A stretch of DNA of 64,000 nt from Pseudofrankia inefficax (GTDB lineage: Bacteria; Actinomycetota; Actinomycetes; Frankiales; Frankiaceae). The stretch lies in assembly GCF_000166135.1 (NCBI RefSeq), contig NC_014666.1:3410001-3474000 (forward strand), in the 5' to 3' direction. Both the position numbers and the translations under genes were made by a program. Under the pieces are notes generated by a model, which was given only the letters and a program-made list of their open reading frames with translations, searched no databases and was not told the origin of the DNA. Positions 1 through 64,000 of the stretch are shown here, one piece after another; within the stretch, counting starts at the first letter, position 1, and the number at the start of each line of letters is the position of its first letter.

Positions 1-1
1 G

Positions 2-793
2 GGCTGCTCGGTGGTCTGCGCGGCGCGATCGACGGCCGGAGCGCCGCAACGGACCCCGGGGACGCTCGACGACACGGTCGACCGGGCGAACGAGGCCGGG
101 CGCGGCGCGGGCGCGGTGGCGGTCGCGGTGCCGACGAACCTGGCGGTCCAGGACGAGGTCGTCGCCATGGTCGCGACCACCGTCGAACGGTTCGGCGGCG
201 TGGACATCCTGGTCAACAACGCTGCCATCACCTTCGCCGGTGACCTGAACCAGCCGCTGAACCGGCACGACCTGACCATGGAGATCAACTATCGGGCGCC
301 GTACCTCGCGATCCGGGAGGCCCGGGTGTCGATGGCGGCGCGCGGCGGCGGCTCGATCATCAACGTCTCCTCGTTCGCGGCGCTCCAGCCGCTGCCGAAC
401 ATGCTCGCCTACGGCACGTCGAAGATCGCCCTTGAGCACCTGACGATGGACGCGGCGCGCGAGCTCTACCCGCAGGGCATCGCGGTCAACTGCTTCCGGA
501 TCGACGTGCCGGTGGCCTCGGAGGGGTTCGTCGCGAACACCCCGGGCGCGGACCGGACCGGCTGGAAGGGCTCGGACGTGCCGGTCGAGGGCATGCTGTG
601 GATGTTGCGGCAGCCGGTCGCCTACACGGGCCGGCGGGAGAGCATGTACCACCTGGGTCTGCGCGAGGGCCTCATGGGCATGGACGGCTATCAGCTGCCC
701 AGCGGGACGGTGCCCCGGACGGAGCTGTTCGACGGGCTGTGGGAGTCCTCGGCGCCCCCGGTCGTGCGCGAGCCGGCCCAGGCGCACGGGTGA
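2..793 (+). CDS. SDR family oxidoreductase, 5' end cut by window edge
   Basis: Short-chain dehydrogenase/reductase lacking its N-terminus: the frame is open to the left edge and the glycine-rich NAD(P)-binding TGxxxGxG motif must lie upstream. Visible are the NNAA motif (about residue 73 of the visible part), a catalytic serine in NVSS and the YGTSK catalytic Tyr/Lys pair about 14 residues later. The C-terminal part after the active site is longer than usual and contains no typical substrate-loop signature I can name. The internal GTG at 11 is in frame but too late to be the real start. The LLM gene follows after 42 bases in the same direction, so the two may be co-transcribed. Substrate unknown. 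Confidence 0.8.
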   Translation, partial: GCSVVCAARSTAGAPQRTPGTLDDTVDRANEAGRGAGAVAVAVPTNLAVQDEVVAMVATTVERFGGVDILVNNAAITFAGDLNQPLNRHDLTMEINYRAPYLAIREARVSMAARGGGSIINVSSFAALQPLPNMLAYGTSKIALEHLTMDAARELYPQGIAVNCFRIDVPVASEGFVANTPGADRTGWKGSDVPVEGMLWMLRQPVAYTGRRESMYHLGLREGLMGMDGYQLPSGTVPRTELFDGLWESSAPPVVREPAQAHG

Positions 794-835
794 CGGCTCG
801 ACGTCTCCGCTGACCTGCTGATCGGGAGGAATCGC

Positions 836-1819
836 GTGCGGCTGGGCCTGTACGTCGACATGAGGAACCCGCCGCGCTGGGAGCGGTCGTGGGACCGGCA
901 CTACGGCCGGTGGCTGGAGCGGCTGGAGGAGGCCGAGCGTCTCGGCGCGCCGTCGGTCTGGTTGACCGAGCATCACTTCTTCGATGACGGCTACCTGCCG
1001 CAGTGCTGGATCTACGCGGCGGCGATCGCGGCCCGCACCTCGCGGCTGCGGATCGGCTCGGCGGTGTCGTTGCTGCCGTTGCACAGCCCGCTGGAGTTCG
1101 CCGAGCAGATCGCGCTGGCGGACGTCATCAGCGGTGGCCGGATCGAGCCGGGCTTCGGCGTCGGCTACCGCAAGCCCGAGTACGTCGCGTTCGGCGGCGA
1201 CTTCAAGCGGCGCTACCTGGAGTTCGAGGACCGGATCGGCGCGCTGCGGGCGCTGTGGGGCGAGGTCCCCGGCGCCGAGCGGACCGTCACCCCGGCGCCG
1301 ATCCAGCGCCCGGTGCCGATGTGGGGCGGGTTCGGCGGCCCGCGCGGGGCCGGGCTCGCCGGCCGTCTCGGCCTCGGGCTGCAGTCGCTGGACCGGGCGC
1401 TGCTGGAGCCGTACCTGGCCGGGCTTCGCGCGGGTGGGCATGACGAGTCGTCCGCGCGGATGGGCCACACCGTGCAGTTCTTCCTGTCGGACGACCCGGA
1501 GAAGGCCTGGTCGCGGATCAGCGACCACGTGTCCTATCGCTGGCTGTCGTACAACCGCTACATGTACGAGGGCACCCGGCGGGAGGCGGCCCCGCCCGCC
1601 TACTTCGACCCGGACAGCATCCGGGACGAGGTGCTGATCGGGACGCCCGACCAGGTCGCCGCCGCGATCCGGGCCCGGGTCGCCGGGCTGCCGGTGACCG
1701 ACGTCTTCTTCTGGGCCGACTTCCCCGGCCTGCCCGACGAGCTCATCGACCGCCACATCGAGCTCAGCCTCACCGAACTCGCGCCGCGTCTGGCCGCCGA
1801 CGACGGCTCGTCTGCCTGA
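836..1819 (+). CDS. LLM class flavin-dependent oxidoreductase
   Basis: A 327-residue luciferase-like monooxygenase (bacterial luciferase / F420-dependent reductase superfamily, TIM barrel). Family features are the early WLTEHHF segment (about residues 43-49), the SGGRIEPGFGVGYRKPEY stretch around residue 100 and the GTPDQVAAAI segment near the C-terminus that is common in these enzymes. The GTG start is preceded by a strong ribosome site, GGGAGGA at 824-830. Such enzymes use FMNH2 or F420H2 to oxidise or reduce small organic molecules; the sequence does not tell which cofactor or substrate. A strong hairpin follows the stop codon. Confidence 0.85.
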   Translation: MRLGLYVDMRNPPRWERSWDRHYGRWLERLEEAERLGAPSVWLTEHHFFDDGYLPQCWIYAAAIAARTSRLRIGSAVSLLPLHSPLEFAEQIALADVISGGRIEPGFGVGYRKPEYVAFGGDFKRRYLEFEDRIGALRALWGEVPGAERTVTPAPIQRPVPMWGGFGGPRGAGLAGRLGLGLQSLDRALLEPYLAGLRAGGHDESSARMGHTVQFFLSDDPEKAWSRISDHVSYRWLSYNRYMYEGTRREAAPPAYFDPDSIRDEVLIGTPDQVAAAIRARVAGLPVTDVFFWADFPGLPDELIDRHIELSLTELAPRLAADDGSSA

Positions 1820-1844
1820 CGCCCGGATAAGCCAGGCGGCCCCG

Positions 1845-1890
1845 CGCCAGCCGGTGGTGCGTGAGCTGCCCGACGCACCACCGGCTGGCG
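1845..1890. terminator. Perfect 18-bp hairpin between convergent genes
   Basis: Arms 1845-1862 and 1873-1890 are perfectly complementary (18 bp) around a 10-base loop. The hairpin lies between the convergent ends of the LLM gene (1819) and the gene ending at 1908, so it probably serves both as a bidirectional terminator. There is no U-tract, as is common in high-GC actinomycetes. Confidence 0.7.
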
Positions 1891-1907
1891 AGAAGGCCGG
1901 TATTCCG

Positions 1908-2573
1908 CTACCGCGGTTCGCTGTGGGTGGTGACGGCCTCGACGGTCGGAAGGCGGCTGTCGTCGGCCGAGGTCGGGACCAGCCGCCGGATGGCCTCCGG
2001 CATCGGGCCTACGGTGAAGACGCCTAGCCGCGAGCCGACGGCGACGGTCGCGAACGAGGCCTCGGCCGGGACGCGTGCCGGGAGGCGCAGGTCGTGGGTT
2101 CCGGCGGCCAGGGTGGCGTCGAAGACCAGCTCGGACGCGCTTGTCGGCTCGGGGGGTGTGAACGTGACGATCCACAGGGCCTCGACGACGACGCGCGTCG
2201 CCTCGCCGAGCGTCACCCGGATGGTTCGCGTGATGGCTTCGTAGCTGATCTCGTCGCCGTCCGGGGCGGGTGCCCGGGTGGCCGCCACGACCTGGGCGGC
2301 GATGACCCCGGCGACGCCGGCGAGGCCCTGGACGAAGGTCACCCCGGGGTTGCGCCGGGAGATCTCGTCGCGCAGCTGCTCCTTGCGGTCGGGGGGAACC
2401 ATGCCGCCGAAGACCAGCACGTCGAGGTCAGTGACGTCGTAGTCGTCGAGGACGCGGCCGTACTGGTTGGTCGCGTCCGCGCGGTAGCCCCTGGCGTTCA
2501 GCATGGTGACGGCGGCCGTCAGCACGCCTGGGCTGCGCCCGACGATGAGGACCCGGGTGGACGTCGTGGTCAT
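1908..2573 (-). CDS. Receiver-like protein of unknown function, coupled to the MFS gene
   Basis: A 221-residue protein I cannot assign. The first roughly 95 residues look like a response-regulator-type or Rossmann-like alpha/beta domain (VLIVGRSPG at the first strand, LDVLVFGG at the third), but the place where a receiver has its phospho-accepting aspartate reads as glycine. The remaining half is beta-rich with no motif I recognise. Its ATG overlaps the TGA of the upstream MFS gene (ATGA), so translation is probably coupled and the protein presumably works with the transporter or its substrate. The strong terminator at 1845-1890 lies just past its end. Confidence 0.7.
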   Translation of the reverse strand: MTTTSTRVLIVGRSPGVLTAAVTMLNARGYRADATNQYGRVLDDYDVTDLDVLVFGGMVPPDRKEQLRDEISRRNPGVTFVQGLAGVAGVIAAQVVAATRAPAPDGDEISYEAITRTIRVTLGEATRVVVEALWIVTFTPPEPTSASELVFDATLAAGTHDLRLPARVPAEASFATVAVGSRLGVFTVGPMPEAIRRLVPTSADDSRLPTVEAVTTHSEPR

Positions 2574-4066
2574 CGTGCGACCTCCGTGGTGGGCAGGGGG
2601 CTGGCCGCGAGCGGCGGGTGGCCGGCGTCGGTTTCGCCCGTGCCGTGGGCCGGGTCCTGCTCGCGGGTGTTCCTGGTCGCCAGCGCGAGGAGTGCCGCGG
2701 CCGCGGCGAAGGCCGCTCCGGTCGCCAGGGCGTGCCGCAGGCCGGAGGTGGTGGCCTCCGGGATCGGCGCGCCGGCCGAGCGCAGGTGGTGGGTGCGGGC
2801 CGCTCCGACGGCCGAGAAGATGGCGAGCCCGAGGGCGCCGCCGACCTGCTGGGAGGCGTTGAGCAGGGCGGCGGCGAGTCCCGCCCGGCTCGGGCCGACA
2901 CCCGCGTTCGCGGCGGCGGTCACGCCGACGAACACCGCGCCGATGCCGAGGGCCGTGACGAGCAGGCCCGGCAGCACGTGCGCCAGGTAGCCGCCGTCGA
3001 CCGGGATCCGGCTGAGCAGGAACAGCCCGCCGGCCGCCAGGAGGGAACCGGCGCAGATGACCGCCCGGCTGCCGACCCTGGCCAGCAGCTTGGAGCCGAT
3101 GCCGGCCGAGACTCCGACGGCGAAGGTGAGCGGAAGGTAGGCCGCCCCGGCGACGATCGGCGAATAGCCGAGGACGTTCTGCATGTAGAGGGTCAGGAAG
3201 TAGAACATCGAGAGCATCCCCGCGAAGCCCACCAGCCCCGTCAGGTTCGCGGCGGCCAGGCCACGGACCCGGAAGATACCCAGCGGCAGGATCGGATCCC
3301 GCGCGGTCCGTTCGATCAGGATGAAGGCCGCCAGCAGGACTCCCGCGCCGCCCAGCTTCAGCCACGTGGCCGCGGCGCCCCAGCCGTGGTCGGGTGCCTC
3401 GACGAGGGCGTCGACCAGCAGCAGCACCGCGCCGGTGATGACCACGCTGCCGAACAGGTCGAACCGGCTGGCGCGGTCGGCCGGCAGGTCTCTCGGCAGC
3501 AGCCTGATGACGGCCGGGATCACGAACACGCAGGCGATCGGGTTGACGAACATGACCCACCGCCACCCGAGGCCCTCCGTGAGGACGCCACCGAGCAGGA
3601 TTCCGGCCGCGGACGCGAGGCCCGCCACGGCGCCCCACACCCCGAGCGCGGACTCGCGGTCCCGGGTGGCCGTGAACGTGGTCGTCAGCGTCGAGAGCGC
3701 CGCGGGAAGCATCAGCGCCGCGCCGACCCCCTGGGCGAGGCGGGCGGCGATGAACACGCCCTCGTCCTGGGCGAAGCCGCCGGCCAGCGAGGAGAGTCCC
3801 ACCAGCGCCGTGCCGGCGAGCAGGACGTTCCGGCGGCCGAGCAGGTCGGCGAGCCGGCCGCCGAGCAGCATGAAGCCGCCGTAGGTCAGCAGGTACGCCG
3901 ACGGCACCCACTGGAGGCTCTGGGTCGAGAAGTGCAGCGAACGCAGGATGTGGGGGAGCGCCACGTTCGTGATGGAGGCGTCGACGAAGTCGAGGAACGC
4001 CACCGCGCACAGCAGAAGCAGGATGCGTCTGCCGTGCCAGCTGTCGAGCGAGGATGCGGCCGACAC
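2570..4066 (-). CDS. MFS drug-efflux type transporter (DHA2-like)
   Basis: A 498-residue integral membrane protein of the major facilitator superfamily, close to the 14-helix DHA2 (EmrB/QacA) proton antiporters. It starts with a helix containing FLDFVDASITNVALP, the usual first-helix signature of this group, followed by LGGRLADLLGRR, the conserved loop between helices 2 and 3. The GTG start is chosen because AGGAGG (complement of 4071-4076) sits four bases before it and because longer versions would run through the operator region. It is divergent from a MarR gene with palindromes between them, the classic layout of a substrate-inducible efflux pump. Exported compound unknown. Confidence 0.88.
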   Translation of the reverse strand: MSAASSLDSWHGRRILLLLCAVAFLDFVDASITNVALPHILRSLHFSTQSLQWVPSAYLLTYGGFMLLGGRLADLLGRRNVLLAGTALVGLSSLAGGFAQDEGVFIAARLAQGVGAALMLPAALSTLTTTFTATRDRESALGVWGAVAGLASAAGILLGGVLTEGLGWRWVMFVNPIACVFVIPAVIRLLPRDLPADRASRFDLFGSVVITGAVLLLVDALVEAPDHGWGAAATWLKLGGAGVLLAAFILIERTARDPILPLGIFRVRGLAAANLTGLVGFAGMLSMFYFLTLYMQNVLGYSPIVAGAAYLPLTFAVGVSAGIGSKLLARVGSRAVICAGSLLAAGGLFLLSRIPVDGGYLAHVLPGLLVTALGIGAVFVGVTAAANAGVGPSRAGLAAALLNASQQVGGALGLAIFSAVGAARTHHLRSAGAPIPEATTSGLRHALATGAAFAAAAALLALATRNTREQDPAHGTGETDAGHPPLAASPLPTTEVAR

Positions 4067-4076
4067 GCGACCTCCT

Positions 4077-4132
4077 ATGTTGGTCGTGCCAATATTGGCA
4101 GCGCCAACATACATAATGTTGGTCGAACCAAC
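4077..4132. promoter_or_regulatory. Overlapping palindromes, likely MarR operators
   Basis: The MFS-marR intergenic region holds nested inverted repeats. ATGTTGG (4077-4083) and CCAACAT (4104-4110) share their centre with the perfect 12-mer GCCAATATTGGC (4088-4099), making a 34-bp palindrome with two mismatched pairs. CCAACAT (4104-4110) also pairs with ATGTTGG (4116-4122), and GTTGGT-CGA-ACCAAC (4118-4132) is a third palindrome. MarR dimers bind such repeats to repress both divergent promoters; binding by the adjacent MarR is an inference. Confidence 0.75.
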
Positions 4133-4150
4133 AACTGGTAGCCTCGGCGC

Positions 4151-4648
4151 ATGCCCGTGCACCATGAGCAGTCCGGTCGCATCCCGGACCGGGTCAGGGA
4201 CCGCCCGACCTGGCTCATCAGCCGTGCCTTCGCGCGCTCGACGTCGCTGCTGTTCGCCGGCTTCGAGACGCACGGCGACGGGCTGCGCGGCTATCACTAC
4301 CGGCTGCTCGCCGCCCTCGAACAGTGGGGGCCCGCGAGTCAGGCCGACCTCGGCCGCGACACCGGCATCGACCGCAGCGACGTCACCGGCGCGCTCACCG
4401 AACTTGAGGCCCGCGGCCTCGTCGAGCGCAGGCCCGACCCCGACCACGGGCGTCGAAAGATCGTCACGATTACCTCGCGGGGCCTCGAAGCCCTGAAACG
4501 GCTCGACGGCGTCCTCGACGGGATCCAGGAGGCGGTGCTCGCTCCCCTGACACCGGAGCAGCGCCGTCAGTTCCTTGATCTGATCTCTCGCCTCGGGGAT
4601 GCGGCCGTGGGTGGCGAAGGCCGTCCCGAGGGCGGCAGCCAGGGCTGA
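4151..4648 (+). CDS. MarR family transcriptional regulator
   Basis: A 165-residue winged-helix regulator. The DNA-binding domain covers about residues 45-115: the helix pair around ASQADLGRDTGIDRSDVT and the wing with RRPDPDHGRRKIVTIT are typical of MarR proteins, with the conserved D-x-R of the wing visible. Flanking helices would form the dimer interface. It is divergent from the MFS efflux gene and separated from it by a set of palindromes, so it most likely represses both genes and releases DNA on binding a small ligand, often the exported compound. The ATG at 4151 follows the operator region directly, with no strong ribosome site. Confidence 0.88.
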   Translation: MPVHHEQSGRIPDRVRDRPTWLISRAFARSTSLLFAGFETHGDGLRGYHYRLLAALEQWGPASQADLGRDTGIDRSDVTGALTELEARGLVERRPDPDHGRRKIVTITSRGLEALKRLDGVLDGIQEAVLAPLTPEQRRQFLDLISRLGDAAVGGEGRPEGGSQG

Positions 4649-4787
4649 CGCGCGGATCCTGCTGCCGCCGTGCGGGCCCAGCTAAACCTCACCTGAACGG
4701 AGCATCCGTCAGGACAGGGCCGCGCGCATGGCGCCGTGACCGCGTGGCGGCGTCGCGATGATTGGCCTCAACGGGCAGGCTGAAAAA

Positions 4788-4803
4788 TAAGTTGCATGAC
4801 TCA
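4788..4803. promoter_or_regulatory. TAAG-N8-CTCA element (site A), in a convergent region
   Basis: TAAG at 4788-4791 and CTCA at 4800-4803 match the 16-bp element seen in front of many genes in this window. Here it lies between two converging genes (marR ends at 4648, the VOC gene ends at 4870), so no promoter is obvious. It may be chance, a relic, or serve an unseen transcript. Nothing else was recognised in 4649-4869. Confidence 0.4.
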
Positions 4804-4869
4804 TTGTGAAGAGGCTGAAACGGGGTTCCGCCCGGCTGTAAGTGATTCGAGTATGTGGCCTGAGGCTTC

Positions 4870-5322
4870 TCAGCGCGTGGCGCCGCTCGCCCACCACTGC
4901 CGCATGGACGGTTCCAGGGCGCGGCTCACGAGTTCGGTCCGTTGCCGTCCGGGTGCGCCACAGTAGGCCCACATCATCGACCCGTCCGGGAACAGGCCGC
5001 TGACGTCGAGCGTCATTCCGCTGGCAGTCAGGGTGGCGACGTCGCCCACGACGTCGTCGGTCCAGTAGCCGACGTGGTGGACGCCGGAGTCGGCCGGCTC
5101 CCACAGGGTCCCGGGGATCGACTGGATGATCTCGATGCGCGGCTCTTCCACCGAGTACGTCATCCGCATCTGGACTGTCTGCTCGCCGGCCGGGGTGACG
5201 ATCGGGTTGGCCACGTCGACCGGCTCGGCCCACCGGTAGCCGAACACCTTGCTGTACCAGGCGAGTGTCTCGTCGAAGTCGTCGACGATGATCCCGACGT
5301 GGTACTTGTCCTCGGGCTTCAT
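4870..5322 (-). CDS. VOC family protein (glyoxalase/dioxygenase fold)
   Basis: A 150-residue single-chain vicinal-oxygen-chelate protein made of two beta-alpha-beta-beta-beta modules. Likely metal ligands are His8, Glu64 (RIEIIQ), His83 (VHHVGYW) and Glu130, in the usual spacing of glyoxalase-like and methylmalonyl-CoA-epimerase-like members. The ATG start has GGAGAG six bases upstream. It is divergent from the MBL-fold gene at 5467 and shares a control region with it that contains a TAAG-type element and a second palindrome. The substrate cannot be read from the sequence; a role on a metabolite of the same pathway is likely. Confidence 0.8.
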   Translation of the reverse strand: MKPEDKYHVGIIVDDFDETLAWYSKVFGYRWAEPVDVANPIVTPAGEQTVQMRMTYSVEEPRIEIIQSIPGTLWEPADSGVHHVGYWTDDVVGDVATLTASGMTLDVSGLFPDGSMMWAYCGAPGRQRTELVSRALEPSMRQWWASGATR

Positions 5323-5414
5323 TCGCTCTCCGTTCAGTGATCTGAGGTCGGGTCTGGCCTGGCTCGTCGAGGCAAGAACGCGGCCGATCGCAGGCACGCG
5401 CAGGACTCTCGTGT

Positions 5415-5430
5415 TAAGTTTCGCGCCTGA
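5415..5430. promoter_or_regulatory. TAAG-N8-CTGA element (site B)
   Basis: TAAG 5415-5418 and CTGA 5427-5430, one base off the palindromic form. It lies between the divergent VOC gene (start 5322) and MBL gene (start 5467), where a shared operator would be expected. Confidence 0.55.
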
Positions 5431-5434
5431 AACT
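5417..5434. promoter_or_regulatory. Perfect palindrome AGTTTC-N6-GAAACT
   Basis: AGTTTC (5417-5422) and GAAACT (5429-5434) are exact inverted repeats six bases apart. They overlap site B but have a different centre (5425.5 against 5422.5), so this may be the binding site of a second regulator for the VOC/MBL promoter pair. Confidence 0.5.
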
Positions 5435-5466
5435 AGTCGAGGTCGGCGGCAGCGTGAAGAGGTGAC

Positions 5467-6684
5467 GTGGTGACCGAACTTCAGGATCTGGTGAACGCCG
5501 GGGAGAGCGCGCAGTCGGCGACCGACCTCGGAAACGGGATCTTCGGCTCGATCGGGGTGGCGAACGCCTACCGAGTCGTGACGCCCGACGGGGATGTACA
5601 GATCAACACCGGTCTCGCGACCGAGGCGCCGGAGATCAAGCGGCGGTTCGCCGAGATCAGCGACAATCCGCTGCGCGTCATCACCTTCACGCAGGGCCAC
5701 CCGGATCATGTCGGTGGCTGGTCGCAGTTCACCGGTCCCGGGGTCGAGACGATCGCGCAGGCCAACCACCCGGACGTGCGGGAGTACTGGCGGACGCTGC
5801 GGCCGTTCTACAGCGCCCGCATCGCCCGGCTGTGGGGACGGTTCCGCACCGGCACCGCCGAGGACCGCGACGCGCGAGAGGCCGAGCTCACGACGGCGTT
5901 CGTCGACGAGCACTCCTTCACCCTGGGTGGGCGCAGGTTCGAGCTGTACGCCACGCCGGGTGGGGAGACCCTGGACGCGCTCGTCGTGTGGCTCCCGGCT
6001 GACCGGACGGTGTTCATCGGCAATCTGCTCGGGCCGATGTTCGGTCACCTGCCCAACCTCTACACGATCCGCGGCGACAAGATCCGAAGCGCGATGTCCT
6101 GCCTGCGCGGCATCGAACGCGTCCTCTCCCTGGAACCCGAGGTCCTGATCAACGGGCATCACAAGTTCGAGGGCGCCGAGAACATCCGCGGTGTCCTCCA
6201 GAAGGTCCACGACGCGGTTGCCCACCTGCGCGAACGCACGATCGAGGGCATGAACGCCGGGCAGAGCATGTGGACGCTGATGGACACGGTCACGCTGCCG
6301 CCCGCGCTCACCCTCCCGCAACTGCACGGCAAGGTGCCGTGGGTCGTGCGCGCGATCCACGAGGAGCACGTCGGCTGGTTCCGCTACGAGTCGACGACCG
6401 AGCTGTACTCGGTGCCGCCGTCCGCGGTCTGGGGGGACGTCGTCGAGTCGGCCGGGTCCGACGCACTCGCGGACCGAGCCCGTGCCCATGCCGATGCTGG
6501 GCGGCCGCTGGAGGCCCTGCACCTGACGGACATGGTGCTCTCGCATGAGCCGGCGCACCGGGCCGCGCTCACCGCCAGACGTGACGCGCTGGCCGCGCTG
6601 CTCGTGGCGAGCGGGCGGGAGAACTTCAGCGAGGTCAGCTGGCTCGAGGACGAGATCGCCGACGCCGAGCGACGGCTCGGCTGA
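5467..6684 (+). CDS. MBL-fold hydrolase, alkyl-sulfatase-like, with altered metal ligands
   Basis: A 405-residue metallo-beta-lactamase-fold protein with the C-terminal helical extension (from about residue 240) found in alkyl-sulfatase (BDS1/SdsA1) relatives, where it serves dimerisation. The metal motif HxHxDH reads Q76-G-H78-P-D80-H81, so the first histidine is a glutamine; the aspartate expected in the GDLL motif is Asn186 (GNLLGP). TPGGET (Glu168) and NGHHKF (His231/232) remain. In alkyl sulfatases an acidic residue replaces the second-site histidine, which fits Glu168. AGAGGTG at 5458-5464 supports the GTG start. A sulfotransferase follows after 36 bases, hinting at sulfate-ester chemistry. 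It may bind one metal, or be catalytically altered. Confidence 0.75.
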   Translation: MVTELQDLVNAGESAQSATDLGNGIFGSIGVANAYRVVTPDGDVQINTGLATEAPEIKRRFAEISDNPLRVITFTQGHPDHVGGWSQFTGPGVETIAQANHPDVREYWRTLRPFYSARIARLWGRFRTGTAEDRDAREAELTTAFVDEHSFTLGGRRFELYATPGGETLDALVVWLPADRTVFIGNLLGPMFGHLPNLYTIRGDKIRSAMSCLRGIERVLSLEPEVLINGHHKFEGAENIRGVLQKVHDAVAHLRERTIEGMNAGQSMWTLMDTVTLPPALTLPQLHGKVPWVVRAIHEEHVGWFRYESTTELYSVPPSAVWGDVVESAGSDALADRARAHADAGRPLEALHLTDMVLSHEPAHRAALTARRDALAALLVASGRENFSEVSWLEDEIADAERRLG

Positions 6685-6720
6685 CAACTTGCCGGCCGTG
6701 CCCCGATGGAGAGGACGAAG

Positions 6721-7899
6721 ATGAGCGCTGGTGTCGATGACGTCGTTGACGGTCTGGTCGGCCAGGCACGCGAGCGAACCGGACTGACCGACTTAGGTTC
6801 CGACTCCTGGCGTGACGGCCTGACCCGGCTCGTCACGTCGGTCGAGGCGTATCCGAACACCCAGGCCACCGGCCGGGCGCAGGTGTACGGGCAGTACGTC
6901 GACGCGCTCGCCGTTCGGCTGCGGGTGCTGGACTACCTGGCGGGCCATCCGGAGGTGATGTCGGAGCGGGTCGAGCGGCCGTTGGTGGTGCTCGGCCTGC
7001 CCCGGACCGGGACGACGATGGCCAGCCATCTGCTCGACCAGGACCCGGCGCGCCGCTCGCTGCTGAAGTGGCAGGCCGACGAACCTGTCCCGCCCGCGAC
7101 CACGGAGAACCTGCGGACCGACCCGCGGTGCCTGGCCCGCAAGGCCACGCTCGCCGAGCGGCTGGCCGAACTCCGCGGCCTGGGTGCCGCGATCCCGCAC
7201 TGGGACGATGCCGACGACCCGACCGAGGACTGTTTCCTGCAGGCCCACGACTTCAAGTCATTCCTGTGGGAATCGTCGATGCCGACCGCCGACTACTCCG
7301 ACTGGTACCTCGGCGCCGACGTGACGAGCGCCTACGAGTACCAGCGATCCATTCTTCAGATTCTGCAGTCGACGGCCCCGGGGATCTGGGCGCTGAAGCT
7401 CCCCTCGCACGCCGTGCACATCGACACCCTGCTCGAGGTCTTTCCCGACGCGCGGATCGTCTGGGCCCATCGCGACCCGTTCCGTGCCACGGCCTCCTTC
7501 CTGAGCATCAACAAGCTTTCCCGGCCGCCGGTGGCGGGCCCGGACTTCGATCCGGCCAGCGTCACACCCTGGGTCCTGCGGCAGTTGGCAGCGCACGTCG
7601 AGCGGCCTCTGCTGGCCCGCGAACGGGTCGGAGCCGGCCGCTTCTTCGACCTGCATTACGACGCCGTGATGCGCGATCCGATCGGGCAGATGCGCGACCT
7701 CTACGACTGGGCGGGCGACACCTTGACCTCGGAGACCGAGGACGCCATGCGCAAGTGGCTGGTCGACCACCCGCAGAATCGCTTCGGCCCGCGGCCTTAC
7801 TCACTGGACGACTTCGGGGTGACCCGGACAGATCTGGAACCGCTGTTCGACGAGTACATCTCCGCGGTCGACGTCGAGCTGGAAGACGTTTCTGCCTAG
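6721..7899 (+). CDS. Sulfotransferase family protein
   Basis: A 392-residue PAPS-dependent sulfotransferase-like protein. The phosphosulfate-binding loop is GLPRTGTT at about residues 92-99, and the second nucleotide-binding segment is WAHRDPFRATAS around residue 248 (HRDP 250-253), followed by the LSINK helix. The N-terminal about 80 residues are an added helical segment shared with the second sulfotransferase of this window (both contain a GLTDLG-x-x-x-W-R-x-GL signature). Start at 6721 is preferred because GGAGAGGA at 6708-6715 precedes it; the in-frame ATG at 6706 lies within that ribosome site. It sits between an alkyl-sulfatase-like gene and the PAPS-making cysD/cysNC genes. The acceptor is unknown. 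Confidence 0.82.
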   Translation: MSAGVDDVVDGLVGQARERTGLTDLGSDSWRDGLTRLVTSVEAYPNTQATGRAQVYGQYVDALAVRLRVLDYLAGHPEVMSERVERPLVVLGLPRTGTTMASHLLDQDPARRSLLKWQADEPVPPATTENLRTDPRCLARKATLAERLAELRGLGAAIPHWDDADDPTEDCFLQAHDFKSFLWESSMPTADYSDWYLGADVTSAYEYQRSILQILQSTAPGIWALKLPSHAVHIDTLLEVFPDARIVWAHRDPFRATASFLSINKLSRPPVAGPDFDPASVTPWVLRQLAAHVERPLLARERVGAGRFFDLHYDAVMRDPIGQMRDLYDWAGDTLTSETEDAMRKWLVDHPQNRFGPRPYSLDDFGVTRTDLEPLFDEYISAVDVELEDVSA

Positions 7900-7927
7900 C
7901 CTGAGCGGATCGGGAACAGGAGGCCCC

Positions 7928-8692
7928 ATGGGGCTGGAGTATCACCTCACCGGCCGGCGGATACTGGTCGCCGGTGCCTCCAGCGGCATCGGTTCCGAGG
8001 TTTGTCGAGCCGCGGTCGCGGCCGGCGCGTCGGTAGCCATGCTGGCCCGGCGCAAGGAGCTGCTCGACGCGCTCGCCGCCGAGCTGGGCGAGCGGTCCAT
8101 CCCGGTGTGCGCCGACGTCACCGACCTCGACAGGCTCGAGGCGGGAGTCGCGGCCGCGGCGCGCGGGCTCGGCGGGCTGGACGGCGTGGTCGCGGTCGCC
8201 GGGCAGAACATCACCGGCTCGATCGCCGGCGGCACGCCCAAACTGTGGCGCCAGATCATGGACGTCAACCTGATCGGCCCGCTGGCCAGCGTCCGCTACG
8301 CCCTCGACCACCTCGACGACGCCGCCGAGCGCCGCGACGTCCTGGTCACCGGCTCGGCCGCCGCGCTGATGGCCGTGCCCGGGCTGGGCATCTACGGCGC
8401 CTCGAAACGAGGGCTGGAGGCAGCGGTCCAGACGTTGCGCCTGGAACTGGCACCCCGTGGGATCAACGTCAGCCTCGTTGTACCCGGAATGTTCGCGACG
8501 CCCGGCCTGGTCGGTGACAAGAACCACCGCGACGGCGACCGCCTCGACCTCGACATTCCGGTGTTCCTGCCCGGCACCGGCCCGGCGCAGGCGGCCATCC
8601 TCGCCCGGGCGATGGTCTACGCGATGAGCCTGCCCCCTGACGTCGCCCTCAACGAGATCATCGCCCGGCCCACCGGCAACGTACGGCCATGA
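7928..8692 (+). CDS. SDR family oxidoreductase
   Basis: A 254-residue classical short-chain dehydrogenase. The cofactor motif AGASSGIG lies at 15-22; LARRKE at 39-44 after the second strand suggests NADP(H) preference by the arginines. Catalytic Ser143 (VTGS), Tyr156 and Lys160 (YGASK) are in place. AGGAGG at 7918-7923 supports the ATG. It follows the sulfotransferase by 28 bases and is likely in the same transcript; it may make or use the alcohol that is sulfated, though this is inference from position. Confidence 0.87.
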
Positions 8693-8807
8693 GGAGTCAC
8701 TCTTGGCGACGGTCGATGTCGTTCTCGGCAACCCGTCATGGGGGCGGACAGGAGACCTACAGAATGCTCGGGACGTCGACCGCACGTGTCCTGATCGAGG
8801 CGCCGTC

Positions 8808-9755
8808 ATGACCGCTCAGAGGGATGGTATGGCGGCGAAGATGCTCTCCAGCAGTGCGCATCTGTCGCATTTGCGGCGTCTGGAGGCGGAGAGTATCCAG
8901 ATCTTTCGGGAGGCTGTGGCGGAGTCTGAGCGGGCGGTGATGTTGTATTCGGTCGGTAAGGACAGTGCGGTGATGTTGCATCTGGCGGTGAAGGCGTTCT
9001 TTCCGTCGAAGCCGCCGTTTCCGTTGTTGCATGTGGACACGACGTGGAAGTTCCAGGCGATGTATGCCTTCCGGGACCGGCATGTCGCGAACCTGGGTCT
9101 GGATCTGTTGGTGCATCAGAATCCGGATGCGGTGCAGCGGGGGATCAATCCGTTTGATCACGGGTCGGCGATGCACACCGACATCTGGAAGACCGAGGGC
9201 CTGAAGCAGGCGTTGGACAAGTACGGGTTTGATGTGGCGTTCGGTGGGGCGCGTCGGGATGAGGAGAAGTCGCGGGCGAAGGAGCGGGTGTTCTCGATCC
9301 GGTCGGCGGCGCATCGGTGGGATCCGAAGGACCAGCGTCCGGAGCTGTGGCGGTTGTACAACGCGCGTAAGGCGCCGGGGCAGTCGATTCGGGTGTTCCC
9401 GTTGTCGAACTGGACCGAGCTGGATATCTGGCTCTACATCCACCGGGAGAACATCCCGATCGTCCCGTTGTACTTCGCGGCGCCGCGGCCGGTCGTGGAA
9501 CGCGACGGCACGCTGATCATGGTCGATGACGAGCGGATGCCGCTGGCGGCGGGGGAGATCCCCGAGCAGCGCTCGATCCGGTTTAGGACGCTCGGCTGCT
9601 ACCCGTTGACCGGGGCGGTCGAGTCCGAGGCGTCGACCCTGCTGGAGATCGTCCAGGAGATGTTGTTGACGACGTCGTCGGAGCGCCAGGGCCGGGTCAT
9701 CGACCACGACTCGTCGGGGTCGATGGAGAAGAAGAAGCACGAGGGATACTTCTGA
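8808..9755 (+). CDS. cysD: Sulfate adenylyltransferase subunit CysD
   Basis: The small, catalytic subunit of ATP sulfurylase, which makes adenosine 5'-phosphosulfate from sulfate and ATP. A 315-residue PP-loop ATPase: the loop reads YSVGKDS at 47-53, followed by conserved [23 protein letters not shown] and the [12 protein letters not shown]-terminus characteristic of CysD. An upstream in-frame start at 8703 would add 35 residues unlike the family; ATG 8808 with GAGG seven bases before it gives the usual length. It overlaps cysNC by one base (TGATG), so the subunits are translationally coupled. Codon choice is odd for the window, with many T- and G-ending codons such as TTG, CAT and GTG. Confidence 0.95.
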
Positions 9756-11683
9756 TGGCGCATGCGACGGATGAGCTGCTCGCGACGGACGTCGAGGCGT
9801 ATCTGCGCCGGCATGAGGACAAGTCGATGCTGCGGTTCATCACCTGCGGCAGCGTGGATGACGGCAAGTCGACGCTGATCGGCCGGTTGTTGTACGACGC
9901 GAAGCTGGTGTTCTCCGACCAGTTGGCCGCGTTGGAGTCGGACTCGAAGAAGGTCGGCACCCAGGGCGGCGAACTCGACTTCGCGCTGCTCGTCGACGGC
10001 CTCGCGGCCGAGCGGGAGCAGGGCATCACGATCGATGTGGCCTACCGGTTCTTCTCCACCGAGAAACGCAAGTTCATCGTCGCCGACACCCCCGGCCATG
10101 AGCAGTACACCCGCAACATGGTCACCGGCGCCTCCACCGCCGATCTCGCCGTCATCCTGATCGACGCCCGCAAGGGCGTCCTGACCCAGACCCGGCGCCA
10201 CAGCTACCTCGTCTCGCTGCTCGGGATCCGCCACGTCGTGCTCGCGATCAACAAGCTCGACCTCGTCGACTACTCCCAGCAGACCTTCGACGAGATCGAG
10301 GCCGACTACCGGACGTTCGCCGCCCAGATCGGCCTCGAAGGTGACGCCATCCGCGCCATCCCGCTGTCGGCGCTGCGCGGCGACAACATCACCGAACTGT
10401 CCACGAGTACGCCGTGGTACACCGGACCCACGTTGGTCGGCTACCTGGAATCCGTCCAGATCGCCGACACCGCGGGCGACGGGCCGTTCCGGCTACCGGT
10501 CCAGTGGGTCAACCGGCCGAACCTGGACTTCCGCGGCTTCTGCGGCCAGGTCGCCGGCGGGATGATCCGCCCCGGGCAGAAGATCCGAGCGCTGCCGTCG
10601 GGCCAGGAGTCCGTCGTCACCCGGATCGTCACCGCCGACGGCGACCTCGAGGCGGCTTACGCGGGCCAGTCGGTCACCCTCACGCTGGCCGACGAGATCG
10701 ACGTCTCCCGCGGCGACATCCTCGCCGCCGCCGACGCCCCGGCCGAGGTCGCCGACCAGTTCGCATGCCATTTGGTCTGGATGGGCGGCGAGCCGATGCT
10801 CCCGGGCCGGCCCTACCTGCTCAAACTCGGCACCCGCACCGTCAACGCGACCCTCGCCCCACCCAAATACAAGGTCAACGTCAACACGCTGGAACAGACC
10901 GCGGCGAAGACCCTGGAACTCAACGAGATCGGCGTCGCGAACCTCACCCTCGACCGGCCCGTCCCGTTCGACCCCTACACCGTCAACCGCGACACCGGCG
11001 GCTTCATCCTCATCGACAAATACACCCACGCCACCGTCGCCGCCGGCCTCCTACACTTCGCGCTCCGCCGGTCGCACAACATCCACTGGCAGGCCGTCGA
11101 AGTCAACAAAACCGCCCGCGCCGCCACCAAGGGCCAACGCCCCGCGGTCATCTGGTTCACCGGACTGTCCGGCGCCGGGAAATCCACCATCGCCAATTTG
11201 GTCGAGAAGAAGCTGCACGACGAGGGCTTCCACACCTACCTCCTCGACGGCGACAACGTCCGCCACGGCCTCAACAAAGATTTGGGCTTCACCGAAGCCG
11301 ACCGCGTCGAGAACATCCGCCGCATCGCCGAAGTCGCCAAACTGATGGCCGACGCCGGCCTCATCGTCCTCACCAGCTTCATCTCCCCCTTCCGCGCCGA
11401 ACGCCAACTCGCCCGCGACCTCCTCGACAACGGCGAATTCATCGAAGTCCACGTCGACACCCCCCTACACGTCGCCGAAGCCCGCGACCGCAAAGGCCTC
11501 TACGCCAAAGCCCGCCGCGGCGAACTAGCCAACTTCACCGGCATCGACTCCCCCTACGAAGCCCCCCACAACCCCGAAATCCACCTCGACGCCTCCGGCA
11601 CCACCACCCCGGCAGCCTCGGCCGAAACGGTCGTCGCCTACCTCCGAGAGGCGGGCCTGCTCACTTCGGCGGCGGGTGAATGA
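9755..11683 (+). CDS. cysNC: Bifunctional CysN/CysC: ATP sulfurylase GTPase subunit fused to APS kinase
   Basis: A 642-residue fusion that regulates ATP sulfurylase by GTP hydrolysis and then phosphorylates APS to PAPS, the sulfate donor of sulfotransferases. The N-terminal CysN part has the GTPase motifs GSVDDGKST (32-40), DTPGH (111-115) and NKLD (166-169), then EF-Tu-like beta-barrel domains. The APS kinase domain begins near residue 460 with the P-loop GLSGAGKS (about 470-477), followed by [11 protein letters not shown] and FISPFRAER with the active-site serine. The fusion is common in actinobacteria. No cysH or sulfite reductase gene follows, so here the product may serve sulfation. The 3' third is strikingly rich in C- and A-ending codons, unlike cysD. 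Confidence 0.95.
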
Positions 11684-11788
11684 CCGCGCTCGACGATCAC
11701 TCCGTCGACGCCGCCCCGCGAGGTCTGGGCCGTGCATGTCGCCCTCGCGGTCCACGGGCGGCCGTCGTCGGCGCGGTCGGGCTGCCCG

Positions 11789-12907
11789 CTAGCGGAAGCA
11801 GTGCGAGGCGAACCGCTCCAGGTACGGCGCGAACGCGTCGGTGACGCCCGCGGCGGTCAGGCCGTATTCCTCCAGCGAATAGCGGTGCGCCGGACGGGCG
11901 CCCTGACTGTTGGCCTCGGCCCACCGGCGCATGCTGAGGCGCACCTCGTCATCGAGCGTCAGCCCGGTGAACTCGTAGATCCGCTCGGCCGTCCCGACAG
12001 GATCGGATTCGATCTCGTGCTGCCCGACGTCGAGGAACCGCTCCGGCCCGATGGCCTCCCGCGCGGCCATCGCCTGCTGGACACCCACCGACCAGTGTTC
12101 GAGCAGCGAAGGGCCGAACGCGGCGTCGGGCGACCAGCTGGGAGTCCGCTGACGGCGGGCGGCGGCCACCGTGCTGCAGGTCGACGCGAGGGCGGCCACC
12201 GGATCGCGATGGGTGAAGACGAACCGCGCGTCCGGATAGTGCGCCGCGGCCTCTGGGAGCAGGAAGACATAGGCCGGCGTCTTGAGCAGCCAGCGGTGCG
12301 GCGGCCGGTGCGCGTGAAGAAGGCGCAGCACCCGCTCCTGGTACGGGAAGAGATCCGGATGCGCCGTGCCGCGCCACCAGGTGGCGTGCGAGGGCACAGG
12401 CAGCGTCAGCTCGGCGTGGTCGAAGGCCAGCGCGTGGATCGGCCAGTCCTCGGCCGGGCCGTCGACCGCCACGATGTGACGCGGGTTCGCCGCGGGCGGC
12501 ACCCGGGGCCGGCGTGGGTCGTCGTGCTCCCGGCCGAGGACGGGCGGGGGCACCGGATTGTTGACCTCCCAGGGGCGCAGATAGCGGAACCCCGGATCAT
12601 TGGCCAGCAGGAAATGCAGCGCGGTCGTGGCCGTGCGCGGCAGCCCGACGATCATCAGGGGACCGTCGATCGGATCGGCCGCCTCCCGCGCGTGTTCGGA
12701 GTACCACTCCTCGATGCGCATCCGGGTCACCAGCCGTTGGACCAGGAGCGCCTCGATCCTCTCGACGGCCTCGGGATCGTCACTCGCGTCGCGCTCGGTC
12801 GCGGAGACCAGATTGTCGAGCCCGCCGCGCCATCCACCGGGTCCGAGATCGGTGAGCCCGCAGGACTCGTGCGCCCGAGCGACAAGACTTTCGGCTGAGG
12901 AGACCAC
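11789..12907 (-). CDS. Sulfotransferase family protein
   Basis: A 372-residue PAPS-dependent sulfotransferase-like protein related to the one at 6721. The phosphosulfate loop is GLPRTATT (88-95), and FTHRDPVAALAS (HRDP 233-236) is the 3'-phosphate-binding segment. The helical N-terminus carries the same GLTDLG-x-GGWRGGL signature as its relative. The GTG start has no ribosome site, but TATAGT ends six bases before it, so the mRNA is probably leaderless. A TAAG-type element sits just upstream of that -10 box. The cupin gene precedes it on the same strand. Acceptor unknown; both enzymes could use PAPS from CysD/CysNC. Confidence 0.82.
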   Translation of the reverse strand: MVSSAESLVARAHESCGLTDLGPGGWRGGLDNLVSATERDASDDPEAVERIEALLVQRLVTRMRIEEWYSEHAREAADPIDGPLMIVGLPRTATTALHFLLANDPGFRYLRPWEVNNPVPPPVLGREHDDPRRPRVPPAANPRHIVAVDGPAEDWPIHALAFDHAELTLPVPSHATWWRGTAHPDLFPYQERVLRLLHAHRPPHRWLLKTPAYVFLLPEAAAHYPDARFVFTHRDPVAALASTCSTVAAARRQRTPSWSPDAAFGPSLLEHWSVGVQQAMAAREAIGPERFLDVGQHEIESDPVGTAERIYEFTGLTLDDEVRLSMRRWAEANSQGARPAHRYSLEEYGLTAAGVTDAFAPYLERFASHCFR

Positions 12908-12913
12908 GAGGGA

Positions 12914-12942
12914 ACTATAGAGAACTTAAGCTTCTTGACTCA
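12914..12942 (-). promoter_or_regulatory. Leaderless promoter with TGAG-N8-CTTA element (site C)
   Basis: On the minus strand TATAGT (12919-12914) lies six bases before the sulfotransferase GTG. The 16-bp element occupies 12927-12942 (plus strand TAAG-N8-CTCA), seven bases upstream of the -10 box, where it would cover the -35 region. It overlaps the stop codon of the cupin gene, so the sulfotransferase can be expressed separately from the cupin. Confidence 0.6.
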
Positions 12943-13431
12943 AGACGGTGGCTCGGCGGGTGGATCGAGGATCCAGCCGCGGCGGCGGTAGTCGCGGACG
13001 CGCGGGTCGTCGTCGTCCCACCGGGTCTGGGTGGCCCGCGCGCTGGCGAAGATCTCCAGGACGGTCGCGCCCACCGGGCCCGGGGTTAGCGGGCCGTAGG
13101 CGACATCCGGCGCCACGACGACCAGCTGGCCCGCCGTCAGCGTGACGCCCTCGACGATGAGCGATCCCTCGAGGACGATCGACGCCGTCCAGTCGGCGTG
13201 CGCGTGCCAAAGCCGTGGTCCGCTGCCTGGTGCCATCCGGGCGTGGGTGAAGCGCGCGGCGTCGGGATCGGCGCGGTCGCCCAGGATGAGCGAGAACAGG
13301 GTCGCGATCACGTCGCCGGGCTGTCCCTGCGGGTGCCTGCCCTCGTTCCAGTCGACGATCCGCACCCCGGGCCGCTCGCGCAACGGGATGGTCTCGGGAG
13401 TGGCCGGTGTCCGGGTGGGTGTCTCGGTCAC
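12940..13431 (-). CDS. Cupin domain protein
   Basis: A 163-residue small beta-barrel protein of the cupin superfamily. The first cupin motif region has RLWHAHADWTASIVLEGSL (about residues 72-91) with two histidines that could bind metal, and GQLVVVAPDVAYGP follows as the second motif. Charged tails flank the barrel. Homologues act as dioxygenases, isomerases or ligand-binding proteins, so function stays open. It lies upstream of a sulfotransferase on the same strand and has a TAAG-type element 46 bases before its start. A cupin of similar size but different sequence occurs at 61640. Confidence 0.78.
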   Translation of the reverse strand: MTETPTRTPATPETIPLRERPGVRIVDWNEGRHPQGQPGDVIATLFSLILGDRADPDAARFTHARMAPGSGPRLWHAHADWTASIVLEGSLIVEGVTLTAGQLVVVAPDVAYGPLTPGPVGATVLEIFASARATQTRWDDDDPRVRDYRRRGWILDPPAEPPS

Positions 13432-13477
13432 GCCGGCTTCCCCTCTCGCTCTGCTTGCCCGGAAGGCTCCGTGAAAC

Positions 13478-13493
13478 TAAGGTAACGTACTCA
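13478..13493. promoter_or_regulatory. TAAG-N8-CTCA element (site D)
   Basis: TAAG 13478-13481 and CTCA 13490-13493. It lies between the divergent cupin (start 13431) and DUF35 (start 13670) genes and could control both. Confidence 0.6.
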
Positions 13494-13669
13494 AAGACGA
13501 TAAGGCGCGTGGACGGGATATTGACAGTCGAAGTGAATGGTGATACCGACGCCGATCGCCGTTCGTCGAGTGTGACCGGGTCGGCTGGGCGATCGCCCGT
13601 AGCCGGATTGTGTCCGGCATGACCGGCCGGATCGCATACGTCACCCGCACGAGAGGGAGTCGAGCACGG

Positions 13670-14098
13670 ATGACGACCACCAGCGAATACGGCCGCCCGA
13701 TCCCGGTTCCGGACGAGTCGTCCGCCGGCTTCTGGGAGGCCGTCCGCCGGCACGAGCTGGCGTTCCAACGGTGCCAGCACTGCGGGCGGTTCGCGCATCT
13801 CCCGGTGGCCTTCTGCCGTGGCTGCCACAACCTCGACAACCCGTCCTTCGCGTTCGAGCGGGTGGGCGGCCGCGGTCACGTGGTCAACTGGACGGTGATC
13901 CACGACCACATGGTCGCCGGCTTCCAGGGGAGCGAGCCGTTGGTCCATGTGCTGGTCCGGCTGGACGAGCAGGAGGATCTGCTCTTCCCGGCGACCCTCA
14001 TCGGGGACACCGAGAAGCTGGAGCTCCTCGCGCCGGTCGAGATCGTCTTCCGGGACGTCGCCGACGGGGTGACCCTCCCGTACTTCCAGCTGCTTTGA
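13670..14098 (+). CDS. Zn-ribbon/OB-fold protein (DUF35, thiolase-accessory type)
   Basis: A 142-residue protein with a rubredoxin-like zinc ribbon (Cys35-x2-Cys38 and Cys49-x2-Cys52) followed by an OB-fold ending in FRDVADGVTLPYFQL. In known cases DUF35 proteins partner thiolases, HMG-CoA synthase-like enzymes or aldolases of steroid side-chain degradation and bind acyl-CoA. Here no thiolase is adjacent, so the partner must be elsewhere. AGGGAG at 13654-13659 supports ATG 13670. It is likely co-transcribed with the phosphoesterase and aldehyde dehydrogenase genes downstream, and a TAAG-type element lies 176 bases upstream. Confidence 0.85.
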   Translation: MTTTSEYGRPIPVPDESSAGFWEAVRRHELAFQRCQHCGRFAHLPVAFCRGCHNLDNPSFAFERVGGRGHVVNWTVIHDHMVAGFQGSEPLVHVLVRLDEQEDLLFPATLIGDTEKLELLAPVEIVFRDVADGVTLPYFQLL

Positions 14099-14104
14099 GT
14101 CACG

Positions 14105-14140
14105 CGCCGAGCACGCCGATGACGCCGAGCATGCCGATGA
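14105..14140 (+). repeat. Two tandem 18-bp repeats at a gene junction
   Basis: Copies 14105-14122 and 14123-14140 (core CGCCGAGC-[A]-YGCCGATGA) differ by one base. They lie right after the DUF35 stop and contain several candidate ATG starts of the next gene, so the duplication has multiplied start codons. Confidence 0.75.
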
Positions 14141-14865
14141 CGCGGCCGCGCCCAGCGACCCTCCTGCACACGGCGGACGTGCACCTGGGCAACGGCGACG
14201 GCGGCCCGCAGGGCCGGGAGGCCCGCGCGTTCTCCCGCGCGGTCGACCTCGCGATCGAGCGCGACGTCGACGCGCTGTTGATCGTGGGAGACCTGTTCGA
14301 CCACGGCCGGCTCCCGGAGGACCTGCTGGCCTGGACCGCGAAGGAGCTCAACCGCGCCGAGCGCCCGGTCGTCCTGCTGACCGGCAACCACGACAACCTG
14401 AACGACGCGTCCATCTACCACCGTTTCCGGGTCACCGAGCGGTGCCCGCACGTGCTCCTGCTCGACGACCCGCGGGGATCGGTCGTCGAGGTGCCGGGAA
14501 CCGACGTCGTCGTCTGGGGCCGGGCGCTCGTCGAGCACGAGCCGCGCTACCGCCCGCTGGCCGGCGTTCCGGACAAGCCGGCCGGCCGGTGGGGGGTCGT
14601 GGCCGGTCACGGGCTGGTGCTGCGCCAAGACCGGCGCAGCCATCACTCCTCGCCCATCCTGCCGTCCGAGATCACCGCGATCGACTGGGACTACGTCGCG
14701 CTCGGCCATCACCATGCGCACGTGGTGTTCCGCGACCCACCGCGCCCCGCGCTCTACCCCGGCGCGACCGCCTACTCCCTGCGGGGGCGGGCGGGCGTCG
14801 TCGTCGTGAGCTTCGAGCCCGGGACGGGCGTCAGCTTCACCTGGGTCGCCCTCGGCGACGACTGA
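14119..14865 (+). CDS. Metallophosphoesterase, SbcD-like
   Basis: A roughly 248-residue calcineurin-like phosphoesterase with all family motifs: D20-x-H22 (TADVHLG), GDLFDHG (57-63), GNHD (89-92), GHG and the GHHHAHV motif near residue 195. The arrangement resembles the nuclease domain of SbcD/Mre11-type DNA repair exonucleases, but the capping and Rad50-binding parts are missing and no sbcC is nearby. The exact start is uncertain: ATG codons at 14119, 14131 and 14137, and a TTG at 14095 overlapping the previous stop, are all in frame. It stands between catabolic genes; its substrate is unknown. Confidence 0.82.
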   Translation: MTPSMPMTRPRPATLLHTADVHLGNGDGGPQGREARAFSRAVDLAIERDVDALLIVGDLFDHGRLPEDLLAWTAKELNRAERPVVLLTGNHDNLNDASIYHRFRVTERCPHVLLLDDPRGSVVEVPGTDVVVWGRALVEHEPRYRPLAGVPDKPAGRWGVVAGHGLVLRQDRRSHHSSPILPSEITAIDWDYVALGHHHAHVVFRDPPRPALYPGATAYSLRGRAGVVVVSFEPGTGVSFTWVALGDD

Positions 14866-14953
14866 TGTCCACCGGTGCCCGGTGCTCGGGAGCCCGTGGG
14901 CTCGGCACAAGGGCCTATCCCGCAGCCAGCTGCGGCCGCAACAGGGAGTCCAG

Positions 14954-16417
14954 ATGCTTACGAGGGACAAGCTTTTCATCGATGGCCGGTGGGTCGCGCC
15001 GGCCACGACCGAGACGCTGAACGTCATCAACCCGGCTACGGAGGAGGTCTTCGGGTCGATCCCGGCGGCGGGCGCGGCGGACGTCGACCGCGCGGTCGCG
15101 GCGGCGCGCCAGGCGTTCGAGGGGCCGTGGCGCAGGCTCGACCCGACCGAGCGCGGGGCGATGCTGCTGCGCTTCCTGGACGAGCTGCGCAAGCGCTGGG
15201 ACGACCTCGCCCCGATCTACACGGGCGAGGCGGGCTTCACGATCACCACGTCCCACAAGATCGAGGGCATCGTCAGCCAGCTGGTCAACTTCTACGTCGA
15301 CCAGGCCGCGGTGTACCCGTGGATGGAGCGCCGTCCGTGCCATGACGTCGAGCAGGGACACCTCGACGTCATCGTCCAGCAGTACCCGGTCGGCGTGGTC
15401 GGGGCGATCGTGCCGTGGAACGGCCCGCAGCTCATCACGATGATGAAGCTGGCGCCCGCGCTGCTGGCCGGCTGCACGGCCGTCCTGAAGACGGCGCCCG
15501 AGGCCAGCCTCAACATGGCGTACTACGGCGACGCGTGGGAGGCGGCCGGCCTGCCCGCCGGCGTCCTGAACATCCTGACCGGCGGCGCGGCCACCGGGGC
15601 CCTGCTCGCCGAGCACCCCGGTGTCGACCGGGTGTCGTTCACCGGCAGCCCGTCGAACGGCCGTAGCGTCGCCCTCGCCTCGGCCAGGCAGTTGAAGGGC
15701 GTCACGCTCGAGCTCGGCGGCAAGTCGCCGGCGATCCTCCTCGACGACGCCGACATCGAGGCAGCGGCGTTGAACTGCGCCTACACCTTCCTTCCCGGCG
15801 CGGGGCAGCAGTGCATCGCCAACGCTCGGGTTCTCGCGCCGCGGGCCCGCTATGACGAGGTCGTCGACGCCTTCGCCGCGGTGTACGACAAGTTCCCCAT
15901 CGGCGACCCGATGGACCCGAACACCCGGGTCGGGCCCGTCATCTCGGCCCACTCACGCGACCGGGTGCTCGGAATGATCGAGGCGGCCAAGGCCGAGGGC
16001 GCCAAGGTCGTCAAGGGTGGCGGCCGGCCCGCCGGCCTCGACCGCGGCTTCTACGTCGACAAGACACTGTTCCGCGACGTCGACAACTCGATGAGCATCG
16101 CGCAGAACGAGGTCTTCGGGCCGGTGTGCGTCATCATCCCGCACGACGGCGACGAGGACGCCCTCCGGCTCGCGAACGACTCGATGTACGGCCTCGGCGG
16201 CAGCGTCTGGTCTGCCGACCAGCAGCGCGCCTTCGACGTGGCCAAGGAGGTCCGCTCCGGCGCGCTCGGGATCAACGGCTTCACCCTCGACCCCGCCGGC
16301 CCACTCGGCGGCTTCCGCGACTCGGGAATCGGCTGCGAGCGCGGCGTCGAGGCCTTCCGCGACTTCCTGCAGCCGAAGGGCATCCTGGTTCCTCGCGACG
16401 GCTCGATCGTCATCTGA
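14954..16417 (+). CDS. NAD(P)-dependent aldehyde dehydrogenase
   Basis: A 487-residue enzyme of the ALDH superfamily, oxidising an aldehyde to the acid. The general base Glu253 is in LELGGKSP and the nucleophile Cys287 in GQQCIANAR; the NAD-loop reads FTGSPSNGR and the cofactor segment VVGAIVPWNGP. AGGGAG at 14943-14948 places the start at 14954, giving the standard family length. Two more ALDHs (32573, 46913) occur in the window; this one is closest in layout to the one at 32573, with identical active-site spacing. Natural aldehyde unknown, probably derived from the alcohol handled by neighbouring SDR or P450 enzymes. Confidence 0.92.
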   Translation: MLTRDKLFIDGRWVAPATTETLNVINPATEEVFGSIPAAGAADVDRAVAAARQAFEGPWRRLDPTERGAMLLRFLDELRKRWDDLAPIYTGEAGFTITTSHKIEGIVSQLVNFYVDQAAVYPWMERRPCHDVEQGHLDVIVQQYPVGVVGAIVPWNGPQLITMMKLAPALLAGCTAVLKTAPEASLNMAYYGDAWEAAGLPAGVLNILTGGAATGALLAEHPGVDRVSFTGSPSNGRSVALASARQLKGVTLELGGKSPAILLDDADIEAAALNCAYTFLPGAGQQCIANARVLAPRARYDEVVDAFAAVYDKFPIGDPMDPNTRVGPVISAHSRDRVLGMIEAAKAEGAKVVKGGGRPAGLDRGFYVDKTLFRDVDNSMSIAQNEVFGPVCVIIPHDGDEDALRLANDSMYGLGGSVWSADQQRAFDVAKEVRSGALGINGFTLDPAGPLGGFRDSGIGCERGVEAFRDFLQPKGILVPRDGSIVI

Positions 16418-16424
16418 GACGCCT

Positions 16425-16456
16425 GTCGACGTCCTGCCGCACGGCAGGACGTCGAC
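16425..16456. terminator. Perfect 15-bp hairpin between convergent genes
   Basis: A 32-base perfect palindrome (arms 16425-16439 and 16442-16456, two-base centre) starts eight bases after the ALDH stop and faces the converging hydratase gene. Probably a bidirectional terminator; no U-tract. Confidence 0.75.
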
Positions 16457-16595
16457 ATGATCGCCGTTCTCGCCCTCAGGTGGTCGTGAATCGGGCCTGG
16501 TCGCAGCCGTTTGAGGGCCAAACTCGCGATCATTCCGGTCGGCTGGCCGGTGACGGACGCCCGCGGCGAGGTGCCGCCGCGGGCGCCGGTGAACG

Positions 16596-17405
16596 TCAGC
16601 CCTGGGCCGGCACTCCGGGCGGCGGGAGCAGGTCCTGGCGGGGGGCGTACTCGGGTGGGCGTCGCTCCTTGCGGGCGTGCAGGGCCTCCTTGGAGTCCGG
16701 ATGGCCGCTCATCAGGGCGGTCAGGCGCTGCTCGTAGGTGTAGCCGCTCTTGATGTCCGCGTGCTCGATCGCGTTCAGGCCTCGCTTCGCGACCCGCATC
16801 GCCGTCGGGCTGTGCGCGGCGATCAGCCGGGCCTCGGCGTAGACCTCGTCGAGCAGCTGGTCGGGTGGAACGACGGCCTGGATCGCGCCGAGGCTGTAGA
16901 GCTCGGCCGCGGTCAGCGGCTTGCCGGTGAAGAAGGCCCGGCGGACCGTCGGCTGCGTGACCCAGCGCCCGAGGTGGCGCGCCCCGCCCATCACACCGAC
17001 GGTGATCTCGGGGAGACCGATGACCGCGTCCGCCGCGGCGATGAGGTAGTCGCAGGAGGCGGCGAGCGCGAGCCCCGTGCCGACCGCCGTGCCGTGGATC
17101 GCGCCGATGACCGGGACCGGGCAGTCCTGGATGGCGAAGAACGCCTCGCGGACGTGCCACATCCGCTCGCTCGCGTTGTCGGGGGTCATCGTGGCGAACT
17201 CGCCGAGGTCGTTGCCGCCGCAGAAATGCGCGCCCCGCCCGGCGAGCACCATCACCCGGACGTCGTCGGCGAACGCGTCGGGATTCGCGAAGACTCGCTG
17301 GATCTCGTCGTAGAGCGCGATGTTCACCGCGTTGACCGGCGGTCGGTTCAGCCACACGGTCGCGACCGTGCCGTCGATCTCGACGTCGAGATACTGAAGA
17401 TCCAT
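16596..17405 (-). CDS. Enoyl-CoA hydratase/isomerase family protein
   Basis: A 269-residue crotonase-fold protein. The oxyanion-hole segments are AHFCGGNDL (59-67) and HGTAVGTGLALAASCD (104-119). At the hydratase glutamate positions, only Glu133 (LPEITVG) is seen; the second is replaced in VGVMGGARHLG, so the enzyme may be a hydratase of reduced type, isomerase or another crotonase. It ends a four-gene minus-strand operon (small acyl-CoA dehydrogenase, large acyl-CoA dehydrogenase, CoA ligase, hydratase) read away from 21600. The C-terminal 25 residues are a proline-rich tail. Confidence 0.87.
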   Translation of the reverse strand: MDLQYLDVEIDGTVATVWLNRPPVNAVNIALYDEIQRVFANPDAFADDVRVMVLAGRGAHFCGGNDLGEFATMTPDNASERMWHVREAFFAIQDCPVPVIGAIHGTAVGTGLALAASCDYLIAAADAVIGLPEITVGVMGGARHLGRWVTQPTVRRAFFTGKPLTAAELYSLGAIQAVVPPDQLLDEVYAEARLIAAHSPTAMRVAKRGLNAIEHADIKSGYTYEQRLTALMSGHPDSKEALHARKERRPPEYAPRQDLLPPPGVPAQG

Positions 17406-17451
17406 GGTCCCTGGCTTTCTTGATCAGTGGCGTGAACGAGAACGGGTCGGA

Positions 17452-19158
17452 TCAGGCCGTGACCTGGTCGGACAGAAGCCTCCGCGCCAGCGCGACCAGT
17501 GCGCGACGGTCGACCTTCTGGCTGACGAGCCATGGAACCTGCCCGTCGGTGATCGGCAGGATGTGCTGGGGGATCTTGTAACTCGACAGCCGGCCGCGCA
17601 GCCGCCCGCGCAACGACTCGCCCAGCGCCGCTCCGTCACGCGCGAGCCCGGACGGTTCGGCCGAGCCGAGGCGGTTCACGGGAGCGACGCCACCGGAAGG
17701 CACGACGAGGGCGATCACCCGTTCGCCTCGGATCTCGTCCGGGACGCCGACGACGAACGCGAGCTTCACCTCGTCGTCCGCCAGCAGCAGGCTCTCGACC
17801 TCGGCCGGCGCGACGTTGGAGCCGCCGGTCTTGATCAGGTCGTTCTGCCGGCCGGTGAAGAAGAACCAGCCGTCGCGGAAGTAGCCCCGGTCGCCGGTGT
17901 GGTACCAGCCGTCGGCGTCGAAGACGGTGGCCCGGTCCCGCTTGTGCAGGCCCAGCAGGAGGCTGTAGCCGCGGACGAGGACCTCGCCCTCCGCTCCCTC
18001 GGGAAGGTCGTGCCCGGTCTCCGGATCGACGATGCGGTGCTCGATGCCGGGGACGGGCCGTCCGAACGTGCCCCGGTACGCCTCGGGTGCGCCGGCGGCC
18101 TCCTCGGCGGCGGTCTTGAAGGTGTGCGGCCCGCAGGTCTCCGACATGCCGAGCGAGCCGATCGCCAGGCCGGGGTCGGGTGGGCGCCGGTCAGGCGCGA
18201 CCGCCTCGTACAGGCCGGCGCGCAGTGCCCGCAGGTCGGTGCTGGGGAAGTCGGCATGCTCCAGCAGGGCCTTCGTGACGCCGGGCCAGGCCGCCACGTC
18301 GGTGACCCGCTCGTCGGCCAGCAGCCGCAGGGCGGTGCCGGCGTCGAACGTCTCCTGGGTGACGAAACAGGCGCCCCTGGTCAGGGCGCGCAGCAGGCCG
18401 AAGACGAAACCGCCGACCCAGCACAGCGGCATCGGCGTCCAGATCCGGCAGGTCTCGCCGATGCCCCCCAACGCGCCCAGGTTGAAGGCGTGCGTCAGGA
18501 GCGGGCCGTGACCGTGGACGACGCCTTTCGGCTCTCCGGTGGAGCCGGAGGTGTAGGTGACGAGCAGCGGGTCGGCCGGCGTCACGTCCTCGCCCATCGC
18601 GGTGACCACCGCGTCGAGTCCGCCGTCGACCCGCGGGGGCGCGGGCGTGACCGAAAGCCGGCTCGCCCAGACCGGCAGCGCCGACCCGGTCAGCGAGATC
18701 CGGCGCAACTGGGGGAGTGAACCGAGCAGGAGCGGCCCGCCGTACCGATAGGCGGCCAACTCCGGCGCCACCGCCTCCAGCCGGGCGACATAGTCGTGGT
18801 GCAGGAAGGCTGACACGCCAAGCAGCACCTGCAGATCGCTGTGCCGCAGGAACCGGGCCAGCTCGGTGGCCTGGTAGAAGGTGTTCACGGGCACGGTGAC
18901 GGCACCGAGCCGCGCCGCGGCGGCCCAGGCGATCACCCAGTCGACGCCGTTCGGGAACAGCAGGCCGACCCGGCTGCCCTTGCCGATGCCCTGGGTGGCC
19001 AGTTCGGCGGCGAGCCGGGCCGAGCGGTCGTCGAGCTGGGCGAACGTCATCCGCTCGGTCGGGGTGACCACGCAGTCGCGCGGCCCCCACCGCTCGGCGG
19101 CGGTGCGCAGGAGCTCGGGCACGGTGGGCCGGAAGTCCGGCGAGGGTGGCAGGTCCAC
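17452..19158 (-). CDS. AMP-dependent acyl-CoA synthetase (long/medium-chain fatty-acid-CoA ligase type)
   Basis: A 568-residue ANL-superfamily enzyme that activates a carboxylic acid via an acyl-AMP to its CoA thioester. The phosphate loop YTSGSTGEPKG is at 202-212; LGMSETCGPH, WYHTGDRG and GGSNVAPAEVES (A5, A7 and hinge motifs) follow, and SQKVDRRAL near the C-terminus carries the catalytic lysine. The GTG at 19158 (VDLPPSP) gives family length; it lies 17 bases after the stop of the acyl-CoA dehydrogenase. Sitting with two dehydrogenase subunits and a hydratase, it probably loads the pathway acid. Chain type cannot be read from sequence. Confidence 0.88.
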   Translation of the reverse strand: MDLPPSPDFRPTVPELLRTAAERWGPRDCVVTPTERMTFAQLDDRSARLAAELATQGIGKGSRVGLLFPNGVDWVIAWAAAARLGAVTVPVNTFYQATELARFLRHSDLQVLLGVSAFLHHDYVARLEAVAPELAAYRYGGPLLLGSLPQLRRISLTGSALPVWASRLSVTPAPPRVDGGLDAVVTAMGEDVTPADPLLVTYTSGSTGEPKGVVHGHGPLLTHAFNLGALGGIGETCRIWTPMPLCWVGGFVFGLLRALTRGACFVTQETFDAGTALRLLADERVTDVAAWPGVTKALLEHADFPSTDLRALRAGLYEAVAPDRRPPDPGLAIGSLGMSETCGPHTFKTAAEEAAGAPEAYRGTFGRPVPGIEHRIVDPETGHDLPEGAEGEVLVRGYSLLLGLHKRDRATVFDADGWYHTGDRGYFRDGWFFFTGRQNDLIKTGGSNVAPAEVESLLLADDEVKLAFVVGVPDEIRGERVIALVVPSGGVAPVNRLGSAEPSGLARDGAALGESLRGRLRGRLSSYKIPQHILPITDGQVPWLVSQKVDRRALVALARRLLSDQVTA

Positions 19159-19175
19159 GGCAGTCGAGCGCCGGC

Positions 19176-20417
19176 TCAGTTGTGCGGGACCTGGTTGAAC
19201 GGGATGTTCCGGTCGAGGCTCGGCTCGCGGGGAAGGCCGAGGACCTTCTCGCTGACGTTGTTGCGCAGGATTTCCGCCGAGCCGCCGGCGATGGGCGCGC
19301 TGCGGCTGGTCAGGTAGCCCTCGACCCACCCGCCGGCGCCGGCGTCGCCCGGTTCCCAGGTCACCGCCGCGGCGCCGCCGATGGCCAGCGCGGCCTCGGC
19401 GCCGCGCTGCGACAGGGCGTCGTTGCCCATCTTGAGCAGGCTGCCGTAGCCGTGGTCGAGCCGGCCGGTCTCGATGCCGTGCGAGACCCGGGCCGCGACG
19501 AGCTTCTGGACCTGGAGCATCACGTGCAGCCCGGTGACCGTGCGCCGCGCGCCGTCGTCACCCGCGAGGCCCCGGCTTCTCACCAGGGCCACCAGGTCGG
19601 AGACGTCCGCGCGGAAGTCGACCCGTTTGGCCCCGCCTCGCCCGACCCAGGCGTGCTCGATCTCCAACAGGCCCCGGATCACCCGCCAGCCCTGGTCCTG
19701 CTCGCCGACGAGGTTCGCGGCCGGCACCTCTACGTCGGTGAAGAACTCCTCGCAGAAGTGCTCCTCGCCGTTGATCTGGCGGATCGGGCGGATCTCCAGG
19801 CCCGGCGCCCGCAGATCGACGATCAGCAGCGAGATCCCGCGGTGCTTGGGCACGTCCCAGTTGGTGCGCACCGGGCACAGCGCGAAATCGGCGAAGTGCG
19901 CGCCGGTGCTCCACGTCTTCTGCCCGTTGACGAGGAACGTGTCGTCGCGCCGGTCGGCCCGCGTGAGCAGGCCGGCGAGGTCCGAGCCTCCGCCGGGCTC
20001 GGACAGCAGCTGCAGCCAGATCTCCTCGCCGGACAGGATCCGGCGCAGGTGGCGTTCCTTCTGCGCGTGCGTCCCATAGGCGGCCAGTGTCGCGCCCAGG
20101 ATGTTGATCGAGACCCCGAAGAACCGGGTGGGGACGTCGTAGCCGGCCGCCTCCTGGAGGAACACCCGTTCGTGGTCCAACGTCAGGCCCTGGCCGCCGT
20201 GCTCGACGGGGAAGGTGAAGCCCGCGTACCCGGCCGCGTGAAGCAGGGCCTGAATCCGCTTCGCCTCCGCGACGCGCTCGGGGGACGGGTCGCCGACGAG
20301 GTCTGGATCGGCCCCTTCGACGCGGTTCAGGTTCGCGGCCAGCCATTCTCGGGCTCGGACGCGGTAATCGTGCAGCTGCGCCGGCTCGGTCCGGTCGGTC
20401 GTGCTGGCTGTGCTCAT
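19176..20417 (-). CDS. Acyl-CoA dehydrogenase, large-type subunit
   Basis: A 413-residue FAD-dependent acyl-CoA dehydrogenase. LLSEPGGGSDLAG (FAD-binding) and VNGQKTWSTGAHFADF mark the central domain; the C-terminal helix bundle ends with IAGGSAEILRNNVSEKVLGLP. In classic members the corresponding place reads E-G-T with the catalytic Glu; here it is G-G-S, as in the large partners of actinobacterial heterotetrameric enzymes. Twelve bases separate it from the small-type gene upstream, and GAGGAGG precedes the ATG. By analogy with FadE pairs of Mycobacterium cholesterol degradation, the two probably form an alpha2beta2 enzyme acting on a bulky acyl-CoA. Confidence 0.9.
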   Translation of the reverse strand: MSTASTTDRTEPAQLHDYRVRAREWLAANLNRVEGADPDLVGDPSPERVAEAKRIQALLHAAGYAGFTFPVEHGGQGLTLDHERVFLQEAAGYDVPTRFFGVSINILGATLAAYGTHAQKERHLRRILSGEEIWLQLLSEPGGGSDLAGLLTRADRRDDTFLVNGQKTWSTGAHFADFALCPVRTNWDVPKHRGISLLIVDLRAPGLEIRPIRQINGEEHFCEEFFTDVEVPAANLVGEQDQGWRVIRGLLEIEHAWVGRGGAKRVDFRADVSDLVALVRSRGLAGDDGARRTVTGLHVMLQVQKLVAARVSHGIETGRLDHGYGSLLKMGNDALSQRGAEAALAIGGAAAVTWEPGDAGAGGWVEGYLTSRSAPIAGGSAEILRNNVSEKVLGLPREPSLDRNIPFNQVPHN

Positions 20418-20429
20418 CGGCGCGCCTCC

Positions 20430-21551
20430 TCAGAATCCGACCGCGGTGGCCAACCGGTCCAAGTGGTAGTCCACACCCCCGAAGATCACGGCGTTGGTCT
20501 CGGTCCGGCGCAGGAACAGGTGCAGGTCGTGCTCCCAGGTGAAGCCGATCCCGCCGTGCATCTGCAGGCAGTCCCGCACGACCGCGGGGCACCGGTCTGC
20601 GACGTAGGCCTTGGCGAGGGACGCCGCCTCGGGGGCGCCCTGCTCGGACTGCGCCGCGGCGAGTGCCGCGCTCGTCGCGGCCTTGGCCGACTCCAGCCAC
20701 AGCAGCATCTCCGCCAGCCGGTGCTTGAGCGCCTGGTAGGACCCGATCGGGCGGCCGAAGGCCTTGCGGTCCTTCACGTACTGAAGCGTCATCCCGTAGA
20801 GCCGATCGGTCGCTCCGACCGTCTCGGCGCACTGCAGCGCGAGGGTCAGCGCGAACTGCAGGTCCACCTGGGCGCCGGCCGCGCCTGGTTCACCGACCAC
20901 GTGGGACGGCGGGACCTCGACGCCGTCGAAGCGGACCCGGCTGTAGCGACGGGTCAGATCGAGCCCTTCCAGCGGGGTCACCGTGACACCGGGCGTGTGC
21001 GCGTCGACGAGCAGCTGGGTCGCGCCCGCGCCGGCCGTCCGGACGGTCACCAGCAGGTGATCGACGGCGTCGGCGTCCTGCACCGGAGTCTTCACGCCGT
21101 CCAGCCGGAAGCCGGTGCCGGTCCGCGTCGCGCTCACCGTCGCGTCCTCGGCGCACCAGCGTTCGGCCGGCTCGCAGATCGCCCACGTCGCCGTCTCCTG
21201 CCCGGTCACGAGCAGGGGCAGGAGCTCCTTGGCGAGGTGCTCGGCCCCGGCGCGGGCCAGCGCGTAGGCGACGACGTTCGTGGGCAGCACCGGTCCGGAC
21301 AGGAGCGCGCCGCCCAGCTCCTCGGCGACGATGCCGAGATCGCGGACACCCTCGCCCGACAGCGTGCCGCCACCCAGGTCCTCGGGCACCAGCATCGACG
21401 TCCAGCCGAGCTCGGCGCCGCCGGTCAGCAGGTCGCCGTCGACGCCGCGACCGATCCGCTCCCGGACGACGGGCATCGGCGCGCGTGCCGCGAGGAACTT
21501 CCGGGTCGTGGCCTGGAAGAGCCTCTGGTCGTCGGACAGGTCGAGGTCCAC
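20430..21551 (-). CDS. Acyl-CoA dehydrogenase, small-type subunit
   Basis: A 373-residue acyl-CoA dehydrogenase of the smaller class. The central FAD motif is degenerate (ICEPAERWCAED), whereas the C-terminal segment QMHGGIGFTWEHDLHLFLRR is well conserved, the usual pattern for the partner of a large-type subunit. It is the first gene of its operon, GTG start with GGGAGGG nine bases ahead, and begins 48 bases from a TAAG-type element shared with the divergent ligase operon. Order small-then-large matches the domain order of the fused dehydrogenase at 35006. Confidence 0.9.
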   Translation of the reverse strand: MDLDLSDDQRLFQATTRKFLAARAPMPVVRERIGRGVDGDLLTGGAELGWTSMLVPEDLGGGTLSGEGVRDLGIVAEELGGALLSGPVLPTNVVAYALARAGAEHLAKELLPLLVTGQETATWAICEPAERWCAEDATVSATRTGTGFRLDGVKTPVQDADAVDHLLVTVRTAGAGATQLLVDAHTPGVTVTPLEGLDLTRRYSRVRFDGVEVPPSHVVGEPGAAGAQVDLQFALTLALQCAETVGATDRLYGMTLQYVKDRKAFGRPIGSYQALKHRLAEMLLWLESAKAATSAALAAAQSEQGAPEAASLAKAYVADRCPAVVRDCLQMHGGIGFTWEHDLHLFLRRTETNAVIFGGVDYHLDRLATAVGF

Positions 21552-21599
21552 GTCGCGGTTCCCTCCCTCGCTTGGGTTCGCTGGAGTCTCTCACATAGT

Positions 21600-21629
21600 T
21601 AAGGCGTCACGCTCAATTTCTTCTATAGT
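21600..21629. promoter_or_regulatory. Divergent control region: TAAG-N8-CTCA (site E) and leaderless -10 box
   Basis: TAAG 21600-21603 and CTCA 21612-21615, followed eight bases later by TATAGT (21624-21629), which ends six bases before the GTG of the ligase gene at 21636. The element would cover the -35 region, so a protein bound there should block transcription; the divergent dehydrogenase gene starts 48 bases to the left. Confidence 0.65.
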
Positions 21630-21635
21630 GGTCCG

Positions 21636-23216
21636 GTGACCGAAGCGACGCCCGAGCCGTCCAGCCTGGCCGAGATCGCGCTGCTGCGGGTGCGCCGCAG
21701 CGACTCGGCTCCCTTCCTCATGACGATCGACGAACGCCAGCCCCACGAGGTGCGCGCCCGTTCGTACGGCGAGATCGCCGAGCGGGCGGCCGCGCTGGCC
21801 GGCGTCCTCGCGGCGGCGGGAGTCTCGCCGGGCGAGCGGGTCGGCTGCTATCTGTCTAATGCGCCCTGCTGGGTCGTCGGCGCGCTGGGAACCTGGTGGG
21901 CCGGCGGGGTGGTCGCCGCCGTCGGCACCCTCGTGCCGGGACCCGAGGCGGCCCGGCTGTTCGAGCTCGCGGGCGTCTCGACCGTCGTCGCGGTTGCCGG
22001 GGCACCCGAGTTGCCGGCGACGTTCAGGGTCGTCACGATCGACCAGGAGGGCGACGGCGTGGCCGCCCCGGCTCGTCCCGCCGGCGGTCCCGGACCCCTC
22101 GACTTCCGCCTGCCCGACCCGGACGAGCTGGGGGCGATCTTCTTCACCTCGGGGACGACGGGCGCGCCCAAGGGCATCACCTACACCCATGGCGACTTCG
22201 TGACGGGGGCGAAGCGGGTCGCCGGCGGCTACGCCCGCAAGGCGACCTACCGTCCGGACCCGGCGCCCGCGCACCTGGCGCCCGGAGTCGTGTTCAACCC
22301 GTTCGGGCACACGGCCGGATTCCTGCGGCTGGCGTTCCGGATGTGGATCGGCCGGCCCACGCTGCTGATCCCGAAGTTCACCGTGCCGGCCGTGCGGGCG
22401 TACTTCGCCCGGTTCAGCGCCGACTCGCTCCAGCTGACGCCGACCATGATCCACATGTTGGCGACGAGTGGCGAGCCGATCGAGCTGCGCGGGGTCCAGT
22501 ACGTCACCTCGGGCACCGCCCCGCTCTCCGTCGCGACCCGCGACCGGTTCGAGCAGCGGTTCGGCGTGCCCGTGCTCGACGCCTACGGCATGACCGAGGT
22601 GGGCGTGGTGAGCCAGGAGCGGCTGGAGGACGTCCGCGCGGGCCTGCGGCGGCCGGGATCGGTGGGGCGCCCGGCGACCGGAGTGGACATCCGGATCCGG
22701 CCGCTCGACGACGAGGAAAGGCCCGCCGGAGAGGGCGAGATCCTCGTACGTACCAAGGACATGCCGGCCGAGTTCGTCGGCGGCGCGAAGGTCCCCGTCG
22801 ACGCGGAGGGATGGTTCGCGACCGGCGACGTCGGGCGCCTGGAGGACGGTCTGCTCTACGTCACCGGCCGGGCCCAGGAGAAGATCATCGTGGGTGGCTT
22901 CAACGTCTACCCCGCCGAGGTCGAGGACGCCGCGCGCCGGTCGCCCCTCGTCACCGACCTCGTCGTCGTCGGCCTGCCCGACGACCGGCTGGGCGAGCGG
23001 CCGGTCGCCGGCGTCGTCTGGGCGGGGGCGCCCGACGAGGAGGCCCTGCTGCGGGAGCTGCGGACCGGGCTGGCGCACTACAAGGTCCCGCGCGGGACCT
23101 TCGCGCTCGACGCCGTGCCGCTGACGCCACGGGACAAGGTCGACCGCCGCCGGGCCAGGGAGCTGGCCCGCGCCGCGCTCGACCAGGTGACGGCGGACGG
23201 GGGCGTTGCGCGATGA
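21636..23216 (+). CDS. AMP-dependent CoA ligase
   Basis: A 526-residue ANL-superfamily acyl-CoA synthetase, distinct from the one at 17452. Motifs in order: FTSGTTGAPKG (about 169-179), YGMTEVG (about 322), WFATGDVG, GGFNVYPAEVED at the domain hinge and TPRDKVDRR with the catalytic lysine near residue 504. The GTG start has no ribosome site and follows a -10-like TATAGT by six bases, suggesting a leaderless mRNA. Its TGA overlaps the ATG of the next gene (ATGA). It activates a carboxylate for the downstream hydratase and dehydrogenase; substrate unknown. Confidence 0.9.
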   Translation: MTEATPEPSSLAEIALLRVRRSDSAPFLMTIDERQPHEVRARSYGEIAERAAALAGVLAAAGVSPGERVGCYLSNAPCWVVGALGTWWAGGVVAAVGTLVPGPEAARLFELAGVSTVVAVAGAPELPATFRVVTIDQEGDGVAAPARPAGGPGPLDFRLPDPDELGAIFFTSGTTGAPKGITYTHGDFVTGAKRVAGGYARKATYRPDPAPAHLAPGVVFNPFGHTAGFLRLAFRMWIGRPTLLIPKFTVPAVRAYFARFSADSLQLTPTMIHMLATSGEPIELRGVQYVTSGTAPLSVATRDRFEQRFGVPVLDAYGMTEVGVVSQERLEDVRAGLRRPGSVGRPATGVDIRIRPLDDEERPAGEGEILVRTKDMPAEFVGGAKVPVDAEGWFATGDVGRLEDGLLYVTGRAQEKIIVGGFNVYPAEVEDAARRSPLVTDLVVVGLPDDRLGERPVAGVVWAGAPDEEALLRELRTGLAHYKVPRGTFALDAVPLTPRDKVDRRRARELARAALDQVTADGGVAR

Positions 23217-23992
23217 CCGACGAGCTCAACGTGGAGCGCCGTGGCCGCGTACTCGTGGTCACGCTGGACCGCCAGCAGCGGATGAACGCGCTGAGCCAGC
23301 GGATCCAGACGACGCTGCGCGAGACCTGGACGTCGCTGCGGACCGACCGGACCATTCGCGCCATCGTCATCACCGCCGCCGGCCGCCGGGCGTTCTGCAC
23401 CGGCATGGACCTCCAGGACTTCGCCGAGCGCGGCGGCCCGCGCGAGATCAACCCGGACGTCCACGCGGAGCTGCGCCAGACGCCGCTGGAGTGCGACGTG
23501 TGGCTCCCGACGATCGTCGCCGTGAACGGCGTCTGCACGGGGGCGGGCTTCCACTTCGTCGCCGACGCCGACGTGGTGGTCGCCTCGACGGACGCCTGGT
23601 TCGTCGACACCCACGTCAGCGTCGGCCAGGTCACCGCGATCGAGCCGATCACGTTGCTGCCTCGGATCGGGCTGGGCAACGCGCTGCGTCTCGCCGTCCT
23701 CGGTCGCAAGGGCCGCCTCGACGCGGCCGAGGCGCTGCGGATCTCGCTCGTCGACGAGGTGGTCGAGCCGGACCGGCTGCTGGACCGGGCCCTCGAACTG
23801 GCCGACATCGCGGCGTCGGGATCCCCGGCCGCGATCGAGGCGTCGAAGCGCGCCATCCGGTCCGCCCTGGAGCGGCCGATGGCACAGGCCATGCAGTACG
23901 GGTGGGACCTGCTGATCGAGCATCGGGCCCATCCGGACTGCAACGAGGGCCCGCTGGCCTTCGTCGAGCGTCGGGAGGCGAGATGGCAGTGA
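23213..23992 (+). CDS. Enoyl-CoA hydratase/isomerase family protein
   Basis: A 259-residue crotonase-fold protein with oxyanion-hole segments FCTGMDL (61-67) and NGVCTGAGFHFVADAD (around 103-118). The two glutamates of classic hydratases are not evident; the corresponding helix reads VSVGQVTAIEP. It may be a hydratase with altered residues, an isomerase or a hydrolase of the same fold. The start ATG overlaps the ligase stop, and its own end overlaps the acyl-CoA dehydrogenase gene by ten bases, so the three genes are tightly coupled. Confidence 0.87.
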   Translation: MTDELNVERRGRVLVVTLDRQQRMNALSQRIQTTLRETWTSLRTDRTIRAIVITAAGRRAFCTGMDLQDFAERGGPREINPDVHAELRQTPLECDVWLPTIVAVNGVCTGAGFHFVADADVVVASTDAWFVDTHVSVGQVTAIEPITLLPRIGLGNALRLAVLGRKGRLDAAEALRISLVDEVVEPDRLLDRALELADIAASGSPAAIEASKRAIRSALERPMAQAMQYGWDLLIEHRAHPDCNEGPLAFVERREARWQ

Positions 23993-25212
23993 GCGGGAGC
24001 ATCGGCTCCGAGGACGTCGAGCGGGACGTGCAGGAGTTTCTCCGCGCACACCTGCCGGCGGAGTGGGTCGCGGCGATCGGCCGCGGCGACACCGGTGCGG
24101 TGGGTGCGTTCAGAGACCAGCTCGACCTCTCGGCGTGGTGGGTGAGCCTCGCCGACGCGGGGTACGTGACGCCGACCTGGCCGGCCGAGTACGGCGGCCT
24201 CGGCGCGAGCCGGGCGGTGGGCGGCGCGATCGGACGCGTGCTCAGCGGCTACCGGGTGCCGCGCTTCACCAACCCGGTCGGCGTCGACCTGGTCGGGCCG
24301 GCCCTGCTGCGGTGGGGCACGGACGGGCAGAAACGGCGGTTCCTGCGCCCCATCGCGCGGCACCAGGAGATCTGGTGCCAGCTGTTCTCCGAGCCCGGCG
24401 CGGGCTCGGACCTGGCGGGCCTGTCGACGAAGGCGGTCCGGGACGGCGACCGGTGGCTGGTCAGCGGCCAGAAGGTGTGGACGAGCCTCGCCCACCTGGC
24501 GTCCCACGGCCTGCTGCTGGCCAGGACGGATCCCGACGTGCCGAAGCACAAGGGGATCACCGCGTTCCTGCTGCCGATGGACCAGCCGGGCGTGACCGTC
24601 CGCCCGCTGCGCCACATGGCCGGTGACATCGAGTTCAACGAGGTCTTCCTGGACGACGTGCCGGTCGCGGACGAGCTGCGGCTGGGCGAGGTGGGCCAGG
24701 GCTGGCAGGTCGCCGTCTCGGTCCTGCTCAACGAGCGGCAGGCGACCTCGGGGTCCGGCGGAGCGCTGCCCGGGACCGTGACCGGGCGGTCCGTCGAGGC
24801 GCTGATCCGCCGGCACGCGCCCGTCGACGACGTCGGCCTGCGGGAGCGTCTCGTGCAGGCCTTCATCGAGGACAAGCTGCTCTCCCTGACCGGCCGCCGC
24901 GCCGCCGCCCGGCGCCGCGCCGGGGGTGGCGTCGGCCCGGAGGGGTCGGTCCTCAAGCTCCTCTACGGCGAGCACGCCCGGCGCCTGCAGGAGCTCGCGT
25001 GCGACCTGGAGGGCGCCGGCGGCCAGGCCTGGGTCGAGGGCGACCGGTGGCGCCAGAACACGGCCTGGTCGTTCCTGCGGGTGCAGTCCAAGACCATCGC
25101 GGGCGGCACGTCCGAGATCCAGCGCAACATCATCGGCGAACGCGTCCTGGGCCTGCCCAAGGAGCCGGACGTCGACCGAGACCTCCCCTGGTCCCAGGTC
25201 CGCCACTCCTGA
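23983..25212 (+). CDS. Acyl-CoA dehydrogenase, large-type
   Basis: A 409-residue acyl-CoA dehydrogenase of the large class: LFSEPGAGSDLAG and VSGQKVWTSLAHLASHG in the FAD domain, PKHKGITAF, and the C-terminal IAGGTSEIQRNIIGERVLGLP with glycine where classic enzymes have the catalytic glutamate. A stretch of arginines and alanines (GRRAAARRRAGGG, about residue 305) interrupts the helix bundle. Unlike the operon on the other strand, no small-type partner gene follows, so it may pair with a subunit encoded elsewhere. ATG 23983 has GGGAGG eight bases upstream. Confidence 0.9.
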   Translation: MAVSGSIGSEDVERDVQEFLRAHLPAEWVAAIGRGDTGAVGAFRDQLDLSAWWVSLADAGYVTPTWPAEYGGLGASRAVGGAIGRVLSGYRVPRFTNPVGVDLVGPALLRWGTDGQKRRFLRPIARHQEIWCQLFSEPGAGSDLAGLSTKAVRDGDRWLVSGQKVWTSLAHLASHGLLLARTDPDVPKHKGITAFLLPMDQPGVTVRPLRHMAGDIEFNEVFLDDVPVADELRLGEVGQGWQVAVSVLLNERQATSGSGGALPGTVTGRSVEALIRRHAPVDDVGLRERLVQAFIEDKLLSLTGRRAAARRRAGGGVGPEGSVLKLLYGEHARRLQELACDLEGAGGQAWVEGDRWRQNTAWSFLRVQSKTIAGGTSEIQRNIIGERVLGLPKEPDVDRDLPWSQVRHS

Positions 25213-25405
25213 GGGAGGACTTCTCGCGTAGGACGGCCTCGATCTGTGAGCGGGCCGGCAGCAGCCGTCAGAAGGTCAGATCGTCCCAGTAGATGGTCAT
25301 CGGGATGGGGTTGGTGATCTCTGGCGCCCCGGTCTCCCTTTGTCCGTCGCCTCCATTGGTGACTGACCCGGCAGTCTGTCTGACCCATCAGGTATGGTCG
25401 CTCGT

Positions 25406-26344
25406 ATGCCGACAAACGAACACGAGACGCCACTGGACCTGGTCCGTCTCGATCCGTCCCTGCCTGGCTGGGTGCAGGCCGCGGTGCTCGGCGACGCGAC
25501 CCCGGCGTTCGACCATGCGGAGCTGTTCGACCCGAACATCCGCCCGAGCACCTACCAGGGCGACGCGCTGGTGGTGTTCCGCGACAAGAACAAACAGGCG
25601 GTCCACGCGATCGTCTTCGAGATCCAGCGTGACCGGTCGCTCGCCAAGCTCGCGTCATGGAAGCTCTACATCGGTCATTTGGAGGCGCGGTTCGGAGTCC
25701 AGGCCGCGCTGGTGGTGCTCGTGCCTGACCGGGCGACCGCCGATTGGTACGACAGGCAGATCGCGGCGCAGACCGGCAGCGGAGCGCTGCTGCGACCACG
25801 GTTCTTCATCCCCGCTGATGTGCCGCGCATCCTCGACGAGCGGGACGCCGCGGCCCATCCGGCACGCGCCCTGTTCGCCGACCTGTGCAACCTCGATGAG
25901 GATGATCTCAACTGTGATGTGGACGCCGAGGACGTTGATGAGATGTTCCCGGCCATGGTGGCGGCGCTCGGTCAGCTGGACCCGTCCACGTGGGCTTTCT
26001 ACGATGATGAGATTCGGGGCCGGCTGCCGGCGGCAGCGCAGGCGCGTTGGGAGGCGTTCGTCATGACCACCGCTATGGGTCCGAGGTATCGAACCGAGCT
26101 CTACAACCAGATCGACGCCACGGCCGAGGCGCGTGGCCGGGCCGAGGGCCGCGCTGAGGGAAGGGCTGAGGGAAGGGCTCAGGCGGCGCGGCTGCTGCTG
26201 ACGTTGCTGGAGAAACGCGGTGTGGCGGTACCGGCCGAGACCCGGCAACTGATCATGTCGTGTACCGACAGCGACCGGCTTGATCTCTGGTTCGACCGAG
26301 CCTTCACGGCGACGACCGCCGAGGACATTGTCCGGGCCGAGTAA
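25406..26344 (+). CDS. Rpn/PD-(D/E)XK-like protein with C-terminal RGRAEG repeats
   Basis: About 312 residues, of a type abundant in Frankia-like genomes and distantly related to Rpn (recombination-promoting nuclease / transposase-like) proteins. The N-terminal part has a nuclease-like core, FEIQRDRSLAKLASWKLYIGHL, with E-x-Q as in many PD-(D/E)XK enzymes. Residues about 233-255 are tandem RGRAEG/GRAEGRAQ repeats, a feature of this group. No cognate partner is visible. The ATG at 25406 stands seven bases after TATGGT (25393-25398), so a leaderless start is plausible; ATG 25394 would add four residues. Its neighbour is a transposase remnant, so this patch looks acquired. Confidence 0.7.
   Translation: MPTNEHETPLDLVRLDPSLPGWVQAAVLGDATPAFDHAELFDPNIRPSTYQGDALVVFRDKNKQAVHAIVFEIQRDRSLAKLASWKLYIGHLEARFGVQAALVVLVPDRATADWYDRQIAAQTGSGALLRPRFFIPADVPRILDERDAAAHPARALFADLCNLDEDDLNCDVDAEDVDEMFPAMVAALGQLDPSTWAFYDDEIRGRLPAAAQARWEAFVMTTAMGPRYRTELYNQIDATAEARGRAEGRAEGRAEGRAQAARLLLTLLEKRGVAVPAETRQLIMSCTDSDRLDLWFDRAFTATTAEDIVRAE
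26127..26178 (+). repeat. In-frame tandem repeats coding RGRAEG units
   Basis: Near-identical 12-base units (such as GGGCTGAGGGAA) repeat within the coding sequence of the Rpn-like protein and encode GRAE blocks, likely forming a charged helical or coiled linker. Unit number in such repeats tends to vary between strains. Confidence 0.7.
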
Positions 26345-26370
26345 CAGAGCCCTGGCCGGCGCCCCCTCGC

Positions 26371-26559
26371 GGGTGGAGCCAAGGCTGGCCACCGGTCGAC
26401 GTCGAGATCCTCACCTGTTCGGACGACTACTCCCGGTTCGCCCTACGCGTCACCGCACACCTGAAGATCACCGGGAAGATCCCGGGGTCTCGGTACAGCG
26501 GAAGACTGACAGCGCGGTCTGCACCAGTGACGAATGCGCCGGATCAGCCTGACCTGTGA
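26371..26559 (+). pseudogene. Transposase (IS481-like) fragment
   Basis: A short open stretch translating to VDVEILTCSDDYSRFALRVT, then AHLKITGKI, before the similarity fades and a TGA ends it at 26559. This matches the middle of the DDE integrase core of IS481-type transposases, where D-x-x-S-R-x-A surrounds the second catalytic region. There is no start codon, no N-terminal helix-turn-helix and no C-terminal catalytic part, so it is a remnant. The whole gap 26345-26696 holds only this fragment; in 26560-26696 I see nothing recognisable. Confidence 0.5.
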
Positions 26560-26696
26560 GTGCCCTGGTTCGCTGTCGTGGTCATCGCAGCTTCCGACCC
26601 GTCCAGACTCCTGCCCGGTCTGGATCACGTCACCCTGCTGGAGCACGCCAACATCGACGTGCGCATTGTGAGCGACGATCGCTGCGCCCATGCGGG

Positions 26697-27281
26697 CTAC
26701 GTCGCGTCGGCCGCGGCTGGGCTGTTGACGACGAGGGGCCGCAGGTAGGAGGTGTCGGTGCGGTCCTCGGAGATGACGTTGACCAGCGGCACCGCGCCGC
26801 CGAGATCCGGGTGGAAGACGGTCGTCTCGGCGCGCCACTCCGGCAGGCAGACCCTGCCCGCGATCGCCCAGCGCCCGTCCCGGCGCTCGAAGCGGTCGAC
26901 GTAACGGCCGCCGTAGACCTTCAGCGGCTCGTCCGGGTCGCGTTCGGTGGCCACGAACAGGTAGTACGTCTCGACGTGCGCCTCGTCGCCGGCCAGCTCG
27001 ATGTGGTGGTTCGTGACGTAGTGCTGGTGGCGGAACTGCTGGCGGTGGTACGCGAACGACCAGTCGAGGAACGCGTCGACCGGCCCGACGAAGCCGGCAT
27101 GATCGTCGATCGCGTCGTCGTGGTACGCGGAGCGGGCCAGGTCACGGTCCAGCCGGTCCATCCCGCGGGCGTACCGGGCCAGGCAGTCGATGATGTCCGC
27201 CCGGTCGGCCAGGCGCAGGAGCCGCTGCTGGGTCGCGTCGTCCATGGGACCGCCATCCGGATCGGGGTGTGTGGCCGGCAT
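26697..27281 (-). CDS. SnoaL-like / NTF2-fold protein
   Basis: A 194-residue cone-shaped alpha+beta barrel protein of the nuclear-transport-factor-2 superfamily (SnoaL_4 type). The N-terminal helix with IIDCLARYARGMDRLD and the DLARSAYHDDAIDDHAGF segment (tyrosine, aspartates and histidine lining the pocket) are typical of dehydratase- and isomerase-like members, such as bile-acid 7-alpha-dehydratase relatives. It follows an amidohydrolase by six bases and is last in a three-gene minus-strand operon. ATG 27281 and ATG 27245 are both possible starts. Activity unproven. Confidence 0.82.
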   Translation of the reverse strand: MPATHPDPDGGPMDDATQQRLLRLADRADIIDCLARYARGMDRLDRDLARSAYHDDAIDDHAGFVGPVDAFLDWSFAYHRQQFRHQHYVTNHHIELAGDEAHVETYYLFVATERDPDEPLKVYGGRYVDRFERRDGRWAIAGRVCLPEWRAETTVFHPDLGGAVPLVNVISEDRTDTSYLRPLVVNSPAAADAT

Positions 27282-27287
27282 GGGCCG

Positions 27288-28688
27288 CTACCTGCCGGTG
27301 ACCAGGCCGTGGCGGTCGAAGGTCTCCAGGACCCCCTTCGTCCAGCCGAGGACGTTCTCGTTCTTGACCTTGTCGGCCAGGCCGGCCAGGTCGACCTTGT
27401 AGAGGCGGGCGGCGTTGCCCGCCACGATCTTGCGCTTGGCCTTCGCGGTGAGCTTGGGGTAGCCGTACCGCTCGCACATCGCGTCCGGGATCTGGAACTT
27501 CCGGAAGGCGTCCAGCACCGGCTGGGTCGGCCCGTACCAGATCGCGTCGGTGCCCCAGACGATGTTGTCCTCGCCGAGGTGAAGCAGGAGCTTGCCGAGG
27601 ACGTGGGCTGCCTCGACCGGGCGGCTGACGAGGCAGAACCAGGTGGTCCCGAGCTCCGCGTACACATTGGCGCCCGGTCCGAGACCGGCGCCGCGGACGG
27701 ACTCGATCAGCCGGTTGACGCCGATGTCGGCCGCCTCCGCGGTGAACGGGACCTCGCCGAGGCCGGGCTCGTAGCCCGAGTGGTAGACGACGAAGTTGAT
27801 GTCCGGGAAGTCCCGCGCGGCCGGGCCGACGTCGCTCGGTGAGCCGGACGCCACCAGCCCGCTGACGCCCTTGTGGGCGCAGACGAGGTTGACGCCGGTC
27901 GCCCGGACCTGCTCCAGGAACGGCCGGCCGGTCTGGTCGTCGTCGAGCCGCCAGGCGAAGTCCTGGTCGTAGCCGACGTACTGGTCGCTCATCTGGCCGA
28001 GCGTGTAGACCTTCCAGCCCGACGGCCGGTAGGCGGCGGTCCAGTCGTGCATCCGGTCGATCTCGCCCATGTTGGGCCGCACGACGGTGTGGTTCAGCAG
28101 GCGGCCGGAGCCGGCCATCCGGTCGAACAGCTCGCGCATGCCGGCCATCTCGCGGTTGGTCAGCAGCATCTCGCCCTCGGTGGTGCCGGGGGTCGAGCTG
28201 ATGACCGCGAGGGCGGTCTCGCTCTCCACGAACACGCAGCGCAGGTACTCCGCCATCGTGAAGGCGGTGACCCCCTCGAGCCCGGTCCACCAGTCGGGCC
28301 CCAGGTGCCGGTAGCTCCCGAGGACGTGGTCCTGGAAGGTACGCAGGCTCGGGCGGCTCGCGACCCAGTGCGTCTGCACGTCGATGACCGGGCCGTCGGA
28401 GACGAAGGCCTCCTCGGCCGCCGCGTCGTCCAGCGCCGCCTCCGCCGGGACCTCGTAGAAGGCGTCGCCCGCGGCCTCGTTCAGCGCCAGCAGTCCGGCG
28501 GCCGTTCCCCGGCGGCCGGCCCAGTAACGCTGGATCGGCGCCTGCGTGCGTTCGGCGGCGTCGGCACCTGTCTCGGCGGCCGTCGCGCTCGCGTGCAGCT
28601 GGGTCGCGGTCCGCGGGGGAGGGACGTACTCGTCCGTGCCCAGCGGCGTGAGGAACGCGGGTCCTAAGCTGTCCTCGCCTGTTGCCAT
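27288..28688 (-). CDS. Amidohydrolase family protein (ACMSD-like)
   Basis: A 466-residue metal-dependent hydrolase/decarboxylase of the amidohydrolase_2 superfamily, longer than its relatives here because of an extra 90-residue N-terminus. Expected metal-binding strand: VIDVQTHW, with a single histidine instead of H-x-H; CAHKG, VYHSGYEPGLGE and GTDAIWYGP are the further metal or active-site segments. The C-terminus includes KLTAKAKRKIVAGNAARLY, the usual end of the fold. AGGAGG precedes the ATG. It lies between another amidohydrolase and a SnoaL-like gene on the same strand, and probably acts with them on one substrate. Confidence 0.83.
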   Translation of the reverse strand: MATGEDSLGPAFLTPLGTDEYVPPPRTATQLHASATAAETGADAAERTQAPIQRYWAGRRGTAAGLLALNEAAGDAFYEVPAEAALDDAAAEEAFVSDGPVIDVQTHWVASRPSLRTFQDHVLGSYRHLGPDWWTGLEGVTAFTMAEYLRCVFVESETALAVISSTPGTTEGEMLLTNREMAGMRELFDRMAGSGRLLNHTVVRPNMGEIDRMHDWTAAYRPSGWKVYTLGQMSDQYVGYDQDFAWRLDDDQTGRPFLEQVRATGVNLVCAHKGVSGLVASGSPSDVGPAARDFPDINFVVYHSGYEPGLGEVPFTAEAADIGVNRLIESVRGAGLGPGANVYAELGTTWFCLVSRPVEAAHVLGKLLLHLGEDNIVWGTDAIWYGPTQPVLDAFRKFQIPDAMCERYGYPKLTAKAKRKIVAGNAARLYKVDLAGLADKVKNENVLGWTKGVLETFDRHGLVTGR

Positions 28689-28726
28689 GATCTCCGTCCT
28701 CCTGGGTCAGGGCGCGCGCTGGGGGA

Positions 28727-30010
28727 TCAGGTCCCGGCGATCGAGATGCGGCGGCCGTCGCGGTTGTCGCCGAGGTAGGCGAAGGCGGGGTCGTCGGGGA
28801 CCTCGTCCGGCCGCAGCGGCGTCGCGACCTCGTCCACGGTCGGGCCGACCCGGTCGGCGACGCCCTGCAGGAGGTCGAGGTCGGCGCCGTACAGCTCGGC
28901 GGCGTTCCCCGCGAGCAGCGTGCGGATCTCGTCCTCGGGCACGCCCGGCAGCAGCCCGCGCAGCACCTTGCGGGTGTGGGGGGCGGTGCCCTCGTGGTGC
29001 GGGAAGTCGGCGCCCCACATCAGCCGGTCCATGCCGATGTCGGCGCGCCGCTGGACGTCGCCGCCGATCAGCAGCGAGCTGACCCAGACGTTGCGGCGGC
29101 AGTACTCGCTCGGCAGCAGCTTCAGCCTGGAGATCGCCTCGCCGGCGAACATCTCGGGAATCGTGCCGGGCACCCGTGCGCCGCGGGCGAAGCCGTCGAG
29201 CACGGGCATCTGGTCGAGGACCCAGCTGCCGGTGCCCAGCTCGGTGAAGGTGAACCTCAGGTCGGGGAACCGGTCGAAGACACCCGAGAAGACGAGCTGG
29301 AACAGCGTGCGCTGCCCGAAGTAGAGGGTCTCGTAGACCCCGCAGGCGTGCGCCACGTCGACCGAGTCGCGCTCCTCGTCCGAGCCGACGATCGAGCCGT
29401 GCCGGCCGACCGGCATGCCCAGTTCCTGGCACAGCGCCCAGATCGGGTCGTACTTGGCGTAGTACAGGTTGTGCAGCTTCAGGTGGTGGTCGGAGGGCAG
29501 CAGCACGCCGCGCATCCCCGACTCCTTGGCCCACCGGATCTCGGCGAGGGCGTCATCGATGTCGTCGATGAGCAGCTGGGCGAGCCCGAACCGGCGGCCG
29601 GGGGCCTGGTCGCAGAAGTCCTTGAGCCACCGGTTGTGGGCCCGGATCCCGGCCCAGCGGCGCTCGTACTCGGCCTGGTTGCGCGGGCCAGGCGCGGCCA
29701 GCGCGCCGTTGGGGAAGAACGGCGGCACCGTGTTCGGGAAGATCACCTCGGCGGCGATCCCCTCGGTCTCCAGCGCTTCCAGGCGCTTGCCCGAATCCCA
29801 GTTGAGCGGCGACATGTACGACGACACGCCGGCCTTCCACTCCGACTCGGTGTCGATGTCACCCCAGAGATCGAAGTAGTTGTCGGCCCAGTGGTCGAAC
29901 TCCTCGTGCCACCGCGGCTCCAGGTACTGCTTGTAGTCGCGGAGATCCGCGCCAGCATGGCAGTCCGTCGAGATGAGCACGTAGCGACGGCCAGTGGAGT
30001 GGCTCTGCAT
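28727..30010 (-). CDS. Amidohydrolase family protein
   Basis: A 427-residue amidohydrolase_2 member. The N-terminal metal strand reads ISTDCHAGAD, giving D-x-H instead of the usual H-x-H; later come FTFTELGTGSWV and WGADFPHHEGT with the conserved aspartate. ATG 30010 is preferred since GGAG lies seven bases before it; an in-frame TTG at 30022 coincides with that ribosome site. It is the first gene of a minus-strand operon of two amidohydrolases and a SnoaL-like protein, with a TAAT-N8-CTTA element 62 bases upstream. Closely similar in layout to the genes at 30268 and 42359. Confidence 0.85.
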   Translation of the reverse strand: MQSHSTGRRYVLISTDCHAGADLRDYKQYLEPRWHEEFDHWADNYFDLWGDIDTESEWKAGVSSYMSPLNWDSGKRLEALETEGIAAEVIFPNTVPPFFPNGALAAPGPRNQAEYERRWAGIRAHNRWLKDFCDQAPGRRFGLAQLLIDDIDDALAEIRWAKESGMRGVLLPSDHHLKLHNLYYAKYDPIWALCQELGMPVGRHGSIVGSDEERDSVDVAHACGVYETLYFGQRTLFQLVFSGVFDRFPDLRFTFTELGTGSWVLDQMPVLDGFARGARVPGTIPEMFAGEAISRLKLLPSEYCRRNVWVSSLLIGGDVQRRADIGMDRLMWGADFPHHEGTAPHTRKVLRGLLPGVPEDEIRTLLAGNAAELYGADLDLLQGVADRVGPTVDEVATPLRPDEVPDDPAFAYLGDNRDGRRISIAGT

Positions 30011-30072
30011 CTGGGACTCCAATGGGTGAAGTGACGGCGGCGTCGGGGCCTGCGAACGCCACGCGCCGGAGA

Positions 30073-30088
30073 TAATACGCCTGGCTTA
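30073..30088. promoter_or_regulatory. TAAT-N8-CTTA element (variant site)
   Basis: TAAT 30073-30076 and CTTA 30085-30088, one base away from the perfect palindrome. It lies upstream of the minus-strand amidohydrolase operon (start 30010), while another copy at 30238 serves the plus-strand gene. Confidence 0.5.
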
Positions 30089-30237
30089 ACGATGGAACAA
30101 CGGCCCTTGGCGGCGCAAGCGACGCTCGCCGGTCGGCTGGTGCACGGTGTCAGGCGCTCGACGAGCGAGCGTAGTCGACGCCGGGGTCGGGTTGCCAGGG
30201 GCTGTTGCGTCGCGCCGGGCCGGCGTGGTGGACTGTA

Positions 30238-30253
30238 TAAGCTCAGGAACTTA
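30238..30253. promoter_or_regulatory. TAAG-N8-CTTA element (site F), perfect arms
   Basis: TAAG 30238-30241 and CTTA 30250-30253, extended by A/T on both sides. It ends 14 bases before the GTG of the amidohydrolase at 30268; TATAAG at 30236-30241 could itself be the -10 box, in which case the element covers the transcription start. Confidence 0.65.
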
Positions 30254-30267
30254 AATAAGGGGAAGCC

Positions 30268-31464
30268 GTGACGGATGGTTCAGTTGACTGCCCGATCAAC
30301 GACGCCGACAACCACATGTACGAGACGCAGGACGCGTTCACCAGGCACCTGCCGGCGCGGTACTCGGGCCTGATCAAGTACGTGCAGGTGAACGGCCGGA
30401 CGAAGATCGCGGTGAAGAACGCGATCTCCGACTACATCCCGAACCCGACGTTCGAGGTGGTCGCCCGGCCCGGCGCCCAGCAGGACTATTTCAAGAACGG
30501 CAACCCCGAGGGCCGGTCCCGCCGGGAGATCCTCGGCGAGCCGATGCGCGCGGTGGACGCCTACTTCGCCCCCGAGCCACGCCTGAAGCTGATGGACGAG
30601 CTGGGCATCAACCGGGCGATCATGTGGCCCACCCTGGCGAGCCTGCTGGAGGAGCGCCTGGCCGACGACCCGCGGGCGATGCACGCCGTCGTCCACGCGT
30701 TCAACGAGTGGATGTACGAGCAGTGGACCTTCAACTACCGGGACCGCATCTTCCCGACCCCGGTCATCACCCTGCCGATCGTCGAGAAGGCGATCGAGGA
30801 GCTTGAGCTCGTGGTCAGCCGGGGGGCCCGGATCGTGCTCATCCGGCCCGCTCCCGTGCCGGGTCTGGAGGGCACCCGCTCCTTCGCGCTGCCCGAGTTC
30901 GACCCGTTCTGGGCCAAGGTCGTGGAGGCGGACATCGCCGTCGGGATGCACGCCTCCGACGACGGGTCGACCCGTTACCTCAACGTGTGGGAGGGCGGCG
31001 GCGGCGGGGAGTTCCTGCCGTTCAAGTCGCAGAGCGCGTTCGAGGAGGTCTTCCGCCACCAGCACCGGGGCATCCTCGACGCGATGCTCTCGGCGGTGTG
31101 CCACGGCCTGTTCACCCGGTTCCCGTCGCTGCGGGTCATGCCGGTCGAGAACGGCTCGGTGTGGGTGGGGCCGCTGCTCGACGTCCTCGACCACACCTAT
31201 GGCCGCAACCCGCACCTGTTCGACGAGGACCCGGTCGCGGCCTTCCGGCGCAACGTGTGGGTGCACCCGTTCCACGAGGACGACCCGCTCGACGTCGTCC
31301 GGCTCCTCGGCGCCGGCCGCGTCCTGTTCGGCTCGGACTACCCGCACCCCGAGGGCCTGGCCGCACCGGCCGACTACTTCAAGCGCCTCGACGGGCTGCC
31401 GCGGGCCGACATCGCGCGGATCATGGGCGGCAACCTCGCCGACGTCATGAAGTTCGCGGCCTGA
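30268..31464 (+). CDS. Amidohydrolase family protein
   Basis: A 398-residue amidohydrolase_2 member. N-terminal metal strand NDADNHMYE (D-x-x-H form), internal VGMHASDDGS, and FGSDYPHPEGL with the conserved aspartate near residue 355. Many actinobacterial proteins of this subgroup carry this altered first motif; none that I can name has a firm reaction. GTG start with AAGGGG nine bases before. It heads a plus-strand operon continuing with a sucrase/ferredoxin-like gene 16 bases downstream, and has a perfect TAAG-N8-CTTA element at its promoter. Confidence 0.85.
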   Translation: MTDGSVDCPINDADNHMYETQDAFTRHLPARYSGLIKYVQVNGRTKIAVKNAISDYIPNPTFEVVARPGAQQDYFKNGNPEGRSRREILGEPMRAVDAYFAPEPRLKLMDELGINRAIMWPTLASLLEERLADDPRAMHAVVHAFNEWMYEQWTFNYRDRIFPTPVITLPIVEKAIEELELVVSRGARIVLIRPAPVPGLEGTRSFALPEFDPFWAKVVEADIAVGMHASDDGSTRYLNVWEGGGGGEFLPFKSQSAFEEVFRHQHRGILDAMLSAVCHGLFTRFPSLRVMPVENGSVWVGPLLDVLDHTYGRNPHLFDEDPVAAFRRNVWVHPFHEDDPLDVVRLLGAGRVLFGSDYPHPEGLAAPADYFKRLDGLPRADIARIMGGNLADVMKFAA

Positions 31465-31480
31465 GGGACCGGCCGACCTC

Positions 31481-32434
31481 ATGGTGAACATGACCTGGGC
31501 CAGCCCACCGGACCTGGATCCGGAAGCGAAGATCAGATGTAGCGAGTGGTCGCGGGCGGCGGCTCTTTCCCCCGTCGCGACCAGCGGTACGTACCCCGGC
31601 TTCCTCCTCCTGGAGCTCCCGCTGCCGTGGCCGGGCGACATCGGCGAGTCCCCCGAAGCGGCGGCGGTCGCGCCTCTTCTGAGCCCGGCCGGCTATCGGG
31701 TCCAGGCCGTCGTCCCGTCGAACCCGGACGCGAGTCCGGAGGAACGGCGCGTCGTCCTGTACGCGCGGTCGCCGGGCGGCGGCCCGTTCACCGGCTACCG
31801 GCGGTTCGAGCGCGCGGTCGGCCCGTCGCTGCCCGCCGCCGTCGCCGACCTGCTCGCGGGCGCCGCGAACCCTGAGTCCTGCGACCTGGAGGCCGGCGGG
31901 GCCGACGTCCTGGTCTGCGGCCACGGCCAGCGGGACAGCTGCTGTGGGCGGCTGGGCGCGGGGCTCGCCACCAGGCTGGCGGCGGCCGGGGCGCCCGAGG
32001 GCGTCACCTACCGGCGGACCAGCCACCTGGGCGGCCACCGCTTCGCCGCGACCTTCCTGGTCCTGCCGGAGGGCACGGCCTGGGCCTACGGCGATGAGGA
32101 CCTCGTCGAGACGGTGCTGCGCCGCAAGGGCGACGTCGCCGACGTCGCCGGGAACTACCGCGGCTGCTGCGGCCTGGGCGGCCCGCAGGTGCAGGCGCTC
32201 GAGCTGGAGGTCCTGCGCCGGGTCGGCTGGAGCCTGCTGGACTCCCCGCGCTCCGGCTCGTTCGACGGCTCGCGCGCCGAGCTGGCCTGCGTGGACGACG
32301 CCGGCGCGACCGTCACGTGGTCGGCCGACGTCGCGCGTGGCCGGGCCGTGCCGACACCCGACTGCCAGCGCCCGCCCTCGTCGGCCACCAAGAGCCAGAT
32401 CGAGTGGGCCGTCTCGGCGGTAACTCGCGACTAG
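31481..32434 (+). CDS. Sucrase/ferredoxin-like (thioredoxin-fold Fe-S) protein
   Basis: A 317-residue member of the sucrase/ferredoxin-like family, a thioredoxin-like [2Fe-2S] fold. Its signature is VCGHGQRDSCCG, with Cys146, His148, Cys154 and Cys155, and a second motif YRGCCGLGG near residue 226-234. The N-terminal SEWSRAAALSPVATSGTYPG and TSHLGGHRFAATFLVLPEG segments are typical for the family. It likely carries electrons or acts as a reductase partner; the name does not imply sucrose hydrolysis. The start may be ATG 31481 or ATG 31490. It sits 16 bases behind the amidohydrolase gene. Confidence 0.8.
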   Translation: MVNMTWASPPDLDPEAKIRCSEWSRAAALSPVATSGTYPGFLLLELPLPWPGDIGESPEAAAVAPLLSPAGYRVQAVVPSNPDASPEERRVVLYARSPGGGPFTGYRRFERAVGPSLPAAVADLLAGAANPESCDLEAGGADVLVCGHGQRDSCCGRLGAGLATRLAAAGAPEGVTYRRTSHLGGHRFAATFLVLPEGTAWAYGDEDLVETVLRRKGDVADVAGNYRGCCGLGGPQVQALELEVLRRVGWSLLDSPRSGSFDGSRAELACVDDAGATVTWSADVARGRAVPTPDCQRPPSSATKSQIEWAVSAVTRD

Positions 32435-32490
32435 CCCCGCCCTCACCGGACGGGCGCCCGGCGCGACCGCGAACCCGCGGCCGCCGTCAC

Positions 32491-32554
32491 TTCGGTGCAC
32501 AGCCAGTTCGGTGCACAGCCAGTTCGGTGTACAGCCAGTTCGGTTCACAGCGAC
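32491..32554 (+). repeat. Four tandem 16-bp repeats upstream of an ALDH gene
   Basis: Units at 32491, 32507, 32523 and 32539 (TTCGGTGCACAGCCAG; the third differs by one base and the fourth by several). They fill the gap between the sucrase/ferredoxin-like stop and the ribosome site of the aldehyde dehydrogenase at 32573. Too short and without spacers, so not CRISPR. Confidence 0.85.
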
Positions 32555-32572
32555 AAGAAGTGAGGAGACGCG

Positions 32573-34036
32573 GTGGCCGCGCTCGAGAAGTTCCACATGA
32601 CGATCGACAACGAGGACTGCGAGTCGGAGTCGGGGGAGACGCTGCGCTGCCTCGCCCCCTACGAGCAGCAGGACTGGGCGGAGATCCCGGCCGGCACGGC
32701 CGCGGACGTCGACCGGGCCGTCCGCTCCGCGCACAAGGCGTTCACCGAGGGCTGGTGGCGCCACGACGCGCGGCGCCGCGCGCAGGCGATGGACCGGTTC
32801 GCCGACGCCCTGGAGGCCGCCGGCCCGGCGCTGGCCCGGCTGGAGATGCGCGACTGCGGCAAGCCGATCCGGGAGGCGCTCGGAGTCACCGGCCAGATCG
32901 CGAACTTCTTCCGCTACGGCGCCGGCCTGTGCATGTCCGCGACGGTCGGCGAGATCCAGCAGGGTCCCTCGCCCGCGCTGATGTGCCACACCGTGCGCCA
33001 GCCGTACGGCGTCATCGCCGTGCAGGTGCCGTGGAACAACCCGCTCGGCGTCATGGTCCAGGAGGCGGCGCTGGCCCTCGCCGCGGGCAACGCCATCGTG
33101 GTGAAGCCGTCGGAGTTCGCCCCGTGCTCGATCCTGGCGCTGGGTGAGGTCGCCCGCCAGGCCGACATCCCGCCCGGCATCATCAACATCGTCTCCGGGC
33201 TCGGCCCGGTCACCGGTGCCGCGCTCTGCGACCACCCACTCGTCCGTAAGATCATTTTCACCGGTGGCGGCGCGGCGGCCCAGCTCATCGCCGAGGCGGC
33301 GGCGAAGCGTTTCGTGCCGATGGTGCTGGAGCTCGGCGGGAAGTCGCCGAGCGTCATCTTCGAGGACGCCAACCTCGACAACGCCGTGCGGTCGATCTCC
33401 GGCGGGTTCACCGGCAGCACCGGGCAGTCCTGCACGGCCGCGTCCCGGGTGCTCGTGCAGGCCTCCATCTACGGCGAGTTCGTCGAGCGCCTGGTCGCCG
33501 CGGTGAAGGCCTTCCCGCTGGGCGACCCGTCCGACCCGCGGACCGCGATCGGTCCGCTGACCTCGCGGCAGCAGGTCGAACGGGTCAGCCGGATGGTCCA
33601 GATGGGCCTCGACGAGGGCGCGACGGCGGCGTGCGGCGGTGGCCGGCCGACCAGCCCGGAGTTGGCCGACCATCCGTACTTCTTCGAGCCGACCGTCTTC
33701 ACGAACGTCGACCCGTCCATGCGGATCTTCCGCGAGGAGGTGTTCGGGCCGGTGACGTGCGTGGTGCCGTTCGCCGACGAGAAGGAGGCGCTCGCGCTGG
33801 CCAACGACACCGACTACGGCCTCGGTGCCAGCGTGTGGACGAAGGACATCCACCGGGCGCAGCGGATGACCCGCGAGCTCTACGCCGGGACGGTCTGGGT
33901 CAACACCTACCGGGTGGGCGACCCGTCGTTCCCGTTCGGCGGCGTCAAGGAGAGCGGCTACGGCCGGGAGTGCGGTCTTGCCGGCTTCCACGAGATGAGC
34001 TATCTCAAGAGCGTCCGGATCGCCTACGAGCTCTGA
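32573..34036 (+). CDS. NAD(P)-dependent aldehyde dehydrogenase
   Basis: A 487-residue ALDH-superfamily enzyme. General base Glu253 is in LELGGKSP and the nucleophile Cys287 in GQSCTAASR; the dinucleotide region reads VIAVQVPWNNPLG and FTGGGAAAQ. The C-terminal GGVKESGYGRECG is typical of broad-specificity and betaine-aldehyde-like members. GTG start with GAGGAG six bases upstream. The preceding 64 bases are four tandem repeats. It is in line with an amidohydrolase, the Fe-S protein and an enoyl-CoA hydratase, probably converting an aldehyde made upstream to an acid for CoA activation. Confidence 0.92.
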   Translation: MAALEKFHMTIDNEDCESESGETLRCLAPYEQQDWAEIPAGTAADVDRAVRSAHKAFTEGWWRHDARRRAQAMDRFADALEAAGPALARLEMRDCGKPIREALGVTGQIANFFRYGAGLCMSATVGEIQQGPSPALMCHTVRQPYGVIAVQVPWNNPLGVMVQEAALALAAGNAIVVKPSEFAPCSILALGEVARQADIPPGIINIVSGLGPVTGAALCDHPLVRKIIFTGGGAAAQLIAEAAAKRFVPMVLELGGKSPSVIFEDANLDNAVRSISGGFTGSTGQSCTAASRVLVQASIYGEFVERLVAAVKAFPLGDPSDPRTAIGPLTSRQQVERVSRMVQMGLDEGATAACGGGRPTSPELADHPYFFEPTVFTNVDPSMRIFREEVFGPVTCVVPFADEKEALALANDTDYGLGASVWTKDIHRAQRMTRELYAGTVWVNTYRVGDPSFPFGGVKESGYGRECGLAGFHEMSYLKSVRIAYEL

Positions 34037-34090
34037 CCGGCCGAACTCGGACCGACACAGCTCGGACCAACACAACTCTGACCGACAGAT
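34031..34090 (+). repeat. Four tandem 15-bp imperfect repeats at a gene junction
   Basis: Units at 34031, 34046, 34061 and 34076 share the core CTCGGACCGACACAG with changes. The first overlaps the end and stop of the aldehyde dehydrogenase gene; the last reaches the start region of the hydratase gene. Confidence 0.75.
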
Positions 34091-34100
34091 GGGGACCCCG

Positions 34101-34856
34101 ATGCGCGAGCTTGTCCAGACCGAGCGGCGCGGGCGGGTGCTCGTCATCTCGATGCGCCGGGAGGAGAAACGCAACGCGGTGGACCGCGCGCTGGCCGACG
34201 CGATCGACGGCGCGCTGAACCGGCTCGACGACGAGACCGGCCTCTGGGCCGGCGTGCTCACCGGAACGACCTCGGTCTTCAGCGCCGGCAGCGACCTGCG
34301 GTCGAGGGGGGACTACGTCACCGAGCGAGGCGGTGAGTACGGCATCATCCGCCGCGACCGCCGCAAGCCGCTCATCGCCGCCGTCGAGGGCCCGGCGCTC
34401 GGCGGCGGCCTGGAGATCGTGCTGGCCTGCGACCTCGTCGTGGCGTCGACGACCGCGCGTTTCGGCCTGCCCGAGGTCGCCATCGGCGTCGTTCCCACCT
34501 GTGCCGGGCTGTTCCGGGCGCCGCGGAGCCTTCCCCTGAACCTGGCCCGGGAGCTCATCCTGACCGGCGCCCCGCTGCACGCCGAGCGCGGCTACGCGGC
34601 CGGATTCGTCAACGTGCTCACAGAACCCGGCCAGGCCCTCGAAGCGGCGGTCGAGCTCGCGGAGCGCATCTGCGCGAACGCCCCCGTCTCGGTCCAGGCG
34701 TCCCTGGCCGCGGTGAACGAGGCGGCCCGGGCCGCCGACGACGAGGGCTGGGCGGCCACCGCCAGGGCGATGGCGCACCTCGCCGAGTCGGCGGACGGGC
34801 AGGAAGGGATCCAGGCGTTCCTGGAGAAGCGCCGCCCGGTCTGGACCGGCCGCTGA
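34101..34856 (+). CDS. Enoyl-CoA hydratase/isomerase family protein
   Basis: A 251-residue crotonase-fold protein. Oxyanion-hole segments are FSAGSDL (60-66) and GPALGGGLEIVLACDL (about 98-113). At the catalytic glutamates, GLPEVAIGVVPTCAGLF keeps the first (LPE) while the second is lost. ATG 34101 is chosen because GGGG lies six bases before it; ATG 34089 is in frame too. It is the last gene of the operon starting at 30268. Tandem repeats flank it on both sides and a perfect hairpin terminator follows. Confidence 0.87.
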   Translation: MRELVQTERRGRVLVISMRREEKRNAVDRALADAIDGALNRLDDETGLWAGVLTGTTSVFSAGSDLRSRGDYVTERGGEYGIIRRDRRKPLIAAVEGPALGGGLEIVLACDLVVASTTARFGLPEVAIGVVPTCAGLFRAPRSLPLNLARELILTGAPLHAERGYAAGFVNVLTEPGQALEAAVELAERICANAPVSVQASLAAVNEAARAADDEGWAATARAMAHLAESADGQEGIQAFLEKRRPVWTGR

Positions 34857-34922
34857 CGGACGCCCGCTGACCGGGCGCCCGCTGACGGGCGCCCGCTGAC
34901 GGGTGCCCGCTGACGGGTGCCC
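34852..34922 (+). repeat. Five tandem 14-15-bp repeats after a stop codon
   Basis: Units starting at 34852, 34866, 34881, 34895 and 34909 share GCTGACGGGYGCCC; a partial sixth follows at 34923. The first unit contains the stop codon of the hydratase gene, and the array lies between that stop and the hairpin at 34957. Confidence 0.85.
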
Positions 34923-34956
34923 GCTGACCTGGCGCACCTGCCGGGACAGGACGGCT

Positions 34957-34990
34957 GTGCGCGGCGCCGTGCCGTCACGGCGCCGCGCAC
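34957..34990. terminator. Perfect 15-bp hairpin between convergent genes
   Basis: Arms 34957-34971 and 34976-34990 pair perfectly around the loop CCGT. It lies between the ends of the plus-strand hydratase gene (34856) and the minus-strand fused dehydrogenase (35006), and so can stop transcription from both sides. Confidence 0.75.
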
Positions 34991-35005
34991 GCGGGTGGCG
35001 CTGTC

Positions 35006-37159
35006 CTACTTCAGCAGCGGGTCGCGGGGCAGGCCCAGGATGCGCTCGCCGATCTGGTTGCGCTTGATCTCGGAGGTGCCGCCCCCGATCGACCAGATGC
35101 GGTGTGTCAGGTTCAGCAGCGCGGGCCGCAGCCCGTCGCCGTCGACGAAGACAAGGTCCGGCGCTCCGGCGACCGCCAGGATCGCCGCGACCTCGTGCGC
35201 CAGCTCGGACATCACGAGCTTCGTGATCGCTCCCTCCGGCCCCGGCCCGGCGCCGGCCAGCGCCCGGCTGGCCCGCCGCAGGTTCAGCAGCCGCAGCACC
35301 TGCAGCCCCGCGACGTAGTAGCCGATCCGGACGGCCCCGCCTGGCATCCGCTCCGGGTGCGCGTCGTAGGCGTCGAGAAGCGTCGTCGCCGGCGTGGACA
35401 TGTTCGAGTCGTCGCGCCCGACGCTGATGCTCTCGTTGCCGAGGTTCGCGCGGGCGACGTTCCACCCGTCGTCGATGGCCCCGACGACGTCGGCATCGGG
35501 CACGAACACGTCGGTCAGGAAGACCTCGTTGAAGTGGGCGCTGCCGTCGGGCTGGCGCAGTGGCCTGATCTCGATGCCGGGCGCCGACATTTCGACGACC
35601 ATCGTCGTGATGCCCTTGTGCTTCGGTGCGTCGGCGTTCGTCCGCGCCGTGACGAGGCCTTTCGCGGCGAACTGTGCTCCGCTGGTCCAGACCTTCTGGC
35701 CGTTGAGCAGCCAACCGCCCTCGGCGCGGGTGGCGCGGGTCCTGACGCCGGCCGCGTCGGAACCGGCCTCGGGCTCGCTGAACAGCTGGCACCAGATGGT
35801 CTCCTGCGCGAGCGCCGGCGGCACCCAGCGGGCGACCTGCTCGGCGGTGGCGTGCTGGATGAGGGTGACCATCTGGTAGCCGGTGATCGGGTCCATCCTG
35901 CGGTCGATGCCGGCCGCCATCAGCTCCTGCTCGATGACGACCTGCTCGACCGCGCCCGCCTCCCGTCCCCACGGCCTGGGCCAGTGCGGCATGAGGTAGC
36001 CCGTGTCGATCAGTCGTCGTCGCCGCGCGGCCTTCTCCAGCCCGGCCAGCTCGCCGGTGAAGGCACGGATCTCGGCGCGGAACGCCTCGGCCTCGGGCGG
36101 CAGCTCGATGGTCTTGTCCCGGCTGACCCCCCGGCGGGAGAGCTCCACCAGGTCGGCCGCCGCCGTCTCCGGCGCGAGCAGCGCCTGCAGGACGGTGGCT
36201 CGCCGCAGGTACAGGTGGGCGTCGTGCTCCCAGGTGAAGCCGATGCCGCCGTGTACCTGGGTGTTGAGGTTCGCGCACAGGTACGCGGCCGGGCCGGCGA
36301 GCGCGGCCGCCGCCGCGGCGGCGTAGGTCAGCTGGTCGCCGCCGCTGGCCACTGCCCGGGCCGCGTCCCACGCCGCCGCCGTCGCCTTCTCACTCGCGAC
36401 GCACATGTTGGCGCAGTGATGCTTGACGGCCTGGAACATGCCGATCGGGCGGCCGAACTGGACCCGGATCCTGGCGTACTCGGCGGCGGCGTCCGTGCAG
36501 GCTCCCGCGACGCCGACCGCCTCCGCGGCCAGGATCGTCCGGGCCAGGTCGACCAGCAGCCGGCGGCCGCCGGGGATGACGGTGGCCACCGCGCCGTCGA
36601 GCGCGACCCGGCCACTGCGACGGGTCGGGTCCAGGTTCGGCGGCGACTCGACCGTGACGCCGTCGCCCGTCTCGACGACGGCGACGTCCTCGCCGACGGG
36701 CAGGACGAGGACCGTCGCCAGCGCCGCTCCGAGCACGGGACCGGCCTCGCCGGTGACCCTCCCGTCGGACACGGTGACGTCGCTGGTCAACGCCACACCG
36801 CCGGTTCGGTCGCCGCTCGCCAGGCCGGGCAGGAGGCGGGCCCGGGTCGCCTCGTCGGCTCCGGCGGCGACGACCGCGCTTACGATCACCGTCGGGACGA
36901 ACGGGCCGGGCGCCACGGCTCGGCCCAGCTGCTCGACCACGATCACGAGCTCCTCGATCCCGAAGCCCGATCCGCCGTACCGCTCGGGCAGGTGCAGGCC
37001 GAGCCAGCCCAGGTCGGCGGTCTCGCGCCAGAAGGCCGGTAACGACTCGTCCGGCGCCTCCAGCAGGGCCCGGGCCGCCAAGCGCGCGTCGCGCTTGGTC
37101 AGCAGGTCTGACGCGGCATCGGCCAGGGCCCGGTGGTCTTCGGAGATGGCGATCGGCAC
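35006..37159 (-). CDS. Double-domain (fused) acyl-CoA dehydrogenase, FadE34-like
   Basis: A 717-residue protein with two complete acyl-CoA dehydrogenase domains in one chain. Residues about 1-345 resemble small-type subunits (degenerate FAD motif, then NTQVHGGIGFTWEHDAHLYL); about 350-717 resemble large-type subunits (LFSEPEAGSDAAG, LNGQKVWTSGAQFAAKG, PKHKGITTMV, and IGGGTSEIKRNQIGERILGLP). Mycobacterium FadE34 has this layout and works on a steroid side-chain CoA; the actual substrate here is unknown. The GTG at 37159 has AAGGAAG upstream and gives the expected length, although the frame stays open far beyond. A TAAG-type element is about 110 bases upstream. Confidence 0.88.
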   Translation of the reverse strand: MPIAISEDHRALADAASDLLTKRDARLAARALLEAPDESLPAFWRETADLGWLGLHLPERYGGSGFGIEELVIVVEQLGRAVAPGPFVPTVIVSAVVAAGADEATRARLLPGLASGDRTGGVALTSDVTVSDGRVTGEAGPVLGAALATVLVLPVGEDVAVVETGDGVTVESPPNLDPTRRSGRVALDGAVATVIPGGRRLLVDLARTILAAEAVGVAGACTDAAAEYARIRVQFGRPIGMFQAVKHHCANMCVASEKATAAAWDAARAVASGGDQLTYAAAAAAALAGPAAYLCANLNTQVHGGIGFTWEHDAHLYLRRATVLQALLAPETAAADLVELSRRGVSRDKTIELPPEAEAFRAEIRAFTGELAGLEKAARRRRLIDTGYLMPHWPRPWGREAGAVEQVVIEQELMAAGIDRRMDPITGYQMVTLIQHATAEQVARWVPPALAQETIWCQLFSEPEAGSDAAGVRTRATRAEGGWLLNGQKVWTSGAQFAAKGLVTARTNADAPKHKGITTMVVEMSAPGIEIRPLRQPDGSAHFNEVFLTDVFVPDADVVGAIDDGWNVARANLGNESISVGRDDSNMSTPATTLLDAYDAHPERMPGGAVRIGYYVAGLQVLRLLNLRRASRALAGAGPGPEGAITKLVMSELAHEVAAILAVAGAPDLVFVDGDGLRPALLNLTHRIWSIGGGTSEIKRNQIGERILGLPRDPLLK

Positions 37160-37267
37160 GACACACTTCCTTCGCTGGGACCGTGCGCGGAGTCTCGACC
37201 CGTGCTTGACGCACGGATGACAGTTCCTTGTGCGGCGGGCGCCGAGGCCCCGCCACCGACCTATTGA

Positions 37268-37283
37268 TAAGTCTCGGTCCTTA
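37268..37283. promoter_or_regulatory. TAAG-N8-CTTA element (site G), perfect arms
   Basis: TAAG 37268-37271 and CTTA 37280-37283, flanked by GA and AG so the palindrome is nearly extended. It lies in the 342-base gap (37160-37501) between the divergent fused dehydrogenase and the enoyl-CoA hydratase gene. Apart from this element I see no gene or RNA in the gap. Confidence 0.65.
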
Positions 37284-37501
37284 AGATAGCGTCGCCGAGC
37301 GATGGAGGCGCGCCCTTGGAGCGGGATCATTCGCCGGCACCCGCCGCCGCGAGACAAGGGTGCTCGGCGGCCCGCGCGTGCCGGCCGGTGGTAGTGATGA
37401 CGAGGGCGGGACGCCGCGCGGGCGTCGGCCCGGCTGGGCTGCGTGTTCCGAGCCCGGCCGTGGCTCACCTGCCCGGCTCGTACGCGGCCTGAGGAGGCGT
37501 A

Positions 37502-38482
37502 GTGACGAAGAAGAAGATAGGGCTGCCGCCCTGGAAATATGAGGAGCGCATTCCGACCGATGACTTCGAGGAGATCATTTATGAAAAGGACGGGCCGATC
37601 GGCCGCCTTATCCTGAATGGTCCCGAGAAGCGGAACCCGCTCAGCTACGCCAGGATCTGCGAGCTGGCCATGGGCCTGCACGAGATGGACATGGACCCGG
37701 ACATCCGGGTGGTCATCATCAAGGGCGCGGGCTCGGCCTTCTGCTCCGGGTACGACCTCACGCCGGGCAAGGCGCAGGCCAACAACCCCAACCCCGACGA
37801 CTACCGGAAGTCGATCGCGTGGGCGGACGTCGGCGACCCGCCCGGCGGCGTCTACTACGACCCGAAGAAGGACCACCCGACCTTCGCGAAGTACGAGTTC
37901 TTCGCCAGGGAGCTCTACTTCCGGATCTTCGACCTGCACAAGCCGGTCATCGCGCAGGTCCACGGCTACTGCCTGGCCGGCGGCACCCACCTGGCCGGCT
38001 TCTGCGACCTGCGGATCGTCGCCGAGGACGCTCAGATCGGCTTCCCCACGATCCGGCAGCTCACGATCGAGGGCTACCAGTACGAGGTCTGGTTGATGGG
38101 CGCGAGCCGGGCCAAGCACTTCCTGTTCACGGGCGACCCGATGGACGGCAGGAAGGCCTACGACTGGGGCTGGGCCTCGGACGTGCACCCGGCGGACCGG
38201 CTGGACGAGGAGACGGACAAGCTGGCGCGGAGCATCGCGAAGACCGATCCCGTCCTGCTCATGTCGACCAAGGCCGCGGTCAACCGCCAGCTGGAGCTGC
38301 AGGGCTTCCGGACCGGCATGCGCTGGAGCATGGACGTCCACTCGGCGGGTGTGCGCGGCAGCTACGGCTCGAACGCCGACGAGTTCTGGAAGCGTTCCGC
38401 GGAAGGCGGCCTCCGGTCCGCGGTGGACTGGCGCGACGACCACTTCGGGATCGAGTACCCCGCGGGCGACGCCACGCAGTAG
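37502..38482 (+). CDS. Enoyl-CoA hydratase/isomerase family protein, long form
   Basis: A 326-residue crotonase-fold protein, about 60 residues longer than the usual hydratase. The oxyanion segments are FCSGYDL (80-86) and GYCLAGGTHLAGFCDL; an insertion of about 40 residues with charged and proline-rich sequence (PGKAQANNPNPDD) follows the first. The helix that normally holds catalytic glutamates reads GFPTIRQLTIEGYQYEVWL, so neither glutamate is obvious. GAGGAGG at 37492-37498 supports the GTG. It opens the run 37502-39996 with a phosphoesterase and an SDR. Reaction unknown; could be an isomerase or hydrolase. Confidence 0.85.
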   Translation: MTKKKIGLPPWKYEERIPTDDFEEIIYEKDGPIGRLILNGPEKRNPLSYARICELAMGLHEMDMDPDIRVVIIKGAGSAFCSGYDLTPGKAQANNPNPDDYRKSIAWADVGDPPGGVYYDPKKDHPTFAKYEFFARELYFRIFDLHKPVIAQVHGYCLAGGTHLAGFCDLRIVAEDAQIGFPTIRQLTIEGYQYEVWLMGASRAKHFLFTGDPMDGRKAYDWGWASDVHPADRLDEETDKLARSIAKTDPVLLMSTKAAVNRQLELQGFRTGMRWSMDVHSAGVRGSYGSNADEFWKRSAEGGLRSAVDWRDDHFGIEYPAGDATQ

Positions 38483-38490
38483 GCCCGGCC

Positions 38491-38520
38491 ACCGGATGCT
38501 CGACAACCGGATGTTCGAGA
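38491..38520 (+). repeat. Two tandem 15-bp repeats after a stop codon
   Basis: ACCGGATGCTCGACA (38491-38505) is followed directly by a copy with two changes (38506-38520), nine bases after the hydratase stop codon. Confidence 0.65.
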
Positions 38521-38578
38521 AACGGTCGCACGCCTCGCCCGTGGGCGGTCCCGCGCGGTGGGCCGGGCCGGTACCCCG

Positions 38579-39205
38579 ATGACCGGGTACCGGATCGGCC
38601 TGCTCGCGGACACCCACATCCCCGAGGCGGGCGACGACCTGCCGGCCGCGGCCTACGCGGCGCTGGCCGGCTGCGACCAGATCCTGCACTGCGGCGACCT
38701 GCACACGATCGAGGTCGTCGACCGGCTGGAGCGGCTGGCTCCGACGCTGGCCAGCCGTGGCAACGGCGACCCGTACCGGCCGCGGCGCCGCCGGCCCGGC
38801 GTCGCCCCGGACCCGCGTGTCCGCGACGTCGTCGTCCTCGACGCTGGTGGCCTGCGGATCGGCATGACCCACGACCTGGGCCACACCGAGGGGCGCCCCG
38901 ACGAGGCCGTCCGGGAGATCCTGGCCCGGACTTTCGGCGGGCCGGTCGACCTCGCGGTGTCGGGCCACTCCCACGTGCCGACGGTGTGGGCCCTGGACGA
39001 CGGGACCGCCCTGGTGAACCCCGGCAGCCCGACCATGCCGTACGGCTACCTCGGCCTGGTCGGCACGGTCGGAATCCTCGATATCGGCGCCGGGGGATTC
39101 GAGGTCGCGATTCACGACCTGCGCACCGGCCGGGAACAGCTGCGGCTGACCGGGCCCGGCGCGCACCCGTTCCAGCGGGGACCGCGGCCCGTCGGCGGCC
39201 GGTGA
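38579..39205 (+). CDS. YfcE/MJ0936-like metallophosphoesterase
   Basis: A 208-residue calcineurin-like phosphodiesterase of the small YfcE/MJ0936 type. Motifs: ADTHIP (10-15), HCGDLH (about 37-42), GNGDP (about 58) and SGHSHVP near residue 127, with NPGSPTMPYG after it, a family hallmark. These proteins hydrolyse phosphodiesters with Mn or Fe in vitro; natural substrates are unclear. ATG 38579 is used; the upstream in-frame codons do not match the family. It shares a transcript direction with the hydratase before and the SDR after it. A second phosphoesterase of another subtype is at 14119. Confidence 0.85.
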   Translation: MTGYRIGLLADTHIPEAGDDLPAAAYAALAGCDQILHCGDLHTIEVVDRLERLAPTLASRGNGDPYRPRRRRPGVAPDPRVRDVVVLDAGGLRIGMTHDLGHTEGRPDEAVREILARTFGGPVDLAVSGHSHVPTVWALDDGTALVNPGSPTMPYGYLGLVGTVGILDIGAGGFEVAIHDLRTGREQLRLTGPGAHPFQRGPRPVGGR

Positions 39206-39255
39206 CCCGCGTTTCGGCCGGTCCCGCCGGCGGCTACCCGAGGAGGAAGTAAGCA

Positions 39256-39996
39256 GTGAGGCTCAAGGGGCGCCCGGTTCTGGTCATCGGTGGCGGATCC
39301 GGCATCGGCCGGGCCTGCGCGCGAGCGTGCGCGGCCGAAGGCGCGTCGGTGATGGTCGCCGACCTGGAGGAGGCCGCCGCCCGTGACGCCGTGACGGAGT
39401 TCCAGGGGGCTGGCGGTACCGCCTCGTCGGTCGTCACCGACGTGACCGACGAGCGGTCCGTCGCCCGCGCGGTCGCGGCCACGGTCGAGGAGTTCGGCGG
39501 CCTGGACACTCTCATCACCAGCGCCGGGGGCCGGGTGAGCGACTGGAAGAAGTCCGTCGAGCTCTACCTGACCGGCACCTACTACGCCTGCAAACACGCG
39601 ATTCCGGAGCTGGAACGCGCCGGTCGCGGCGTGATCATCAACATCTCGTCCGTCGCCGGCGTCACCGGCTCGCTCATCGGCGGGATCGAGCAGACCGGCT
39701 ACCCCAGCGCGAAGCACGGCGTCATCGGGATGACCAAGACCCTCGCACTCGCCCACGCGAAGCAGGGCATCCGGGTGAACGCGATCTGCCCGGGCTACGT
39801 CCGGACCAGGGTGACGGAGTCGATGCACGGCGCCGAGGACGGTGGCGCGGCGCTGCTCGAGCAACTGCGGGTCCCGATGGGCCGGTGGGGTGAGCCGGAC
39901 GAGATCGGCCGGGTGGCGGCCTTCCTCGCCTCCGACGACGCCTCGTTCATCACCGGCCAGGCGATCGTGGTCGACGGCGGGCTGACCGCCCGCTGA
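39256..39996 (+). CDS. SDR family oxidoreductase
   Basis: A 246-residue classical SDR. The cofactor motif reads GGGSGIG at 12-18, ADLEEA after the second strand (Asp36) suggests NAD(H), and the catalytic Ser131, Tyr149 and Lys153 (YPSAK) are present. NNAG is replaced by TSAGG at about 88-92, a small deviation. The C-terminal TGQAIVVDGGL is typical. GTG start with AGGAGG nine bases before. Likely dehydrogenates a hydroxyl group of the pathway substrate, for example a 3-hydroxyacyl-CoA or a ring alcohol. Confidence 0.9.
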   Translation: MRLKGRPVLVIGGGSGIGRACARACAAEGASVMVADLEEAAARDAVTEFQGAGGTASSVVTDVTDERSVARAVAATVEEFGGLDTLITSAGGRVSDWKKSVELYLTGTYYACKHAIPELERAGRGVIINISSVAGVTGSLIGGIEQTGYPSAKHGVIGMTKTLALAHAKQGIRVNAICPGYVRTRVTESMHGAEDGGAALLEQLRVPMGRWGEPDEIGRVAAFLASDDASFITGQAIVVDGGLTAR

Positions 39997-40087
39997 TTGC
40001 GGGCCAGCCGGCGGGCGGCCCACCCTCGCCACCCCGGCTGACGGGCGTCCTTCTTCACGGCGCGCCCAGGCGTCCACATTGACTAAA

Positions 40088-40103
40088 TAAGTCGATGTGC
40101 TTA
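40088..40103. promoter_or_regulatory. TAAG-N8-CTTA element (site H), perfect arms
   Basis: TAAG 40088-40091 and CTTA 40100-40103. It lies 119 bases before the MaoC-like operon (start 40223) in a 226-base gap that otherwise shows nothing. Confidence 0.65.
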
Positions 40104-40222
40104 GAGTTTGCTCCGCGCCGGTGCCAGCCGAGTCTCGTCCGGAGCGCCGCTCGACGGGCGCTCTCGCCTGGGCCGTCGATCTGGCGCCGTTCTGGCGCCG
40201 TTCCCGCCGCCCGGAGGTCAAC

Positions 40223-40651
40223 GTGGCAGAACCCTTTCCGATGGTCGTCGAGCTCGGCAAGATCCGGGAATTCGCGCGAGCCACCGGCTCATCGCATCCC
40301 GACTACCTGGAAACCGAGCAGGACGCCGTGGCGCCGGTGACGTTCCTGATGTCGTCGGCCTTCTGGCAGGTGCCGGGCTCCAACCCGTACGACGAGCGCC
40401 GACCGCTGGACATGAGCCGGATGCTGCACGGTGCGCAGGACTTCTCCTTCCCGGACGGTCCGCCCGTGGCGGGCACGCGGCTCGTGGGTCAGTCGCGGTT
40501 CGGCCGGACCTACACCAAGCGAGGTCGCCGGGGCGGTGAGATGACGTTCACCGAGGTGGTGACCGAGTACCGGGACGAGTCCGGCCGGGTCGTCGCCGAG
40601 GTCACCGGTACCTCGATCGCGACCTCACGGGCGACCGGCGACGGCGTATGA
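40223..40651 (+). CDS. MaoC-like dehydratase, N-terminal (non-catalytic) type
   Basis: A 142-residue single hot-dog protein of the FAS1-like dehydratase / MaoC_N type. It lacks the hydratase-2 catalytic D-x-N-P-x-H motif, but shows AVAPVTFLMSSAFWQ and MLHGAQDFSFPDGPPVAGTRL, typical of the non-catalytic subunit. Its stop overlaps the start of the catalytic MaoC gene (ATGA), so the pair should form a heterodimeric (R)-specific enoyl-CoA hydratase like mycobacterial HadAB or ChsH1-ChsH2. GGAGGT at 40213-40218 supports the GTG. A perfect TAAG-type element lies upstream. Confidence 0.85.
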   Translation: MAEPFPMVVELGKIREFARATGSSHPDYLETEQDAVAPVTFLMSSAFWQVPGSNPYDERRPLDMSRMLHGAQDFSFPDGPPVAGTRLVGQSRFGRTYTKRGRRGGEMTFTEVVTEYRDESGRVVAEVTGTSIATSRATGDGV

Positions 40652-41088
40652 GCGCGCTCGCCGGCGGCACCACGGTGACCTGGGACGAGCTGCGGATCGG
40701 TGCGCAGCCTCCTCCCAGGGTGGACCAACCGCTGACGGTGACCGACTTCGTTCGCTACCAGGGCGCCTCGGGCGACATGAACCCGATCCACCACGACGCG
40801 GCGTTCGCCACCGCGGCCGGCTATCCGGGCCCCTTCGCCGTCGGCATGCGCCAGGCCGGTGTGCTCGCGACGTACGTGACGGACTGGCTCGGGCCACGGA
40901 ACGTCCGCGCCTTCGGCGTGCGTTTCGCCCGCCAGGCCTGGCCGGGCGACGTGCTGACGTACTCGGCCGAGGTGGTGGCGCGCCGCGAGGTGGACGGTCA
41001 GCGCCTCGTCGACGTCGCGCTGCGCTGCGTGCGCCAGAACGGTGAGGAGCACCTGACCGGCACCGCGACGTTCGTCGTCCCCCGGTAG
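40648..41088 (+). CDS. MaoC-like (R)-specific enoyl-CoA hydratase, catalytic subunit
   Basis: A 146-residue hot-dog protein with the hydratase-2 motif YQGASGDMNPIHHD (about residues 37-50), in which Asp and His (D-x-N-P-x-H) perform water addition. The later PFAVGMRQAGVLATYV and RFARQAWPGDVLTYSAEV segments are standard. Expected to hydrate an enoyl-CoA to the (R)-3-hydroxyacyl-CoA as partner of the preceding gene, with which it overlaps by four bases. An SDR of the (R)-hydroxyacyl-CoA dehydrogenase type follows at 41192, completing two consecutive beta-oxidation steps. Confidence 0.9.
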   Translation: MSALAGGTTVTWDELRIGAQPPPRVDQPLTVTDFVRYQGASGDMNPIHHDAAFATAAGYPGPFAVGMRQAGVLATYVTDWLGPRNVRAFGVRFARQAWPGDVLTYSAEVVARREVDGQRLVDVALRCVRQNGEEHLTGTATFVVPR

Positions 41089-41191
41089 CGCCGGGGCGCT
41101 CGCGCACCGGCCGCGGACGCGGGCAGTCGGTGATCGGGAAGCAGTGAAGTGGCCGAGAAGTCGAGGACGAGAAGACGGGTGAGGAGTTCCT

Positions 41192-42079
41192 GTGGGAGCG
41201 CTTGAGGGCCGGGTCGCCGTGATCACCGGAGCCGGCCGCGGGCTGGGCCGGGAGCACGCACTGCTGTTCGCCCGCGAGGGGGCCTCGGTCGTCGTGAACG
41301 ACGTCGGCGGCGCGCGCGATGGTTCGGGTACGGACGCGACGCCGGCCGCGGAGGTCGTACGGGAGATCGAGGCGCTCGGCGGCCGGGCCGTCGTGAACGG
41401 TGACGACGTCAGTGACGCGGCCGGCGCGCAGCGACTGGTCCGCCAGGCGATCGACGAGTTCGGCGCCCTGCACATCCTGGTCAACAACGCCGGAATCCTG
41501 CGGGACCGCATGATCGTGAATATGGGCGATGACGAATGGGATGACGTGATCCGCGTACATCTTCGCGGTCACTTCCTCCCGACTCGCGCCGCCGCCCAGT
41601 ATTGGCGCGAGCAGCACAAGGCAGGACAGGTCCTCAATCCAGCCGTGATCAACACGACCTCGACATCCGGGCTGTTCAACCACGCCGGGCAGGGCAACTA
41701 CGGGGCCGCGAAGACGGCGATCGCCTGCCTGACGATGATCAGCCAGTCGGAGTTCGGGCGCTATGGCGTACGGGTGAACGCGATCGCGCCGTCCGCGCTG
41801 ACCCGGATGACCGCGCCCGCGGACGACGCGACGCTGGCGGACGAGGTCGTGGCGCGGCTGGACCCGGCGAACGTGTCGCCCTTCGTCGCCTACCTGGCCA
41901 CCGAGACCTGCCCGATCGAGGGGCGGATCTTCTTCGTGTCCGGCGGGAAGGTGCTCCTGTTCCAGCCCTTCGCCATCGTCGACGGGATCGAGACCGAGGG
42001 CCGGTGGACTGTGGAGGCGCTGCAGGCGGCGGCGCCGCGCCTGGCCGAGGTCCCCTTCACTCTCAACCGGCCGTACTGA
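41192..42079 (+). CDS. SDR, (R)-3-hydroxyacyl-CoA dehydrogenase (MFE-2-like)
   Basis: A 295-residue SDR. The cofactor motif TGAGRGLG (12-19), NDVGGARDG after the second strand (Asp37: NAD), NNAG at 98-101, and Tyr170/Lys174 (YGAAK) are clear. The long loop NDVGGARDGSGTD and RDRMIVNMGDDEWDDVI closely resemble the dehydrogenase part of peroxisomal multifunctional enzyme 2 and mycobacterial Hsd4A-like proteins, which oxidise (R)-3-hydroxyacyl-CoAs, including steroid-CoAs. It stands right behind the MaoC pair, which fits that role. GTG start with GAGGAG upstream. Confidence 0.88.
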   Translation: MGALEGRVAVITGAGRGLGREHALLFAREGASVVVNDVGGARDGSGTDATPAAEVVREIEALGGRAVVNGDDVSDAAGAQRLVRQAIDEFGALHILVNNAGILRDRMIVNMGDDEWDDVIRVHLRGHFLPTRAAAQYWREQHKAGQVLNPAVINTTSTSGLFNHAGQGNYGAAKTAIACLTMISQSEFGRYGVRVNAIAPSALTRMTAPADDATLADEVVARLDPANVSPFVAYLATETCPIEGRIFFVSGGKVLLFQPFAIVDGIETEGRWTVEALQAAAPRLAEVPFTLNRPY

Positions 42080-42169
42080 TCGGCCCGCCGGGAGGTCGGC
42101 CGAGGCGCGGCCTCCTGCCGGGCGCCGGCGGCGAGAGGTTCCTGCCGCCGCACCCTTGCACCTCATATG

Positions 42170-42185
42170 TAATCCAGATAACTTA
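42170..42185. promoter_or_regulatory. TAAT-N8-CTTA element (site I)
   Basis: TAAT 42170-42173 and CTTA 42182-42185, further flanked by ATG and CAT-like bases. It lies in a 279-base gap before the amidohydrolase at 42359; the rest of the gap shows only GC-rich partial hairpins after 42079. Confidence 0.5.
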
Positions 42186-42358
42186 AACATCAGGGTCCAG
42201 TGGTCGATCAATGGACTGATCGGCCGTCCCCGCCGTTCGGCGGGCGGGCATCGAGGCGAGGAGGCGCTCGTGGGGCGAGCTGTGGGACCACGTCGAGATC
42301 CTCGCCCATTCAGAACCCACACCGTCGCGCCGCGGCGCACCAGGCTGGGGGAGTTATC

Positions 42359-43633
42359 GTGAGCCTCACCGTAAGCACGCCCGCGGCCGACGCCGTCATC
42401 GGTGACACGGATCGTTATCTGATCGTCTCCAGCGACTCGCACGCCGGCCCGGCGCTGGAGAAGGACCTCCGGCCGTATTGCCCACCGAGGTATCTCGCCG
42501 ACTTCGACAGCTACGCCGACCGTTATCGCCGGGCGCTGTCGACGATGCCGGACCCGATGATCGAGGACGCGACCCAGCCGGCCCTCGACGCCTACGCGGC
42601 GCTGCTCGCCTGCGACGGCCTCCACGATCCGCACGCGTTCCTTCGTGACATGGACGCCGAGGGAATCGCCACGCAGGTCATCTTCGCCGGCGGCGGGAAC
42701 AAGGAACCGCTGCCCTGGTCGGACGGTTTCAACGCGGGCGACCCGAACACCGACCCGGCGCTGCGCGCCGCGGGCGGCCACATCTGGAACCAGTGGCTGG
42801 CGGACTTCGCGTCCGTGGGCCCGGAGCGCCTCCTGGGCGTCATGCAGATCCCGATCTGGGACATCCCGGCAGCCGTCGACGAGATCCACTGGGGCAAGGA
42901 GCACGGGCTGCGGGCGATCAACTTCCCGGCGCCCAGGCCGGACTACCCCGCGTACAACGACCCGGTCTACGAGCCGTTCTGGTCGGCGGTCGAGGAGATC
43001 GACCTCCCGCTGGTCTGTCACGTCGCGAGTGGCATGCGTCCGACGATCTCCGGGCGCGGCGCCTTGATGATCTTCGCGACCGAGCTGCAGTTCTACAGCC
43101 GGCGAGCCTTCGGGCAGATGGCCTTCGGGGGCGTCTTCGACCGGCACCCCCGGCTGCGGCTCGGGTTCGTGGAGCAGCGCGCGGGCTGGGTGGCCGAGCA
43201 CATCAAGGAGCTCGACTCCTGCTACGTGGACCCGCGCCGTGACTACAGCGACAAGCCGGACAGGTCGCCGGGGGAGTACTGGCGCGAGAACTGCTTCGTC
43301 GGGTGCAGCTTCATGGCCCGCTACGAGGCCGAGCTGCGCCACGACATCGGGCTGAACACCCTGCTGTGGGGCTCGGACTATCCGCACGTCGAAGGCACCT
43401 GGCGGCGCACCCCGCAGGCTCTTCGCAAGACGTTCGCGGGGCTGCCCCGGGCCGACGTCCGGGCCATCCTCGGCGACAACGCCCTGCGGGTGTACGGGCT
43501 CGATGAAAGCGTCCTGCGGCCGGTCGCGGACCGCATCGGGCCCACCGCGGCGGAACTCGACCGACCGCTGCCGCCCGACGAGCATCCCGCTCATCTGGGG
43601 CTGGCCTTCCGGGAGTTCGGGCCGTTCGCCTAG
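42359..43633 (+). CDS. Amidohydrolase family protein
   Basis: A 424-residue amidohydrolase_2 member, the fourth in the window. The N-terminal metal strand is VSSDSHAGPALEKDLRPYCPPRYLADFD (D-x-H form), closely matching the layout of the gene at 28727 (TDCHAGADLRDYKQYLEPRW); the conserved WGSDYPHVEGTW carries the late aspartate. LPLVCHVASG holds the central histidine. GGGGAG at 42347-42352 supports GTG 42359; longer starts in frame are not needed. It appears to be a single-gene unit with a TAAT-type element upstream and a hairpin downstream. Confidence 0.86.
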   Translation: MSLTVSTPAADAVIGDTDRYLIVSSDSHAGPALEKDLRPYCPPRYLADFDSYADRYRRALSTMPDPMIEDATQPALDAYAALLACDGLHDPHAFLRDMDAEGIATQVIFAGGGNKEPLPWSDGFNAGDPNTDPALRAAGGHIWNQWLADFASVGPERLLGVMQIPIWDIPAAVDEIHWGKEHGLRAINFPAPRPDYPAYNDPVYEPFWSAVEEIDLPLVCHVASGMRPTISGRGALMIFATELQFYSRRAFGQMAFGGVFDRHPRLRLGFVEQRAGWVAEHIKELDSCYVDPRRDYSDKPDRSPGEYWRENCFVGCSFMARYEAELRHDIGLNTLLWGSDYPHVEGTWRRTPQALRKTFAGLPRADVRAILGDNALRVYGLDESVLRPVADRIGPTAAELDRPLPPDEHPAHLGLAFREFGPFA

Positions 43634-43657
43634 GCCAGCCGACCGATCGTCGTGCAC

Positions 43658-43683
43658 CCGGCAGCCGCGGGCATGGCTGCCGG
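43658..43683 (+). terminator. 9-bp hairpin after amidohydrolase gene
   Basis: Arms 43658-43666 and 43675-43683 (CCGGCAGCC / GGCTGCCGG) enclose an 8-base loop, 25 bases after the stop codon. No U-tract. Confidence 0.5.
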
Positions 43684-43802
43684 GGTCGGCCCGGCCTCCC
43701 GAACTGGCCGGCACCGCAACGCGTCCGCCCTGGTCAGCGGACCCGTACAGTGCCCGGCGGTGCGTGTCACCGGCGGGCGGATCAGGACTCAAGGAGAGCA
43801 TC

Positions 43803-44663
43803 GTGACAGGCCGGCTTGAAGGCAAGGTTGCATTCATCACGGGCGCCGCGCGAGGCCAGGGGCGGGCGCACGCCCTCCGGATGGCGCAGGAGGGCGCCGA
43901 CATCATCGCGGTCGACATCTGCCGGGACATCGCGTCGAACCCGTACCCGATGTCCCGGCCCGAGGACCTCGCGGAGACCGAGCGCCTCGTGAAGGAGACG
44001 GGCCGGCGGATCGTGGCCCGCCAGGGCGACGTGCGCGAGCGGCCCGAGCTGCGGTCGGCGCTGGACGACGGCCTGCGCGAGTTCGGCCGGCTGGACATCC
44101 TGGTGGCCCAGGCCGGCATCCTGCCGATGCACCCCGAGAAGCCGAACCCGATGGACTTCGTCGACGCCGTCGACGTCGACCTCCTCGGCGTGATGAACGC
44201 CGTCGCGGTGAGCCTGCCGCACCTCGGCGACTGGTCCTCGATCATCATCACCGGCTCGACCGCGGCCCAGATGGAGCACACGGTCCAGGGCGACCCGGGT
44301 GGCTCCGGCTACGGCTACGCCAAGACGATGCTGATGGAGTACACCCGCCAGATGGCCACGCACCTCATGGCGCAGCCGGTCCGGGTCAACTGCATTCACC
44401 CGACGAACGTCAACACGGGCCTGCTCCACAACGAGCTCATCTACAAGCTGCACCGTCCGGACCTCGAGAACCCCACCCGCGAGGACGTCGAGCCGGTCTT
44501 CCAGGCGACGCAGGGCATGCCCATTCCGTACATCCAGCCGCTGGACGTCGCCAACCTCGCCCTTTTCCTCGCGTCGGACGAGGCCCGGTACATCACCGGC
44601 CAGAACATCTGCGTGGACGCCGGGTCGCTGCTCAAGACGCCGGTGCACAGCGGCGGTTACTGA
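43803..44663 (+). CDS. Mycofactocin-coupled SDR family oxidoreductase
   Basis: A 286-residue SDR of the subgroup whose NAD is thought to be non-exchanging and reoxidised by mycofactocin. Family marks: MTGRLEGKVAFITGAARGQG (cofactor motif TGAARGQG, 13-20), ADIIAVDIC with the extra insertion SNPYPMSRPEDLAET, and a long C-terminal NQNIC-type end (TGQNICVDAG). The Tyr/Lys pair is in GYGYAKTML. AGGAGAG precedes GTG 43803. It heads an operon with a P450, an LLM oxidoreductase and an ALDH, a plausible hydroxylation - alcohol oxidation - aldehyde oxidation chain. No mycofactocin biosynthesis gene is in the window. Confidence 0.85.
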   Translation: MTGRLEGKVAFITGAARGQGRAHALRMAQEGADIIAVDICRDIASNPYPMSRPEDLAETERLVKETGRRIVARQGDVRERPELRSALDDGLREFGRLDILVAQAGILPMHPEKPNPMDFVDAVDVDLLGVMNAVAVSLPHLGDWSSIIITGSTAAQMEHTVQGDPGGSGYGYAKTMLMEYTRQMATHLMAQPVRVNCIHPTNVNTGLLHNELIYKLHRPDLENPTREDVEPVFQATQGMPIPYIQPLDVANLALFLASDEARYITGQNICVDAGSLLKTPVHSGGY

Positions 44664-44752
44664 TCGTCTGAGGTGGGCGCAGGAAAGTCGGTGAACGCCG
44701 CCGTGGAAATCCCAAACCGGGTACCGGACCGAAGCAGACAAGGAAACCGAAC

Positions 44753-45967
44753 GTGATCACACAGGAAGTCGACATAAATTTCGATCTCCCAGAGATCGTC
44801 ACCGATCCGGTCCCCACCTATGACCTGATTCGTTCCGCCGGCCGCGTCGTGCTCAACAAGCGGTTAGGCGTGTGGATGGTGCCCGGGTACGAGGACGTGC
44901 TCACGGTGCTGCACACCCCGGCGATCTTCTCGAACGCCGCGTACGGCATGGGCGAGCTGCCGCCGATTCTTGACGGTGCCGAGATCATGATCAACGCGGA
45001 TCCGCCGAAGCACCAGCCGCTGCGCAAGGTGGCGCTGAACGCGTTCGTCCGGCGCAGCCTCCGCAAGATGGAGGACACGATCCAGCAGGTCGTCACGGAT
45101 CTGCTCGACGACCCCGCGCTGGCCGACCCGCTGGCGGGCGGCGGCGAGGCCGAACTGGTGAACGCCTACTGCCGTCCGCTGCCCGCCCAGGTCATCGCGC
45201 GCCTGCTCGGCGTGCCGCTGAGCGACCTGCCGGACTTCGTCCGCTGGTCGGACGACCTCTCCGCGCTCATGGACTCGGGACAGCGGGGGACACCAGAACA
45301 CCAGCTCCGCTGGCAGCGCGGCGCCGACTCCGGCGTGGAGATGAAGGCCTACCTGACCGACCAGATCAATCGGCACCGCCGCGAGGAGCACGACGACCTC
45401 ATCAACGACCTGCTGGTCGCCAACGAGAACGGCATCCTGGACGACAAGGAGCTGCTCGCCACCTGCGTCCTGCTGATGATCGCGGGAAACGAGACCACCA
45501 CCAAGCTCATCGGCACGTCGCTGCGGCTGCTGGGCAGCAATCCCGACGTCCGGCGCTCCCTCGTCGAGGACCCGAGCCTCATGGCGAACGCCGTCGAGGA
45601 GATCCTGCGGTACGAGGGTGTCACCACCATCGTTCCCCGCAACCTCACCCAGGACACGACCCTGGCCGGCGTGGACCTGCCGGCTGGGTCGATCGTGATG
45701 GCGCTGCTCGGCGCGGCCAACCGCGACCCAGAGGCCTTCGAGGACCCGAACAGGTTCGACATCTCCCGGCACACCTCGAACAGGCACGTGGCGTTCGGGC
45801 ACGGTATCCACCTCTGCCTGGGCAACCAGCTCGCCCGGATGGAGGCTCGGCTGGCGCTGTCGGCCTTCCTGAACCGGTACCCCGACTACGACCTGGGGGA
45901 CTGGCAGTACCGGGGCGTGTTCCTCACCCGGGGGCTCGAGTATCTGAAGATCTCGGTCGGCCGGTGA
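44753..45967 (+). CDS. Cytochrome P450
   Basis: A 404-residue soluble class I bacterial P450. The oxygen-activating I-helix motif AGNETTT lies near 244-250, and the heme loop FGHGIHLCLGNQLAR has the iron ligand Cys355. The DPPKHQPLRKVALNAF C-helix region is typical. It would hydroxylate a hydrophobic compound with electrons from a ferredoxin; the only ferredoxin seen (63531) is far away beside the other P450. GTG start with an AAGGAAAC site. Co-directional with the mycofactocin-type SDR before (89 bases) and the LLM gene after (19 bases). Confidence 0.93.
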   Translation: MITQEVDINFDLPEIVTDPVPTYDLIRSAGRVVLNKRLGVWMVPGYEDVLTVLHTPAIFSNAAYGMGELPPILDGAEIMINADPPKHQPLRKVALNAFVRRSLRKMEDTIQQVVTDLLDDPALADPLAGGGEAELVNAYCRPLPAQVIARLLGVPLSDLPDFVRWSDDLSALMDSGQRGTPEHQLRWQRGADSGVEMKAYLTDQINRHRREEHDDLINDLLVANENGILDDKELLATCVLLMIAGNETTTKLIGTSLRLLGSNPDVRRSLVEDPSLMANAVEEILRYEGVTTIVPRNLTQDTTLAGVDLPAGSIVMALLGAANRDPEAFEDPNRFDISRHTSNRHVAFGHGIHLCLGNQLARMEARLALSAFLNRYPDYDLGDWQYRGVFLTRGLEYLKISVGR

Positions 45968-45986
45968 CGACCATCAAGGGGCAGCA

Positions 45987-46898
45987 GTGACTTTCTTCGG
46001 CGTGCACGCCGGTCCGCAGATGTGCACCATGGACGAGCTGCGCCAGGTGTGGCGGGCCTCCGAGGACCTGGGCTTCGACTGGGTCAGCATCTGGGACCAC
46101 TTCTACGCGAACCCGCGGGCCTTCGACGAGTCCTGCTTCGAGGCGGTGGCCAGCCAGGCCGCGCTCGCGGCGACGACCTCGCGGGTCCGGGTCGGCTCGC
46201 TGGTCTACTCGGCGGGGTACCGGCATCCGGCCGTCCTGGCCAACGCGGCCGTGACGATCGACCACATCTCGAACGGGCGCCTCGAACTCGGCGTCGGGGC
46301 CGGCTGGCACAAGCCCGAATATGAGGGCTACGGCATTCCGTTCGAAACGCCCGGCGTGCGGCTGCGCCGGCTCGCCGAGTCCATTGAGATCATCAGAGCG
46401 CTCTGGACGACGGACGTGGTCGACTACGACGGCGAGTTCTACACGCTGCGTGGTGCTCGTTGCGTTCCCAAGCCGGTCCAGCCGTCGGCGCGGATCTGGG
46501 TGGGCGGTACCCAGCCCAAGGCGCTCGCCCTGGCCAGCCGGCTCGGAGACGCCTGGAACGTCGCCGCGGTGTCGCCGAAGGAGTTCGAGCAGAAGTACGA
46601 GATCGTGCGCCAGAACGCGCCCGACCCCGACCGGCTCGCCACCGGCGTGAACCTCGTCTACGTCGGCGTCGGGGAGAACGGCCTCGAGGCGGAGCTGCGC
46701 AAGCGGCTGTACGACCCGACCCAGTCCCAGCTGACGGACAACATGCTTGTCGCCGACGACATGTCCCGCGTGGCCGACCGGGTCAAGGAATACGTCGACG
46801 CCGGCGTGCAGTGGATCATCCTCAACATTCGTGCCCCGTTCGACCTCGACCCCCTGCGCCGATTCGCCGAAGAGGTCATACCCCTGTTCCGCTCGTAG
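45987..46898 (+). CDS. LLM class F420-type oxidoreductase
   Basis: A 303-residue luciferase-like TIM-barrel protein. SIWDHFYAN (about 35-43), VRVGSLVYSAGYRHPAVLANAAVTIDHISNGR (split over two conserved helices) and LELGVGAGWHKPEYEGYGI are signatures of the F420-dependent LLM subgroup. GTG start (MTFFGVHAGPQ) with AGGGGC upstream, 19 bases behind the P450. It differs clearly from the LLM protein at 836. It may catalyse a Baeyer-Villiger-like or reduction step in the pathway; substrate unknown. Confidence 0.87.
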   Translation: MTFFGVHAGPQMCTMDELRQVWRASEDLGFDWVSIWDHFYANPRAFDESCFEAVASQAALAATTSRVRVGSLVYSAGYRHPAVLANAAVTIDHISNGRLELGVGAGWHKPEYEGYGIPFETPGVRLRRLAESIEIIRALWTTDVVDYDGEFYTLRGARCVPKPVQPSARIWVGGTQPKALALASRLGDAWNVAAVSPKEFEQKYEIVRQNAPDPDRLATGVNLVYVGVGENGLEAELRKRLYDPTQSQLTDNMLVADDMSRVADRVKEYVDAGVQWIILNIRAPFDLDPLRRFAEEVIPLFRS

Positions 46899-46912
46899 GA
46901 GGGAGTGAAGCA

Positions 46913-48400
46913 ATGACGCAGCCCCGAGACACCGTGTTGGCACTGCGGCACCCGGACAAGTTCTTCATCGGCGGGGCGTGGGTCGAGCCTTCCAGTGAGG
47001 CGCGCTTCGGGGTCGTCGACTCGCATACCGAGGAAGTCTTCCTCACGGTCGCCGAGGCGCAGGAGGCGGACGTCAGGCGTGCGGTCGACGCCGCGTACGA
47101 GGCGTTCCACCACGGTCCGTGGCCCAGGCTCTCGCACGCCGAGCGGGCCGAGTACCTGCGAGCGGTCGCCAAGGGGATCAGGGACCGGGCCGAGGACTTC
47201 GGCCTCGCTCTTCCCCGCGAGAGCGGAATGATTCACGCGATCGCGCGGGGTGCTCCGCACATGGAGGCGGGCTTCTACGAGCTCTTCGCCGGAATGGCGG
47301 ACACCTTCCCGTTCGAGGAGCCGGCGAAGGCCAGCTACGGCGGCTTCGGCCTGATCGTGCGGGAGCCCGTCGGCGTCGTGGGCGCGATCGTCCCCTGGAA
47401 CGGGCCGCTGTCGACCATCGTCCAGAAGACCGCGCCGGCGCTGTTGGCCGGCTGCACGGTGATCGTGAAGTCCGCGCCCGAGTCTCCGGTCGAGGGGCTC
47501 CTGCTCGCCGAGATCATGGAGTCGGTCGGGCTGCCGCCAGGCGTCATCAACTTCGTGACCGCGGACCGGCAGGCGTCCGAGGCTCTGGTCAGAGACCCCC
47601 GGGTCGACAAGATCACGTTCACGGGCTCCACGGCTGCCGGTCGGCGTATCGCCTCGATCTGTGGCGAGCGGATCGCCCGCTGCACGCTGGAGCTCGGCGG
47701 CAAGTCGGCGGCCGTCGTCCTCGACGACTTCGACATCGCCGAGGCGGCCGCGACGCTGACCTTCTTCGAGTGCATCAACACGGGGCAGGTCTGCTCGTCG
47801 CTCACGAGGATCGTGGTCACCGGGGACCGGCACGACGCGATGGTCGAGGCGCTCGCGGACCTGTTCTCGCGGGTGAAGGTCGGAGATCCGTTCGAGGCGG
47901 ACACCGGGATGGGCCCGCTCGTGTCGCGGCGGCAGCGCGACCGGGTCGAGGGCTACATCGCCAAGGGCATCTCGGACGGCGCGAAGCTCGCCGCGGGTGG
48001 TGGCCGCCCGCGGGACCTCGACCGTGGCTGGTACGTCGAGCCGACGGTTTTCGGGGACGTCGACAACGGTTCGACGATCGCCCAGGAGGAGATTTTCGGG
48101 CCTGTCCTCAGCGTCATCCGAGCCGAAAACGAGGAAGACGCGGTACGGATCGCGAACGAGTCGAATTTCGGCCTGAACGCTTCGGTCTTCACCAACGACC
48201 TAGAGCGGGCTCAGGCCGTAGCCGGACAGCTGAGGTCGGGCACGGTCGGGCACAACACGATGGCGACCGACTTCGGCATCGCGTTCGGTGGCTTCAAGCA
48301 GTCCGGCATCGGACGGGAAGGCGGCACCGAAGGCCTTCTCCCGTTCCTCGAGACGAAGACGGTCATTCTGAAAAATACCCCGGACAGGTACCGTCTGTAG
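46913..48400 (+). CDS. NAD(P)-dependent aldehyde dehydrogenase
   Basis: A 495-residue ALDH. General base Glu260 in LELGGKSA, nucleophile Cys294 in GQVCSSLTR, and VVGAIVPWNGP and FTGSTAAGR in the cofactor domain. It has a slightly longer N-terminus than the other two enzymes here. AGGAGGGAG precedes ATG 46913, 14 bases after the LLM stop, so it ends the four-gene operon starting at 43803. It most likely oxidises the aldehyde produced by the P450/SDR pair to a carboxylic acid. Confidence 0.92.
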   Translation: MTQPRDTVLALRHPDKFFIGGAWVEPSSEARFGVVDSHTEEVFLTVAEAQEADVRRAVDAAYEAFHHGPWPRLSHAERAEYLRAVAKGIRDRAEDFGLALPRESGMIHAIARGAPHMEAGFYELFAGMADTFPFEEPAKASYGGFGLIVREPVGVVGAIVPWNGPLSTIVQKTAPALLAGCTVIVKSAPESPVEGLLLAEIMESVGLPPGVINFVTADRQASEALVRDPRVDKITFTGSTAAGRRIASICGERIARCTLELGGKSAAVVLDDFDIAEAAATLTFFECINTGQVCSSLTRIVVTGDRHDAMVEALADLFSRVKVGDPFEADTGMGPLVSRRQRDRVEGYIAKGISDGAKLAAGGGRPRDLDRGWYVEPTVFGDVDNGSTIAQEEIFGPVLSVIRAENEEDAVRIANESNFGLNASVFTNDLERAQAVAGQLRSGTVGHNTMATDFGIAFGGFKQSGIGREGGTEGLLPFLETKTVILKNTPDRYRL

Positions 48401-48488
48401 GAATCGGCGCGCCGGGTGGGCGGGGGCCATCCGGCGGATCTGGTGCCGTCCATCCGGCCACGCACCGCACCTGGTGCATACTAAAACT

Positions 48489-49193
48489 GTGTCTTCCTCG
48501 ACGCGCGGACAAGCGCCGGAACCGACCCCGAAGACGGGCGGTCGAGACCGGTCGAACTCGCGCGGCGAGGCGACCCGTCTTCTGTTGCTGGAGAAGGCGG
48601 AGGAGCTCTTCGCGCATCGAGGAATCTCGGCGGTGCCATTGCGCGACATCGGCACGGCCGCGGGTCAGAAGAACAACGTCGTGGTCCAGTACCACTTCGG
48701 TGATCGTGAGCGCCTGATCCGGGAGATTGCCGCGTACCGGGGCCGGCTGAGCGAGCAGGTGCGGGTGGAACTGCTCGCGGACCTGTTCGCGACGGGACGT
48801 TCACCGCGGGTCGCCGACCTGGTTCGAGCCTGGATCAGGGCACTGTCGTGTCATCTGGAAGCGGACAACTTCTACCTGGCGTTCCTGTCGCGCTACGTCA
48901 TTGAACGCGGCGGCTACGTGGGCCTCGAAGGCATGGAGATCAGCAACACGATCTACACGTTCACCTCGATGCTGCGCCGGCTCCTGCCGACCCATCCGGG
49001 GACGCTTCTCGACGAGCGCTGGATGGTCATGATGACCAGCGCGGTCCATACGCTCGCCCGCTATCAGACGTCCCTGCGGGCGGGTGGCCTGCCGGCGCCG
49101 CTCCCTCGTCTGGTCGCCGATCTCGTGGTTCTCTTCGCGGCGGCGCTCGAAGCGCCACCCGCTGGGATCGACGTGGGCGTCGAGGCGGGCTGA
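48489..49193 (+). CDS. TetR family transcriptional regulator
   Basis: A 234-residue TetR-type repressor. The helix-turn-helix covers about residues 23-70 (KAEELFAHRGISAVPLRDIG, then NNVVVQYHFGDRERLI), and the rest is an all-helical ligand-binding and dimer domain. The GTG at 48489 is six bases after CATACT, a -10-like box, suggesting a leaderless mRNA; GTG 48474 would add five residues. It lies directly downstream of the P450-ALDH operon and is a candidate controller of it. No TAAG-type element is in front of it. Ligand unknown, possibly an acyl-CoA. Confidence 0.87.
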   Translation: MSSSTRGQAPEPTPKTGGRDRSNSRGEATRLLLLEKAEELFAHRGISAVPLRDIGTAAGQKNNVVVQYHFGDRERLIREIAAYRGRLSEQVRVELLADLFATGRSPRVADLVRAWIRALSCHLEADNFYLAFLSRYVIERGGYVGLEGMEISNTIYTFTSMLRRLLPTHPGTLLDERWMVMMTSAVHTLARYQTSLRAGGLPAPLPRLVADLVVLFAAALEAPPAGIDVGVEAG

Positions 49194-49442
49194 CCCTCTG
49201 GGCCGTACGGTCCGGATCGCGGGGCCGGCTCCCCGCGCTTGGTCACCAGGCCTGGTCGGTGGCCAAAGGCTTCGTCTCGCGTCTCGGCCGTCCGCGCGTC
49301 GTGTCCGCGCACGGATCGCCGGACGCGCCGGGCCTGCGCCGGCGGCCGGTGGCGCACGCTGCTCGGCCCGGCATGCGCCGCGAGCAGGGCAGACTCACCT
49401 CTTCGACCCCTCGAAGCCATGGACGTTTCAACCTTCGTAAAT

Positions 49443-49458
49443 TAAGCTCCTTAGCTGA
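49443..49458. promoter_or_regulatory. TAAG-N8-CTGA element (site J)
   Basis: TAAG 49443-49446 and CTGA 49455-49458, one base off the palindrome. It lies 89 bases before the substrate-binding lipoprotein gene. The whole gap 49194-49547 (354 bases) contains no gene I can support; this element is the only signal seen. Confidence 0.5.
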
Positions 49459-49547
49459 GTCTTCATGAACGCCTCAGTCGTCGCCGTGCGGCGCCGCGAC
49501 GCTCGTTCCGCTGTCGACCGATAGCTCACCCGACCAAGGAGGAACCA

Positions 49548-50798
49548 GTGTTTCGTCGAGCATGCGGTGTAGTGGCGGCGATCGCGGCCACCACACTCGT
49601 CGTGGCTGCCTGTGGCAGTAGTGGAAGTGGCGGCGGCGGAGGCGCTTTATCGTCGTCGACGGCGGGCAGCAGGATCTCGATCAAGGTGGGAATTCTGACG
49701 GACGCGACCGGTCCGGGTAACGCCACCGCCGCGGCCGTCGACGGGATCAAGGCGGGCATCTACAACGCCAAGAAAGACGGCATCGACATCCAGTACGTCG
49801 TGGCCGACACGGGTACGAACCCGGCGACGGCCGTGACCGCCGCGACGCGCCTGGTCCAGCAGGACCACGTCACGGTGGTCATGGCGTACTCCTCCGTGCT
49901 GTTCGCCGCCGCGCCCTACCTGGCTGCGCACAACGTTCCGGTCGTCGGTGTCGCCCAGGACGGCCCCGAATGGATCTCGGACCACAACATGTTCTCGGTG
50001 TTCGGCCCGGCTCACCAGGAGCTGGTGTCGACGACCTTCGCGAAGTTCTTCAAGCAGCAGGGCGCCACGATCCTCGGCTCGCTCGGCTACGGCATCGCGC
50101 CGAACTCGGCGCTGGCCGCCAAGGCGCTGGGCGTCTCCGGTCCCGCCGAGGGCCTGACGGTCGGCTACATGAACCCGAACTTCGCGTTCGGTGGCACCGA
50201 CGTCGGTCCGGTCGCGCTGGCGGTGAAGAACGCCCACGTCGACGGCTTCCAGACCACGACGGCCATCTCGGCCAACTTCACCCTGCTCAAGGCGATGCGG
50301 GACATCAACGGCCTGCCCAAGACGGTCGTGCTCTTCACGGGCTACGGCGCCGAGCTGATCAATGCCGGTGCGGCCGCCCAGCGGGACGCCCAGGGCGTGT
50401 ACTTCCCGATCTCCTACGAGCCGGTCGAGCTGAACACCCCGGCGACGCAGCGGTTCCAGGCGGCGCGCAAGGCTGTCGGGCTGACCGGCATCCCCAGCTA
50501 CGCCGAGTACTTCGGCTACGCGGGCGTGGACCTGCTGGAGGCGGGGCTGAAGGGGTCGGGCCCGACGCCGAGCGCGGCCAAGATTATCAGCACGTTGAGC
50601 ACCGTCCACGACTTCACCGCCTATGGGCTGACCGGGGACCACAGCTTCGACGTCAACGACCGGACCCACGTCGTGAACGGCCCGGCGAACTGCATGTGGT
50701 TCACCCAGTTCGAGAACGGCAAGTTCGTGCCGGTCAAGGGCGCCTCACCGCTGTGTGGGGAACTGCTGGAGGGCAAGACGGTGTCGCTCACCCAGTAG
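49548..50798 (+). CDS. ABC-type substrate-binding lipoprotein (branched-chain amino acid/Peripla_BP_6 type)
   Basis: A 416-residue exported lipoprotein. A basic N-terminus and hydrophobic stretch end in the lipobox LVVAAC, so Cys22 is the lipid anchor; a Gly/Ser linker follows. The mature part is a two-lobe binding protein like LivJ-family receptors (KVGILTDATGPGN at the first strand). No permease or ATPase genes are near, so it either works with a transporter encoded elsewhere or as a ligand receptor. AAGGAGGAA supports the GTG. In actinomycete catabolic clusters such proteins often bind aromatic or fatty acids. A strong hairpin follows. Confidence 0.85.
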   Translation: MFRRACGVVAAIAATTLVVAACGSSGSGGGGGALSSSTAGSRISIKVGILTDATGPGNATAAAVDGIKAGIYNAKKDGIDIQYVVADTGTNPATAVTAATRLVQQDHVTVVMAYSSVLFAAAPYLAAHNVPVVGVAQDGPEWISDHNMFSVFGPAHQELVSTTFAKFFKQQGATILGSLGYGIAPNSALAAKALGVSGPAEGLTVGYMNPNFAFGGTDVGPVALAVKNAHVDGFQTTTAISANFTLLKAMRDINGLPKTVVLFTGYGAELINAGAAAQRDAQGVYFPISYEPVELNTPATQRFQAARKAVGLTGIPSYAEYFGYAGVDLLEAGLKGSGPTPSAAKIISTLSTVHDFTAYGLTGDHSFDVNDRTHVVNGPANCMWFTQFENGKFVPVKGASPLCGELLEGKTVSLTQ

Positions 50799-50848
50799 CT
50801 CGGTGATGGCTGAAACGTCCGCCGAATCCGGTGGGTGAAGGCAGGATG

Positions 50849-50882
50849 CCCCGGCTCCGGACCATCAGGTCCGGAGCCGGGG
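50849..50882 (+). terminator. Perfect 15-bp hairpin after the lipoprotein gene
   Basis: Arms 50849-50863 and 50868-50882 pair perfectly with loop ATCA, about 50 bases after the stop codon. It separates this gene from the acyl-CoA dehydrogenase operon. Confidence 0.75.
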
Positions 50883-50916
50883 TGGCGTTCGATCCAACGG
50901 CCAAGAGACTTCTTGA

Positions 50917-50932
50917 TAAGCGCAAAGACTTA
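50917..50932. promoter_or_regulatory. TAAG-N8-CTTA element (site K), perfect arms
   Basis: TAAG 50917-50920 and CTTA 50929-50932, flanked by GA and AG. It ends 57 bases before the acyl-CoA dehydrogenase gene whose operon includes a TetR gene, so it could be an autoregulatory site of that regulator. Confidence 0.65.
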
Positions 50933-50989
50933 AGCTAGCTTGACCTCGCGGCGGGCATCGACCAGCCCTCTGACACGGGAGACACCGGC

Positions 50990-52105
50990 GTGGACTTCGC
51001 GTTCAGTACCGAGCAGGACGAGCTGCGGGCCGTGGTCCGCGGCTTCCTCGCGGACCGATCTCCGGAGCCCGACGTCCGTCGCCTCATGGAGACCTCGGAT
51101 GGCTTCGACCCGACGGTCTGGAAGGAGATGGGCGAGGACCTCGGGATACTGGGCCTCGCGATCCCCGAGGAGTACGGCGGCGCCGGTTGCGGCATCGCGG
51201 AGGTCGGCGTCGTCCTGGAGGAGGCCGGCAGAGCACTGCTGTGCGCGCCGTACTTCTCCAGCGTCCTGCTCGCCTCGTACGCCCTCCTGCACAGCGGCGA
51301 CGAGGCGGCCAAGGCGGACTATCTGCCGGGCCTCGCGTCGGGTCAGCTCCGAGGAACGCTCGCGCTCACCGAGGACGACGGCCGGTGGGATGAAGGCGGC
51401 ATCGCGCTGCGCGCCCACCGCTCGGCGGCCGGCTGGACGCTCGACGGCCACAAGAGCTTCGTCATCGACGGCGGTACCGCCGATGTCCTCGTGGTCGCCG
51501 CGCGCACCTCCGGCGGCGTGAGCCTGTTCGTGGTCGACGGCGCGGCGCCAGGTCTCGCCACGACGGCGATGGCGACCATGGATCTCACCCGGAAACAGGC
51601 CCGGCTGGAGTTCTCCGGTGTCCGCGCCCGGCTGATCGGCGTCGAGGACGGCGGCTGGCCGGTTCTGTCCCGGGTACTCGATCTCGCCGCGGTCGGACTG
51701 GCGGCCGAACAGGTCGGGGGAGCGGCGCGGGTCATGGAGATGGCCGTCGACTACGTCAAGGTCCGGCACCAGTTCGGCCGGGCCATCGGCTCGTTCCAGG
51801 CCGTCAAGCACAGCTGCGCGAACATGCTCGTCGACGTCGAGTGCGCGAGGTCGGCGGCGTACTACGGACTCTGGACCGCCGCCGCGGACAGCGACGAGCA
51901 GCAGGTGGCGGCCAGTCTCGCCAAGGCCTACTGCTCCGAGGCCTACGTACGCTGCGCCGGGGTGAACATCCAGCTGCACGGTGGGATCGGATTCACCTGG
52001 GAACATCCCGCGCACCTCTATCTCCGGCGCGCCAAGAGCTCGCAGCTGCTGTTCGGCGACTCGGCGTTTCACCGCGACCTGCTGGCCCAACGGGTCGGGA
52101 TCTGA
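50990..52105 (+). CDS. Acyl-CoA dehydrogenase, small-type
   Basis: A 371-residue acyl-CoA dehydrogenase of the small class. The central FAD segment is degenerate (ALTEDDGRWDEGG), and the C-terminal QLHGGIGFTWEHPAHLYLRRA is conserved. No large-type partner gene is adjacent, so it probably pairs with a subunit encoded elsewhere, for example the partnerless large-type enzyme at 23983. GTG 50990 with GGGAGA upstream. A perfect TAAG-type element is at the promoter and a TetR gene follows after 16 bases, so both may share one transcript. Confidence 0.89.
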   Translation: MDFAFSTEQDELRAVVRGFLADRSPEPDVRRLMETSDGFDPTVWKEMGEDLGILGLAIPEEYGGAGCGIAEVGVVLEEAGRALLCAPYFSSVLLASYALLHSGDEAAKADYLPGLASGQLRGTLALTEDDGRWDEGGIALRAHRSAAGWTLDGHKSFVIDGGTADVLVVAARTSGGVSLFVVDGAAPGLATTAMATMDLTRKQARLEFSGVRARLIGVEDGGWPVLSRVLDLAAVGLAAEQVGGAARVMEMAVDYVKVRHQFGRAIGSFQAVKHSCANMLVDVECARSAAYYGLWTAAADSDEQQVAASLAKAYCSEAYVRCAGVNIQLHGGIGFTWEHPAHLYLRRAKSSQLLFGDSAFHRDLLAQRVGI

Positions 52106-52121
52106 GAGCGAGTCACCGATC

Positions 52122-52772
52122 ATGGCAGGTCTCCGGGAGCGCAAACGCACCGAGACCCGGCAGCGCATCTCCGCCGGCGCGACGCGGCTGTTCGAGCAAC
52201 ACGGCTTCGAGAACGTGAGGCTGGTCGAGATCGCTGCCGCGGCCGACGTGTCCGTCAATACGGTCCTGAACTACTTCAGGGCCAAGGAGGACATGTTCTT
52301 CGACGCCGAGCCGGCCAGCTGTGACGAACTGGTGACGGCCCTCTCGGAGCGCGGTCCTGCCTCGTCCGCCGCGGCGCTTCGACCGCTGCTCGTCGACAGC
52401 CCGATACTGGCGGGCTCGTTACCCTGGGCGTCGGTTGACGACAGCTGGTGGAACGCGCTGCGCGAACGGGCCGCCTGCGAACGGCGGTCGCCGGCGCTGA
52501 CCGCGCGGCGGGCGTCGATCCTGTTGTCCTGGATGGCGCCGCTGGCCGAGGTGACCGGCTCCGCGGCGTGCGCGGCGATGGTGACCGGCATACTGGCCCT
52601 CCGGCAGACCGTCATGCAGGACGGGCTGATCGACGGGCAGAGACCGAGCATTGTGGGGCCTCGGGTCCGGACCATCATGAACAACGCACTGGACGCGCTC
52701 GAGCGGGCTTTCCCGGCGGAGCACCTCGGCCCGGTGGCGCCGGTTCCCCTCCAGGAAGCTCGGCAATGCTAA
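52122..52772 (+). CDS. TetR family transcriptional regulator
   Basis: A 216-residue TetR repressor. The DNA-binding domain spans about residues 7-55: RISAGATRLFEQHGFENVRLVEIAAAADVSVNTVLNYF is a very clear helix-turn-helix (quoted family region, split by helices). The C-terminal ligand domain is helical and unrelated in detail to the TetR at 48489. It is 16 bases behind the acyl-CoA dehydrogenase and 18 before the Rieske gene, so it is probably cotranscribed from the promoter with the TAAG-N8-CTTA element at 50917. That makes it the best candidate in the window for the protein that binds the recurring element, by autoregulation; this is an inference. Confidence 0.88.
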   Translation: MAGLRERKRTETRQRISAGATRLFEQHGFENVRLVEIAAAADVSVNTVLNYFRAKEDMFFDAEPASCDELVTALSERGPASSAAALRPLLVDSPILAGSLPWASVDDSWWNALRERAACERRSPALTARRASILLSWMAPLAEVTGSAACAAMVTGILALRQTVMQDGLIDGQRPSIVGPRVRTIMNNALDALERAFPAEHLGPVAPVPLQEARQC

Positions 52773-52790
52773 GGCGACGAGAGGCCTGCG

Positions 52791-54002
52791 ATGTTATCTG
52801 CCGCTGAATCTTTCCAGGCTGTGTCGAACGAGGAACTGGCGTTCCTCGGCACCGGACCGGTGCCGACGGCTCCGTACTACGACCGTGAGTACCACGAACT
52901 GGAGCGGGAGGCCGTCTTCAGGCGCAGCTGGCTGCATGTCGGGCGGGTGAGCGAGCTGACGGGAACCGACCCGTTCCTCGTCCGCCGGATCGGCGTCGCC
53001 CGAGCATCCGTGCTGATAACCCGGTCGCCGGACGGCGTACTGCGCGCGTTCCACAACGTGTGCCCGCACCGCGGCAACGAGCTGGTCGCCGAGGATGCCG
53101 GCGAGGCCCGATCGTTCAGCTGCCGGTACCACATGTGGAACTTCGGCACCGACGGCACGCTGCGGGCCGTACCTGACGAGAAGCGTTTCTACGATCTCGA
53201 CCGGTCCGCCTGCGGGCTGCGACCGATCGCCGTCGACACCTGCGCCGGCTTCCTGTTCGTCCATCTCGACGCCGCGCCGGCGCAGTCGCTCCAGGAGTCG
53301 CTGGGTCCGTTCGGCGACGACCTCGAACGGATCGGCTTCGCCCGCTTCACCGACTTCGAGCAGTACTCCTGCGACGTGGCGGCCAACTGGAAGACGGCCG
53401 CGCACAACTTCCAGGAGAACTATCACGTGCGCTGGGTGCATCGGCCGTCATCGGGCGGGCGGGCGACCTCCCGCGAGAACCCCTTCGGCTACAACTCGAG
53501 TTTCCGTTTCCACGGTCGCCACGGCGGCGGGACGCACTGGATCCCGCCCGGAGCGGCGCTGTCCGACGTCCGGGCCACGGCGATGCGGGCGGCGCCACCG
53601 GCCGACGACGCGCCGTGCCGCGGCAACTTCGACTTCTTTCACCTGTTCCCGAACCTCTACATCGAGCCGCTGGGAGGCTTCAACACGTTCACCATGCAGT
53701 TCTGGCCTCTCGACACCGAGCGCACCCGGCTGGTGGTCCGGGTCTACCGGGCCGGCGACGACACCTCGGCCTCGGCTCGGTTCAGCCGCGAGTACACCGC
53801 GTCGTCTCTCATGGACGTGCACGTCGAGGACGTCGAGGTGATCGAGGCGAACCAGCGTGGACTGCGGTCGGGCGCGCTCGAGCACATCCACTTCGGGGCG
53901 CAGGAAGCGTTGTGCCGTCAACTCCATGAGAACGTGGCCGAGATGGTCCGCACCTACCTGACGGGGCGTTCCACCGTGCCGGCCCGCACCGACGTCCGAT
54001 GA
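52791..54002 (+). CDS. Rieske non-heme iron oxygenase, alpha subunit
   Basis: A 403-residue ring-hydroxylating oxygenase alpha subunit. The Rieske [2Fe-2S] centre is Cys91-x-His93 and Cys111-x2-His114 (CPHRGNEL and CRYHMWNF). The mononuclear iron site is in HNFQENYHVRWVH with His212 and His217, plus Asn206/Glu209. It would insert oxygen into a substrate using electrons from a separate reductase and ferredoxin, none of which is in this operon; no beta subunit is present either, so it may act as an alpha-only type. Its TGA overlaps the ATG of a small unknown gene. Confidence 0.9.
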   Translation: MLSAAESFQAVSNEELAFLGTGPVPTAPYYDREYHELEREAVFRRSWLHVGRVSELTGTDPFLVRRIGVARASVLITRSPDGVLRAFHNVCPHRGNELVAEDAGEARSFSCRYHMWNFGTDGTLRAVPDEKRFYDLDRSACGLRPIAVDTCAGFLFVHLDAAPAQSLQESLGPFGDDLERIGFARFTDFEQYSCDVAANWKTAAHNFQENYHVRWVHRPSSGGRATSRENPFGYNSSFRFHGRHGGGTHWIPPGAALSDVRATAMRAAPPADDAPCRGNFDFFHLFPNLYIEPLGGFNTFTMQFWPLDTERTRLVVRVYRAGDDTSASARFSREYTASSLMDVHVEDVEVIEANQRGLRSGALEHIHFGAQEALCRQLHENVAEMVRTYLTGRSTVPARTDVR

Positions 54003-54370
54003 GCCAGGGCCAGCTCCCGCCCGGGTTCGAGGCGTTGGAGCCATTCACCGGCCACTGGGTGGCGGATACCCGCGGGCAGCGGGTTGGGCTGCGAGTGCGG
54101 AGCCGTCTGCCGGAACTGGAGGCGTTCTACGACGTGGCCAAGGAGTTGCTCGCGCCGGCCCTGGGCTATCTCGACGCTCGGCCGCTCGCCGATCTCGGTG
54201 AAGCCGACGCGCGGCTGCTCGGCCTCGTGCTGGCCCTCCCGCAGGTGGCGCTGGCCGTCGAGCAGCAACGTGACGCGGAGGCGGCGCACGCTCGGGTGCA
54301 GGCGAGGTTCGTCGTCGACCGCACCAGCGCCGATTTCGGCCAGTCCGCATCGCCGAGTGCCACCTGCTGA
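53999..54370 (+). CDS. Hypothetical protein, coupled to the Rieske oxygenase
   Basis: A 123-residue protein of unknown function, not recognised. It starts with PPGFEALEPFTGHWV, where an aromatic and proline pattern recalls the front of small acyl-CoA or oxygenase accessory proteins, and has a hydrophobic helix around LLAPALGYLDARPLADLG. No cysteine cluster or metal motif is seen. The ATG overlaps the preceding TGA (ATGA), so it is translated with the Rieske oxygenase and probably helps it. The following MaoC-like gene begins 105 bases later. Confidence 0.6.
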   Translation: MSQGQLPPGFEALEPFTGHWVADTRGQRVGLRVRSRLPELEAFYDVAKELLAPALGYLDARPLADLGEADARLLGLVLALPQVALAVEQQRDAEAAHARVQARFVVDRTSADFGQSASPSATC

Positions 54371-54475
54371 CGACCGGCAGGTCGGCGGACCGACGCGGTA
54401 TCGGTGGCGCCCTGATCCGGTCGAGGCCACGTTGTGACATGAGCCGACCGCCGCGTGGGATGGAGTGACACTGGT

Positions 54476-55318
54476 GTGATCGACGCCGATGCCCTCGCCG
54501 AGGACGCGATCGGCCCGTTTCCGGGGTGCCTGAGCGCCGACCTCATCCGCCGTTACGCCAGCGCCACCGGTGAGCGGTCGGAGCGGCCCCGGGCCGGCCT
54601 GGCGGTGCCTGCGGTCGCGGTGGTGACCCAGATCTGGGCGGCGCAGGAGGCTGGCCGCTCGGCGCTGGTCAGCGAGGACCTGCTGGCGGCCGCCTCGGGC
54701 GGGGTGCACGGCGAGCACGATGTCGTGCTGCACCGGCCGCTGGTTCCCGACGAGCCACTGCGGACCTGGGTACACCGCTTCGCGGCTCGCCCGGCGGGCC
54801 GGAACGCTCTGGTCACCTTGCGCTATTCGACGGTGGACGAGCGCGACGAGGTCGTCGCCGAGCAGCTGTGGACGACCGTCTATCTGAACGCCGGCTGCGC
54901 GGCGGCCGGGGCGCCCCTGCCCGACCACGCCTTTCCCGCCGGCGCACGCCGGCGCCCGGTGGGGGAGTACACGACGACGGTCGATGCCGATATGCCGCGC
55001 CGCTACGCGGAGGTGTCGGGAGACTGGTCGGACCACCATTTCGACGCGGCCGCCGCCCGCCGCAGCGGATTCGACCGGCCGTTCCTGCACGGGCTGTGCA
55101 CGATGGCGCTGGGCGCGCGGGCGGTCGTCGACGCGGTGGCCGGCGGCGATCCGGATCGGGTGCGGCGAGTCGCGGTGCGGTTCGCCGCGCCGGCCTTCGT
55201 CGGCGCGGACCTACGGGTCGGCGTCTACGAGGCTGGCGGACGCAGCTATGCCTTCGAGGCGATCTCGGATGGACGCGCGGTCCTCACGCACGGCCGGGTG
55301 GAGCTGCGCGGCGAGTAG
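54476..55318 (+). CDS. MaoC-like double hot-dog protein
   Basis: A 280-residue protein with two hot-dog halves. The first half (about 1-140) resembles non-catalytic MaoC N-domains; the second has RYAEVSGDWSDHHFD (about 173-187), a variant of the hydratase motif where D-x-N-P-x-H is changed to D-W-S-D-H-H, then GFDRPFLHGLCTMALGARAVV. It probably hydrates or hydrolyses a CoA thioester; the changed motif leaves catalysis uncertain. The start may be GTG 54476 (GGAG ten bases before) or GTG 54455. It ends the operon that includes the Rieske enzyme. Confidence 0.78.
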   Translation: MIDADALAEDAIGPFPGCLSADLIRRYASATGERSERPRAGLAVPAVAVVTQIWAAQEAGRSALVSEDLLAAASGGVHGEHDVVLHRPLVPDEPLRTWVHRFAARPAGRNALVTLRYSTVDERDEVVAEQLWTTVYLNAGCAAAGAPLPDHAFPAGARRRPVGEYTTTVDADMPRRYAEVSGDWSDHHFDAAAARRSGFDRPFLHGLCTMALGARAVVDAVAGGDPDRVRRVAVRFAAPAFVGADLRVGVYEAGGRSYAFEAISDGRAVLTHGRVELRGE

Positions 55319-55395
55319 ACAGGGCCCGGTCGGGGGTCTCACGTGCGCGTTCCCCGCGGATGAGCACCAGCGGACTGGACGGGCAGGCCGGCCCG

Positions 55396-55427
55396 GCGGG
55401 CGGCGCCGTTTCGGCGGCGCCGCCCGC
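55396..55427. terminator. Perfect 13-bp hairpin between convergent genes
   Basis: Arms 55396-55408 and 55415-55427 pair around a 6-base loop, between the ends of the MaoC-like gene (55318) and the MMPL gene (55440). It can act in both directions. Confidence 0.7.
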
Positions 55428-55439
55428 GAGCTCGGTTGG

Positions 55440-57653
55440 CTAGTGCGCGCCTCCTGACTCGCCGGTGCTGGGCCGGGCCAGGACCGGGTCGTCGGGCAGC
55501 GCGGCTCGCTGTGCGACGTTCGCCACCGGGCTAGCGCCCCTGGCGGCCGGTCGGGTGCGGGTGAGTGGCCGGCCGAGGGTCCGGTCGAGCCACCCGGGCC
55601 ACCACCAGTTGGCCTGGTCGAACAGGCTTACCAGCGCCGGGGCCAGCAGCGACCGCACGATGGTGGCGTCCAGCACGACGCCGATCGCCAGGCCGCTCGC
55701 GATGATCTTCACGACGGGGTCCGACGCCGATGCCAGGGCGACGAGCGTGGCGAACAGGATCAGCGCGGCGCAGGTGACCAGGCGGCCGGTCCGCGCGAGG
55801 CCCTCCACGACGGCTTCGTCGGTCGAGGCTCCGTCGTCGTGGGCTTCCTGGATGCGGCTGAGGATGAACACCTCGTAGTCCATGGACAGGCCGAACAGGA
55901 AGCCGAACAGCAGGACGGGTGCGAGGCCGTTGACCGCGCCGCTGCTGTTCAGCCCGAACAGGGCGTGCAGACCGTGGCCCCACTGCCACAGGATGACCAC
56001 GCAGCCGTAGGTCGCGGCCACCGAGAGCAGGTTCAGCAGGACCGCCTTGAGGGGCAGCACGACCGACCGCAGCGCGCGGGCGAGGAACAGGAACGTGATG
56101 GCGGCGACCAGGATCAGGGCGTAGGGGAACGCGTGGTAGACCGCATGTGAGTTGTCGTGCTGCAGGATCTCGTTGCCCCCGACGGCGTCCGCGCTCGGTG
56201 CCGCGGCCCGGATGCCCGCGAGGACAGAGCCCTGGCCCGCCTCCCCGATCTGCCGGGCCGGCATCGCGAACACGACGGAGGTGCCGTCGGCGGCCCGCCA
56301 CTGCGCGTCGGTGGGCCGCAGGACTCCGACGACCCCCTTGGCCGTGGCGAGCCGGTCGCCGACGGCTGCGGGGTCGAGGCCGGGACGGACCAGGACCGGA
56401 AGGGTCGTGAGCGTCCCGTCGGGGAAGCCGTCCGCGGTGAGCTGGGTGAGGCCGGTGCGGGCCGGGCCGCCCGAGGACAGGGAACGCAGCGAGGGCAGCG
56501 CGATGTTGATCGCGGTCGTCATCACGGCGAGCAGGATGAGGACGGCGGCGCCCACCGCGGCCGCGGCCCAGCGCCGGCGCACGACGCCCCGTGCCCAGCC
56601 CCGCCACAGCCGGTCGCCATCCCGGCGCCGCCACCGGAACCTGTCGAGCGCGGGCCCGAAGGCGCGCAGCAGGGCCGGGAGCAGGCTCACCGAGACGAGC
56701 GCGGCGATCGACGGGATGAACAGGCCGGCGACGGCCACCCCGCGCACGAACGACACAGGGATCACGACGAGCCCGACCAGGCCGACGCTCGCGGTCAGCC
56801 CGCTGACGAGGACCGCGTGACCGGCCCGGACCGTCGCGGCCCGAACCGCCTGGTCGTTGTCGAGGCCGGCCGCGCGGCTCTCCCGCCACCGGGTGACGAC
56901 GAGCAGCGCGTAGTCGATCGACATGCCGAGGCCGAGGATCGCCACGATCGCCTCGATCGACGGGTTGAACCTCGTGCCGGGGAACACGTAGGTCAGGCCG
57001 AGGACCGCCAGCAGCATCGTCACGATCGACACGAGCCCTGTCAGCAGCGGCAGCACGGCCAGGAAGGACCCGAAGACCCAGGCGAGGATGACCAGAGCCA
57101 GTGCCGCCCCGATGACGACCTCGACGAGGACGCTGGTGCCGCCGGAGCCGCCGCCGGCGGCCAGCTGCTCGACGCCGGTGACGTCCGTCCGGGTGCCGGG
57201 CAGCGCCGTCGTGGCGGCGTGCGCCAGCCGGTCCATGACCGCCGTGTCGACGGTGTCGGTCTGCGCGTCCGCGGGGTAGAGCAGCACCACCGTCGACTGG
57301 TGGCCGGCGCCCAGCAGCGCGGGCGCGTGCGTCGTCAGGTAGGAGACCGAGCGGATTCCCTGGTCATGGGGGATGGTCGCCTCGACGGCGCGCAGTGCCG
57401 CGGTCGCGCCGGGCGCGTCGGCGGTGGTCCCTTTCGGAAAGGTCAGCAGCAGGACGCTGGGATTGATCCCGGCGCCGCCGAACTGGCGGGCGAGGTTCTC
57501 GTTCGCGGTGAAGCCGGGGCTCGACAGCGCGAGGCCACTGCGCAGCCGGCCTGACACGGTCGGGGCCAGCACGAGGCCGACCACGAAGACGGCGAGCCAA
57601 CCAAACAGCACCAACCGTCGATGCTTCATGATCCATTCAGAGATGCGGTGCAC
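55440..57653 (-). CDS. MMPL family RND transporter
   Basis: A 737-residue membrane protein of the actinobacterial MMPL (mycobacterial membrane protein large) type, exporting lipids or glycolipids by proton exchange. Two repeats each have one transmembrane helix, a large outer loop and five more helices. Conserved cytoplasmic-side elements include the GLGMSIDYALLVVTRWRE and GLSMDYEVFILSRI motifs, where the D-Y pairs carry the proton relay. GTG 57653 has GAGGG upstream. It is divergent from the sensor kinase, which may control it. Cargo not deducible. Confidence 0.9.
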   Translation of the reverse strand: MHRISEWIMKHRRLVLFGWLAVFVVGLVLAPTVSGRLRSGLALSSPGFTANENLARQFGGAGINPSVLLLTFPKGTTADAPGATAALRAVEATIPHDQGIRSVSYLTTHAPALLGAGHQSTVVLLYPADAQTDTVDTAVMDRLAHAATTALPGTRTDVTGVEQLAAGGGSGGTSVLVEVVIGAALALVILAWVFGSFLAVLPLLTGLVSIVTMLLAVLGLTYVFPGTRFNPSIEAIVAILGLGMSIDYALLVVTRWRESRAAGLDNDQAVRAATVRAGHAVLVSGLTASVGLVGLVVIPVSFVRGVAVAGLFIPSIAALVSVSLLPALLRAFGPALDRFRWRRRDGDRLWRGWARGVVRRRWAAAAVGAAVLILLAVMTTAINIALPSLRSLSSGGPARTGLTQLTADGFPDGTLTTLPVLVRPGLDPAAVGDRLATAKGVVGVLRPTDAQWRAADGTSVVFAMPARQIGEAGQGSVLAGIRAAAPSADAVGGNEILQHDNSHAVYHAFPYALILVAAITFLFLARALRSVVLPLKAVLLNLLSVAATYGCVVILWQWGHGLHALFGLNSSGAVNGLAPVLLFGFLFGLSMDYEVFILSRIQEAHDDGASTDEAVVEGLARTGRLVTCAALILFATLVALASASDPVVKIIASGLAIGVVLDATIVRSLLAPALVSLFDQANWWWPGWLDRTLGRPLTRTRPAARGASPVANVAQRAALPDDPVLARPSTGESGGAH

Positions 57654-57837
57654 GTGGCCCTCGTTTCCGGCCGGCTGGTCCGGCTCGGCGACGACGCTAG
57701 GAAGGCACCCTCGCGCGCACATCGGCCGTGAGCAGGTATTCGGCGGTCCGGCTCCCGTGCTGCTCCTCCTCCCGGCGGACGGCGTGCTCCTCCCCACGGC
57801 GGAGGACAGGTGGGTGAGAGGTGCCTACTCTCGGTCC

Positions 57838-59031
57838 ATGCAGCTGGGAGCCTCGCGGGACCGTCTGGCCGACGCGCTGATCGGCGTGGCGGCGGCGGCC
57901 GGCCTGCTCGTCGACCATGCGCTGAGCCGGCCTGGCGACGCGACGACGCCCTGGCAGGTGCTGATCGCCGTCGTCACCGGCCTCGCGCTCGCCGGCCGGC
58001 GCCGTCTGCCGGTGACGTCGTTCGCGGTCACCGTGACCCTCGTCCTTCTCGGTCTGCCGATGCTGCACGCGACCCGCGCCGCCGTCACGACGACGATGGT
58101 GGCCGCCGCGACCATCGCCCATCAGGGGCCGCGGAAGATCTCCGTCGTCGTCGGCCTCGCCCTGGTGCCGTGCGTCGGCCTCGGCGTCGTCCTCTCCAGG
58201 ACCGACGACGCCGGATGGGCGACGTTCGTGGCCTACACCGTGGTCGTGCTCGCCGCGGTCGCGGCCGGGGACGCCTGGCGGTGGCGGCAGGAGACGACCC
58301 GCGCCCGGGCCGCCGCCCTCCAGGCCCGCCAGGCCGCGGACGCGCAGGCGCGCTACGACGCGAACAGGTTGCGGCTCGCCAGGGACCTGCACGACAGCGT
58401 CGGGCACGCGCTCGTGGCGATCAACACCCAGGCCGGGGTCGCCGCGCACCTGCACAGCCGGGACGCCGACCCGGGGCTGGTGGACGCGCTGCGTGAGATC
58501 AAGCTGGCCTCCGCGGTGGCGCTGGACGAGCTGCGGGCGACGGTCCGCGCGCTGCGCACCGACGTTCGGGGCACGACGAGCGGCTCCCCGCTCGCCATGG
58601 AGGCTGGTTCCGCCCTCACCGCGGAGGGCATCGAGGCACTCAGCCGGCCGCTTCGGGCACAGGGGCTCGTCGTGGAGATCGTCGGGTCGCCGGCGACCGC
58701 CGCGATTCCGGCCGGTGTCGCCGAGGCGGGCTACCGCATCGTGCAGGAGAGCCTGACCAACGTGCTGCGCCACGCCAGCGCCACCCGGGTCCGGGTCGAG
58801 CTCGACCACGGGCCCGACGCGGTGGGCATCGTCGTGCACGACGACGGCCTCGGGCGCTCGACCCCGGTCACGCCGAAGGCTGGGCACGGCCTCGTCGGGA
58901 TGACCGAACGGGCCGAGGCGCTCGGCGGCACCCTGACGGCCGGGCCAGGCGCCGGCGGCTGGCTGGTCCGCGCGCGGCTGCCCGCGGTCCCGCCGGCCGG
59001 CGTGAACCCCCCAGCCATCAGCGTGCTGTGA
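57838..59031 (+). CDS. Sensor histidine kinase (NarL-type system)
   Basis: A 397-residue HisKA_3-type sensor kinase. Four or five N-terminal transmembrane helices (residues about 10-140) without an obvious outer sensor domain, then the phospho-acceptor His185 in LARDLHDSVGHAL. The ATPase domain shows the N box QESLTNVLRHA and the G box GHGLVGM. ATG 57838 lies six bases after TACTCT, suggesting a leaderless mRNA. Its stop overlaps the response regulator start (GTGA). The system stands between the MMPL transporter and a GGDEF gene; sensing an envelope or membrane signal is plausible. Confidence 0.9.
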   Translation: MQLGASRDRLADALIGVAAAAGLLVDHALSRPGDATTPWQVLIAVVTGLALAGRRRLPVTSFAVTVTLVLLGLPMLHATRAAVTTTMVAAATIAHQGPRKISVVVGLALVPCVGLGVVLSRTDDAGWATFVAYTVVVLAAVAAGDAWRWRQETTRARAAALQARQAADAQARYDANRLRLARDLHDSVGHALVAINTQAGVAAHLHSRDADPGLVDALREIKLASAVALDELRATVRALRTDVRGTTSGSPLAMEAGSALTAEGIEALSRPLRAQGLVVEIVGSPATAAIPAGVAEAGYRIVQESLTNVLRHASATRVRVELDHGPDAVGIVVHDDGLGRSTPVTPKAGHGLVGMTERAEALGGTLTAGPGAGGWLVRARLPAVPPAGVNPPAISVL

Positions 59032-59705
59032 CCGCTGGCCTCCGGGTCGTCGTCGCCGACGACCAGACCCTCGTGCGCAGCGGCTTCGCGGCCCTCCTGG
59101 CTGCCGAACCCGACATCGACGTCGTCGGGCAGGCCGGTACCGGAGCCGACGCGGTCGCGGAGGTCACCAGGACGCGGCCCGACGTGGTGCTCATGGACAT
59201 CCGCATGCCGGTGCTCGACGGCATCGAAGCGACCCGCCGAATCCGCGCGGACCCGGCGCTGGCGGGCGTACAGGTCCTCATCCTGACCACGTTCGACCTC
59301 GACGACTACGTGTATGGGGCGCTTCGGGCCGGCGCCAGCGGCTTCCTGCTGAAGGGCATGGAGCCCACGGCGCTTGTCCACGCCGTCCATCTGGTCCGCG
59401 ACGGTGGGGCGCTGCTCGCGCCCTCGGCCACCCGGCTGCTCATCGACGCCCAGGCGCACGCGCCCGCGCGACGGCAGGAGACCTCGATGGCCCTGGCCGG
59501 CAACGTCACGGAGCGCGAACGGGAGGTGCTCGTCCTCGTCGCCGAGGGCCTCGCGAACGCCGACATCGCGGACCGGCTGTCCATCAGCCCGTTGACCGTC
59601 AAGTCGCACCTGTCGAGCCTGCTCGCGAAGCACAACCTGGCGACCCGGGTCCAGCTCGTGGTCCTCGCCTACGAAAGCGGGCTCGTGATTCCCGGTGGGC
59701 CCTGA
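59028..59705 (+). CDS. NarL/LuxR-type response regulator
   Basis: A 225-residue regulator: receiver domain with Asp57 as phosphorylation site (VVLMDIRMP), DD at 11-12 and the conserved Lys in LLKGM near 110, then a LuxR helix-turn-helix over about 155-215 (LTEREREVLVLVAEGLANADIADRL, TVKSHLSSLLAKH). Its GTG overlaps the kinase stop codon, so the pair is translationally coupled. The divergent MMPL gene, with no gene between, is a likely target. Confidence 0.93.
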   Translation: MTAGLRVVVADDQTLVRSGFAALLAAEPDIDVVGQAGTGADAVAEVTRTRPDVVLMDIRMPVLDGIEATRRIRADPALAGVQVLILTTFDLDDYVYGALRAGASGFLLKGMEPTALVHAVHLVRDGGALLAPSATRLLIDAQAHAPARRQETSMALAGNVTEREREVLVLVAEGLANADIADRLSISPLTVKSHLSSLLAKHNLATRVQLVVLAYESGLVIPGGP

Positions 59706-59792
59706 TCGTTCCCGGCCGAGACGCCCGTCGGCTCGGCGCAGCGCCACGCCGGTCGGCCTGACGAGAGCCCGAGACCTCGCCGGCCGTGGGAG

Positions 59793-61418
59793 TCACAGGC
59801 CCGGCTGGTAGACGACCAGACTGCCCGCGTGTTCGCGCTTCGCCGCGTACATCGCCAGGTCGGCCTGGTGAAGCAGGGCATCCGGGCTGGTTTGTCGCGC
59901 GGTCGGGTCCAGGGCGACAACGCCAAGACTGGCGTGCGGGACATAGGTCTGGCCGGCTAGTTCGCAGGGTGCCTGTAACGCGGCGGTGAGCCGTTCAGCG
60001 ACGCGGACTGGCCTGTCTGGGCCGGCGCTGTCGAGGATGACCGCGAACTCGTCACCGCCCAGGCGGGCGACGGTGTCGGTCGTGCGGGTTCCGGCGCGCA
60101 GCCGGGCCGCGCTGATCTTGAGGAGTTCGTCGCCGGCGGCGTGCCCGAACGCGTCGTTGACCCGCTTGAAGTGGTCCAGGTCCACGAACAGAACGGCGAC
60201 CTGTCGGTCGACGGCCGCGCTGTCGCGGCCTGGGCCGGGGACGGCTGCCATTGCCTGCCGCAGGCGCCGGCTGAACAGCGCCCGGTTCGCCAGGCCGGTC
60301 AGGGGGTCATGAAACGCCTGATAACGCAGCTGGCCCTCACGTTCCCGTATCTCAGCGAGCAGTTGGGTGTTCTCGGCCATAGTGATCATCTGCCTGACGA
60401 GTGCCAGGACCAGGAGTGACACCGCGCCATACGCCTGGACACGGTCAAGCGGTCCCCCCGCCGCCAGCTTGATGAGGATAAGCAGGCCGATGACGGTAAG
60501 CGCGGCGTACGGAAGCGCTGCATGCATCCACATCGCCCGCGAACCGGGCACGGTTCGATCGTCCGGGCCCGCTGGGATCGAAGGCGCAAGTGCGGCGAGA
60601 GTGATCAGCAGCATGGAAACGACGCACGGGAACAGAGCCCACGCGGAAATGTCGTAGCTGCCATGGGCCGTGCGGTAGACGAAGATGCTGCCCATGAGGG
60701 CGAAGGCCAGCAGGCCGCTCCCTAGCAGCGTGAGCGTCGTGGGGGACCGCGGCCGGCGGAATGTTGCGATCATGAGCACGGTCGCTACCAGAATCAGCGC
60801 CGTCACCTGCTGTACGAGCGCGAGGAGGAGCAGCCCGAGGGCGGGTGCGCGCGCCCGGACGACTGCCTCCAATGACGTTCCCCATTCCAGCAGGAACACC
60901 GAACCGACGATCAATGCGCTGTCCAGCACGATGATCGCGTGCCAACGGCTCGGGCCCACCCGCTCGCGCGTGGCCCGGCCATCGATGGGGCGGGTGGGCA
61001 GGCACAGCAACCCGGCCAGAGCCAACCCGTAGAACGCGACCAGTGTCAGGGACTCCGGCGGTGCGAGGGACGTGGCCGAGTCGCCCTTCAGGAGGCTCAC
61101 CACGGTGGCGAGGGTGGCCCCCGCGAGCGCGGCCGCGAACGTGCCGATGAGGACCCGCCAGCGCCGGTCCCCGGCGGCGGCGCGCCGGGTGCTCCCAAAA
61201 CAGGCCACCGCGGCAGCGACCTCCGCGACGAAGTTGAGGATCGTCATGGCAATCTTGGCGGGCTCCGGCTCCAGCAGAACCGCGAGCGCGGTCGCGAGCC
61301 CGACGAGCAGGGTGGCACCCACCGCGGCTCGCCAGTACAACCACGGCCCCCAGGGCGAACCGGCCGAGCGTCGACGGCCTGGCACAGCGCCCCCGGCCAT
61401 GCGGAGCCCCACCACCAC
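59793..61418 (-). CDS. Membrane GGDEF-domain diguanylate cyclase
   Basis: A 541-residue protein with about nine or ten predicted transmembrane helices in residues about 20-370 (an integral membrane sensor region) and a C-terminal GGDEF domain: FHDPLTGLANRALF opens the domain and the intact GGDEF site is LGGDEFAV near residue 465, so it should make cyclic di-GMP. No EAL domain is present. The start is one of three adjacent GTG codons (61418, 61415, 61412) or ATG 61400; GGGAG upstream favours the GTGs. It lies 221 bases behind the cupin gene on the same strand. Confidence 0.85.
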   Translation of the reverse strand: MVVGLRMAGGAVPGRRRSAGSPWGPWLYWRAAVGATLLVGLATALAVLLEPEPAKIAMTILNFVAEVAAAVACFGSTRRAAAGDRRWRVLIGTFAAALAGATLATVVSLLKGDSATSLAPPESLTLVAFYGLALAGLLCLPTRPIDGRATRERVGPSRWHAIIVLDSALIVGSVFLLEWGTSLEAVVRARAPALGLLLLALVQQVTALILVATVLMIATFRRPRSPTTLTLLGSGLLAFALMGSIFVYRTAHGSYDISAWALFPCVVSMLLITLAALAPSIPAGPDDRTVPGSRAMWMHAALPYAALTVIGLLILIKLAAGGPLDRVQAYGAVSLLVLALVRQMITMAENTQLLAEIREREGQLRYQAFHDPLTGLANRALFSRRLRQAMAAVPGPGRDSAAVDRQVAVLFVDLDHFKRVNDAFGHAAGDELLKISAARLRAGTRTTDTVARLGGDEFAVILDSAGPDRPVRVAERLTAALQAPCELAGQTYVPHASLGVVALDPTARQTSPDALLHQADLAMYAAKREHAGSLVVYQPGL

Positions 61419-61582
61419 GCCCCCCGATCTCCCACCGTGACTTACGTGATGCCTAGCGCGACTGTCGGAGGCGCACCATGTCCCGCTGGTGCGCGTTCCG
61501 CCCATCGGTTGGATGTGCCCGGCTCCCATCCGGCGAACCGGGCCACGTCCGAGGCCGGGGTCGATGTTGATCCAGACGGGGG

Positions 61583-61621
61583 CCCGCGGGCGACCGCGAG
61601 TCACCCGCGATCGCCCACGGG
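61583..61621 (-). terminator. Imperfect hairpin after the cupin gene
   Basis: Arms 61583-61598 and 61606-61621 pair over 16 positions with two wobble or mismatched pairs, about 19 bases past the cupin stop codon (minus strand). Likely a terminator before the GGDEF gene. Confidence 0.5.
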
Positions 61622-61639
61622 CGGTGTCGTCGGGCTCGG

Positions 61640-62125
61640 TCAGGACACGGCGAGAGCGGCGGCTCCCTCGCGCGCCTTGCGCTGGTGCTCCTCGATCCAC
61701 TCCCTGCGCGCCAGGTTCGGTGGGTACTCCTTGTCGGCGGTCGTGCTGAACGTGAAGAACGTGCCGTCGTCGAGCTCGAACTCCGACGCGGAGGTGTCGT
61801 TCCTGGCGAACACCTCGACCGTCATGCAGCCTTCGGGGCCGGCGACCTTCGGGCCGTAGACCTCGCCCGGGTGGGCCAGCATGATGGTTCCCACCCGCAG
61901 CTCGTCGTCGCCGGAGTACAGCGACCCCTGGACGATGACCTCGAAGCGTTCGCAGCCGTGGGCGTGGCGGGGGATGACGAAACCGGGCTTCATGTCCATG
62001 ACGACGACGCGGGGGGAGCCCGGGTCCTCACCGAGCAGACGATGGCTCGTGCGCATGTCCTCGAACTGGATGAAGCTCTCGGGCTCGACCCAGTACTCGG
62101 CCTGGTCCATCGAATAGATCGCCAC
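61640..62125 (-). CDS. Cupin domain protein
   Basis: A 161-residue single-domain cupin. The first motif HAHGCERFEVIVQGSLYS (about 53-70) with two histidines and a glutamate fits G(X)5HXH(X)3-4E(X)6G, and PGEVYGPKVAG belongs to the second motif, where the metal histidine is missing. It may be a metal-binding dioxygenase-like or sensing protein; no closer assignment is possible. The GTG has GAGGAGGG four bases upstream. It is divergent from the P450 at 62269 across a palindromic promoter region. Confidence 0.8.
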   Translation of the reverse strand: MAIYSMDQAEYWVEPESFIQFEDMRTSHRLLGEDPGSPRVVVMDMKPGFVIPRHAHGCERFEVIVQGSLYSGDDELRVGTIMLAHPGEVYGPKVAGPEGCMTVEVFARNDTSASEFELDDGTFFTFSTTADKEYPPNLARREWIEEHQRKAREGAAALAVS

Positions 62126-62211
62126 TGACCCTCCTCGAAACAGGTCGCGTCGGGTGCGCGGGGGTGCCGCGCAGGTTGACCGGCCTCGCCGCGACTGCCA
62201 TCCTGCAGATG

Positions 62212-62230
62212 AGATATCGTATCTGATATC
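62212..62230. promoter_or_regulatory. AT-rich palindromes between cupin and P450 genes
   Basis: AGATA-TCG-TATCT (62212-62224) is a perfect inverted repeat, followed immediately by GATATC (62225-62230), repeating the core GATATC found at 62213-62218. In this GC-rich region such an AT-rich cluster is unusual and likely a regulator binding site for the two divergent genes. It differs from the TAAG element. Confidence 0.6.
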
Positions 62231-62268
62231 GAAGATGCTGGCGACGGGGTCGCCGCGAAGGAGGTCGC

Positions 62269-63507
62269 GTGGACACAGGTCGCGTGGACAAGGGCCCCGC
62301 GGCGGAGGACCTCGCGTTCTACGCCGAGCACTTCGACTACCTGGACCCGCGGGAGCCCGCGTTGCGCGAGTCGCTGCTCGACGAGTTACCGGCCCGTTGC
62401 CCGGTCACGCGCAGCGACGCGTGGGGCGGGTTCTGGGTCGTCAACAACTACGCCGACGCGGCGGCGATCTGCCTGGACCCAGAGACGTTCTCGTCGGTCC
62501 CGCCGAAGCGCATCACGCCGCTGACGGGCCGCCCGATGCCGCCCATCGACGTCGACCCGCCCGCGCTGCAGGACTATCGGCGCATTCTGAACCCGTTACT
62601 CACCCCGCGGCGTCTCATGGCGCTCGCGCCCGAGATCCGCGCGTTCGTCACCGAGCTGATCGACGACTTCGTCGAGGACGGCCACTGCGACCTGTCCGGC
62701 CAGTTCGCCAAGCCGTTCCCCGCGCGCTTCCTCTACCGCTTCCTGTTCGGGACCGACGACGCCGACGCGGGGACCGTCCAGAAGTGGACCGAGCAGATCC
62801 TGTGTCACCCGCGTGACGAGACGACGCCCGCGATCAAGGAGCGGTGGCACGCCTGGATCTGCGACCTGCTCGAGCGGCGCCGGGGCGCGCCGCGGCAGGA
62901 GGACCTGATCGACGCGCTGCTGCACGGCACGGTCGAGGGGGAGCCGGTCGGCGACGAGGAGATCGTCGGCTGTATCGAGAACCTGACCTTCGGCGGGTTC
63001 TCGACCACCGGCGACACCATCGACAACGCGATGTTCCGGATGGCGCAGCGCCCGGACCTGCAGCGGCGTCTGCGCGCCGACCCGGGCCTGATACCGACGG
63101 CGATCGACGAGTTCCTGCGTTTCGACTCGCCAGTGGGCGGGGTCGCCCGCCTGTGCACCCGGGACACCGTCATCGGCGGCCGGCAGGTCAGGGCCGGCGA
63201 GCGCGTCTTCATGTTCCTCGGCGCGGCCAACCGCGACGAGGCCGAGTTCGACAGACCCGACGTCCTCGACATCGACCGCGAGCGCAACCGTCACATCGCG
63301 TTCGGCCTCGGCCATCACCGGTGCGTCGGGTCGAACGTCGGGCGGCTGAACGTGACGATCGCGCTCGAGGAGCTGCTCTCGCGCCTGGGCGAGTTCCGCG
63401 TCACCCCGGGGGACGAGGTTCGGCGCGTGCCGAGTCCCGCCTGGGGCATCGACTACCTGCCGCTGACGTTCGAGCCCGGCGCGCGCCGCGCGCCGCGGGC
63501 GAGCTGA
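62269..63507 (+). CDS. Cytochrome P450
   Basis: A 412-residue class I P450. The heme loop FGLGHHRCVGSNVGRL carries Cys352. The I-helix reads GGFSTTGDT (about 242-250) in place of the usual A-G-x-D/E-T-T order, a family variant that may affect proton delivery. AGGAGGT supports GTG 62269; GTG 62284 is in frame. A [3Fe-4S] ferredoxin gene is 23 bases downstream, an arrangement that gives the P450 its own electron carrier. An AT-rich palindrome is upstream. Confidence 0.93.
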   Translation: MDTGRVDKGPAAEDLAFYAEHFDYLDPREPALRESLLDELPARCPVTRSDAWGGFWVVNNYADAAAICLDPETFSSVPPKRITPLTGRPMPPIDVDPPALQDYRRILNPLLTPRRLMALAPEIRAFVTELIDDFVEDGHCDLSGQFAKPFPARFLYRFLFGTDDADAGTVQKWTEQILCHPRDETTPAIKERWHAWICDLLERRRGAPRQEDLIDALLHGTVEGEPVGDEEIVGCIENLTFGGFSTTGDTIDNAMFRMAQRPDLQRRLRADPGLIPTAIDEFLRFDSPVGGVARLCTRDTVIGGRQVRAGERVFMFLGAANRDEAEFDRPDVLDIDRERNRHIAFGLGHHRCVGSNVGRLNVTIALEELLSRLGEFRVTPGDEVRRVPSPAWGIDYLPLTFEPGARRAPRAS

Positions 63508-63530
63508 CCGGGGCGGAAGGACGGGACACC

Positions 63531-63719
63531 ATGAAGGTCACGGTCGACGCGCAGCGCTGCCAGGGCCACGCGCGCTGCGCGCTCATCGCCCCGGACGTCT
63601 TCGACATCGACGACGAGGGCTACGCGACGGTGCTGTGTGCCGTCGTTCCGGCCGAGCTCGAGGACAGGGCTCGCCGCGCGGTCACCAACTGCCCGGAAGG
63701 CGCGATCACCGTCGATTGA
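63531..63719 (+). CDS. [3Fe-4S] ferredoxin
   Basis: A 62-residue ferredoxin. Cluster ligands are Cys10, Cys16 and Cys54 (before Pro, as CPEGAI), while the position of the second cysteine of a [4Fe-4S] protein is His13 (CQGHARC), typical for [3Fe-4S] P450 redox partners of actinomycetes. Cys36 is likely not a ligand. It lies 23 bases after the P450 gene in the same direction; the reductase that feeds it is not in the window. Confidence 0.93.
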   Translation: MKVTVDAQRCQGHARCALIAPDVFDIDDEGYATVLCAVVPAELEDRARRAVTNCPEGAITVD

Positions 63720-63726
63720 GCGGCCG

Positions 63727-64000
63727 TCACATGCCGGTGGCGGTCGTCGCGATCCCGCCGTCGACGGGCAGGACCGCGCCGGTCACGTAGGACGCGGCCC
63801 GGCTGACGAGGAACACCACCGAGCCCGCCATGTCGTCGGCGCGCCCGATTCGGCCGAGTGGGGAGGCGGCGGCGAACGCGCCGCCGTGCTCCTCGAGCGT
63901 GACCGCCATCATCCGCGACGGGAACGGCCCCGGCGCGACGGCGTTGACGGTGATGTTGTCCGGTCCGAGATCGCGGGCGAGATGGCGGGTCAGCTGGTGG
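63727..64000 (-). CDS. SDR family oxidoreductase, N-terminal part cut off by window edge
   Basis: The C-terminal ~91 residues of a short-chain dehydrogenase on the minus strand: LTRHLARDLGPDNITVNAVAPGPF (start of the substrate loop) and the end motif YVTGAVLPVDGG are standard SDR features. The rest of the gene, including cofactor site and catalytic Tyr, lies beyond position 64000. It converges with the ferredoxin gene, whose stop is only eight bases away. Confidence 0.85.
   Translation of the reverse strand, partial: HQLTRHLARDLGPDNITVNAVAPGPFPSRMMAVTLEEHGGAFAAASPLGRIGRADDMAGSVVFLVSRAASYVTGAVLPVDGGIATTATGM

Follow-up and report, generated by a model that had tools for sequence, protein, structure and literature searches.

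Rieske oxygenases are much-studied biocatalysts, many of which have no known substrate, and they are usually described as α3, α3α3 or α3β3 assemblies. The DNA analysed here (the window) is a 64,000-nucleotide stretch of the Pseudofrankia inefficax genome (contig NC_014666.1, positions 3,410,001 to 3,474,000) in which the gene for one such oxygenase, RO, is followed by the gene for a small acidic protein, SM. What does this small protein do, and does it belong to the oxygenase or to a wider gene cluster? A preliminary description of the locus had proposed that RO, SM and a downstream MaoC-like enzyme could form a new oxygenase module with a CoA ester as its substrate, in which the small protein would be an accessory or docking subunit. 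The genes concerned, in window coordinates, are as follows.

50990–52105, + strand: acyl-CoA dehydrogenase (PF00441, PF02771 and PF02770 over cut-off)
52122–52772, + strand: TetR-family regulator (PF00440, E 1.8e-11; start inferred from the reading frame)
52791–54002, + strand: RO, alpha-type Rieske oxygenase, 403 aa (PF00848 and PF00355)
53999–54370, + strand: SM, small acidic protein, 123 aa, starting within the RO stop
54455–55318, + strand: MaoC-like double hot-dog protein (PF01575, E 9.6e-19; a GTG start at 54476 is possible)
Key residues of RO: C91-x-H93, C111-x2-H114, E209 (bridging position), H212, H217, D347

RO keeps both the Rieske domain (PF00355, E 3.9e-15, 56.0 bits against a Pfam cut-off of 20.3) and the catalytic domain (PF00848, E 1.3e-49, 169.4 bits against 24.9). 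It has the Rieske motif CxH-17-CxxH as well as, by position, a mononuclear-iron set of two His and one Asp and a bridging acid, and all of the residues listed above are invariant in an alignment of 12 ROs of its subfamily. We take these residues to be the Rieske ligands, iron ligands and bridging Glu on the strength of known RO motifs, and their ligand roles were assigned by position rather than from structure because the RO structure model has a pLDDT of 33. Read in this way, H212, H217 and D347 are the probable mononuclear-iron ligands.

The closest NCBIfam match of RO is the glycine betaine monooxygenase GbcA (E 4e-29), although the cut-off of this equivalog (NF058607) is missed, with 101.3 against 670 bits, and its closest PDB match is the carnitine monooxygenase CntA (E 1.7e-31). 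We know of no SM-like partner for CntA. Excerpts of a study of this α3 enzyme (PMC7948474) describe it together with its reductase, CntB, and report that electron transfer from one subunit to its neighbour depends on the bridging Glu; this residue, E205 in CntA, is shared by the window RO as E209. The preliminary description had noted that no reductase, ferredoxin or beta subunit lies near RO, and searches with three Pfam profiles agree. PF00970 and PF00111 have no match at E ≤ 0.01 in the window (3410001–3474000), so the redox partners are presumably shared or distant. For the beta subunit family PF00866 no match exceeds the cut-off in the 64-kb window, a row at 3436853 (E 0.009) falling below it. 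Across the whole genome PF00866 has one strong match, at 4.99 Mb beside another RO, and a second match at 3.10 Mb just above the cut-off.

SM is a real coding gene under purifying selection. As had been described, its open reading frame overlaps that of RO by 4 nt (ATGA). It has family copies elsewhere, its third-position GC content (0.85–0.86, compared with 0.50 at second positions) is similar to that of neighbouring genes, and comparison with Frankia sp. AgB1.9 (NG86) yields a dN of 0.061 and a dS of 0.239, hence a dN/dS of about 0.26. Family membership, this GC bias and the dN/dS together rule out a chance open reading frame. The same comparison gives dN 0.012 and dS 0.134 for RO, and dN 0.069 and dS 0.214 for the MaoC-like gene.

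The description of SM as unrecognised also holds. The window protein has no Pfam match at E ≤ 10, and thus no GST-like domain by this measure, nor does it have an NCBIfam match, and neither database places an Fe-S, flavin or NAD-binding domain in it. When 13 SM members were compared singly with Pfam at E ≤ 1, the lone match was to a DUF (E 0.13). A PDB sequence search with the SM family profile returned unrelated chains, the best being a stathmin-like domain at E 0.02, and Foldseek found no match at E ≤ 0.001 with an SM model that is itself weak (mean pLDDT 70, pTM 0.52, from a two-sequence alignment). Rieske beta subunits have an NTF2-like fold. Like the PF00866 beta subunits of α3β3 dioxygenases, SM is small and encoded beside the alpha subunit; unlike them, it is predicted to be helical, and PF00866 matches neither the window SM nor the 13 members.

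The window protein has a mass of ~13 kDa and a pI of 5.1 (family median 4.3, 83 members), with helices predicted at residues 11–19, 37–59 and 68–114. Across 83 family sequences P7, F10, W20, R28, R32 and L73 are invariant, and W20, R28, R32 and E88 stand out as conserved residues. There is no conserved Cys or His. Identification of SM as a beta subunit, ferredoxin or reductase was rejected, given the missing Pfam and NCBIfam matches and the lack of a conserved Cys. Absence of conserved Cys and His residues, along with the helical prediction, speaks for a protein-binding role rather than one in redox or metal chemistry.

The genomic distribution of SM ties it closely to RO. The P. inefficax genome (8,815,781 bases, single contig) holds seven SM copies at E ≤ 1e-7, and all seven lie directly behind an RO. 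Among its 17 genes with PF00848 (18 rows), an RO profile separates two groups cleanly, with 8 ROs scoring about 488 bits or higher and 9 scoring no more than 212. This profile was built from 12 members and the SM profile from 13, and both were run against whole genomes; because the RO profile came from SM-paired ROs, the pairing is in part built into the definition of the subfamily. In 35 Frankiaceae genomes, every SM is directly downstream of a subfamily RO (62/62), and 62 of the 75 subfamily ROs carry SM. Among the matches listed for family f4 (151 genomes), the corresponding counts are 61/62 and 61/61, and the single exception is an SM at a contig edge, beginning at base 266, which directly follows an 89-residue piece of an RO. 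A further 23 genomes from a class-level sample of 393 contributed 56/56 SM genes with an RO, and 56 of 57 RO hits with SM, the leftover being a partial hit (again among the matches listed).

Summed over these three Actinomycetota samples, 179/180 SM genes lie directly behind a subfamily RO and 179/193 subfamily RO hits carry SM, among the matches listed. It had been suggested that absence of the small gene next to homologous oxygenases would speak against a link, and the opposite is observed. Gene order therefore gives good support to the view of SM as a partner dedicated to the oxygenase. The ends of the two profile matches lie −5 to 98 nt apart. The genomes with SM are also those with the RO subfamily: 16 of the 35 Frankiaceae, at least 26 of the 151 in family f4, and at least 49 of the 393 in the class sample. 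A sample drawn across the whole phylum has few genomes with SM (at least 7 of 246). No RO-SM fusion occurs in 75 SM matches from 72 loci, two of these matches being truncated at the end of the locus sequence, beyond which their upstream RO lies. A single scan of viral contigs, with a paralogue from locus L010 as the query, revealed no SM relative, and a search of genome contigs returned one relative locus among the matches listed, that of Frankia sp. AgB1.9 (L013). One locus carries a tandem RO-SM-RO-SM array (L009:4474–7669), with a separate SM for every RO copy.

For Proteobacteria the coverage is of plasmids only, 72,556 records of which were searched at the protein level. SM relatives, annotated as hypothetical proteins or left unannotated, were found at 21 places in 20 records from Novosphingobium, Sphingomonas, Sphingobium, Acinetobacter, Cupriavidus, Burkholderia and Variovorax, so that the RO-SM subfamily is present in Actinomycetota and in alpha-, beta- and gammaproteobacteria. 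Fifteen of these loci were read, and in 13 of them SM adjoins an RO on the same strand. The order is RO then SM in nine pairs and SM then RO in four (L016, L091, L094 and L096), and the link is therefore not merely one inherited operon layout. A 4-base overlap between the genes recurs in L014, L095, L098 and L099, and in L091 with the order reversed. The two exceptions, L017 and L100, are on the lin-gene plasmids pISP4 of Sphingomonas MM-1 and pMI1 of Sphingobium MI1205.

Several plasmid loci have features of their own. On the two lindane-degradation plasmids just named, SM lies near linC, and an RO fragment is found on the opposite strand behind IS6100. In Sphingomonas sp. NBWT7 (L099:2726–4318), one of the 13 pairs, the RO is annotated as two pieces ahead of SM, probably because the copy has decayed or because of a sequencing error. 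On pRSMS1 of Sphingobium sp. RSMS (L095:299–6992) the RO-SM pair is enclosed by two copies of ISRsp3, an IS21-family element, and no further large gene is annotated in the interval, an arrangement that resembles a minimal mobile cassette.

A FastTree phylogeny of 120 ROs placed the 113 subfamily members in one clade (0.995) apart from 7 other ROs of the P. inefficax genome; ROs matching fewer than 350 profile positions, including L107 and L109 of that genome, were left out. SM is present on both of the deepest subfamily branches, the split between them being weakly supported (0.42). Thirteen Frankiaceae ROs that lack SM form one nested clade (0.994), comprising:

L104:3583–4848 (P. inefficax genome, 8.147 Mb) and L171–L182: SM-less subfamily ROs

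In L104 an SDR gene closely follows the RO and there is no trace of SM. Since these ROs form a single nested clade, the simplest reading of the tree is that SM was lost once within the subfamily. Because 13 subfamily ROs do without it, SM is not indispensable to the RO fold, and this clade offers a natural control for its role. The window RO itself groups with those of Novosphingobium P6W and Sphingobium V4 (1.0), and not with the six remaining P. inefficax pairs. This placement suggests that the window pair probably either crossed between phyla or represents an old divergent lineage.

Distance matrices for RO and SM are strongly correlated (r 0.915 for 83 pairs, a value reached in 0 of 1000 permutations), and r is 0.891 once RO pairs more than 80% identical are excluded. 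This correlation is inflated by shared ancestry, and it shows joint inheritance rather than binding. Partial correlations of SM distances with the Rieske domain (0.41) and the catalytic domain (0.48) single out neither. Comparison of SM-paired with SM-less ROs gave no interface signal, yielding 2 columns where a control clade had 1.

We consider it rather probable that SM serves as an accessory subunit dedicated to a subfamily of ROs that lack a beta subunit, carry the bridging Glu and are probably α3. A stoichiometric accessory subunit is favoured by the pairing, by the lack of a redox or metal signature in SM and by a precedent, the required non-redox accessory protein NdmE of the NdmCDE caffeine demethylase (excerpts of PMC4408171). 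Those excerpts describe NdmE as GST-like and as serving NdmC, which is without a Rieske cluster of its own, whereas SM is a 123-residue protein with no Pfam match, and its RO has both the Rieske and the catalytic domain. As an accessory subunit, SM would be made from a gene that follows its RO and that, in the window, overlaps the RO stop, an arrangement suggestive of coupled translation and of matched amounts of the two proteins. The small acidic helical protein would then bind the RO trimer and either stabilise it or shape the face used by the substrate or a redox partner, while electrons would arrive from a reductase or ferredoxin encoded elsewhere. We infer the binding, the stoichiometry and the coupling, as well as a role that would be structural rather than catalytic.

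A bolder version, to which we give less than even credence, is that SM is an undescribed, stoichiometric third kind of RO subunit that is needed by most of the subfamily. On that version, which we hold just as tentatively in its remaining parts, SM would be neither alpha nor NTF2-type beta, and many of these ROs would be incomplete or inactive when cloned alone. The 13 SM-less Frankiaceae ROs count against a subunit, as do L017 and L100, which keep SM with an RO fragment only. If SM is indeed a needed partner of the subfamily, a new subunit type would be added to the Rieske oxygenases, subfamily members cloned alone would have been expressed incomplete, and co-expression with SM could reveal substrates. 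SM is not described in the open-access literature as searched through result listings and the starts of abstracts. Beta subunits and the α3-type and α3α3 enzymes appear in excerpts of a 2025 review (PMC12445004), and those excerpts make no mention of an accessory, small or additional protein, or of NdmE.

The main rival to the accessory-subunit reading is that SM acts as an assembly or maturation factor, in folding, Fe-S or iron loading, or trimerisation, and is absent from the finished enzyme. The tight pairing, the small acidic helical character of SM and the single SM-less clade fit a chaperone equally well. Nevertheless, this seems unlikely to us, as each RO has its own SM even in the tandem array, where one shared chaperone might do, and SM lacks the conserved Cys or His residues that metal handling would call for. 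An adaptor role, in which SM would dock onto RO a reductase or ferredoxin whose gene lies elsewhere, would suit the acidity of SM and the lack of PF00970 and PF00111 matches in the window. However, clusters that encode their own ferredoxin or reductase carry SM too, from which it follows that SM does not replace these proteins, and SM distances are not closer to the Rieske domain than to the catalytic domain in the partial correlations given above; we regard the adaptor as improbable. Linkage alone is no proof of binding, and W20, R28, R32 and E88 could line a small pocket, as in a small enzyme or ligand-binding protein that serves the RO pathway without contacting RO. This we judge very improbable, since the pairing persists while the neighbours differ and no common pathway step is evident.

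To the combination of RO, SM and the MaoC-like enzyme as one three-gene module acting on a CoA ester we attach scarcely any probability. The three genes share a strand and are closely spaced, an acyl-CoA dehydrogenase gene lies upstream, and all five genes occur in identical order in Frankia sp. AgB1.9 (L013). Identities to the AgB1.9 proteins are 97% for RO, 89% for SM and 88% for the MaoC-like protein, and the TetR and acyl-CoA dehydrogenase counterparts in the same places are 92% and 96% identical. Among the loci compared, however, most with ~1.5 kb flanks, MaoC relatives are confined to the window locus and that of AgB1.9, and there are none in 35 loci with wider flanks (22 with SM, 13 SM-less). 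The neighbours elsewhere include SDR, TauD-type dioxygenase, aldehyde dehydrogenase, P450, luciferase-like and CoA-transferase genes. Thus, the co-occurrence that the preliminary description set as a check is seen for RO with SM (179/193 RO hits, among the matches listed) and not for the MaoC-like gene, and the proposed module is not supported. With flanking genes that vary and MaoC relatives so confined, it is the RO-SM pair that gene order identifies as the conserved unit, the other genes being local and the MaoC-like gene no conserved part of it.

The usual hydratase motif is GDxNPxH. The MaoC-like protein exceeds the PF01575 cut-off, as a relative of the MaoC and HadA/HadB hot-dog hydratases would; unlike HadA and HadB, it has the motif GDWSDHH, in which Asp and His are kept and N and P are lost, as the earlier mention of an altered motif implies, and it misses the HadA, HadB and fused HadA/HadB cut-offs. 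A CoA-ester substrate, suggested by the acyl-CoA dehydrogenase and MaoC neighbours, is a guess, and the TetR gene just upstream of RO possibly encodes a local regulator. A gene for a TauD-type Fe/2-oxoglutarate dioxygenase directly follows SM in L010, L012, L183, L184 and L185, and enzymes of this type are a possible recurring second partner in Actinomycetota clusters. In L011 one gene lies between SM and the TauD-type gene, and the SM-less locus L173 also has a TauD-type gene.
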